Assembly (NCBI GenBank): GCA_009840215.1
Contig: VXOC01000340.1
Location: 1-34,739 of the forward strand
Source: Gemmatimonadota bacterium
Lineage (GTDB): Bacteria > Gemmatimonadota > Gemmatimonadetes > Longimicrobiales > Gaopeijiaceae
DNA length: 34,739 bases
Reading direction: 5' to 3'
Shown here: piece by piece, positions 1 to 34,739 of the stretch
Numbering within the stretch: the first letter of the stretch is position 1
Layout of the letters: each line of letters opens with the position of its first letter
The notes under the pieces: model-generated
What the model saw: the letters and a program-made list of their open reading frames with translations, nothing else
What the model was told of the DNA's origin: nothing
The model's database searches: none
Position numbers and translations under genes: made by a program

Positions 1-594
1 GGGCGGGGGGCGGAGCGCCTCGTCGGCCTCACTCTGGGGACCGGGATCGGGGGTGGAATCGTGATCGGCGGCGAGATCTACCACGGCGCCTCCGACGCGG
101 CCGGAGAAATCGGGCACGTGTCGGTCGACTACGACGGACGGCTCTGCGCGTGCGGTTCGAGGGGGTGCGTGGAGGCGTACGCGTCGGGGCCGGGAATCGC
201 GGCGCGGGCGGTCGAAGGGCTGGCCGAGGGGGCTGACTCCGCACTCACCGCGGCCGCAGCGAACGGCAGCGGCCGAATCACCGCCAGACTGGTTTGCGAG
301 GCGGCGGCCACGGGGGACGCGTACGCCTCGCGGATCCTGACCGAAACGGCCCGCATCCTTGCGGTTGCGGTAGCCAACCTCATCAACCTTCTCAACCCCG
401 ACGTCATCGTGGTGGCGGGGGGTGTGACAGCCGCGGGGAACCACCTCTTCGGACCCCTCCGCGAGGAAGTGCGCCGCCGGGCCTTCCCCTCGGCCGTTGC
501 CGCATGCCGCATCGTCCCCGCCCAACTCCCCGACGCGGCGGGGATGGTCGGCGCGGCGGGGGTCTTCAAGCGCGCCGCGTACGGTGGTCCGTGA
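1..594 (+). CDS. ROK-family sugar kinase, C-terminal part (5' end outside window)
   Basis: The frame is open from base 1, so the N-terminus with the ATP-binding DxGxT motif lies outside the window. What remains is typical ROK: a GTGIGGG glycine turn, then AGEIGH with the substrate-binding Glu/His, then the zinc site CACGSRGCVE, where His of GEIGH and three Cys normally bind Zn. A long helical stretch and NPDVIVVAGGV follow, which is the second ROK phosphate-binding region. Members phosphorylate glucose, fructose or N-acetylated hexosamines, or act as sugar-sensing repressors. The missing N-terminus prevents telling kinase from repressor, although a glucokinase-like enzyme is most likely. The next kinase gene starts inside its last codons (11-base overlap), so the two are probably co-transcribed. 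Confidence 0.9.
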   Translation, partial: GRGAERLVGLTLGTGIGGGIVIGGEIYHGASDAAGEIGHVSVDYDGRLCACGSRGCVEAYASGPGIAARAVEGLAEGADSALTAAAANGSGRITARLVCEAAATGDAYASRILTETARILAVAVANLINLLNPDVIVVAGGVTAAGNHLFGPLREEVRRRAFPSAVAACRIVPAQLPDAAGMVGAAGVFKRAAYGGP

Positions 595-1543
595 CCCCGG
601 GCCCGGGCGCCTCGGCGTGCTGGGTACCCTTGTGCGGGACACCATTCACCACAGCGGCGCACCTGCTCCGGTCAGGGCATGGGGCGGGATCGCCTACGCC
701 CTGGCCGCCCTGGACGCGGTCCTCCCGCCGGGCTGGACGCTGGTGCCGGTCGTCAAGGTCGGTGGCGACCAGTACGATGAGGGTGTCGCCTACCTGAACT
801 CATTCTCCAGGGTCGGCGATTCCTCCCTCGTACGGCGGGTGCCTGAAGCCAACAACCGGGTCGAACTGGTGTATTCCAACCCCTCCGACCGCACCGAAAC
901 CCTCACCGGAGGCGTGCCCGGCTGGTCCGCCGCCGAACTCGGGGAGGTGCTGCCGGCCCTCGATGCCCTCTACGTCAACTTCATCGCCGGCTGGGAGCTG
1001 GACCTCGGCGGGGCGCGCCGCGTGCGGAAGGAATTCAGCGGTCCCACCTACGCGGACCTGCACTCCCTCTTCATGGGTGTCGACGCCGGCGGGCGCCGGT
1101 GCCCACACCCCGTCGACGACGCCGAGCACTGGGCCCGGTGCTTCGACACCGTGCAGATGAACCGCGACGAGTTCGCGCTCTTCGCGGGGGACGCCGGGGA
1201 GCCGTGGGCGGCCGCGTTGTGGGCTCTGGCGGGCCGGGCGGGAACGATCATCGTGACTCATGGCGCCAACGGGGTGGAGCTGATGACCTCAACCGGTGCG
1301 TCCGGACCGCCCGCTCGCCATCGTCTTCCGGTCCCGGACGGCCCCGCCCCCGGCGACCCCACCGGTTGCGGCGACATCTGGGGCGCCACCTACTTTGCCC
1401 AAAGGCTCGGCGGGCACGACCTTGTCGTCGCCGCCACGAACGCGAGCCGGATGGCGCGGAGCAAGCTCGGGACGAGCGGCGCGGAATCCTTTCGGGCCTC
1501 CCTCCGAATAGGCGAGCCCTCTCCTCCATCTCACACAATGTAA
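584..1543 (+). CDS. PfkB-family carbohydrate kinase
   Basis: This 319-residue ribokinase-fold protein probably phosphorylates a sugar or nucleoside. The N-terminus GRLGVLGTLVRDTIHH is the usual first strand of PfkB proteins. PVVKVGGD follows, then MNRDE near residue 191, and the C-terminal signature DPTGCGD at about residues 258-264 with the catalytic Asp last. The usual signature is D-T-G-A-G-D; the P and C variants here also occur in other PfkB enzymes. I chose the GTG at 584, which overlaps the end of the ROK gene by 11 bases, because the conserved fold begins just after it. Another GTG at 617 is possible. A longer frame upstream to 497 is only an overlap with the ROK gene. The substrate cannot be told from sequence; pairing with a ROK kinase suggests carbohydrate use. 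Confidence 0.85.
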   Translation: MVRDPGPGRLGVLGTLVRDTIHHSGAPAPVRAWGGIAYALAALDAVLPPGWTLVPVVKVGGDQYDEGVAYLNSFSRVGDSSLVRRVPEANNRVELVYSNPSDRTETLTGGVPGWSAAELGEVLPALDALYVNFIAGWELDLGGARRVRKEFSGPTYADLHSLFMGVDAGGRRCPHPVDDAEHWARCFDTVQMNRDEFALFAGDAGEPWAAALWALAGRAGTIIVTHGANGVELMTSTGASGPPARHRLPVPDGPAPGDPTGCGDIWGATYFAQRLGGHDLVVAATNASRMARSKLGTSGAESFRASLRIGEPSPPSHTM

Positions 1544-1583
1544 AGAAAACATTACATTATGTCATGTATGATATACATCATGT
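1537..1583. promoter_or_regulatory. Operator-like array of seven ACAT/ATGT tetramers
   Basis: The spacer before the STAS/ATPase gene is strikingly AT-rich in a GC-rich genome. ATGT or ACAT tetramers start at 1538, 1549, 1554, 1559, 1564, 1575 and 1580, a spacing of 11, 5, 5, 5, 11 and 5 bases. Two perfect inverted repeats are built from them: AATGTAA (1537-1543) with TTACATT (1552-1558), and ATGTAT (1564-1569) with ATACAT (1573-1578). The first overlaps the stop codon of the PfkB gene. A TATGAT at 1567-1572 could be a -10 element, but no good -35 is visible. It looks like a multi-dimer binding site; the regulator is unknown. Confidence 0.55.
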
Positions 1584-1607
1584 GCAGGCCATGCAGGGGC
1601 TCCTGAC

Positions 1608-2495
1608 ATGCGGGTGATCGAGGTGCCTGCTTCGCTCGACTATCGGAACATCGACATCCTGCATGCCCGTGCCGGGGCCGGAGAGACGGACCCCGTACTC
1701 TTCGACGCACGTCGCCTGCGCTGGATCGACCCCAACGGCATGCTTGCGCTGCTTGGCGCGGGGAGGGTGGCGGGGCGGGGTGGAGCACGGCCGCGCATCT
1801 CGCTGCCGACCAGCGCGAAGGTCGCCGGCTACCTCGACCGGATGGGCTTCTCCCGCGCCGTGGCCGGAATCTTCCACTCGGCACCGCCCCGCGTCCGGCG
1901 GCGCTCCGTCCGCGCCTCCGATGTCCTCCTCGAGATCACGCCGATCACGACCAACTCCGATGTCCACGACGTGGTCGACACGGTGCAGTCGCGGGCGGGC
2001 GCCATTCTGTCCAACACGCTGCGCTATCCACCGGCCGCGGTGGTCCAGTTCTCGGTCATCCTCTCCGAGGTCTGCCAGAACATCGTCGAGCACGCGGACG
2101 GGCCCGGATGGGTCGCCGCCCAGTCCTACAACTGGACCCGCAGGCTCGGGCGGCATGTGGCGGTGATCGCCGTTTCGGATCTGGGGCGCGGGTTCCGCGC
2201 CTCGCTCGCGGATGAGCACTCGGAACGTTTCGGAGACCGCTGGGGCGACGCGACCGCCCTCGAGGCCGCCTTCCTCCTCGGACTCACGCGGTTCCCCGAC
2301 ATCGGGCGGGGGCAGGGGATCCAGCAGATCCGCAAGCAGGTCGCCCGCTGGAACGGCCTGTTGTCCATACGGAGCGGGACCGCGCGCATCGCGGACACGC
2401 CGCCCTGGAGCCAGGGTCCCCCTCTGCAGGAGGGATTGCGGCACTTCCCGGGTGCGCAGATCAACATCATCCTCCCCGAGAACTCCGGTGACTGA
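1608..2495 (+). CDS. STAS - histidine-kinase-type ATPase fusion (anti-sigma/switch kinase-like)
   Basis: This 295-residue cytoplasmic signalling protein has two domains. Residues about 1-90 look like a STAS domain, but the position of the phosphorylatable Ser of SpoIIAA-type antagonists reads IDPNG (around residues 40-44), so it is probably not a phosphate acceptor. Residues about 115-290 form a GHKL ATPase: N box SEVCQNIVEHA (153-163), G1 box DLGRGF (191-196) and G2 box GRGQGI (233-238). ATPases of this class (RsbW, RsbT and relatives) phosphorylate partner STAS proteins in partner switching. The ATG at 1608 has AGGGG 8 bases upstream. The next gene, a STAS protein, overlaps its stop by 8 bases. 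No sigma factor lies nearby, so the output is unknown. Confidence 0.8.
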   Translation: MRVIEVPASLDYRNIDILHARAGAGETDPVLFDARRLRWIDPNGMLALLGAGRVAGRGGARPRISLPTSAKVAGYLDRMGFSRAVAGIFHSAPPRVRRRSVRASDVLLEITPITTNSDVHDVVDTVQSRAGAILSNTLRYPPAAVVQFSVILSEVCQNIVEHADGPGWVAAQSYNWTRRLGRHVAVIAVSDLGRGFRASLADEHSERFGDRWGDATALEAAFLLGLTRFPDIGRGQGIQQIRKQVARWNGLLSIRSGTARIADTPPWSQGPPLQEGLRHFPGAQINIILPENSGD

Positions 2496-3087
2496 TCCCC
2501 GGCACCCACCCGGCCGAAACGGGTTCGCCATCGACGTGGGCGCGCTCATGAGAGGCCGCCTTTCTGTCCCCAATGTCAACCTGGTCACGCGTCCGACGGG
2601 CAGAGTGGTGCGACAGGCGATCGAAGGCGAGCTGGCCCGGGCCGGGAGCCGGGTGCCGGTATCGGTGATCGACCTCACGGGGGTCCGCGTGCTGGATTTC
2701 AGCTGCGCGGACGAAGTCGTTGCCAAGCTCCTGCTTCGATACCTCCCGCCCGAACGCCCCGGCGATATCTTTTTCCTCCTTCGCGCCGTCGAAGAGGTGC
2801 ACGGTCACGCGGTGGGCGAGGTTCTCGCCCGACGCGGTCTGGCCACCGTGTGCGATTTCGGAGATGGTGAATTCAGGCTGCTGGGGCCGGCGACGGCGGA
2901 GGAGCGTGCCGCGTGGTCGGTCCTGGAACGGAGTGAGCGGATAGGAGCCGGATCGTCGGAATCGCTGCTGGGTGCCGGTGGCGAAGCGCTGCTGCAACGC
3001 CTGTGCGAACGGAGGCTCGCCTATCGCCACCGGGGAGGAAGCGCGTCGGCGCTGAGCGCTCTCGCCCGTCTCCCGTCCCCGCGCTGA
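2488..3087 (+). CDS. STAS-like protein (DUF4325-type), partner of the upstream ATPase
   Basis: A 199-residue protein. Residues about 35-130 resemble the STAS-like fold, with the core IDLTGVRVLDFSCADEVVAKLL. Ser72 in DFSCADE sits where anti-sigma antagonists are phosphorylated, and the ADE motif is typical of DUF4325 proteins that sit beside ATPases. The remaining 70 or so residues are an uncharacterised charged tail. I chose the GTG at 2488, whose GTGACTGA overlaps the stop of the ATPase gene; this implies translational coupling and joint function. The frame is open further upstream, but that part lies inside the ATPase gene. A partner-switch substrate of the ATPase is the likeliest role, inferred from context. 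Confidence 0.7.
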   Translation: MTDPRHPPGRNGFAIDVGALMRGRLSVPNVNLVTRPTGRVVRQAIEGELARAGSRVPVSVIDLTGVRVLDFSCADEVVAKLLLRYLPPERPGDIFFLLRAVEEVHGHAVGEVLARRGLATVCDFGDGEFRLLGPATAEERAAWSVLERSERIGAGSSESLLGAGGEALLQRLCERRLAYRHRGGSASALSALARLPSPR

Positions 3088-3118
3088 CGCAACCTGAACC
3101 GTACCACCATGGAGAAAC

Positions 3119-4318
3119 ATGATGAACACTGACCCGAGCGTGAACGGAAACCGCGGACTTGCCACCCGCGCGGTCCACACCGGACAGCCCCGGGCGCGGC
3201 CGGGCGCCCCGGTTGTGGCCCCCATCGTGCGAAGCTCCACCTTCCACTGGTCCGGCCCCGGCGACGGCATCGACCTGCTCTACAGCCGATACGGCAACAA
3301 CCCGAACCAGCGCTCCGTCGCGGCCAAGATCGCCGCGCTGGAGGGCACCGAGGACGCGCTGGCGCTGGCCAGCGGCATGGCCGCGATCTCGATGACCCTG
3401 CTCGCGGCCACCCGCACCGGCGACCACATCGTCGCCAGCCGCCACCTCTACGGCGCCACCCACGCGCTTCTCGCGCACGAGCTCCCCCGGCGCGGCGTCA
3501 CCACGACCTTCGTCGACCCCGGCGACCCCGCCGCCTGGCGCGCCGCAACCACCCCCGCCACCCGCGTCGTCCTCATCGAGCTCCCCACCAATCCCACCCT
3601 GCGCGTCTTCGACATCGGCCCCGCCCGCGACGCGGCGCGCGCGGCCAACGCCATCCTCGCTGCCGACATGACCTTCGCCACCCCGGTGAACCTCCGCGCC
3701 GCCGAACACGGTGTCGATGCGATCCTGCACTCGGCCACCAAGTACCTGGGCGGCCACTCCGATCTCATCGCCGGTGCGGTCGCGGGGAGCGCCGAACTCA
3801 TCCACGGCGTCACGAAGATGATGAAGCTCTACGGTGGGTCCATCGATCCGCAGGCCGCGTGGCTGCTCGAACGCGGCATGCGCACCCTCCCGGCCAGGAT
3901 GGAGCGGCACAACCGCACGGCGCTGGCCCTGGCGCAGTGGTTCACCGGGGTGGAAGGCGTCACCCAAGTGATCCATCCGGGTCTCCCGAGCCACCCCGAC
4001 CATGAGTGCGCCACCCGCATGCTCGACGGCTACGGCGGCATGCTTTCCATCGTACTCGACGGCGGTGGCGAGGCTGCCGACGCCTTCTGCGCCAACCTCG
4101 CCCTGGCGGCCGCGGCCCCCTCCCTCGGCGGCGTCGAAACCCTGGTCTCCCAGCCCCGTCACACCTCGCACGTGGACCTGTCGCCCGCCGAGCGGGAGGC
4201 GCTCGGGATCCCGGACGGCTTCGTGCGCATCTCGGTCGGACTCGAGGATCTGGAGGACCTCAAGGCGGACTTCGCGCAGGCGGTCGGCGCGGCTTCGGGC
4301 GCCCTCGTCCGGGGCTGA
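3119..4318 (+). CDS. Cys/Met-metabolism PLP-dependent enzyme (cystathionine gamma-synthase / gamma-lyase family)
   Basis: A 399-residue fold-type I PLP enzyme of the trans-sulfuration family. YSRYGNNPNQ (about 55-64) gives the phosphate-binding Tyr/Arg of the neighbouring subunit, ASGMAA (84-89) the cofactor phosphate loop, ADMTFATP (182-189) the Asp that pairs with the pyridine nitrogen, and SATKYLGGHSD the Schiff-base lysine, K208. The usual DNTFATP has Met in place of Asn here. The family includes cystathionine gamma-synthase, cystathionine lyases, methionine gamma-lyase and O-acetylhomoserine sulfhydrylase, which I cannot separate by eye. GGAG at 3111-3114 suits the second ATG (3122, 7-base spacing) slightly better than 3119. 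It stands alone after the STAS gene and converges on pruA. Confidence 0.88.
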   Translation: MMNTDPSVNGNRGLATRAVHTGQPRARPGAPVVAPIVRSSTFHWSGPGDGIDLLYSRYGNNPNQRSVAAKIAALEGTEDALALASGMAAISMTLLAATRTGDHIVASRHLYGATHALLAHELPRRGVTTTFVDPGDPAAWRAATTPATRVVLIELPTNPTLRVFDIGPARDAARAANAILAADMTFATPVNLRAAEHGVDAILHSATKYLGGHSDLIAGAVAGSAELIHGVTKMMKLYGGSIDPQAAWLLERGMRTLPARMERHNRTALALAQWFTGVEGVTQVIHPGLPSHPDHECATRMLDGYGGMLSIVLDGGGEAADAFCANLALAAAAPSLGGVETLVSQPRHTSHVDLSPAEREALGIPDGFVRISVGLEDLEDLKADFAQAVGAASGALVRG

Positions 4319-4336
4319 TCGCGCTTCGGTCCAAAT

Positions 4337-4385
4337 CTGGCCAGAAAATCAGGCTAGCCAGAAAAGCTGGCCAGAATCGGCCAGA
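4337..4385. repeat. Four clustered GGCCAGA repeats between convergent genes
   Basis: Four copies of (T)GGCCAGA(A), one with A for the first G, start at about 4338, 4355, 4368 and 4378 in the 87-base gap between the PLP enzyme and pruA. Two of them lie within CTGGCCAG, which is self-complementary, so the copies can pair with each other as 8-bp stems. A bidirectional transcription terminator is plausible given the convergent genes, but there is no clear T-tract. Confidence 0.4.
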
Positions 4386-4405
4386 CACCGCGTCTCGCGC
4401 TACGT

Positions 4406-6034
4406 CTACTCCTCCCCCATGAACGGATATTCGACGCTCGTGGGCGGAACCAGGTTCTCCTTGATCGTCCGGGGCGACAGCCACCGCATGATGTTGTACG
4501 CGGAGCCCGCCTTGTCGTTCGTCCCCGAGGCGCGGCCGCCCCCGAAGGGCTGCTGTCCGACCACCGCGCCCGTGGGCTTGTCGTTGATGTAGAAGTTGCC
4601 CGCCGCGTTGCGCAGCCTCTCCAGCGCCTCGCGCACGCCGCGCCTCTCCTGCGAGAACACCGCCCCCGTCAGCGCGTACGGCGACGTCGAATCCACGATG
4701 TCCAGCGTCTCCGACCACGCGTTGTCGGGGTAGACGTGGATCGACATGACCGGGCCGAAGATCTCGTCGCACATCGTCTCGTGGTCGGGCGTCCTCGCCA
4801 GTACGAGGGTGGGACGGATGAAGAACCCGTCGCTGTCCGAATACTCGCCCCCTGCGATCACCTCGGCATCGGGGCTGGCCTTGGCCCGGTCGATGTAGCC
4901 CGTGATCGAGTCGAAGCCCCACCGGTCGATGACCGCGTTGACGAAGTTGCGGAAATCGGCCGGGTCCCCCATGGCCAGCGCATCGGTCTCGGCCGCCAGG
5001 TCGTCGCCGATCTCCCGCCAGAGCGAAGCGGGGACATAGGCGCGCGACGCCGCCGAGCACTTCTGTCCCTGGTACTCGAAGGAACCCCGCACGATCGCGG
5101 TGCGGAGCGCCGCCGGGTCGGCGCTCGGGTGCGCCACGATGAAGTCCTTCCCCCCGGTCTCGCCCACCAGCCGCGGGTACGACCGGTAGCGGCCGATGTT
5201 CCTGCCCACCGTCGTCCACAGGGATTGGAACACCGCCGTCGACCCCGTGAAGTGCAGCCCCGCGAAGTCGGCGTGATCGGTGGCCGCCGCGCTGATCTCG
5301 ACCGGATCGCCCGGCACGAAGTTGATCACGCCCGGGGGCAGGCCCGCCTCCTCGAGCAGCTTGTAGGTGTAGTAGCCCGACAGGACCGCGGTCTTGGATG
5401 GCTTCCACAGCACGCCGCACCCCACCATTGCCGGCGTACCGGCCAGGTTGGCCCCGATCGCGGTGAAGTTGAAGGGGCTGACCGCATAGACGAAGCCTTC
5501 CAGCGGCCGGTACTCGATGCGGTTCCAGACGCCCTTCTCGGAGACAGGCTGGTGGTCGAAGATCTGCTCGGCGAAGTGCGCGCCGAAACGGAAGAAGTCG
5601 ATGATCTCGCAGGCGGAGTCGATCTCGGCCTGAAAGGCGTTCTTGCTCTGCCCGAGCATGGTGGCCGCGTTCAGCGTCGAGCGCCACGTGGTGGAGAGGA
5701 GTTCGGCCGCCTTGAGGAAGACCGCCGCGCGGTCCTCCCAGGGCCACGATGCCCACTCCCGGCGAGCCTCCACCGTATTCGCGATCGCCCGCCTGGCCTC
5801 CTCGGCGCCCCCCGCGTGCCAGACGCCCAGCTCCAGCCCGTGATCGTGCGGGGCGCGGATCGGGTGGGTGTTCCCGGTACGGATCTCCTCACCCCCGATG
5901 ATGATGGGGATGTCCGCGTCCTGTTCCGACATCGCGTGCAGGGTGGACTTGAGCTCGGCCCGTTCAGGAGTGCACGGAGCGTACGAGAGGACGGGCTCGT
6001 TGACGGCGGGGGGCATGCGAATGGTACCGGACAT
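4406..6034 (-). CDS. pruA: L-glutamate gamma-semialdehyde (1-pyrroline-5-carboxylate) dehydrogenase
   Basis: A 542-residue aldehyde dehydrogenase that oxidises glutamate semialdehyde to glutamate with NAD+, the second step of proline breakdown. The protein has the long stand-alone P5CDH form: SPFNFTAIGANL (186-197) and WKPSK (210-214) line the NAD site, Glu292 in GETGGKDF is the general base, and Cys326 in QGQKCSAASR is the catalytic nucleophile. EIFGPV and the C-terminal NFYINDKPTGAVVGQQPFGG are family signatures. A proline dehydrogenase partner is not in the window. The start at 6034 follows a purine-rich GAAAGAG. It is divergent from mrp across a 402-base gap. Confidence 0.96.
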   Translation of the reverse strand: MSGTIRMPPAVNEPVLSYAPCTPERAELKSTLHAMSEQDADIPIIIGGEEIRTGNTHPIRAPHDHGLELGVWHAGGAEEARRAIANTVEARREWASWPWEDRAAVFLKAAELLSTTWRSTLNAATMLGQSKNAFQAEIDSACEIIDFFRFGAHFAEQIFDHQPVSEKGVWNRIEYRPLEGFVYAVSPFNFTAIGANLAGTPAMVGCGVLWKPSKTAVLSGYYTYKLLEEAGLPPGVINFVPGDPVEISAAATDHADFAGLHFTGSTAVFQSLWTTVGRNIGRYRSYPRLVGETGGKDFIVAHPSADPAALRTAIVRGSFEYQGQKCSAASRAYVPASLWREIGDDLAAETDALAMGDPADFRNFVNAVIDRWGFDSITGYIDRAKASPDAEVIAGGEYSDSDGFFIRPTLVLARTPDHETMCDEIFGPVMSIHVYPDNAWSETLDIVDSTSPYALTGAVFSQERRGVREALERLRNAAGNFYINDKPTGAVVGQQPFGGGRASGTNDKAGSAYNIMRWLSPRTIKENLVPPTSVEYPFMGEE

Positions 6035-6436
6035 GGGCTCTTTCAGCGTTCCTGGGTTGGCGGGAGCGCCCGATCACACTCCGGCAGGGCGGTCACTCCG
6101 CCCCGGCTGCCGCCCAATCCGTGCAGCGCGGAAGCAAGGCACCGGTCAGGGTGTGGTTCGGGCGCGGGCTTCCGGGCGTCTGTCAGCCCGGAATCGAACG
6201 CAATCTCACGCGGCCGCCCGGGTTGCGCAACCGTGGGACTGGCCAGCCCTTGACGATCCCGCCCCGGCACTCGAACGGCGATGCTCGGGCGGCCTGGTCC
6301 ACCCGACTGCCAGAGGATGCCGGTGCGTCTGCGTCCTGCCATCCGGTCGCGCACGTCCTCTGCCGTTGACCTCGCAAAAGGCGCCACGGTACCTTCCGTG
6401 CCCGAGGTGCCCATCGACGAATCCCGGAGATTGCGA
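6035..6436. other. Intergenic region between divergent pruA and mrp
   Basis: About 400 bases without a convincing gene; short open frames here have no recognisable protein. It contains a perfect 12-bp palindrome GGTTGCGCAACC at 6221-6232 and a plausible mrp promoter near 6366-6395. I see no riboswitch or RNA gene. Confidence 0.6.
6366..6395 (+). promoter_or_regulatory. Possible sigma70-type promoter of mrp
   Basis: TTGACC (6366-6371, five of six consensus bases) is followed after 18 bases by TACCTT (6390-6395). This would start transcription about 35 bases before the mrp ATG. The -10 match is weak, as is common in GC-rich genomes. Confidence 0.4.
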
Positions 6437-7645
6437 ATGAGCGAAAACGGACTTTCGGACGCGGTGACGCGCGCGCTGGGCCGTGTGGTGAATCCCGTGA
6501 CGGGCCGGGATGTCATCGCAAGCGGCCAGGTCGCTGGCGTGACCGTCGACGACGGGGGCAAGGCCCGTTTCGCGTTCTCGCTCCGGCGCGGAGATCCCGG
6601 GACGCTGGTGCGGCAGGCGCGCGCTGCCGCCGAGGCGGTGGAAGGGATCAGCGCCGTGAAGGTGGACGTGCGTCTTCCGCAGAGTCCCGCGGGTGCGGAG
6701 CAGGGGAGCGATGTGGCTGGAGGCACGACCGGGGCGCCGCCACGCCCGGCGGGCGGTGGCTCGAGAGCGGCCGGCCCCGCGCGCAGACCCCTTGCCGCCG
6801 AACCACCGAAACGCGGACTGCAGCCCGGATCCGTGCCCGCACCAACCCCCAGCCCAGGCGTACTGGCCGGGGTCGACCGCATCGTCGCGATCAGTTCGGG
6901 CAAGGGTGGAGTCGGCAAGTCGATGGTGGCGACCAACCTGGCCGCCCACGCGGCGTCCCGCGGCCTGACGGTGGGACTGATGGACGCCGACATCTACGGC
7001 CCCAACATCCCCGTCATGTTCGGCGAGGAGCGGCGCCCGGCGGTGACCGGGGCGAAGGGTTCCGAGAAGATCGTGCCGCTCGAGGCGCACGGCGTCCGCC
7101 TCATGAGTCTCGGCTTCCTCCTCGAGCGCGAACAGCCCGCCATCATGCGGGGACCCCTCATCGCGGGGGTTCTCAAGCAGTTCGTGGAACAGGTGTCGTG
7201 GGGCCGGCTCGATCTGATGATCGTCGACATGCCCCCCGGCACGGGCGACGCGCAGCTATCGCTGGTTCAGACCGTCGATCTGGACGGTGCCCTGATGGTG
7301 ACGACGCCCCAGAAGGTCGCGACCGGCGACGTGCGGCGGGGCGTGAAGATGTTCGAACGGGTCAACACACGGGTCATGGGTATCGTCGAGAACATGAGCG
7401 GCTTCCGGATCCCCGGCACTGGAGAGGTTCTCGACCTCTTCGGGCGCGGCGGCGGAGAGGAGCTGGCCCGCGAGTTGTCGGTGCCCTTCCTCGGCAGGGT
7501 TCCGCTCGACATGGCGGTTCGCGAGGCGGGCGACGAGGGGCGGCCCACGGTGCTGTCGGCACCCCGGTCGGATGCGGGATCGGCACTGGTCCGAATCGGC
7601 GACGAAATGCTGGCTGCCCTGGAGGCGCTGCCGCCGCGGCGATAG
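6437..7645 (+). CDS. mrp: Mrp/ApbC (NBP35-type) iron-sulfur cluster carrier ATPase
   Basis: A 402-residue protein. Residues about 1-85 are a MIP18 (DUF59) domain. A Pro/Gly-rich linker follows (about 90-145), then the SIMIBI-class ATPase with deviant Walker A GKGGVGKS (155-162), DADIYGPN switch I region and DMPPGTGD (264-271). Family members bind and transfer Fe-S clusters in the cytoplasm. The usual C-terminal CPxC cluster ligands after ENMSxF are missing: the segment reads ENMSGFRIPGTGEV (325-329 IPGTG). Cluster binding by this protein is therefore open. I chose ATG 6437, which has GGAG 7 bases upstream and starts directly at the MIP18 domain; the in-frame extension to 6281 has no family support. 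Confidence 0.9.
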   Translation: MSENGLSDAVTRALGRVVNPVTGRDVIASGQVAGVTVDDGGKARFAFSLRRGDPGTLVRQARAAAEAVEGISAVKVDVRLPQSPAGAEQGSDVAGGTTGAPPRPAGGGSRAAGPARRPLAAEPPKRGLQPGSVPAPTPSPGVLAGVDRIVAISSGKGGVGKSMVATNLAAHAASRGLTVGLMDADIYGPNIPVMFGEERRPAVTGAKGSEKIVPLEAHGVRLMSLGFLLEREQPAIMRGPLIAGVLKQFVEQVSWGRLDLMIVDMPPGTGDAQLSLVQTVDLDGALMVTTPQKVATGDVRRGVKMFERVNTRVMGIVENMSGFRIPGTGEVLDLFGRGGGEELARELSVPFLGRVPLDMAVREAGDEGRPTVLSAPRSDAGSALVRIGDEMLAALEALPPRR

Positions 7646-7722
7646 GAAGACCGCTGTCCCGCGCTCCGATGTCCCGTCAGGTCAGGGCGCCGAATGCGGG
7701 GAGCCCTCAGTTGGCTGCTACG

Positions 7723-7962
7723 CTATTCGCGCTCCAGCCAGCGGCGATCCTTGGCGGAAAGGAAACCCCGGTTGTTCCGCGCCCACGCCCACAGCTTCAG
7801 GGCCGCCCATCCCAGGAACATCACGGGAGCGACCTTGAACAGCAGGAAAGTCGCGATGGTCATGGTGAGCCCGAGCAGAGAACCCACCACCGAGAGCACG
7901 ATCCATACCACGACGATGCTCACTATGCCCACCGCAAGGAACGTCAACAGGGTTCCGATCAT
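7723..7962 (-). CDS. Small membrane protein of unknown function
   Basis: A 79-residue protein. Residues about 1-60 form one long or two short hydrophobic helices (LLTFLAVGIVSIVVVWIVLSVV, then MTIATFLLFKVAPVMFLGWAALKL). A basic tail with WARNNRGF follows and ends RRWLERE. I do not recognise the family. The start at 7962 is set by GGGAGGT 5 bases upstream; longer in-frame starts lack this. Its upstream region carries the AT-rich TATTATATA and, just beyond, the GTCCGTGGAC repeat at 8061-8070, so it may have its own regulated promoter rather than being read from the minus-strand operon upstream. Confidence 0.7.
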   Translation of the reverse strand: MIGTLLTFLAVGIVSIVVVWIVLSVVGSLLGLTMTIATFLLFKVAPVMFLGWAALKLWAWARNNRGFLSAKDRRWLERE

Positions 7963-8037
7963 GCTACCTCCCATATGCCCCGGCACCGCACCGGGCCGGG
8001 GATTCCGGCCGTGACGCGATGCCACTGGTCAACGCAT

Positions 8038-8072
8038 ATATAATAACGACTCCGACAGCAGTCCGTGGACAA
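8038..8072 (-). promoter_or_regulatory. Candidate promoter and operator of the small membrane protein gene
   Basis: Read on the minus strand, the near-palindrome GTCCACGGAC (8070-8061) within TTGTCCACGGACTG is followed after about 15 bases by the AT-rich TTATTATATATG, in which TATTAT matches a -10 at five of six positions. The same 12-13 base repeat occurs at 13538-13550 and 14339-14351. The -35 match is poor, so promoter and operator roles are tentative. Confidence 0.4.
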
Positions 8073-8133
8073 ACCTGCGCGGACAACGAGCGCCGCGGGC
8101 CCCGGACGCTCCGCAGCGGGGGAATGCCGGCAG

Positions 8134-9030
8134 TCAGTGAATCCACTCAAGGTCGACGCTGCCCAATACGGCGGTAATCTCGATTTCGACCTTGCGCTCG
8201 GCGCTCTCCCAGTTGGCCGACTGGTAGACCTTCCCGCGCTTCTCGAGTCCCTCGGTCTCGATGGACGCCAGCAGACTGCCCGGGCGCCGCAGCCTGACCC
8301 CGAGCGACCTGGGCACCTGAAGCCTGACGGCACCCAGTCCCATCTCCACGAGCAGTTGGCCGTCGCGGGGCCATTCACCGTCCAGCCGCAGCGTCACCGC
8401 ACCCAGGCCGGACTTCACCGTGATCTCTTCCGCGTTCAGGTTGCCCAGGCCGTGCACATCAAGGTCGGCGGCACCGACGGTGATGGCCGCCGACTCCATG
8501 GGTTCCCGATTCACTTCGTCGACCCGGACCCGGGATTCCGACGCTCCCGTGTTGATCTCCAGCTTCCTTACCGCCAGTCCCGTCAGGTCCAGTTCGGCCT
8601 GGCCGGCCCCGAAGCTCAGATCGAGGTCCATCGGCACACCAGGTGCGAGCGCCAGCTCCAGCGACGCCTCCCCGGGCCAGTCGTCGAAATCGGAGTTGCC
8701 GTTCCCGGTCGTCGACAGCCCCACCTCCAGCCGCCCGTTCGCGTACTCGGTCTTCGGCACCGACCAGGTCTCGTCGAAGTGGAAGAGGGCGTTGTACAGT
8801 TCGCCGCCTTGGCCGCGCCGCACCGTCAGCACACCCGCGCCGTACTCCACGTTCACGCGCAGCGCCTCCTCGCTCGTCACCTGTCGGGCGGCGGTGACGG
8901 TCTTCCAGCGCTGGGCGTCGAGATCGGCCGCACCAGCCGACACCGCGGCCACCAGCACGCCCCAGACCAGTCCGCCCCGAACCGCCGCCCTGCGCACGCG
9001 CGCACAGCCCCGTCCGTTCCGGGTCACCAT
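8134..9030 (-). CDS. Exported toastrack (DUF4097/LiaF-like) protein
   Basis: A 298-residue protein with a signal peptide (basic start, then GLVWGVLVAAVSAGAADLDAQ). The rest is a run of short beta strands of the form xLDVxxGxGxVxL, for example MDLDLSFGAGQAELDLTG, LEINTGASESRVRVDEV and VEMGLGAVRLQVP. This is the repeating pattern of toastrack/DUF4097 solenoids found in envelope-stress proteins such as LiaF/LiaI. The ATG at 9030 lies 6 bases after GGAGG and overlaps the stop of the previous gene by 7 bases. It is the last gene of a three-gene minus-strand operon that starts with an anti-sigma-like protein. Specific function is unknown; an envelope-stress role is inferred. Confidence 0.7.
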   Translation of the reverse strand: MVTRNGRGCARVRRAAVRGGLVWGVLVAAVSAGAADLDAQRWKTVTAARQVTSEEALRVNVEYGAGVLTVRRGQGGELYNALFHFDETWSVPKTEYANGRLEVGLSTTGNGNSDFDDWPGEASLELALAPGVPMDLDLSFGAGQAELDLTGLAVRKLEINTGASESRVRVDEVNREPMESAAITVGAADLDVHGLGNLNAEEITVKSGLGAVTLRLDGEWPRDGQLLVEMGLGAVRLQVPRSLGVRLRRPGSLLASIETEGLEKRGKVYQSANWESAERKVEIEITAVLGSVDLEWIH

Positions 9031-10613
9031 GGGCTCCCTCCGTCCTCACCCTCGCCGAAGTCATCGTAGGGGGTCGCCCAACGGGTCGGCCGCACGCCGC
9101 CGCGGGTGAGTATCACCGCCCCGAAACCCGTGGCCATTGCCAGCAGGAACCCCATTGTACCCGCGGCCTGGAGGAGCCCGCCCAGCCATCCGGTCAGCGG
9201 CAGGACCTGCAGCCAGCTGCCGGCCACCCAGGGGATGAACAGCGTGCCCAGCCCAAGAAGCCTGGTATACGACGGCCGGGCCGGGTCGGCGCGATTGAGC
9301 CAGCGGTAGCCCCGCCGGAGGACCCACCTGCCCACATGGTCGCTGACCCCCACGAGACCGACGAGCGCGGCCGCCAGCATCACGAGCGGGAAGAGCGGCA
9401 CCCAGACGATCAGGAGCGGTATCCCGAGCATTGTGGCCACCAGCACCGCGATCCCGATCAGGTAGGCGGGGCCGGCCGCGAAACCGCCGGCGAGCCCGAC
9501 GAGGGCACTTCGCGCCGGCTGGTGCGAAATGGCCCGGACCACGACCCCCACCCGTCCGCCTCCCAATGCAGTGGCGAGCCAGGTCAGGAGACCGACCAAC
9601 ACGAAGGCAATTAGGGTATCGAAGGTGAAATCCGAGGCACTGCGGACCTTCCGTACGAATCGGCTGCTGCCCCTTGAGCTCTGCGCCACCTGCAGTTCAC
9701 GCTGGAACTCGGCCCGAATCTGCGCTGCGGTCCGCATCTCCTCGCGACGCATCGTCTCGGTGATGTCGGCGACATCGCCCAGGACTCCGTCTGCCGTCTC
9801 TCCGTCCACCGAACCCAGACGGGAATCGACGAGGCGTGCGTCACCCTCGACAAGGCCACCCGGGCCAAGGAAGAGCGTTCCATCCACAACGATCACGTCG
9901 CCGCGTACCCGGCCCCGCACATCCAGCAGGCCGCCCACGAGCAGCATGTCTCCCGAGACCTGCGTTCCCGCTCGCACGACATGATCCTGGCCGACCAGCA
10001 CGGTCAGCGACTCGACATCGACGCCGTCGAGCGCCCTGACGAACGCCTCCTTGTTGCCGCTCAGGGCCATCGCCTGCAGCAGCGTCTGCCCGCTCTCCTC
10101 GTCCGGGGCCTGAGCGGCGGCGTGCACCTCCGCGAGGGTGCCGGAGAAGTAACCGCTCACCGCCGCCAGCAGGTTGCGGTCGGCCCCCTGCGCCCCCGGC
10201 TCCGGCTGCCACCCTCTCAATGCCTCGGCCAGGGGTCCGTCGGAAAGGGAAAGGACCTGGCTCAGCAGATCCCGCCACTGGCGGTCGGCCGCACCGTCGG
10301 GAACGTAGGATCCCAGCGACTCGCCGTTGACGCTGGCCTGGCCGCCCGAGAAGGTGATCGAAAGCTCCTCGCCGTCGTCGAACTCCAGGTGGAGCGAAGC
10401 CTCGGCCCCGGACACCTCGATACGGTTGGAGACGATGGTGCGCTCCTGCGCGCCGGCCGGGCCGGCCAGGAACGGGACGAAGAGCACACCGAGGCATGCC
10501 AGCATCGCCGCGCGGACTGCGGCCAAGCGCCGTCCGTGCGCCGCCCGGTGAGCGAAACGCGGTTTGGGCCGGAGACGCCGGGCGCCCCGGTCCGGATCGC
10601 TAAACGGATACAT
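9024..10613 (-). CDS. Membrane protein with polymer-forming (bactofilin-like) beta-helix domain
   Basis: A 529-residue protein with a signal peptide ending near AGPAGAQE. An exported region of about 180 residues follows. A right-handed beta-helix-like stretch (SGDMLLVGGLLDVRGRVRGDVIVVDGTLFL) then resembles polymer-forming/bactofilin repeats, and a C-terminal membrane part has about five or six helices (from about residue 310). The start at 10613 has GGAG 7 bases upstream and overlaps the anti-sigma-like gene by 14 bases; a longer in-frame start at 10646 has no such support. The combination of polymer-forming repeats and a polytopic domain is seen in uncharacterised bacterial envelope proteins. 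The operon suggests an envelope-stress or membrane-organising role; this is inference. Confidence 0.7.
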   Translation of the reverse strand: MYPFSDPDRGARRLRPKPRFAHRAAHGRRLAAVRAAMLACLGVLFVPFLAGPAGAQERTIVSNRIEVSGAEASLHLEFDDGEELSITFSGGQASVNGESLGSYVPDGAADRQWRDLLSQVLSLSDGPLAEALRGWQPEPGAQGADRNLLAAVSGYFSGTLAEVHAAAQAPDEESGQTLLQAMALSGNKEAFVRALDGVDVESLTVLVGQDHVVRAGTQVSGDMLLVGGLLDVRGRVRGDVIVVDGTLFLGPGGLVEGDARLVDSRLGSVDGETADGVLGDVADITETMRREEMRTAAQIRAEFQRELQVAQSSRGSSRFVRKVRSASDFTFDTLIAFVLVGLLTWLATALGGGRVGVVVRAISHQPARSALVGLAGGFAAGPAYLIGIAVLVATMLGIPLLIVWVPLFPLVMLAAALVGLVGVSDHVGRWVLRRGYRWLNRADPARPSYTRLLGLGTLFIPWVAGSWLQVLPLTGWLGGLLQAAGTMGFLLAMATGFGAVILTRGGVRPTRWATPYDDFGEGEDGGSPW

Positions 10614-11559
10614 ACCGATTCTCCGGTGGTGAGGCCTTGACGACATTCCTGTAGAGGATCCATGCAGAGAGGAAGGTGAGCACGCCGAGCAGGATCAGCC
10701 CGGCCACGAGATTGGGACCACTCGGGGTCCAGGCGTCCAGGAATCCGGAAACATGTCCCAGCGCGACGTTGGCGGAGGGGTTGCCGGCGATCGCGTCCGC
10801 CAGTTGCGAAAAGGCTCCGCCGACCCGGGTCTGTACGAAGCTCGCCACGTTGGACGCGGTCAGCAGCGGATTGCTGGAGAGCATGTGAAAGGTGACGAGG
10901 AACACCGCCACGGGACCCACCGCCATGCCGGAGGTCACCGCGAACCGGTCGCGGGGCGTAGGCCACCGCGAGCCGATCCAGGCCGTCGCGAGTTCCCGGA
11001 CGCGGGACGGCCCGGGCAGATGGCGAATACCCGCCAGCACACCGCCCGCCGTGCGAGCCACCTCCCGCCCCGCGGCCCGCTGCGCTTCCCGGACCTGCAC
11101 ACGCGCCATCACACCATCGGCAAAGCCCTCGGACGGCTCGAATCCGGGAAGGGACTCCAGTTCACCGAAGAGGCGTCGCCAGCCGGCGAGTGCGGCGGCC
11201 GCTTCGGTGTCCCTGGCCACGAAAGCGGTAAGCGCCCTGGCCTGCCGCGCCGTCAGCCCCTCGTCCAGGAGGGCCGCAAACACGTTGGGCATCGGCGTGG
11301 GACTGCCGCCGAGGCGCCGCCGCAACCGTACCCACCTGGACTCGGGCGTGTTCATGGACGCGAGCACACGCACCCGGAAATCGGCCGACGGGACATGCGC
11401 GGCCAATTCGTCCAGCGTGGCCAGCAGTGCCCTTTGGCCCTCCACATCCCTGGCGTACGCCGGGTCGGCGGCCAGTTCAGCCTCGCAGGCATCCCGCTCG
11501 GCGGCGCTCAGCGTACCGTCCAGGTACGCCAACATCCTTTCCGTCCGCGGATCCGCCAT
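10600..11559 (-). CDS. Anti-sigma-factor-like membrane protein
   Basis: A 319-residue protein that begins MADPRTERMLAYLDGTLSAAERDACEAELAADP, the typical opening of RskA/zf-HC2-type anti-sigma factors, but without the HxxxCxxC zinc ligands. A helical cytoplasmic part (to about residue 190) is followed by two hydrophobic segments: around TSGMAVGPVAVFLVTFHML and LVAGLILLGVLTFLSAWILY near the C-terminus. ATG 11559 follows GGAAAG; an in-frame ATG at 11583 after a stronger but more distant GAGGAGG is an alternative. No sigma factor gene lies next to it in the window, which is unusual. It heads an overlapping operon with the polymer-forming and toastrack proteins. Confidence 0.65.
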   Translation of the reverse strand: MADPRTERMLAYLDGTLSAAERDACEAELAADPAYARDVEGQRALLATLDELAAHVPSADFRVRVLASMNTPESRWVRLRRRLGGSPTPMPNVFAALLDEGLTARQARALTAFVARDTEAAAALAGWRRLFGELESLPGFEPSEGFADGVMARVQVREAQRAAGREVARTAGGVLAGIRHLPGPSRVRELATAWIGSRWPTPRDRFAVTSGMAVGPVAVFLVTFHMLSSNPLLTASNVASFVQTRVGGAFSQLADAIAGNPSANVALGHVSGFLDAWTPSGPNLVAGLILLGVLTFLSAWILYRNVVKASPPENRYVSV

Positions 11560-11688
11560 CGGTTCTTTCCGGTCGGTTCGCATCGACCTGCAGCTCCTCC
11601 TCTGGTTACTGGCACCAATACGATGTCCGCCACGCCGCGGTTTCACGCGCGGGCGTGAAGGAGCGTCTGCCCGGGAAACCCAATCAAT

Positions 11689-13425
11689 CTACGTGATCTT
11701 CACCGTCACGATGTCCGTGTCCAGGTACTGCTGATGGCGTACCGACGATGCGAAGTGACGCAGGAGCCGCAGGGAGATCTCGTGTTCCAGGGGTCCTTCG
11801 GACGGCGGATCTCCCATCAGCGCCATGCGATCCTCCAGATTGCCTTCGCCGAGCGAGGCCACGAATTCCATTTCGGCGCCCGCACCCTCCGGACGCACGT
11901 CCAGGCGAAGCCGGCGCGACTGCTCGCCGTCCAGGCCCTCGACCCTGTGGGCCGAAAGGACCTCGATGGTCTCCTCGGCCACGAGACGCATTCGCTGGAC
12001 CAACTGCTCCCCCCAGCGCTTACGGGAGGACATCCTGCCGAGAACCTCGTCGATCTTCGGGAGCGCCTCGGCGTTCAGCTCCGTCTCGATGCGCTTGCGG
12101 CGCGCGGAGGTCAACTCGAGGAATCCCGTCAGCGCCAGCGCGGCGAGACCGCCGGCGGCCATGCCGTTGCCGAGCAGTTCACCGACCCACCCCTCCAGTC
12201 CCCTTGGGAAGAAGATGTCGTGCTGGAACCCGGTTCCGATCCAGAAGGAGAGCCCGACGATCGCGGCCTTGCGGAAGTCCATTCCGTCCTGCACGACGAT
12301 CCTCATTCCCAGCGAAAAGAGGATTGCGATCATCACGAGCAGATACGACGCCGCCACGGGCCCCGGGATCGCCAGGAAGAGCGCCAGCGCCTTGGGCAAC
12401 AGCGTCAGGGCCAGGAAGAAGGCGCCGATGTAGATCCCCACCCGGCGCGACGCCACGCCGGTGACCTCCACGGTGGCCACGCCGGATGCGCAGGTGGTGT
12501 TCGGAACCGTGCCCGCCAGCCCGGAGAGGAGGTTTCCGACACCGTCGGCGGCGACTGCACCCTGCACGGAGCGGAAATCGGTTGCCCGAGGAGTGCGCCA
12601 GGAGACTTTCTGGATACCGACCACGTCGCCCACCGTTTCGATCGCCCCGACCAGCGTCACGAACACGAACGCCGGCAGCAGCGCCCAGAACGCCGGCCCC
12701 AGGTCGAAGGCAAAGCCCGGCCATCCGCCCTGCGGCAGTCCGAACCACGCCGCCTCGGCCACCCGCTCCACCTCGTAGAGCCCGTAGAACGAGGCGGCGA
12801 TACACCCCGCGACGACGCCCGAGATGGGGGCCCATCTGCGAACCCCGCCGGATCCTCGCAGCATCATGACGAGGGTGACGAGCAGAGTCGCGGCCGCACA
12901 GAGGTAGATGCCGGTCTCGCTCGCGCCTTCGGGCACCTCCTCGAGGAGTTCGGCGACGACGGGCATGATCGTCACCGCGATGAGCATCATCACCGTTCCG
13001 GCCACCGTCGGGGTGATGATCCGGCGCAGCAGCGACAGCCGCGCCGCCAGCAGGAACTGAACGAGCGAGGAGGCGATGAGCAGTGTCATCAGGAGGCCGG
13101 GACCGCCATCCGTCAGGGCGGTCACGCACACGGCGATGAACGCCCCCGACGTGACCATCAGCAGGATGTATCCCGATCCGAACCTCCCCACCCGCCGCGC
13201 CTGCATCATCGTGGTGATTCCGGAGATCGCAAGGGCCGCAAAGGCTGCCCACGCGAGATAGGCGTCGGTTCCCCCCGCGGCACGTACCACGACGACCGGG
13301 ATGAGAATGATCTCGCCCAGCTCGAGCATCATGAGCTGGAGTGCCAGAACGAGCGCGAGGCCGTGAGGGGGGTGCTCGTCAGGCTCGTAGCGGACGGTGG
13401 AAGCGCGTGGATTGGAATGGGCCAT
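11689..13425 (-). CDS. NCS2-family nucleobase permease with C-terminal ATPase-like domain
   Basis: A 578-residue protein. Residues about 20-430 form a nucleobase:cation symporter-2 (xanthine/uracil permease) core with about 12-14 hydrophobic segments. These include GAIETVGDVVGI and VQGAVAADGVGNLLSGLAGTVPNTTCASGVATVEVTGVASR, the conserved carboxylate and substrate-site region. The last 130 or so residues are soluble. RMRLVAEETIEVL and a final LRLLRHFASSVRHQQYLDTDIVTVKI resemble the first and last elements of GHKL ATPases, but clear G1/G2 boxes are absent, so this part looks degenerate. Start 13425 is preferred because the hydrophobic core follows soon after; the ribosome site is weak. Substrate is unknown. 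It is divergent from the LexA-like gene. Confidence 0.85.
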   Translation of the reverse strand: MAHSNPRASTVRYEPDEHPPHGLALVLALQLMMLELGEIILIPVVVVRAAGGTDAYLAWAAFAALAISGITTMMQARRVGRFGSGYILLMVTSGAFIAVCVTALTDGGPGLLMTLLIASSLVQFLLAARLSLLRRIITPTVAGTVMMLIAVTIMPVVAELLEEVPEGASETGIYLCAAATLLVTLVMMLRGSGGVRRWAPISGVVAGCIAASFYGLYEVERVAEAAWFGLPQGGWPGFAFDLGPAFWALLPAFVFVTLVGAIETVGDVVGIQKVSWRTPRATDFRSVQGAVAADGVGNLLSGLAGTVPNTTCASGVATVEVTGVASRRVGIYIGAFFLALTLLPKALALFLAIPGPVAASYLLVMIAILFSLGMRIVVQDGMDFRKAAIVGLSFWIGTGFQHDIFFPRGLEGWVGELLGNGMAAGGLAALALTGFLELTSARRKRIETELNAEALPKIDEVLGRMSSRKRWGEQLVQRMRLVAEETIEVLSAHRVEGLDGEQSRRLRLDVRPEGAGAEMEFVASLGEGNLEDRMALMGDPPSEGPLEHEISLRLLRHFASSVRHQQYLDTDIVTVKIT

Positions 13426-13537
13426 GAGTCCCGATCCGGGGCCGAAAACACGTGATCGACGCGCCAATGTGGGACTTGCGGGTATTCCAAACAAGCGTCC
13501 GGCGGCGATGCGTTACCGGCGGAATGCCGGGGGAGTC

Positions 13538-13550
13538 GGTCCACGGACTG
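13538..13550. repeat. CAGTCCGTGGAC repeat upstream of the LexA-like gene
   Basis: On the minus strand this reads CAGTCCGTGGACC. Its core GTCC-N2-GGAC (13539-13548) is a near-perfect 10-bp palindrome 50 bases before the LexA-like ATG. The same 12-mer occurs at 8060-8071 and 14339-14350, always outside genes. It could be the repressor's operator or a member of an extragenic repeat family. Confidence 0.5.
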
Positions 13551-13557
13551 CCAGGGG

Positions 13558-13586
13558 TTGCGGCACGGTGGCGCGGCCCCTATCGT
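13558..13586 (+). promoter_or_regulatory. Possible promoter of the LexA-like gene
   Basis: TTGCGG (13558-13563), a 17-base spacer and TATCGT (13581-13586) would place the transcript start within about 5 bases of the ATG at 13598. The mRNA would then be nearly leaderless, which fits the absence of a ribosome-binding site. The match to consensus is moderate. Confidence 0.35.
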
Positions 13587-13597
13587 TCGCGCGCGTC

Positions 13598-14338
13598 ATG
13601 TCCGCCACAAGCCCTTCTCCCCACTACTTCAAGCGCATGCCCAGCGGCTCAAAACCCCTCATCGCAAGCCACGGCTCGCCCGCCCCCCGAACCGCACCGG
13701 CACTGACCGATCTCGAACAGCGGATCCTCGACTACATGGTGCTCTACCTGCGCACCCACACCTACCAGCCCTCGATAAGGGAGATCGGCCACCACTTCGG
13801 GATCAAGAGTACGAAGACGATGTCGGAACTCCTCCAGTCGCTGGCGGAAAAAGGCGTCGTCGAGCGCGACCCGTCGCGTTCCCGCGGCATTCGCATTCTG
13901 GGGCTGGACCTCAACGCACAGACGGTGTCGCTGCCCTGCTACCGCGACCTGGGGGAGGCGGTTGCGGGTCTCCGGAGCGGCCGCGCCCAACACCGCGTCT
14001 GCCTCGACCGGCAGTTGGCCAGGCGCAGCGGCGGTTTCCTGGTGTACGCGCCCGGTGACAGGATGACGGCGGCCGGCATCGACAACGGGGACCTCCTGCT
14101 GATCCAGCCGGTGCGGGCCGAAGAGCTGACGGGCGGAGAGATCGTCGTGGCCCGGGTCCGGGGAGTAACCGACTACTACCAGCTCGAGAAGCGCGGCACC
14201 CAGCTGACTCTGCGCGCGGCCGGGGGCGAGCGGAAGGCCGTCGGCGGAACTGCACAGCCGGTCATCCTCGGCAGGGTGGCGGGCCTCTACCGCCATGTGA
14301 CACCGCTTCCCTTCACGGGCCCCCTGACCGCGCACTAA
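13598..14338 (+). CDS. LexA-family repressor lacking the self-cleavage residues
   Basis: A 246-residue protein. Residues about 36-101 are a LexA winged helix (LTDLEQRILDYMVLYL ... PSIREIGHHFGIKSTKTMSELLQSLAEKGVV), and residues about 112-235 align with the LexA S24 domain without gaps through the active site. The catalytic Ser of GDSM is Arg155 (GDRM, codon AGG). The catalytic Lys of TVKRL aligns with Tyr194, and the Ala-Gly cleavage bond aligns with Glu120-Ala121. It should therefore bind DNA and dimerise but not cleave itself on RecA activation. ATG 13598 is chosen because the conserved part follows and a near-leaderless promoter fits; ATG 13637 is possible. It may be a second, non-SOS LexA paralogue. 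Divergent from the NCS2 permease. Confidence 0.82.
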   Translation: MSATSPSPHYFKRMPSGSKPLIASHGSPAPRTAPALTDLEQRILDYMVLYLRTHTYQPSIREIGHHFGIKSTKTMSELLQSLAEKGVVERDPSRSRGIRILGLDLNAQTVSLPCYRDLGEAVAGLRSGRAQHRVCLDRQLARRSGGFLVYAPGDRMTAAGIDNGDLLLIQPVRAEELTGGEIVVARVRGVTDYYQLEKRGTQLTLRAAGGERKAVGGTAQPVILGRVAGLYRHVTPLPFTGPLTAH

Positions 14339-14408
14339 CAGTCCGTGGACAGGATCCCCCCGGCATTCACCGCTCTCGGTGCTCGCGGGGCCTTGTCCAC
14401 GAGCTGCT
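14339..14408. repeat. Inverted-repeat hairpin element after the LexA-like gene
   Basis: Directly after the stop codon, CAGTCCGTGGACAGG at the left is matched by an inverted near-copy at the right, which reads CAGCTCGTGGACAAGG on the minus strand. The core arms CGTGGACA (14344-14351) and TGTCCACG (14394-14401) are perfectly complementary. Inner CCCC/GGGG and CACCG-CTCT-CGGTG pairing allows one long hairpin. It could be a terminator of the LexA-like gene, or a small palindromic extragenic element with terminal inverted repeats; solo copies of the end sequence lie at 8060 and 13538. Confidence 0.5.
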
Positions 14409-14425
14409 AGCCCACCCCCGGCCTC

Positions 14426-14911
14426 GTGCCCGCCACAACCCCCGGCGACCCCGCCTTCGTCTGGATGGCGCGTGCCCTGGAACTGGCCCGGGCGGGGGCA
14501 CTGCGTGGCGAGGTCCCCGTAGGCGCCGTAGTCGTGCTGGACGGGGTGTTGCTCGCCGAGTCCCATAACCGCACGGTGGAGCGGTGCGACCCCACGGCCC
14601 ACGCCGAACTCCTCGCCATTCGCGCGGCCGCGCGCCAGCTGGGCGACTGGAGACTCACCAGGTGCACCCTGTACGTCACGCTGGAACCCTGTGCCCAGTG
14701 TGCGGGGGCGATCGTGCTGGCGCGTATCGCGCGCCTGGTCTTCGGTGCCGACGACCCGAAGGCGGGCATGGCCGGAAGCCTCGGAAACCTCGTACAGGAC
14801 CCGCGTCTGAACCACCGCGTGGAACTGCTCGGCGGAGTACTCGCCGATGAATCCTCGCGATTGTTGCGCAACTTCTTCCGGGCGCGCCGGAGGCAGGGCG
14901 GCCAACCCTGA
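14426..14911 (+). CDS. tadA: tRNA-specific adenosine deaminase (or close nucleoside deaminase)
   Basis: A 161-residue zinc deaminase. EVPVGAVVV near residue 30 is followed by the zinc site THAELLAI (His ligand and catalytic Glu) and LEPCAQCAGAI with the two Cys ligands, then the TadA-typical RLVFGADDPKAG and a C-terminal helix ending FFRARR. TadA converts A34 to inosine in tRNA-Arg(ACG). Length and motifs fit. GTG 14426 keeps the conserved FVWMARALELAR lead-in; ATG 14465 is a shorter option. No clear ribosome site is seen. The gene converges on nhaC with only 7 bases between the stop codons. Confidence 0.9.
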   Translation: MPATTPGDPAFVWMARALELARAGALRGEVPVGAVVVLDGVLLAESHNRTVERCDPTAHAELLAIRAAARQLGDWRLTRCTLYVTLEPCAQCAGAIVLARIARLVFGADDPKAGMAGSLGNLVQDPRLNHRVELLGGVLADESSRLLRNFFRARRRQGGQP

Positions 14912-14929
14912 CGTTACGTCATGGTTGCC
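14900..14929. terminator. Shared hairpin between convergent tadA and nhaC
   Basis: CAACC-C-TGACG (14903-14913), loop TTA and CGTCA-T-GGTTG (14917-14927) form a stem with one mismatch. The tadA stop (14909-14911) and the nhaC stop (complement of 14919-14921) lie opposite each other in the stem. It is a likely bidirectional end point, although no T-tract is present. Confidence 0.45.
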
Positions 14930-16928
14930 CTTCGGTGACCGCTTCCTCCCCGATCTCCGGGACGGGGGTGCCGAACACGCGCAGGTACGCCGCCAGCACG
15001 GCAACGCCCGCCAGGAGCGCGACCCAGTGCGGGATTCCCAGCGAGGTGCCCAGACTCCCCAGCAACAGACCCGTCACGCCCACCAGCACGGCATACGGAA
15101 GCTGGGTCCGCACATGGTCGACGTGGTCGCAGGCCGCCGCCGTCGACGAGAGTACGGTCGTATCCGAGATGGGGGAGCAGTGGTCGCCCCAGATCGCCCC
15201 CGCCAGGACAGAGCTGGTGGTGGCCAGCAGGATGCCGTACAGGGAGCCGTCCGCGAAGCCGGTGCCGCCCGCGAGCGACACGGTGAGAGGAATCACGAGG
15301 GGGATCAGGATGGCCATGGTGGTCCATGAGGTGCCCGTGGCGAAGGCCATCGCGCCCGCCGTGATGAAGACCACCGCGGGGAGGAGGACCAGCGGGAGAT
15401 TGCCGCTCAGCAGCTGTGACAGGTAGTCGGCGGTGCCGACATCCGTGGTGACCGCTCCCAGCGACCAGGCCAGCGTCAGGATGACCATCGCGATCATCAT
15501 CGCCTTGACGCCGCCCACCCAGGCGTCGATGCACTCGTGCACGCTGAGGAGCCGCTGCCCGATCGACAGCGCGGCCGCAACCAGGCACCCGGCAAGCGAT
15601 CCCCAGAGCAGCGTCGCGAACGGGTCGGCCGCCCCGAACACGTCCTTGAGGGCGGCTTCGGGACCCACGGCAGCCCGGCCGGAGGTGTACAGTCCCCCCA
15701 GGACCACCAGCACCACCGTGAGCACCGGAATCGCGGCGTTCCACCACCGGTGCGGAGCTCCCTCCTTCGCCTGTACGAACCCCTTGCCGGTGTCGGTTGC
15801 CAGCATGGCCCCCTCGCGGTGGAGCCCGCGTCCCGCGGCCGCCCTGGCCTCTGCCCGCGCCATCGCGCCGAAGTCGCGGTTCATGGCCGAGGTCAGGAAG
15901 ACGAAGGCGAGCGCGAGAAGGGGATAGAAGAGGTAGGGGATGGTCTGGATGAACACGGTGTACGGACTCAGCCCCGACAGGAAAGCCGCTTCGGCCCCGG
16001 TGGCCTCGCCGACCGCGGAGCCCAGGCCGTCCCCGATCAGTGAAACCTCGTAGCCGACCCATGTTGAGATCGGGACGAGCGCGGCAACCGGGGCGGCCGT
16101 GGAGTCGACCAGGTACGCCAGCTTCTCGCGCGACAGCTTCAGCTTGTCGGTGATGGGTCGCATGGTGTTGCCGACCACCAGCGTGTTCGCGTAGTCGTCG
16201 AAGAAGATCGCCAGGCCGGCCAGCATCGTGGCGATCTTGCCCCGGCGCCGGTTCCGGGCCAGCGGCGCCACCGCCCGCACCACCCCCATCGTCCCCCCGT
16301 TCCTGCTGATCAGTCCGACCATGCCGCCCAGCAGCAGACTGAAGACCACGATCTGGGTGTGCCCCCCGTCGGTGTCGCCCAGCGCGGGCACGATGTATTC
16401 GTCAACGACCCGCCAGGTGGCCTGCAGCGGGTTGTACCCCGCCACCGCGAGGGCGCCCAGCCAGATTCCCGCCAGCAACGCGGTAATGACCTCCTTGAAG
16501 ATCAGGGCGAGCGCGATCGCGAGCAGGGGTGGCAGGATCGAGAACCACGCGGGTGCGTACGGGGCGGACACTTCGTGGACGGCTTCGCCGATGCGCACCT
16601 GGAGGGGCAGGGCCTCACGCGAATCGACGGATATGTCGCGGATTTCGCGTTCCACGCCGGGGGCCGCCGTGGCGGAGGCGAGCAGTGTTCCGCCGGCGTC
16701 GCGGACCTCGACCAGCGCGGACAACTCTGTTTCGCCCCGCACCGTCAGCGAGAAGGGAACCGAGGACAGGATCACCTTCGGACCCCCCACTACTTCCTGC
16801 GCGTGCACGGCGGGCGAGGCCACGGCCGCCACGAGGAGGCCGACGCACAGGGTCCGGACGGCGTGGCGGAAGGCTGTTGCCGCCCGATGGCCGGGAGGGT
16901 TCTGTCCGCGGGCTGCTGGACGGGTCAT
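14919..16928 (-). CDS. nhaC: NhaC-family Na+/H+ (or amine/organic ion) antiporter with exported N-terminal domain
   Basis: A 669-residue protein. A signal-like segment (VRTLCVGLLVAAVASPAVHAQ) is followed by about 100 residues of beta-rich exported sequence, then an NhaC-type membrane domain of about 12 helices from around residue 140. Family motifs include FFDDYANTLVVGNTMRPITDK, TSWTTMAILIPLVIPL and GAIWGDHCSPISDTTVLSSTAAACDHVDHVRTQLPYA. Members exchange Na+ for H+ or move organic ions such as malate/lactate or ornithine. The N-terminal extension is longer than in the classical NhaC (about 450-530 residues). Start 16928 has GGAG about 5 bases upstream; frames open to 17021 have no such support. 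Confidence 0.88.
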   Translation of the reverse strand: MTRPAARGQNPPGHRAATAFRHAVRTLCVGLLVAAVASPAVHAQEVVGGPKVILSSVPFSLTVRGETELSALVEVRDAGGTLLASATAAPGVEREIRDISVDSREALPLQVRIGEAVHEVSAPYAPAWFSILPPLLAIALALIFKEVITALLAGIWLGALAVAGYNPLQATWRVVDEYIVPALGDTDGGHTQIVVFSLLLGGMVGLISRNGGTMGVVRAVAPLARNRRRGKIATMLAGLAIFFDDYANTLVVGNTMRPITDKLKLSREKLAYLVDSTAAPVAALVPISTWVGYEVSLIGDGLGSAVGEATGAEAAFLSGLSPYTVFIQTIPYLFYPLLALAFVFLTSAMNRDFGAMARAEARAAAGRGLHREGAMLATDTGKGFVQAKEGAPHRWWNAAIPVLTVVLVVLGGLYTSGRAAVGPEAALKDVFGAADPFATLLWGSLAGCLVAAALSIGQRLLSVHECIDAWVGGVKAMMIAMVILTLAWSLGAVTTDVGTADYLSQLLSGNLPLVLLPAVVFITAGAMAFATGTSWTTMAILIPLVIPLTVSLAGGTGFADGSLYGILLATTSSVLAGAIWGDHCSPISDTTVLSSTAAACDHVDHVRTQLPYAVLVGVTGLLLGSLGTSLGIPHWVALLAGVAVLAAYLRVFGTPVPEIGEEAVTEGQP

Positions 16929-17111
16929 GGAGGCTCCAGGGTTTGGGGATGCGCGGTTGCGGACCGGTTCCGGTTGGACCGCAAGTCCAATGATCATGTT
17001 GGCCGGGCGCTTCCGTGGCAATTACCTTTCAGCCGCCCGCGGGCGGAGGGACAGAGACGGCCGCCCCGTGCGAGACGACCGAGACCCCGGACTGGAGCAC
17101 AGATCGGACAG

Positions 17112-17666
17112 GTGACCCCGGCAGAGCCCACGGTGCTGATGGATGGCGCGGATGTCCGCCGCGCGATCGGCCGCATGGCCCACGAAGTGCTGGAGAAGCT
17201 CGGGGGTACGGGGCGCCTCGTTCTCATCGGCGTACAGCGCCGCGGGGTCGACCTGGCCGACATGATCGGCGAGGCGATCAGCGCCGCCGAAGGGAAACAG
17301 GTTCCCACGGGCACCCTCGACATCACCTTCTATCGCGACGACCTCATGGCGCTGGGGCCGCGCCCGCTCGTAGGCGAGACCAAGCTGCCGCCCGGCGGCG
17401 TGGACGACCGCGCGGTCGTGCTCGTCGACGATGTTCTATACACCGGCCGAACGGCGAGGGCCGCGCTCAACGAACTCATGGACTGGGGGCGTCCGGCGCG
17501 CATCGTGCTCTGCGTACTGGTGGACCGGGGGGATCGCGAGCTGCCCATCCAGCCGGACATCGTGGGCCGGGAATTCCCTGTCCTGGCCAACCAGAGAATC
17601 GACGTGCTGGTCCCCAGGCTGGACGGTGAACTGGCTGTCGTGCTGGGCCGACTGGACCGCCGGTGA
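17112..17666 (+). CDS. pyrR: PyrR: pyrimidine operon regulator / uracil phosphoribosyltransferase
   Basis: A 184-residue type I phosphoribosyltransferase. [31 protein letters not shown] (substrate loop), DITFYRDDL and the PRPP loop [18 protein letters not shown] are PyrR signatures. PyrR senses UMP/PRPP; in Gram-positive bacteria it causes attenuation by binding pyr mRNA. I could not find a convincing PyrR-binding stem-loop upstream (16929-17111), so the control mode is open. GTG 17112 is chosen because it leads straight into the conserved start; the frame open further upstream runs through the nhaC leader region. The stop overlaps the pyrB GTG start by 4 bases, giving a pyrR-pyrB-pyrC operon. 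Confidence 0.92.
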
Positions 17667-18625
17667 GCCTGACCGCAACGCCGCTGGGCAAGGACCTCAC
17701 CGGGCTCGAACCCCTTTCGGCCGATCAGATTCGCGTCATCCTCGACACCGCGGAACCCTTCAAGGAAATCACGGCGCGAAGGGTCAAGAAGGTCCCCATG
17801 CTGCGGGGGAAAACGATCGTCAACCTCTTCTTCGAGGCTTCGACCCGGACGCGCATCTCCTTCGAGTTCGCGGAGAAGCGGCTCTCGGCCGACACGGTCA
17901 ACATCGGTGCGGTGGGGTCCTCGGTGTCGAAGGGGGAGACGCTGGTGGACACCGCGCGCAACCTCGAGGCGATGAGTATCGACATGGTGGTGATCCGGCA
18001 CTGGTCCGCCGGGGCGGCGGCGTTCCTGGCCGCGCGGATCCCGTCCAATGTGATCAACGCGGGCGACGGCGCGCACGAGCACCCCACACAGGGTCTCCTG
18101 GACATCCTCACGCTGCGCGACCACTTCGGCGCCCTGGAGGGTCTCCGCGTGTGCATCGTGGGGGATGTGCTGCACTCGCGCGTGGCCCGTTCGAACATCT
18201 ACGGCCTGGTCAAGCTCGGCGCGGAGGTGGGTGTGTGCGGGCCACGCACCCTGCTGCCCGCCGCCATCGAGGAGCTCGGCGTCACCGTTTTCGGGCACGT
18301 GGAGGAGGCGATCGAGTGGGCGGATGCCCTCAATGTGCTGCGATTGCAGCTGGAACGCATGCAGGACGGCTTCGTTCCCTCGCTGCGCGAGTACAACCGC
18401 GTCTTCGGGATCACCCGGCAGCGGCTCGAGCGCGCACCCGGGCGCCTGCTCATCCTTCACCCGGGACCGATGAACCGCGGCGTCGAGATCGATTCGGATG
18501 TGGCCGACGGACCCCACTCGGTGATTCTGCAGCAGGTGACCAACGGGGTGGCGATCCGGATGTCGGTGCTCTATCTGCTCGCCGGGGGGGCGCCGCACCT
18601 GGCCGGGGCGGCCAGCAGTCCGTGA
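17663..18625 (+). CDS. pyrB: Aspartate carbamoyltransferase catalytic chain
   Basis: A 320-residue ATCase that makes carbamoyl-aspartate from carbamoyl phosphate and aspartate. The carbamoyl-phosphate site STRTR (60-64), SSVSKGET (86-93) and HPTQ (140-143) are intact. HPGPMNRG near the C-terminus, which takes part in aspartate and dihydroorotase-type contacts, is also present. The GTG start shares GTGA with the pyrR stop. No regulatory pyrI gene is nearby. The next gene is a dihydroorotase homologue; in Thermus and Pseudomonas such pairs form ATCase-DHOase complexes, so a complex is likely here too. Confidence 0.96.
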
Positions 18626-18696
18626 TGAGGTCCCGCGTGGCACCGGGAGCGGCGGGGCGCCGGGCTGGCAGGGCGCAACGAGAGGGGCACGGCAGG
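18616..18696 (+). repeat. Spacer repeat, copy 1 (pyrB-pyrC junction)
   Basis: CAGTCCGTG at 18616 is followed exactly 42 bases later by CGCCGGGCTGGCAGGGCGC (from 18658) and a GAGAGGGGC tail. The same order and the same 42-base distance occur at 23446-23529 between rluB and upp, in another reading frame relative to the upstream gene. The middle part is less similar. This suggests a duplicated noncoding spacer rather than protein-coding sequence. Confidence 0.5.
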
Positions 18697-19977
18697 GTGC
18701 TGATCCGGGGAGGCCGGGTGATCGATCCGGCAGCGGGCACAGACGGGGAGGGCGATGTTCTGGTCGAGGGGGGCCGGATCGCGGAGGTGGGGACGGGACT
18801 GGACGCAGGGAGCGCCGAGGTGGTCGATGCGGCCGGGCTGGTGGTGGCACCCGGTTTCGTGGATCCGCACGTGCACCTGTGCGAACCCGGGTGGGAGCAT
18901 CGGGAGACCATTCGCTCCGGCGCGAGGGCGGCGGCCACGGGCGGATACACGGCCGTGTGCGGCATGCCGGATACGGATCCCGTCGTGGACGATCCGGCCT
19001 CGGTGGGCTTCATCGTGGCGGAGGGGCGGCGGGCGGGCGGTGCCCGGGTCTTTCCGGCGGCCGCGGTGTCGGCGGGCCGCAACGGGAAGCAGCTAACCGA
19101 GTTCGGGGAGGTGGTGGACGCGGGGGCGGTGGCGGTCACGGACGCTGGACGGGCGGTCGAATCCTCGGTCCTGATGCGCCTGGCGCTCCAGTACGCCCTG
19201 TCGTTCGACATTCCCGTGCTCGCGCACTGCGAGGACGCCGGCCTCGCCCGGGGCGGCGTCATGCACGAGGGTGTGGTCTCCACGCGCTTGGGGCTGCGCG
19301 GCAAGCCCGCGGTCGCCGAGGAGATCGGCGCCGCGCGCGACCTGGCCCTCGCGGAGGCGACCGGGGGCCGCCTTCACATTCAGCGGGTCTCCACTGCGGC
19401 GGCCGTCAACCTTGTCCGGCTGGCCCGGCAGCGGGGCGTTCGTGTGACCGCCGAAGCCACTCCGCATCATCTGCTGCTGACCCACGATGTCCTCGCGAGC
19501 TACGGAACCGAGTTCAAGGTGGACCCGCCGCTCCGGACCGCGCCCGACGCCGAAGCCCTGCGAGAGGCCCTCGCCGACGGCACGATCGACTGTGTCGCCA
19601 CCGATCACGCGCCCCGCCACTACGACGAGAAGGAACAGGCCTTCGACGACGCGCCCTTCGGCGTCGTGGGCCTCGAGACGGCCTTCGCCGTCCTCCACAC
19701 CCGGCTCGTGCGAGCCGGTGCGCTGGCCCTGCCCGCGTTGCTGGAGCGCATGTCGACGGGGCCCGCGCGGGCGCTGGGGATGGAAGGAGGCACGCTGGCG
19801 CCGGGTCGGCCGGCGGATCTGGTGCTGATCGATCCCGGGCTGGCGTGGACCATCGAAAGCGCGGACTTCGTCTCCAGGGGACGGAACACGCCGTTTGACG
19901 GGGAGCGAGTGGTGGGGCGGGTGGTCCGTACGATGGTAGGCGGCGAAACCGTGTGGGCGCTGGACGAAGGCGCCTGA
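18697..19977 (+). CDS. pyrC: Dihydroorotase homologue with changed active-site residues (possible pseudo-dihydroorotase)
   Basis: A 426-residue amidohydrolase of the type I dihydroorotase family, in a pyrR-pyrB-pyrC operon. Metal residues His58, His60, Asp149, His178 (HCED) and Asp303 (ATDHAP) are present. The usual HxREPG Arg is Cys62, MPNT Asn is Asp92, the HVST metal-ligand His is Arg230, the MNPPLR Asn is Asp276 and the DHAPH His is Arg307. The enzyme may be weak, altered in substrate, or a structural partner of ATCase, as in Pseudomonas. I chose GTG 18697 because dihydroorotases begin at MLIRGGRVIDP and GAGGGG lies 9 bases before it. An in-frame ATG at 18625, overlapping the pyrB stop, would add 24 Arg/Gly-rich residues that lie in a nucleotide repeat. 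Confidence 0.85.
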   Translation: MLIRGGRVIDPAAGTDGEGDVLVEGGRIAEVGTGLDAGSAEVVDAAGLVVAPGFVDPHVHLCEPGWEHRETIRSGARAAATGGYTAVCGMPDTDPVVDDPASVGFIVAEGRRAGGARVFPAAAVSAGRNGKQLTEFGEVVDAGAVAVTDAGRAVESSVLMRLALQYALSFDIPVLAHCEDAGLARGGVMHEGVVSTRLGLRGKPAVAEEIGAARDLALAEATGGRLHIQRVSTAAAVNLVRLARQRGVRVTAEATPHHLLLTHDVLASYGTEFKVDPPLRTAPDAEALREALADGTIDCVATDHAPRHYDEKEQAFDDAPFGVVGLETAFAVLHTRLVRAGALALPALLERMSTGPARALGMEGGTLAPGRPADLVLIDPGLAWTIESADFVSRGRNTPFDGERVVGRVVRTMVGGETVWALDEGA

Positions 19978-20015
19978 GGTCCGGTCGAGCGGCGGTCAGG
20001 CAGGAGGGACGAACG

Positions 20016-20047
20016 GGGGACAGGGCTGTCAGTCCCTGCGAGTCCCC
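20016..20047. terminator. Hairpin between convergent pyrC and rpsT
   Basis: GGGGACAGGG (20016-20025) can pair with CCCT (20034-20037) and, after a 4-base bulge, GTCCCC (20042-20047). It sits in the gap between two convergent genes and could stop transcription from both sides; no T-tract is seen. Confidence 0.4.
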
Positions 20048-20050
20048 GAA

Positions 20051-20308
20051 TCAGCCGGCGTGTTCCCGAACCATTCGGTCCAGCTGGGACTTCATGCGGC
20101 CGGCCTTGTTCGGATGCATGATCCGGCGCGTGGCGGCGCGGTCGATCAACGCCACCGCCGCACGGCGATGCTCGTCGGCCTGCTCCTGCGACTCGGCTTC
20201 GCGTACCCGGCGAATCGCGGTACGGATCCGCGACCGGGTTACACGGTTTCTGCCGCGCGCCTCGCGGCTCAACCCCATCCGCTTCTTCGCGCTCTTGATG
20301 TTGGGCAT
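20051..20308 (-). CDS. rpsT: 30S ribosomal protein S20
   Basis: An 85-residue, highly basic protein beginning MPNIKSAKKRMGLSREARGRNRVTRSRIRTAIRR, the diagnostic S20 N-terminus, with the C-terminal HPNKAGRMKSQLDRMV. S20 binds 16S rRNA early in 30S assembly. The length is normal. The start at 20308 is fixed by the conserved MPN; GGGGAAG lies about 10 bases upstream. The frame is open further upstream but that part is not S20-like. It is transcribed alone, converging on pyrC. Confidence 0.97.
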   Translation of the reverse strand: MPNIKSAKKRMGLSREARGRNRVTRSRIRTAIRRVREAESQEQADEHRRAAVALIDRAATRRIMHPNKAGRMKSQLDRMVREHAG

Positions 20309-20537
20309 CTCGGTGTGACTTCCCCGGGTTGTCGGTGTTGATCGGGCAGTTTCCCGCGTATGCGCTCCGCACTTGCCGGTGCCCATCCGCGGTCTGCCGC
20401 GGCCCGTCCTCGGTCGACGGCCGGCACGAAAGGTAGAAACGACACCGCGTTGGATCAACCGGCGGCACCCTGCGCGGGCCGGGCGCGGGCCGGCCGGTCA
20501 TGGCCACCACCGCCGTGCGGGTTCATCGACGGACCGC

Positions 20538-20543
20538 TAGACT
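20538..20543 (+). promoter_or_regulatory. Possible -10 element for a leaderless M50 protease mRNA
   Basis: TAGACT lies 6 bases before the ATG at 20550, and no ribosome-binding site precedes that ATG. A start of transcription on or next to the A of ATG would give a leaderless mRNA, as in the TANNNT-ATG arrangement known from Deinococcus. No good -35 is visible. Confidence 0.35.
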
Positions 20544-20549
20544 TGTTTC

Positions 20550-21197
20550 ATGGAACTCCTGCTCATCGTTCCGGTCCTGCTCTTTTCGGTCGTGGTGCAC
20601 GAGGTCGCCCACGCCTGGCAGGCACTCAGGGAAGGGGATACCACCGCCCGCGACCTCGGGCGCATCACGCTCAACCCGCTGCCGCACCTCGATCCGGTGG
20701 GTTCGCTCCTGGTCCCCCTGTTGCTCTATTTCCTGCCGGGCGACTTCCTCTTCGGATGGGCGAAGCCGGTGCCGGTCAATCCGCGCAACTATCGCAACTA
20801 TCGTGCAGGCGACATCCGGGTGTCGCTGGCCGGAATCGTGTCGAATCTGTGCCTGGTGGTGCTGTTCGCCCTGATGATCGCCACGCTGACGGCTCTGCAG
20901 GGGACTCCATTCTTCAGCGGACCAATAGGTGCAAACATTGCCTTAATGGCGACTTACGGAGTTTTCATCAACCTTATTCTGGCGTATTTCAACCTCATCC
21001 CGATCCCTCCCCTTGATGGCTCGCACGTGCTCTATCACCTGTTGCCGCCCGCGGCCGGTGCCCGCTACCGCGAGATGGGGCGCTACGGCGTCACGCTGCT
21101 GTTCCTGACCGTGGTGCTGTTTCCGGGCGCCTTCGGCACCCTGCTGTCGCCGGTGTTCGTCGCCTTCTCATGGATCGTCGGGATGGTGACCGGATGA
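20550..21197 (+). CDS. Site-2 protease family (M50) membrane metallopeptidase
   Basis: A 215-residue protein with four to six hydrophobic segments. The zinc motif HEVAH lies at about residues 17-21 in the first helix, and the third ligand lies in NLIPIPPLDGSHVL (about 148-161). This is the short, PDZ-less M50B form often called YwhC/Rv-type. Substrates of this group are poorly known. The gene overlaps scpA by 4 bases (ATGA) and heads the scpA-scpB-rluB string, an arrangement seen in several phyla. No ribosome site precedes the ATG, so the mRNA may be leaderless. Confidence 0.9.
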   Translation: MELLLIVPVLLFSVVVHEVAHAWQALREGDTTARDLGRITLNPLPHLDPVGSLLVPLLLYFLPGDFLFGWAKPVPVNPRNYRNYRAGDIRVSLAGIVSNLCLVVLFALMIATLTALQGTPFFSGPIGANIALMATYGVFINLILAYFNLIPIPPLDGSHVLYHLLPPAAGARYREMGRYGVTLLFLTVVLFPGAFGTLLSPVFVAFSWIVGMVTG

Positions 21198-22036
21198 CGG
21201 GCGACGGCCTCCTGGTCGTGGAGACGGACCGCTTCCACGGACCGCTCGACCTGCTGCTGCACCTGATCCGCACCCAGGACATCGACATCTTCGACATTCC
21301 GATCGCGCGGATCACGCGGCAGTTCCTGGAAGCGGTCGAGGTGCTGGCCGAGACCAGCGTGGACGAGGCGGGCGAGTTCCTGGAGATGGCGGCCATGCTG
21401 GTGCGCATCAAGGCCAGGATGCTCCTGCCGGCCCCGGAGGGTGAAGAGGACCACGACCCGCGGGCCGAACTGGTCCGCCGACTGCTGGAGTACGAGATGA
21501 TCCGCGAGGTCGCCGCCCGGCTGCGCGCCGCCGAGAACGACCGTGGACGCCGCTTCGAGAAGGGGTATGTGCAGCCGCGGCCGCGGTCGCGGACGGCCCG
21601 GGTTCCGCTGGAGGTCACCTGGGAGGACCTGCTGGCCGCCGCGATGCGGGTGGAGGCTCCGGCCGATCGGGACATCGAGCACCGGGTGGCGACGCGGCGC
21701 GTGGCGATGCGCGAGAAGGTCGGCCTGATCGTGAACGCCGTGCGCAGGGCCCGCCGGATCGAGTTCGCGAGCCTGGTTGCCCCGTGGGGGGAGCGAATGC
21801 ACGGCGTCATGACGTTCCTGGCCGGGCTCGAACTGGGACGCCGGCGCGTGGTGGCCCTGCGCCAGAGGGAGCACTTCTCGCCGCTCTGGTTCTACCGGGG
21901 CCGCAACCTTGACGACCGGTCGGCGGGCTCCGTGCTGGGAGTCGCGCTGGGGTCGGGGGAAGGGATGGCGGGTGGCGGAACGGACGGACGCGGCGCGGAA
22001 ACCGGTGCGGCCGGGGCGGGAGAGGGGGCGGCGTGA
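21194..22036 (+). CDS. scpA: Segregation and condensation protein A
   Basis: A 280-residue kleisin that bridges SMC heads together with ScpB in chromosome condensation. DRFHGPLDLLLHLIRTQDIDIFDIPIARITRQFLE is the diagnostic N-terminal SMC-neck-binding helix region. EFLEMAAMLVRIKARMLLP follows, and the C-terminal winged helix (ASLVAPWGERMHGVMTFLAGLELGRRRVVALRQREHFSPLWF) binds the SMC cap. The last 40 or so residues are Gly/Ala-rich and not conserved. The ATG at 21194 overlaps the stop of the M50 gene (ATGA), which fixes the start. Confidence 0.95.
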   Translation: MTGDGLLVVETDRFHGPLDLLLHLIRTQDIDIFDIPIARITRQFLEAVEVLAETSVDEAGEFLEMAAMLVRIKARMLLPAPEGEEDHDPRAELVRRLLEYEMIREVAARLRAAENDRGRRFEKGYVQPRPRSRTARVPLEVTWEDLLAAAMRVEAPADRDIEHRVATRRVAMREKVGLIVNAVRRARRIEFASLVAPWGERMHGVMTFLAGLELGRRRVVALRQREHFSPLWFYRGRNLDDRSAGSVLGVALGSGEGMAGGGTDGRGAETGAAGAGEGAA

Positions 22037-22686
22037 ACGACGCCCGCATCGTCGAGGCGGTCCTGTTCGCCAGCGACGCGCCGCTCTCGCCGGGTGAGAT
22101 TGCCCGCGCCGACGAGTCCCTCGACGAGGACCGGGTGGAGGCCGCGCTGGCCGCGCTGAAGGCCGAATACGACGACGCCGGAAACGCCTTCGAGCTGCGC
22201 GAGGTCGCCGACGGCGTACAGCTCATGACACGGCCCGAGTTCGCACCCTACCTGGAGCGCTTCGACACGGTGCCGCGGTCGTCGCGCCTCTCGGGACCGG
22301 CGCTCGAGGCCCTCGCCATCGTGGCGTACAGGCAGCCGATCAGCCGCATCGAAATCGAGTACATACGCGGGGTCAACTCGACGGGGGTGATCCGTACGCT
22401 CCTCGAGCGCGAGTTGATCGCGGGGGTGGGGCGCGGGGAGGGGGTGGGGCGGCCGGTCCTCTACGGCACGACCTCCAGGTTCATGGAGCACTTCGGGTTC
22501 CCCGACATGGAGCACCTGCCCCGGCCGGAGGAGTTGCCGGTCATCCTGCGCGAACGCGCCCCCGTGGAAGCGGGGCCCGAGCCGCCGGACGAGGCGGAAG
22601 AAGACGCCCCGCCCGCCCTGGACGAGGAGGAAGCGCTGGCAGCGGTCATGGCGCACGCGGACCGGCGGCCGGAGGCTTCCGGGTGA
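22033..22686 (+). CDS. scpB: Segregation and condensation protein B
   Basis: A 217-residue ScpB with two winged-helix domains. ARIVEAVLFASDAPLSPGEIARA opens the first, and LEALAIVAYRQPISRIEIEYIRGVNSTGVIRTLLERELIAGVGRGEGVGRPVLYGTT is the diagnostic second one. An acidic tail of about 45 residues follows. It dimerises on ScpA in the SMC-ScpAB complex. The GTG start shares GTGA with the scpA stop, and its own stop overlaps the rluB GTG in the same way. Confidence 0.95.
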   Translation: MNDARIVEAVLFASDAPLSPGEIARADESLDEDRVEAALAALKAEYDDAGNAFELREVADGVQLMTRPEFAPYLERFDTVPRSSRLSGPALEALAIVAYRQPISRIEIEYIRGVNSTGVIRTLLERELIAGVGRGEGVGRPVLYGTTSRFMEHFGFPDMEHLPRPEELPVILRERAPVEAGPEPPDEAEEDAPPALDEEEALAAVMAHADRRPEASG

Positions 22687-23459
22687 GTCCCGGGAACCCG
22701 AGTCCGGTACGGGTACAGAAGTACATCTCTCAGGCCGGCGTAGCGTCGCGCCGCCAGGCCGAGGTGATGCTCGGCGAGGGACGGATCGCCATCAACGGTG
22801 TCAGGGTGACCAGTCCCGGCGCGCGTGTCCTCCCCGGTTCGGACACCGTATCCGTTGACGGCCGGATCGTGCAGCCGGCTCCCCGCCGCTGGGTCGTCTT
22901 CCACAAGCCGGCCGGCGTCCTCTGTACCCGGACCGATCCCCACGGCGGCGAGACGATCTACGATCTCCTTCCCGGGTGGGCAGGCGGGTTGCGCTATGTG
23001 GGACGGCTGGACCGGGACACCTCGGGCCTGTTGCTGCTCACCAATGACGGGGACCTGGCGAGCCGGATCGCACATCCGAGCGGACGGGTCGAGCGGGAAT
23101 ACCTGGCCGGCGTTGCGGGCAAGGTGACCGCCGGATCGCTCCGGCGCCTCAGGAGAGGGGTGATGCTGGAGGACGGGCCGGCGCGCCCGAAGCGGGTTCG
23201 GCGGGTGGAGCTGGACGACGGCGAGTGGGGCGTGAGGCTGGTCCTTGCCGAGGGGCGGAAGCGCGAGGTCCGCAGGATGCTGAAGGCGGTGGGACATCCG
23301 GTACGGACCCTGGTGCGCACCCGGTTCGGGCCCTTCCGGCTCGGCGGCCTGCCGCCCGGGGGCTGGCGGCCCGCACGCACTTCCGAGCTTGACACCGTCC
23401 GGTCCGCAGTGATGCCATCCGGGCGTCGCGCCCAGCGGTCGGGGACAGTCCGTGCATGA
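22683..23459 (+). CDS. rluB: 23S rRNA pseudouridine synthase, RluB/RsuA family
   Basis: A 258-residue enzyme. An S4 RNA-binding domain lies at the N-terminus (VQKYISQAGVASRRQAEVMLGEGRIAINGV), then the catalytic motif GRLDRDTSGLLLLTNDG, whose first Asp attacks the uracil. REYLAGV, the RKREVRRMLKAVGHPV motif and RFGPFRLGGL are RsuA/RluB signatures. It is likely RluB-type because of the scpAB neighbourhood; RsuA or RluE/F specificity cannot be excluded. GTG start overlapping scpB by 4 bases. The last 25 residues are not conserved. Confidence 0.9.
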   Translation: MSPGNPSPVRVQKYISQAGVASRRQAEVMLGEGRIAINGVRVTSPGARVLPGSDTVSVDGRIVQPAPRRWVVFHKPAGVLCTRTDPHGGETIYDLLPGWAGGLRYVGRLDRDTSGLLLLTNDGDLASRIAHPSGRVEREYLAGVAGKVTAGSLRRLRRGVMLEDGPARPKRVRRVELDDGEWGVRLVLAEGRKREVRRMLKAVGHPVRTLVRTRFGPFRLGGLPPGGWRPARTSELDTVRSAVMPSGRRAQRSGTVRA

Positions 23460-23529
23460 ATCCGCGCGAGTACGGAGGGTGGTGAGACGCCGGGCTGACA
23501 GGGCGCGAAGAGAGAGGGGCCCAGAGTGA
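23446..23529 (+). repeat. Spacer repeat, copy 2 (rluB-upp junction)
   Basis: Counterpart of the 18616-18696 copy. CAGTCCGTG at 23446 is followed 42 bases later by CGCCGGGCTGACAGGGCGC (23488) and a GAGAGAGGGGC tail. The start lies inside the last codons of rluB and the rest in the noncoding gap before upp. Confidence 0.5.
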
Positions 23530-23562
23530 TTCGCCCGAGGAGACAACGCAAAGGCAGGTAGA

Positions 23563-24198
23563 ATGTCCACATCGACGCTGCATGTCGTTCATCATCCGCT
23601 GATCGAGCACAAACTCTCGTACCTGAGGGACAAACGCACCGGCAGCAGGCAGTTCAGGACCCTGCTGGAAGAAATCACGCTCCTTCTGACCTTCCAGGCC
23701 ACCCGCGATCTGCGGGGCGAGGAGGTGCGCGTCGAAACGCCGCTGGAGGTCACCCGGTGCCATCGCATTCGCGAGGACCGCCTCGTTGTGGTCGCCATCC
23801 TGCGGGCGGGGTTGGGGATGGTCGACGCGGTGCTCAAGCTGATTCCCGGAGCGCGCGTGGGCCACCTTGGTTTCTATCGCAACGAAGAGACCCTTCAACC
23901 CGTCCGCTACTACGGAAAGCTGCCGCCGGACCCCGAGCATCGGACCTTTCTCCTGGTCGATCCGATGCTGGGCACGGGAGGCACCTCCGTAGCCGCGACC
24001 AGCGAATTGAAGGAACGGGGAGCACGTGACCTGCGACTCATCAGCCTGGTCGCGGCGCCCGAGGGAGTGGCCCACATGGCGAAGGCGCATCCGGATGTCC
24101 CCATCTACACGGCCGCCCTCGACCGCAAGCTCAACGAGATCGGCTACATCGTTCCCGGGTTGGGGGATGCGGGAGACCGGATCTTCGGGACGGTGTGA
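23563..24198 (+). CDS. upp: Uracil phosphoribosyltransferase
   Basis: A 211-residue type I PRTase that makes UMP from uracil and PRPP (salvage). HPLIEHKLSYLRDKRTGSRQFR is the Upp N-terminus. ILRAGLGMVDAVLKLIPGARVGHLGFYRNEET contains the conserved core, VDPMLGTGGTS is the PRPP loop, and YIVPGLGDAGDRIFGT is the uracil-recognition C-terminus. The length is standard. AGGCAGGTAG precedes the ATG. It stands after rluB and a repeat-bearing spacer; together with pyrRBC it gives the window both synthesis and salvage of UMP. Confidence 0.97.
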   Translation: MSTSTLHVVHHPLIEHKLSYLRDKRTGSRQFRTLLEEITLLLTFQATRDLRGEEVRVETPLEVTRCHRIREDRLVVVAILRAGLGMVDAVLKLIPGARVGHLGFYRNEETLQPVRYYGKLPPDPEHRTFLLVDPMLGTGGTSVAATSELKERGARDLRLISLVAAPEGVAHMAKAHPDVPIYTAALDRKLNEIGYIVPGLGDAGDRIFGTV

Positions 24199-24322
24199 GG
24201 CCGGGCGGGCGAAAGGGAGGATGGGAAGCAAGGCGGCCGCACCGGACGCTGCGAACCCGGAGGAGCCGCATGCGAGCGGGCGCCGCGGCCACGGGTCGCT
24301 CCCATGAAAACCGGTGAACCGT

Positions 24323-24328
24323 TATCGT
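24323..24328 (+). promoter_or_regulatory. Possible -10 element of the tRNA gene
   Basis: TATCGT lies 6 bases before the first tRNA base, and the same hexamer is the candidate -10 of the LexA-like gene. No -35 match is visible, so this is tentative. Confidence 0.25.
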
Positions 24329-24333
24329 TACGC

Positions 24334-24407
24334 GGGCCCATAGCTCAGGCGGTTAGAGCAGCGGACTCATAATCCGACGGTCGGGGGTTCAAGTCCCTCT
24401 GGGCCCA
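24334..24407 (+). tRNA. tRNA with anticodon CAT (elongator tRNA-Met or tRNA-Ile2)
   Basis: The 7-bp acceptor stem GGGCCCA (24334-24340) pairs with TGGGCCC (24400-24406). The D arm GCTC...GAGC lies at 24343-24359, the anticodon loop CTCATAA at 24366-24372 and the T arm GGGGG-TTCAAGT-CCCTC at 24383-24399. The discriminator is A24407; CCA is not encoded. A G-C first pair rules out an initiator. The T-loop TTCAAGT and the variable-loop GGTC resemble tRNA-Ile2, whose C34 is modified to lysidine, but elongator Met is also possible. One stem pair (24361 and 24377) is G-A. Confidence 0.93.
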
Positions 24408-24506
24408 CTGGATTCAAGGGACATTCGCACTTGACGATCGCGTCCCCTGCGGCTTTCCTTCACGGGGAATCGTGGCGATCCCGCTCCTCTAACCAGGCGG
24501 CTGAGC

Positions 24507-24866
24507 TTGTTCGTTAACCTCGCGGACACACCGTGTGTGCGGCGTGTTGCCGCCACGTGTCTGGCCCTGTTACATCTGGGGTCGGCCTCGGCGCTTACGC
24601 ACGCGTATGCCCTGCTCGACGCCGCAAGCATGGGATTGGCCGATCACGTCGAGTCGCCCGACGGCAGCGACTGCGCGGTCCACCACGGCCACTTCTTCTG
24701 CCAGGTTGTCCGGTCGCAGTTGGAGGCAGACGTCCCGCTCGGTGTGACGGTGGAAGCCGAGCTCGCACCACCGATCCGGGTCGTCGAGACGCACCGTGAA
24801 GGGGACGACGCCAGGAGTCCTCCAATCCTGCTGGGGGCGGTCAGTCCCCGGGGTCCACCGGTCTGA
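24507..24866 (+). CDS. Small exported His/Cys protein beside the ZnuD-like receptor
   Basis: A 119-residue protein read from a TTG at 24507 with AGGCGG upstream; a GTG at 24537 would give a shorter form. RRVAATCLALLHLGSASALTHA looks like a signal peptide. The mature part has a compact DCAVHHGHFFCQVVRSQ (about 54-70) with three His and two Cys, a plausible metal site. I do not recognise a named family, though small Cys/His exported proteins next to metal receptors are known. It is followed 92 bases later by a TonB-dependent receptor with ZnuD features, so a metal-handling role is inferred. Confidence 0.55.
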   Translation: MFVNLADTPCVRRVAATCLALLHLGSASALTHAYALLDAASMGLADHVESPDGSDCAVHHGHFFCQVVRSQLEADVPLGVTVEAELAPPIRVVETHREGDDARSPPILLGAVSPRGPPV

Positions 24867-24958
24867 ACGCACCTTTCAGGGTTCCATGCGGAGCCCCCCT
24901 CGCGCAAGCAGACCATTCCCCGGGCGTTGCGGCGCCCGGAGGCCAGACCCTCCCATAA

Positions 24959-27208
24959 ATGCTCCAACCGCCAATCCACATTACGGCTGCGGTCGACCGG
25001 ACCATCCTCCTGACCGTGGTCATCGGACTCGCTGTTCTCCCATCGGCGGTCTCCGCGCAACATGCGGGGCACCAGGGCGAGATCGAGGGCGTGGTGCGCG
25101 ACTCCGTGACGGGAGAGCCACTCGCCGGCGCAACCGTCGCCGTCATCGGGTCGGGTACGAGGGCGGTTACCCACGGGGACGGCACCTTCCACCTCACCGA
25201 TATCGGCGAAGGTGAGTACCGGCTTCGGGTCGAGCGCCTGGGATACCATGGCACCACGGTTGAGGTGACTGTGGAAGACGAGTCGGCAGTCGTGGTGATC
25301 GCGCTGGTCAACTCGCCGATCGCGCTCCAGGGCATGGTGGTAACCGCCACACTCTCGGAGCGGCGGGCCGCGGAGGCGCTCAGGCCCGTCGGCGTGATGG
25401 CGGGCGACGAACTGCAGCGCCAGATGGAGAGCACGGTGGCGGCGACGCTGGCGTCGATGCCGGGGCTGGCGGCCGCGAGCATGGGTCCGACCGTGACCCA
25501 GCCGGTAATCCGCGGGCTGTCCGGTGACCGCGTGCTCATGCTCGAGGACGGGACCCGGGTGGGCGACGTTTCCAATTCGGGTAGCGACCACGCAACCGCG
25601 CTCGATCCCGCTTCGGCGCGGAGAATCGAGGTGGTGCGGGGCCCGGGAGCGCTGCTCTACGGCGGCAACGCGCTGGGCGGGGTGATCAACGTCATTCGTG
25701 ACGACATCCCGTCGAACGTTCCCCACCACGCGACGGGAGCGGGGACGCTGCAGACGCAGTCCGTGACCGGCTCGCTGGCCGGGAGCGCGACCACCGTATT
25801 CGGGCTGGCGGAACGGATGCCGGTGCGGATGGAGGCGGCCATGCGGAGGGGGGGAGATCTCAAGACGCCTGTCGGCACGCTGCTCAACACCGACGGAGAG
25901 ACGTTGAGTGGAGGGGCCGGTGCATCGTTCCTCACCGATTGGGGTCACGTCGGGGCATCCGTGCGCGGGTACCGGAACGACTACGGGATTCCGGGCGGTT
26001 TCGTCGGGGGACACGAAGCGGGCGTCCGCATCGAGATGCTGCGTGGCTCGACCCGTTTCCAGGCCATGGTCGATGACACCGATGGACACTTCCGCGATTT
26101 CCGGTTCGACGCGAGTTACACCTGGTACGAGCACCGGGAAATCGAGCCGCCGGACATTCTGGCCACGATCTTCACGCGGAGGAATCTGAATGGCGACCTG
26201 CTGGCCAGGCACGGGCAGTGGGGCCCTTTCACAACGGGTGCCCTCGGGGTGCGCGTGTCCTGGGAGGACTTCGGCTTCGGCGGCGGTCTCTACACGCCCG
26301 ATACGCGGAGGACCCAGGCGGCCGCCTATTTCCTGGAAGAGATGGATCTGGATCCGCTGCTGGTCTCATGGGGTCTCCGGTACGACCTGGTCGGCACGAA
26401 TCCGCGGGATGAGAACACTGATTCGGACATCGGTGAGATTCGGGACCGGTCTTTCCACTCCGTCTCCGGATCGGTGGGAGCGCTGTACAACGCCGGGCCG
26501 GGCCTCACGCTTGGGGCCAGCGTCGCGCGGGCGTACCGGAGCCCGGACATCAACGAACTCTATTCGGAGGGGCCGCACCTGGCGGCCTACTCCTTCGAAG
26601 TAGGCAATCCGTCCCTGGAAGGCGAGATCGGAAGGGGTCTCGACGTGTTCATGCGCTTCGAGTCCGGGCGGCTCAGGATGGAGGCGGGGGGATTCCATAA
26701 CGACATCAAGGGATATGTCTACGGGGAGGACACCGGCGAACTGAGCCGGGTGCTCCTTCCGATATACCAGTTCCGCAGCAACCACGCCGTGTTCAGGGGT
26801 ATCGAGGCAAGCGTGGACGTTCACGTGGGCGGTGGACTGGCGGTGGAGGGGGTGTTTTCGTCGGTCAGGGGGAGCCTGAAGGACACCGGCGACCCGCTGC
26901 CGCTCGTTCCACCGCACAAGGGACACGCGGCTCTCAAGTACGAGCGGCCGCGCTGGTGGGTCCGCGGGGAGGCCGAGGTGGCCGCCCGGCAGGAACGTGT
27001 CGGCGAGTTCGAGACACCGACCGACGGATACACCATCCTCAATGCGTCAGCAGGGGTGCGCCTCACGCTTGGCGGGCGCCTCAACGTCCTTACCGTGAGC
27101 CTCGACAATGCCACGGACACGGAATACCGCAACCACCTTTCCCGGGTCAAGGATATCATGCCCGAGGCCGGGAGGGGCCTGAGTTTAACCTACCGGGTCG
27201 TGTTTTGA
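24959..27208 (+). CDS. TonB-dependent outer-membrane receptor, ZnuD-like (probable metal uptake)
   Basis: A 749-residue receptor. A signal segment ends near VSAQHAGH, then residues about 40-120 form a carboxypeptidase-regulatory-like domain (EGVVRDSVTGEPLAGATV), about 125-235 the plug (ALRPVGVMAGDEL ... RIEVVRGPGALLYGGNALGGVINVI), and the rest the 22-strand barrel ending in VVF. SPDINELYSEGPHLAAYSFEVGNPSLEGE closely follows the ZnuD zinc-receptor pattern of Neisseria and relatives. The flanking His/Cys secreted protein and His-rich lipoprotein support zinc or another divalent metal as cargo. I could not find a Zur box by eye upstream. The ribosome site is weak; ATG 24959 gives a normal signal peptide. 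Confidence 0.85.
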   Translation: MLQPPIHITAAVDRTILLTVVIGLAVLPSAVSAQHAGHQGEIEGVVRDSVTGEPLAGATVAVIGSGTRAVTHGDGTFHLTDIGEGEYRLRVERLGYHGTTVEVTVEDESAVVVIALVNSPIALQGMVVTATLSERRAAEALRPVGVMAGDELQRQMESTVAATLASMPGLAAASMGPTVTQPVIRGLSGDRVLMLEDGTRVGDVSNSGSDHATALDPASARRIEVVRGPGALLYGGNALGGVINVIRDDIPSNVPHHATGAGTLQTQSVTGSLAGSATTVFGLAERMPVRMEAAMRRGGDLKTPVGTLLNTDGETLSGGAGASFLTDWGHVGASVRGYRNDYGIPGGFVGGHEAGVRIEMLRGSTRFQAMVDDTDGHFRDFRFDASYTWYEHREIEPPDILATIFTRRNLNGDLLARHGQWGPFTTGALGVRVSWEDFGFGGGLYTPDTRRTQAAAYFLEEMDLDPLLVSWGLRYDLVGTNPRDENTDSDIGEIRDRSFHSVSGSVGALYNAGPGLTLGASVARAYRSPDINELYSEGPHLAAYSFEVGNPSLEGEIGRGLDVFMRFESGRLRMEAGGFHNDIKGYVYGEDTGELSRVLLPIYQFRSNHAVFRGIEASVDVHVGGGLAVEGVFSSVRGSLKDTGDPLPLVPPHKGHAALKYERPRWWVRGEAEVAARQERVGEFETPTDGYTILNASAGVRLTLGGRLNVLTVSLDNATDTEYRNHLSRVKDIMPEAGRGLSLTYRVVF

Positions 27209-27278
27209 GGGGAGTTCCCGCGCACGGCTCGGAGCAGACGATGCATAACCATCCAACAGGAACTACGGAGAGTACAAC

Positions 27279-27752
27279 ATGAAGAAGTTCAATTGCTACA
27301 AGGCACTCGCTGCCATGGTGGTGTTTACGCTGGCCGCCGCAGCGTGCTCGGACGACATGGTGGAGCCCGATCCCCATCCGGAGGCCGAGGGCGTCCAGTT
27401 GATCATGGGTGGAAACGTGATCGCTTCCTACGACGGCGAGACACAGACCTGGACCGGCGAACTCGAGGTCGATGCCGGCGAGGAAACTCCACACATCAGG
27501 GTCGTCTTCGTGGACCATGACGGAGACCCCGTCGAGCTGGAGGATGACACATACCTCGAGGTCGACATCGAGGACACGTCAATCGCCGAGTTCGAGCAGG
27601 ATACGCCGGGCGAGTTCGGCGGCCACCTGCACGGCCACATGGCGGGCGAGACGGATGTCACCTTCAAGCTCATGCACGGCCAGGTGGGAAGTGGACATGC
27701 CGACTTCGTCACACAACCCGTCCACGCGCACGTGCACGAGCACGAGGGATAG
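27279..27752 (+). CDS. His-rich lipoprotein, likely metal-binding partner of the receptor
   Basis: A 157-residue lipoprotein: MKKFNCYKALAAMVVFTLAAAACSDD, with Cys23 in a LAAAAC lipobox. After a Glu/Asp-rich linker comes a beta-rich region, and the last 45 residues carry dense His: GGHLHGHMAGE, LMHGQVGSGH and PVHAHVHEHEG, about ten His in all. There is no ZnuA or ZinT homology I can recognise. It lies 70 bases after the receptor and ends at a strong terminator-like hairpin, so it is the last gene of the cassette. A periplasm-facing metal chelator that loads the receptor or an ABC transporter is the likeliest role, inferred from context. AAC-ATG at 27279 has GGAG about 14 bases upstream. Confidence 0.7.
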   Translation: MKKFNCYKALAAMVVFTLAAAACSDDMVEPDPHPEAEGVQLIMGGNVIASYDGETQTWTGELEVDAGEETPHIRVVFVDHDGDPVELEDDTYLEVDIEDTSIAEFEQDTPGEFGGHLHGHMAGETDVTFKLMHGQVGSGHADFVTQPVHAHVHEHEG

Positions 27753-27797
27753 CGCTGGACGCAGGGAAGGTGAGCGGCCGCGGCATGACCACGCCAG

Positions 27798-27835
27798 CCG
27801 GTCGCCCACGGTGAGGGATCGCCGTGGGCGACCGG
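27798..27835. terminator. Strong bidirectional hairpin between convergent genes
   Basis: A perfect 14-bp stem: CCGGTCGCCCACGG (27798-27811), a 10-base loop and CCGTGGGCGACCGG (27822-27835). It lies in the gap between the lipoprotein gene (+) and the TonB receptor (-). It is the strongest hairpin I found in the window; a T-tract is lacking on both sides, as is often so in GC-rich genomes. Confidence 0.65.
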
Positions 27836-27910
27836 AATCTCACCTGCACAGTCCGCTCGTGTCGGCCGGGCGGACCTCTACCTGGCGATGATGGCTCGAG
27901 GCACTGAGCC

Positions 27911-30418
27911 TCAGTTCCCGACCACGTCCACCCGCATGTACCAGATGCGTCCCGCGATGCCGTAGGGCGACTCCGACGGATAGTCCATCGACCAGAGTTG
28001 CGCGACATGGCTGTCGGGAAGGCGGCTCGGGAGCCTGTCCAGGAAGTTGTTGGCGCCGAGGCTCAGGCGAATGTGGTCCGCAATGCGGAGGTTCACCTCG
28101 GCATCGGCGATCGTCGCGCCCTCGATCACGGTGAGCTCTTCGAAGATGAAGGGAGTCTCGAGTTCGCCGACACGCCTCACGCTCAGCCGCGCCCCGACGC
28201 CATTCGCCAGGCGTAAGTCGGCGCCGACCCCCAGTCGTTCGTTCGGCTGCGCCCCCTCGATCAGGAGCCTCTGCGTGTCACCCATGAAGTCCGGGTTCCG
28301 ATTGTCGGTGATCTCTGTCTCGTTCCAGTGGTAGCTGGTCCACAGGTCCGCCGCGCCCCAATCCCCTCCCCGGAGGCGCCAGCTCGCGACGATGTCCAGG
28401 CCCGTGGTGCGGGTGTCGATGGCGTTGGTCCAGAAGGCCACAGCGTCGACCGGCCGTCCCTGGAACCGGGCGCCGGCGCGCAGGCCGTGGGTCTGAGTGA
28501 GCGACTGCGTCAGCGCGATCGCGTTCGCGACCGAGACCATGTACGCGTCGGCCGTCACGTCCAGACCGGCGTCGGTCGTGAAGAGGAATCCGCCGGTCAG
28601 GCTCAGTGACGTCTCGTGACTCAGCGAGCACGCGTCGAAGTCTTCACAGGCGATCGGATCGCCCTCGGGCAGGAAGCCGGCGGTCACCAGCCCCTCGCTG
28701 CCGCCCACGAAGCCGATCGTGTTGAAGCCGCGCTGGGCCAGACGAGGCGCCCTGAAGCCGGTCGAGGCAGCCGCCCGGATAGCGGCATTGCCTCCCAGCC
28801 CGATGCGGGTGGCCACCTTGCCGGTCAGCGATGCACCGGCGTCGCTGTAGTGCTCGAATCGGAGGGCCCCGCCCAACATCGCCGACTCGGACGGACGCAG
28901 CTCCATGTCGCCGTATGCGCCAAAGCTGTTGCGCTGCCTTTCGCTGCCTTCCGCGGAGGTGGGACTGTATCCCGGGTAGCCCTGCATGCCGCAACTCGCG
29001 AAGGTGCTGCCATCGGCGTTGAGGTGATGCGCGGCGGGGAAACTGCCGGGGTTGTCGCTCGGGCCGCAGGCCCATGAAGCGGCATCACCGGCCTCCATCC
29101 AGTAGAAGTCGCGGCGAAAGGCGCCCCCCACGGCCAGGAATGCCGGCGTTGACCCGAGTTCGAGGTCGCGCGTCGCGTCGGCGTTCAAGGTCCACTGGCG
29201 GACGTTGAGCGACCCGCTGTAGGCATCCCGCGGTCCCGCGTTGGCGGAGATGGCGGCTCCGTCGGCACCCGGGTTGTTGGCCAGGTATTCGGCCGCGTAC
29301 GCCGGATTGATCGAGTTCGCGGCGCCGAAGGCGAAGCGCCCCTGCCCGTAACCGAAGCTCAGGTCGGCCGACCAGTCGCCCAGGTCGCCCCGCACCCCCG
29401 CCACCGCCGAGGCGTCGTCCATCTCGGACTCCTCGACGGGGAAGAAGCCGTCGGGATACACGTAGGAGACAGTGCGCGGGACCCAGTCGGCCTTTCGGTA
29501 GAGACCGTCGGAAACCGCTTCACGGGCCGAGTACCCCCCGAAGGCGTACAAACCTCCCGATTCGCCGAAGGGGACGGCCGCGTTGCCGAAGAACGCCGCC
29601 GACTCGTAGTCGGGTTCGCCGTTGCGCTGCAGCAGGATTCGCTTTCCGCCGTCGGTACAGGGCGCGTAATCAGGATTCGGCCCGAAGCAGGTGGGTGCTT
29701 CGCTGGCCCGGTTGGCGGCTCCCTGCCGCGCGACCTCAACGGTGAGGTTGAGAAAACCCCCGGCCAGCGGGACGCCGGCATTCGCGGAAGTGAGGAGCCG
29801 TTCTCCGTCGCCGCGCGAGGTGCGTGCGAGGTAAGACGAAGACCCTACCCCGTCTGCGTGGTCCTTGAGCACAATGTTGATCACCCCGGCGATCGCATCC
29901 GACCCGTACTGCGATGCCGCGCCCTCCCGCAGCACCTCGATCCGCTTGATCGCGTGAACCGGAATGGCGCGCAGGTCGGTCCCCGTCGTGCCCTGGCCCA
30001 CGGCCGCGAGCACCTTCGCGAAGGCGACAGGATGCCGTCGCTTCCCGTTCACCAACACCAGCACCTGGTCGCCGTTCATCCCCCGCAGCGTGGCGACGTG
30101 GAGCGCTCCGCCATCTCCGGCCGACAGCCGGGCCGAGTTGAAGGAGGGGGCGATGCGTCCGAGGACCTCGGCCAGATCGACCTCGCCGAGCCGCGCGATT
30201 TCCTCTGCGCCGTAGATGTCCACGGGGACCGGGAGCGTCAGCGGATCGGTGATGCCGGCGCGGGAACCGACCACGACTTCGATCTCCCCCAGGTCGACGG
30301 TGTCGGGCGGATCCTGCGCCGACACCGGGGTCGCCAGGACCGTCAGGATCAGGGGGATCGACAGGGTCGATCTGGCGGCGTGACGAGGGACGGGGAATTG
30401 CGCGACGCTCCGAACCAT
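27911..30418 (-). CDS. TonB-dependent receptor (second, substrate unknown)
   Basis: An 835-residue outer-membrane receptor. A signal peptide (TLSIPLILTVLATPVSAQ) is followed by a short EIEVVVGSRAG, the plug (SRAGITDPL ... RIEVLREGAASQYGSDAIAGVINIVL) and a large barrel ending MRVDVVGN. Two Cys pairs occur in extracellular-loop-like stretches (PTCFGPNPDYAPC, CEDFDAC). It is not ZnuD-like; carbohydrate, peptide or siderophore substrates are all possible. The start at 30418 is fixed by AAGGAG 7 bases upstream; frames open to 30721 lie in the divergent promoter region. It converges on the metal cassette and is divergent from the M16 peptidase. Confidence 0.88.
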   Translation of the reverse strand: MVRSVAQFPVPRHAARSTLSIPLILTVLATPVSAQDPPDTVDLGEIEVVVGSRAGITDPLTLPVPVDIYGAEEIARLGEVDLAEVLGRIAPSFNSARLSAGDGGALHVATLRGMNGDQVLVLVNGKRRHPVAFAKVLAAVGQGTTGTDLRAIPVHAIKRIEVLREGAASQYGSDAIAGVINIVLKDHADGVGSSSYLARTSRGDGERLLTSANAGVPLAGGFLNLTVEVARQGAANRASEAPTCFGPNPDYAPCTDGGKRILLQRNGEPDYESAAFFGNAAVPFGESGGLYAFGGYSAREAVSDGLYRKADWVPRTVSYVYPDGFFPVEESEMDDASAVAGVRGDLGDWSADLSFGYGQGRFAFGAANSINPAYAAEYLANNPGADGAAISANAGPRDAYSGSLNVRQWTLNADATRDLELGSTPAFLAVGGAFRRDFYWMEAGDAASWACGPSDNPGSFPAAHHLNADGSTFASCGMQGYPGYSPTSAEGSERQRNSFGAYGDMELRPSESAMLGGALRFEHYSDAGASLTGKVATRIGLGGNAAIRAAASTGFRAPRLAQRGFNTIGFVGGSEGLVTAGFLPEGDPIACEDFDACSLSHETSLSLTGGFLFTTDAGLDVTADAYMVSVANAIALTQSLTQTHGLRAGARFQGRPVDAVAFWTNAIDTRTTGLDIVASWRLRGGDWGAADLWTSYHWNETEITDNRNPDFMGDTQRLLIEGAQPNERLGVGADLRLANGVGARLSVRRVGELETPFIFEELTVIEGATIADAEVNLRIADHIRLSLGANNFLDRLPSRLPDSHVAQLWSMDYPSESPYGIAGRIWYMRVDVVGN

Positions 30419-30488
30419 GGTTATCTCCTTGCCTGAACATGGATCCCGACACCTCCATTGTGCAGGGCTGGGTGAGGGCGTCGCAACC

Positions 30489-30516
30489 GAAAACCCCATT
30501 GCTGAAAACCCCCATT
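30489..30516. repeat. Direct repeat in the receptor/M16 divergent promoter region
   Basis: GAAAACCCCATT (30489-30500) and GAAAACCCCCATT (30504-30516) are near-identical, 3 bases apart, with a 15-base period. They lie between two divergent genes and could be regulator half-sites for either; the biological role is unknown. Confidence 0.35.
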
Positions 30517-30605
30517 CTCGCAACAACTTCCGCCTCGTGCGGGGCATACCGGCGACAACGTGCCGGCGCAGCGGAGTGGACCGAATCGACCAAGGAAACG
30601 GACTC

Positions 30606-33452
30606 ATGAGAACGAACCGCAAGCTCCACCTGACCGGTGCCGCTACAATTCTGGCCCTCCTGGCCACCGCCTGCGCCACCGACTCCGGCGGCACCGACTC
30701 CGGCGGCACCGACTTCGCCATCGACTTCGAGCGTTACGAACTCGACAACGGCCTCGAGGTGATCCTCCACGTCGACGACTCCGACCCCCTGGCGGCCGTC
30801 GCGATGACCTTCCACGTCGGCTCCGCGCGCGAGGTGGAGGGGCGGACCGGCTTCGCCCACCTCTTCGAGCACCTCTTCTTTCTCGACTCGGAGAACCTGG
30901 GTTCGGGCGGGCTGGACCGCCTCATGACGCGGATCGGCAGCTCCACGAACGGATCCACCAGCCGCGACCGCACCAACTACTTCGAGGTCGTCCCCATTGA
31001 CGGCCTGGAGAAGACGCTCTGGGCCGAGGCCGACAAGCTCGGATTCTTCATCAACACCGTGACCGAATCGGTGGTGGCCAAGGAGAAGCAGGTCGTCAAG
31101 AACGAGAAGCGGCAGGGCGTGGACAACCGCCCCTACGGCCACAACGAGTACGTGATCGACCGCGCGATGTATCCCGAGGGACACCCCTACAGCTGGCAGG
31201 TCATCGGGTCACTGGCCGATCTCGATGCGGCCACCCTCGAGGACACCAAGGAGTTCCACGCCCGCTGGTACGGCCCCGGCAACGCCACCCTGGTGGTGGC
31301 CGGCGCGCTTGACGTCGAGCAGACGATGGCGTGGATCGAGAAGTACTTCGGGGAGATCCCGGCGCGCGAAACCCCCACCTCCCCCGACCCCCCCGAGGTG
31401 CGGCTCACCGAGTCGCCCCGCCTCTACCACGAGGACAACTTCGGCAACCTGCCGCTCCTCACCCTGTCCTGGCCCACGGTCCCCCGCTACCACCCCGACG
31501 CCTACGCGCTGAACGTGCTTTCAAGTCTGCTCACCGACGGCAAGTCGACGCCGCTCTACAAAGTGCTGGTCGAAGAGGAAGAGCTCACCCCGCAGGTGTC
31601 CACCTACCACCGCACGGACGAGCTGGCGGGCCAGTTCAACTTCCAGTCCCTCGCCTTCGCGGGAACGGACCTTGACGACCTGCTCGCGGCCGTGGAAGCC
31701 GGGTTCGCCCGCTTCGAAGAGGAGGGAGTCCCCGACTCCGAGCTGCGACGCGTCAAGGCCGGGACCGAGACCGGTTTCTACCGCGGGCTGTCCAGCGCGA
31801 TCGGGAAGGCCTTCCAGCTGGCCGACTATGCGATCTTCGCGGGCGATCCGGGGTACGCGGGCGAGGACCTCCGCCGGATTCTCGAGGTCTCGGCGGACGA
31901 TGTCATGCGCGTGTACGAGACCTACCTGAAGGACCGGCACTACGTCGCCACCAGCTTCGTGCCGCGGGATCAGGTGGAGCTGGCGCTCGAGGGCTCCGGA
32001 CGGGCCGAGGTCGTGATCGAGCCGATCGTGCAGGGAGCCGAGGCGGAGTTCACGGTGGTGCGGGGCGAGGAGCGCACGCCGGGCGGGTCATTCGACCGCT
32101 CCGCCGAGCCGCCCTTCGGTCCGTCCCCGACCTTCCGCGCACCCGAGGTGTGGCGCGAGACGCTCGACAACGGTCTCTCCGTTCTGGGGGTGGAGGACCG
32201 CGAGACCCCGATGGTGCAGTTCGAACTGGACTTCCGCGGGGGAATGCTCGTGGAGGCCCCCGGAAAGACCGGGGTCGCCAACCTGCTGGCCGAGACCATG
32301 ATGGAGGGCACCGCCCGGCGCACCCCCGAGGAGCTGGAAGAGGCCATCGACCTCCTGGGGGCCGCGCTGAGCGTGTCGGCCGGCAACACCGGCTTCAGCA
32401 TCTCCGGCAGCGTGATGGCCCGCAACTACGACGAGACCATGGCGCTGGTCGAGGAGATCCTCCTGGAGCCGCGCTTCGACAGCGACCGGTTCGAGCTCGC
32501 CCGCCAGAGGGTAGTGAACCTGATCCGGAGCCTCGACGCGAACCCCGCCGCCGTCGCCTCGCAGGCCTTCAACCGCCTCCTCTACGGCGACCACACCCTT
32601 GCGCAGAGCTCCTACGGCACGATCGACGGCGTGAACGCCCTCACCCTGGACGATCTCCGCGCCTACCACGCCTCGGCGCTGGTCCCCGGCGCGGCCGCGT
32701 TCATGGTCGCGGGGGCGGTGTCCGCCGACGAGGCCACGGCCCCCCTGGCCACCCTCGCCCAACGCTGGGAGGACCGTGCCGCGCCCGAAATCCCCGCTCC
32801 CCCAGTCTGGTCCGACGACCGCGCGGGCCTCTATTTCATCGACGTTCCCGGCGCGGCCCAGTCCGTCCTCAACATCGGCTACCTGGCGCTGACCCGGACC
32901 GACGACGACTACCACCCCGCCACCGTCATGAACTTCCGGCTCGGCGGCGGCGGCTTCGCCTCCGACCTGACCCAGGTGCTGCGCGAAGGGAAAGGCTACA
33001 CCTACGGCGTCGGATCGGGTTTCAGCGGAGGACACTATCCGGGACCCTTCAGCATCAGCAGCTCGGTGCGATCGAATGTCACCCTGGAGTCGCTCGAAAT
33101 CATCAAGGACATGCTCGAGACCTACGGCCCCACTTACGACGACGAGGACCTGGCCTTCACGCAGGGTTACCTGCTGCGTGCCAACGCGCGCGCCTTCGAG
33201 ACGCTGGGTGCCAAGCTCGGCGTGGTGAGCGCTGTGAACGAATACGGCTTTGCGCCCGACTACGTGCTGCAGCAGGAGCAGACCGTGCGCGACATGACGG
33301 TCGAACGCGTGCGCGAGCTGGCCGGGCAGTACCTGAGTGGGGAGATGGTCTGGCTCGTGGTCGGGGACGCGGCCACGCAGATGGGCCGTCTCGAGGCGCT
33401 CGGGCTGGGGACGCCCGTTCTGCTGGACCGGTCGGGGCGCCCGGCCGGTTGA
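30606..33452 (+). CDS. M16-family zinc peptidase lipoprotein with two M16 domains
   Basis: A 948-residue exported protein. The signal segment ends in a weak lipobox ATAC with Cys23, then a Thr/Ser/Gly repeat (TDSGG twice). The first M16 domain (about 40-480) is active: the inverted zinc motif HLFEH at 85-89 and a downstream Glu in VVKNEKRQ (about 167). The second (about 510-945) begins RETLDNGLSVLGVEDRETPMVQFELDFRGGML, lacks HxxEH and is the inactive partner domain. The GFTYG-like GKGYTYGVGSGF motif marks the C-terminal M16 substrate region. It probably degrades peptides in the periplasm or at the outer membrane. ATG 30606 follows AAGGA; the longer upstream frame is the divergent promoter. 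Confidence 0.92.
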   Translation: MRTNRKLHLTGAATILALLATACATDSGGTDSGGTDFAIDFERYELDNGLEVILHVDDSDPLAAVAMTFHVGSAREVEGRTGFAHLFEHLFFLDSENLGSGGLDRLMTRIGSSTNGSTSRDRTNYFEVVPIDGLEKTLWAEADKLGFFINTVTESVVAKEKQVVKNEKRQGVDNRPYGHNEYVIDRAMYPEGHPYSWQVIGSLADLDAATLEDTKEFHARWYGPGNATLVVAGALDVEQTMAWIEKYFGEIPARETPTSPDPPEVRLTESPRLYHEDNFGNLPLLTLSWPTVPRYHPDAYALNVLSSLLTDGKSTPLYKVLVEEEELTPQVSTYHRTDELAGQFNFQSLAFAGTDLDDLLAAVEAGFARFEEEGVPDSELRRVKAGTETGFYRGLSSAIGKAFQLADYAIFAGDPGYAGEDLRRILEVSADDVMRVYETYLKDRHYVATSFVPRDQVELALEGSGRAEVVIEPIVQGAEAEFTVVRGEERTPGGSFDRSAEPPFGPSPTFRAPEVWRETLDNGLSVLGVEDRETPMVQFELDFRGGMLVEAPGKTGVANLLAETMMEGTARRTPEELEEAIDLLGAALSVSAGNTGFSISGSVMARNYDETMALVEEILLEPRFDSDRFELARQRVVNLIRSLDANPAAVASQAFNRLLYGDHTLAQSSYGTIDGVNALTLDDLRAYHASALVPGAAAFMVAGAVSADEATAPLATLAQRWEDRAAPEIPAPPVWSDDRAGLYFIDVPGAAQSVLNIGYLALTRTDDDYHPATVMNFRLGGGGFASDLTQVLREGKGYTYGVGSGFSGGHYPGPFSISSSVRSNVTLESLEIIKDMLETYGPTYDDEDLAFTQGYLLRANARAFETLGAKLGVVSAVNEYGFAPDYVLQQEQTVRDMTVERVRELAGQYLSGEMVWLVVGDAATQMGRLEALGLGTPVLLDRSGRPAG

Positions 33453-33526
33453 CGCTCCGGGCCTGCCCTGCCGACAATCCACTGGGAGACGAATCACTCT
33501 CAACAGACCACCAAGTTCAACTTAAG

Positions 33527-34739
33527 ATGACCTTCCCGCGTCTTTCACCGCTCCCGAAGCGGTTCCTCCTCACCCCCGCGGCCCTGATCGCGGCCGCGGC
33601 CCTCGTCACCGCCGCACCCGCCACCACCCAACAGCCCCCCGGCAACGGCAACGGCGCCACCACGGATCCCGCCGCTCCCGGCACGGCCACCGCCGCCCGC
33701 ACCGACGCCCCCCCGGTCATCGACGGCGTCCCCGACGACGCGGCCTGGACCGCCGCCACCCCCCTCACCGCCTTCACCCAGCGCGAGCCGCACGACGGCC
33801 AGCCCGCCTCCGAACCCACCGAACTGCGCATCCTCTTCGACGCCGACGCGATCTACGTCGCGGTCTGGGCCTGGGACTCGCAGGCGCACGCGATCGTCCC
33901 CGGCGACGCCATCCGCGACTACGAGGTGAGCGACGCCGATGCGGTGATCATGATCTTCGACACCTTCAACGACCAGCAAAACGGCTTCGTCTTCGGCACC
34001 ACCCCCGCCGGGATCGAGTACGACGGGCAGGTCGCCTCGCAGGGTGGTGGGGGCGGATTCTTCCTCGGAGGCGGCATGAACAACACTCGCCGCTTCCAGG
34101 CCGGGGCCGGCGGCGGCTTCAATAAGAACTGGGACGGCAGCTGGACCGTCGCGGCCACCCGCGACGACGAGGGCTGGTACGCGGAGTTCCGCATCCCCTT
34201 CAGCACGCTCCGTTACGGGTCGGAGAACGACGTCTGGGGCTTCAACGTGTCGCGCCGCATCCGGCGCCTGAACGAGGAGAACTTCTGGTCCGTCGTGCCC
34301 CGCGAGTTCGGCCTCTACCGCCTGGACTTCGCCGGACAGCTGGCGGGTGTGGAGCCACCCTTCCGGCGGGCCGCCACGGTCACTCCGTACGTGCTGGGTT
34401 CCACGGTGCGCGACTACACCGACCCCGCACAGAGCGCCTTCGGCCGCGACGGAGAGATCGGGGGCGAGGCCAAGCTGCAGGTCACGCAGGGCCTCACCCT
34501 GGACATGACCGTCAACACCGACTTCGCCCAGGTCGAGGTCGACGACCAGCAGGTCAACCTGACGCGCTTCTCGCTCCTCTTCCCCGAGAAGCGGCCCTTC
34601 TTCCTGGAGAACGCGGGCTTCTTCGCCGTCGGCGGCGGCGGCGCGGACCTCTTCTTCAGCCGCCGGATCGGCATCTCGGGGGGCCACCCGGTGCCGATCA
34701 AGGGCGGCGGACGGCTGTCGGGGCGGGCGGGCGGGCTGG
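33527..34739 (+). CDS. DUF5916 / CBM9-like outer-membrane protein (3' end outside window)
   Basis: The frame from ATG 33527 is open to the last base, at least 404 residues. A signal peptide (RFLLTPAALIAAAALVTAAPATTQ) is followed by a low-complexity stretch, then VIDGVPDDAAWTAATPLTAFTQREPHDGQPASEPTELRILFDADAIYVAVWAWD, the family 9 carbohydrate-binding-like fold. The DUF5916 region follows (EFRIPFSTLRYG, NTDFAQVEVDDQQVNLTRFSLLFPEKRPFFLENAG), whose remainder is a beta barrel. A Gly-rich insert (SQGGGGGFFLGGGMN) interrupts the first domain. Function of DUF5916 proteins is not known; outer-membrane localisation is family knowledge. It stands 75 bases after the M16 gene on the same strand. No ribosome site is evident. 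Confidence 0.85.
   Translation, partial: MTFPRLSPLPKRFLLTPAALIAAAALVTAAPATTQQPPGNGNGATTDPAAPGTATAARTDAPPVIDGVPDDAAWTAATPLTAFTQREPHDGQPASEPTELRILFDADAIYVAVWAWDSQAHAIVPGDAIRDYEVSDADAVIMIFDTFNDQQNGFVFGTTPAGIEYDGQVASQGGGGGFFLGGGMNNTRRFQAGAGGGFNKNWDGSWTVAATRDDEGWYAEFRIPFSTLRYGSENDVWGFNVSRRIRRLNEENFWSVVPREFGLYRLDFAGQLAGVEPPFRRAATVTPYVLGSTVRDYTDPAQSAFGRDGEIGGEAKLQVTQGLTLDMTVNTDFAQVEVDDQQVNLTRFSLLFPEKRPFFLENAGFFAVGGGGADLFFSRRIGISGGHPVPIKGGGRLSGRAGGL

Follow-up and report, generated by a model that had tools for sequence, protein, structure and literature searches.

The LexA protein of Synechocystis sp. PCC 6803 is without the Ala-Gly site and the Ser of self-cleavage, and it regulates outside the SOS response (PMC3091678, PMC7567884); it is the one example met in our literature search of non-cleavable LexA proteins, which have rarely been documented. 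In Leptospira interrogans, a second, divergent LexA (LexA2) binds the promoter of its own gene but none of the others that were tested, keeps Ser and Lys, has a Cys-Gly bond, is presumed to be cleaved after UV and is encoded in a prophage-like region (PMC3789691). Coliphage 186 encodes the repressor CI, which the antirepressor Tum inactivates; Tum itself is expressed from a promoter under LexA control (PMC7708051).

Here we consider a LexA-like gene, hereafter lexA2, from the Gemmatimonadota contig VXOC01000340.1. The window, that is, the whole stretch of DNA that was analysed (34,739 nt), contains an open reading frame at 13598-14338 on the + strand, which the original prediction, made from the sequence, took to encode a LexA-family repressor that cannot cleave itself. 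The features that concern the gene and its product are as follows.

13558-13563, + strand: putative -35 box TTGCGG of lexA2 (genus upstream alignment, by eye)
13581-13586, + strand: putative -10 box TATCGT of lexA2, after a spacer of 17 bases (genus upstream alignment, by eye)
13637-14338, + strand: lexA2 coding sequence, 233 aa (genus-conserved ATG in aligned orthologues; Pfam domains LexA_DNA_bind and Peptidase_S24)
13700-13888, + strand: LexA-type DNA-binding domain (Pfam), with recognition helix IKSTKTMSELLQSLAEKG, near-invariant across the phylum
13955-13960, + strand: Glu-Ala replacing the Ala84-Gly85 scissile bond (alignment; placed less surely than the Ser and Lys sites)
13997-14218, + strand: S24 (C-terminal) domain without catalytic residues (Pfam; fold match to LexA)
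14060-14062, + strand: Arg codon AGG replacing the catalytic Ser119 (alignment)
14177-14179, + strand: Tyr codon TAC replacing the catalytic Lys156 (alignment)
14327-14335, + strand: C-terminal Thr-Ala-His, whose terminal His is kept in 77 of 80 family sequences

Identity and start of the gene

The window protein carries a LexA-type DNA-binding domain followed by an S24 domain, as in the LexA SOS repressor, and Pfam recognizes both (LexA_DNA_bind, 5.2e-16; Peptidase_S24, 8.1e-07). With the NCBIfam lexA equivalog (TIGR00498) the protein scores 100 bits, under the cut-off of 110.95. Its best PDB sequence match is LexA, and its AlphaFold2 model (mean pLDDT 82.6) has LexA structures as best fold matches; the same fold comparison also matched coliphage 186 CI (2fjr, 2fkd). 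The start had been placed at 13598, but the true start is probably ATG 13637 (M-P-S-G...), which is kept across the genus in the aligned orthologues, whereas ATG 13598 follows the -10-like box at 13581-13586 by only ~12 nt and would therefore be too near to it for a ribosome-binding site. From 13637 to 13699 the window encodes an N-terminal extension of ~20 residues before the DNA-binding domain, which is present in the window's genus and absent from the orthologues of families f2, f3 and f5.

Loss of the self-cleavage residues

The original prediction had reported changes at three positions of Escherichia coli LexA, and the window residues at Ser119, Lys156 and Ala84-Gly85 are indeed R155, Y194 and E120-A121. 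The E. coli LexA query used in this alignment matches the PDB chain over the stretch displayed in the PDB match. The alignment is not gap-free, as had been claimed: from the Ser to the Lys position the window protein is longer by two residues, an insertion that also occurs in cleavable LexA2 orthologues. The codon at 14060-14062 reads AGG (Arg), and close homologues are likewise without intact Ser, Lys and Ala-Gly. Because the changes are common to the 21 orthologues from other genomes of the genus and to essentially all 80 family sequences, the loss of these residues is not a matter of chance or sequencing error. In the window's family, the Lys and the Ala-Gly pair are absent from all 80 LexA2 proteins and the Ser from 79, the sole Ser being retained by a protein (L123) that lacks the Lys. 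With the site dead throughout the family clade, it is close to certain, as far as sequence can tell, that LexA2 is unable to cleave itself.

The residues found instead are not random: Tyr, His or Phe stands at the Lys156 position in 70 of the 80 family proteins, and Asp, Glu or Arg at the Ser119 position in 66. This would suit a wider regulator tuned by ligand or modification, a mode of control that has been proposed for the LexA of Synechocystis, and its former active-site pocket may bind a signal. In support of this idea, the LexA of Synechocystis acts outside the SOS response and its phosphorylation changes with salt (PMC7567884). However, the best operator candidate (see below) is almost unique in the genome, and no ligand-linked gene, the neighbouring permease included, is conserved beside lexA2; we therefore consider a wider regulator of this kind rather unlikely.

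The C-terminus is conserved as well, ending mostly in T-A/Q/T/P-H among the family proteins. It would be tempting to see in this -TxH tail a handle for regulated degradation, which would replace self-cleavage as the means of relieving repression. Nevertheless, -GAH is the C-terminus of two f3 orthologues that are cleavable, so the tail is older than the loss of cleavage, and it is poorly ordered in the AlphaFold2 model. We know of no degron of the -TxH type. Degradation through the tail, which would be compatible with autorepression, is thus improbable.

Distribution and evolution of LexA2

Both a normal LexA and LexA2 are present in 20 of the 22 other genomes of the genus, one further genome having the normal LexA only and one LexA2 only; the normal LexA proteins of the genus score ~190-200 bits. 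Of 200 genomes surveyed in the phylum, almost all have normal LexA. Most members of the window's family have LexA2, which also occurs in families f2, f3, f5 and f9; clear LexA2 was not seen in families f4, f7, f8 and f10 in this survey, and several genomes carry normal LexA alone. The named relatives are MAGs of Gemmatimonadota, Longimicrobiales and Gemmatimonadales, together with two records labelled Gammaproteobacteria.

The second, cleavable LexA for which the original prediction recommended a search exists in nearly all relatives, but normal lexA was not found in the window's own genome assembly. In one relative (L075, 1150-5500), the genes around normal lexA look by eye like trp (tryptophan biosynthesis) genes, and its flank matches a contig of the window's genome (C341) that ends soon after. 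Since trpC is also missing from the assembly and the contig end is nearby, the gap is likely an assembly gap, and a true loss was set aside. RecA is present in the genome.

Cleavage was lost within LexA2, because distant orthologues, namely L069-L071 and L155 of f3 and several from f5, retain Ala-Gly, Ser and Lys. In a tree from which the catalytic columns were left out, obtained by a quick search without bootstraps, the dead clade has an SH-aLRT value of 99. The Ser state changes six times over the whole LexA2 tree, which implies more losses in f2, f5 and f9. The cleavage residues were lost independently in L204, L205 and L206 (f5) and in L198-L200 (f9), so loss is recurrent in this paralogue.

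Between the window and L080, the overall dN/dS is 0.093/0.578 (~0.16); the DNA-binding domain has a ratio of 0.020/0.355 (~0.06), and the S24 region one of 0.133/0.528. Judged by these ratios, the dead LexA2 is under purifying selection. The repeated loss of catalytic residues in the LexA2 tree is what might be expected of a decaying gene, a sequencing error or another artefact; however, a frame open in 80 orthologues, the low overall dN/dS, a near-invariant DNA-binding domain and a conserved tail make such an origin extremely improbable. Selection for a stable repressor, which had been suggested, agrees with the retention of the non-cleavable form in all close relatives, nearly all of which also have normal LexA.

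Gene neighbourhood

Two features follow lexA2 in the window.

14339-14412, + strand: hairpin inserted after lexA2 and before tadA (shortened version of a dispersed repeat)
14426-14911, + strand: tadA-like (tRNA adenosine deaminase) gene (deaminase domains, synteny, short gaps)

In our comparison, tadA is the conserved partner of lexA2: it lies downstream and in the same orientation in 79 of 80 loci, and the gap between the two genes is usually short. It is not adjacent to lexA2 in f5. Upstream of lexA2, in many members and in f5, is a gene that was recognized by eye as gltX. A conserved place beside housekeeping genes can reflect descent alone. On the other side, a permease is divergent from lexA2, as described earlier, but it is not the unusual gene it was said to be: it is an ordinary PF00860 member (xanthine/uracil permease family), divergent from lexA2 in close relatives only. 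With synteny so restricted, a role of the permease is not supported.

The hairpin at 14339-14412 has an MFE of -39.5 kcal/mol (z -2.7), and the nearest relative has 6 nt only at its place. The dispersed repeat to which it belongs has 64 matches in the window's genome (copies L260-L268); full copies are ~240 bp long, with inverted-repeat ends, and are MITE-like. Rfam yielded nothing beside lexA2.

Promoters and candidate operators

Upstream of normal lexA, the direct repeat TTCGG-N6-TTCGG was found in 37 of 37 loci, often twice (e.g. L011, L018, L075), and it is a candidate SOS box of Gemmatimonadota. The narrower pattern GTTC-N7-GTTC was rejected as the normal LexA box, as it fits only 10 of these 37 loci. 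None of 109 lexA2 upstream regions contains TTCGG-N6-TTCGG, and the window has no copy of it. This absence, together with the coexistence of a normal, cleavable LexA in nearly all close relatives, upholds the earlier proposal that lexA2 is under control unlike that of the SOS response. It also bears on the idea that LexA2 modulates normal LexA, by forming mixed dimers or competing for SOS operators. The two proteins share a fold and coexist in the same cell, but their recognition helices differ, the S24 domain of LexA2 is very divergent, the normal box is confined to the normal promoters in the comparison above, and the genomes with normal LexA alone also speak against such modulation, which we hold to be very improbable.

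Many lexA2 promoters outside the genus contain CTTTCTTGACAC ... CATTAGGATAG. In one subclade, the palindrome AAGAAA-N4-TTTCTT overlaps the lexA2 -35 box; its left half matches 3.56 of 6 positions, versus 1.87 +/- 0.17 in shuffles, at spacers of 3-4 only. Nine of eleven genomes have the exact core, AGAAA-N4-TTTCT, at their lexA2 promoter, and in seven of them there is no further copy, while G219 has four other copies, three of which are inside long open frames. Since the aligned palindromes are related by descent, and the choice of genomes depended in part on the presence of the site at their lexA2 promoter, only the absence of the palindrome elsewhere is informative; this near-uniqueness suggests that LexA2 regulates its own gene and has a very small regulon. 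With two mismatches allowed, the operator pattern is barely above its control, which leaves room for a wider, degenerate regulon. Two further candidates were rejected: CACCC-N5-GGGTG, from exact dyad counts, sits in the upstream gltX coding sequence, and ggTgTCatGAcAcc, from the palindromic motif search, is explained by a half-site at the -35 box.

Discussion

Our results indicate that LexA2 is a real, conserved, non-cleavable LexA paralogue, and the original prediction as a whole is partly supported; a non-cleavable LexA in itself is already known from Synechocystis. Its role is probably that of a permanently active repressor in a process other than DNA repair. Our preferred reading, held with a confidence that falls just short of even, is that LexA2 stands outside the SOS regulon and, being non-cleavable, acts as an autorepressor of lexA2-tadA. 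The S24 domain, no longer able to cleave itself, would now serve as a dimerization scaffold and perhaps as a sensor too; the stable dimer would bind an operator at its own promoter through a recognition helix that differs from that of normal LexA. As an autorepressor with a homeostatic role, it would thereby hold down transcription of the lexA2-tadA unit. Relief of repression, if there is any, might come from dilution, a ligand, modification or a protease, and not from RecA. We favor this autorepressor because of the dead clade, the purifying selection, the coexisting normal LexA, the linkage to tadA, the lack of a normal box and the palindrome of one subclade. Against it stand the palindrome searches, which found neither a palindrome nor an operator at the lexA2 promoters of the window's own genus, as well as the separation of tadA from lexA2 in f5 and the hairpin inserted between the two genes in the window. 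A bolder version, in which the protease-dead LexA2 is a dedicated TadA regulator across much of the phylum, with the altered active site or the -TxH tail as a replacement off switch, seems to us quite unlikely. If the tadA linkage is functional, a repressor of the LexA fold would be connected with the wobble editing of tRNA, a connection for which the literature that we searched, with incomplete coverage, offers no precedent: no paper dealt with such a Gemmatimonadota LexA, and none tied lexA to tadA. Moreover, because cleavage was lost on one branch, with cleavable orthologues in sister families and normal LexA alongside, what role a LexA takes up once freed from SOS control can be asked directly.

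Compared with the LexA SOS repressor (TIGR00498; PF01726 + PF00717), LexA2 has the same domain order, DNA-binding domain and S24 fold, but it is without Ser, Lys and Ala-Gly, falls below the NCBIfam cut-off, and is a paralogue with another recognition helix and no normal LexA box. Coliphage 186 CI shares the LexA-like C-terminal domain, whereas it is a phage repressor with another DNA-binding domain, and its antirepressor, Tum, has no known counterpart for LexA2. The LexA2 of Leptospira interrogans resembles that of the window in being a second, divergent LexA, and differs from it by keeping Ser and Lys. The Synechocystis LexA is similar in that Ser and Ala-Gly are missing while the DNA-binding domain is kept. 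However, only these two features are reported as lost there, and the source mentions no second LexA, whereas the LexA2 of the window's family is without the Lys too, coexists with a normal LexA in relatives of the window's genome, and forms a whole clade linked to tadA.
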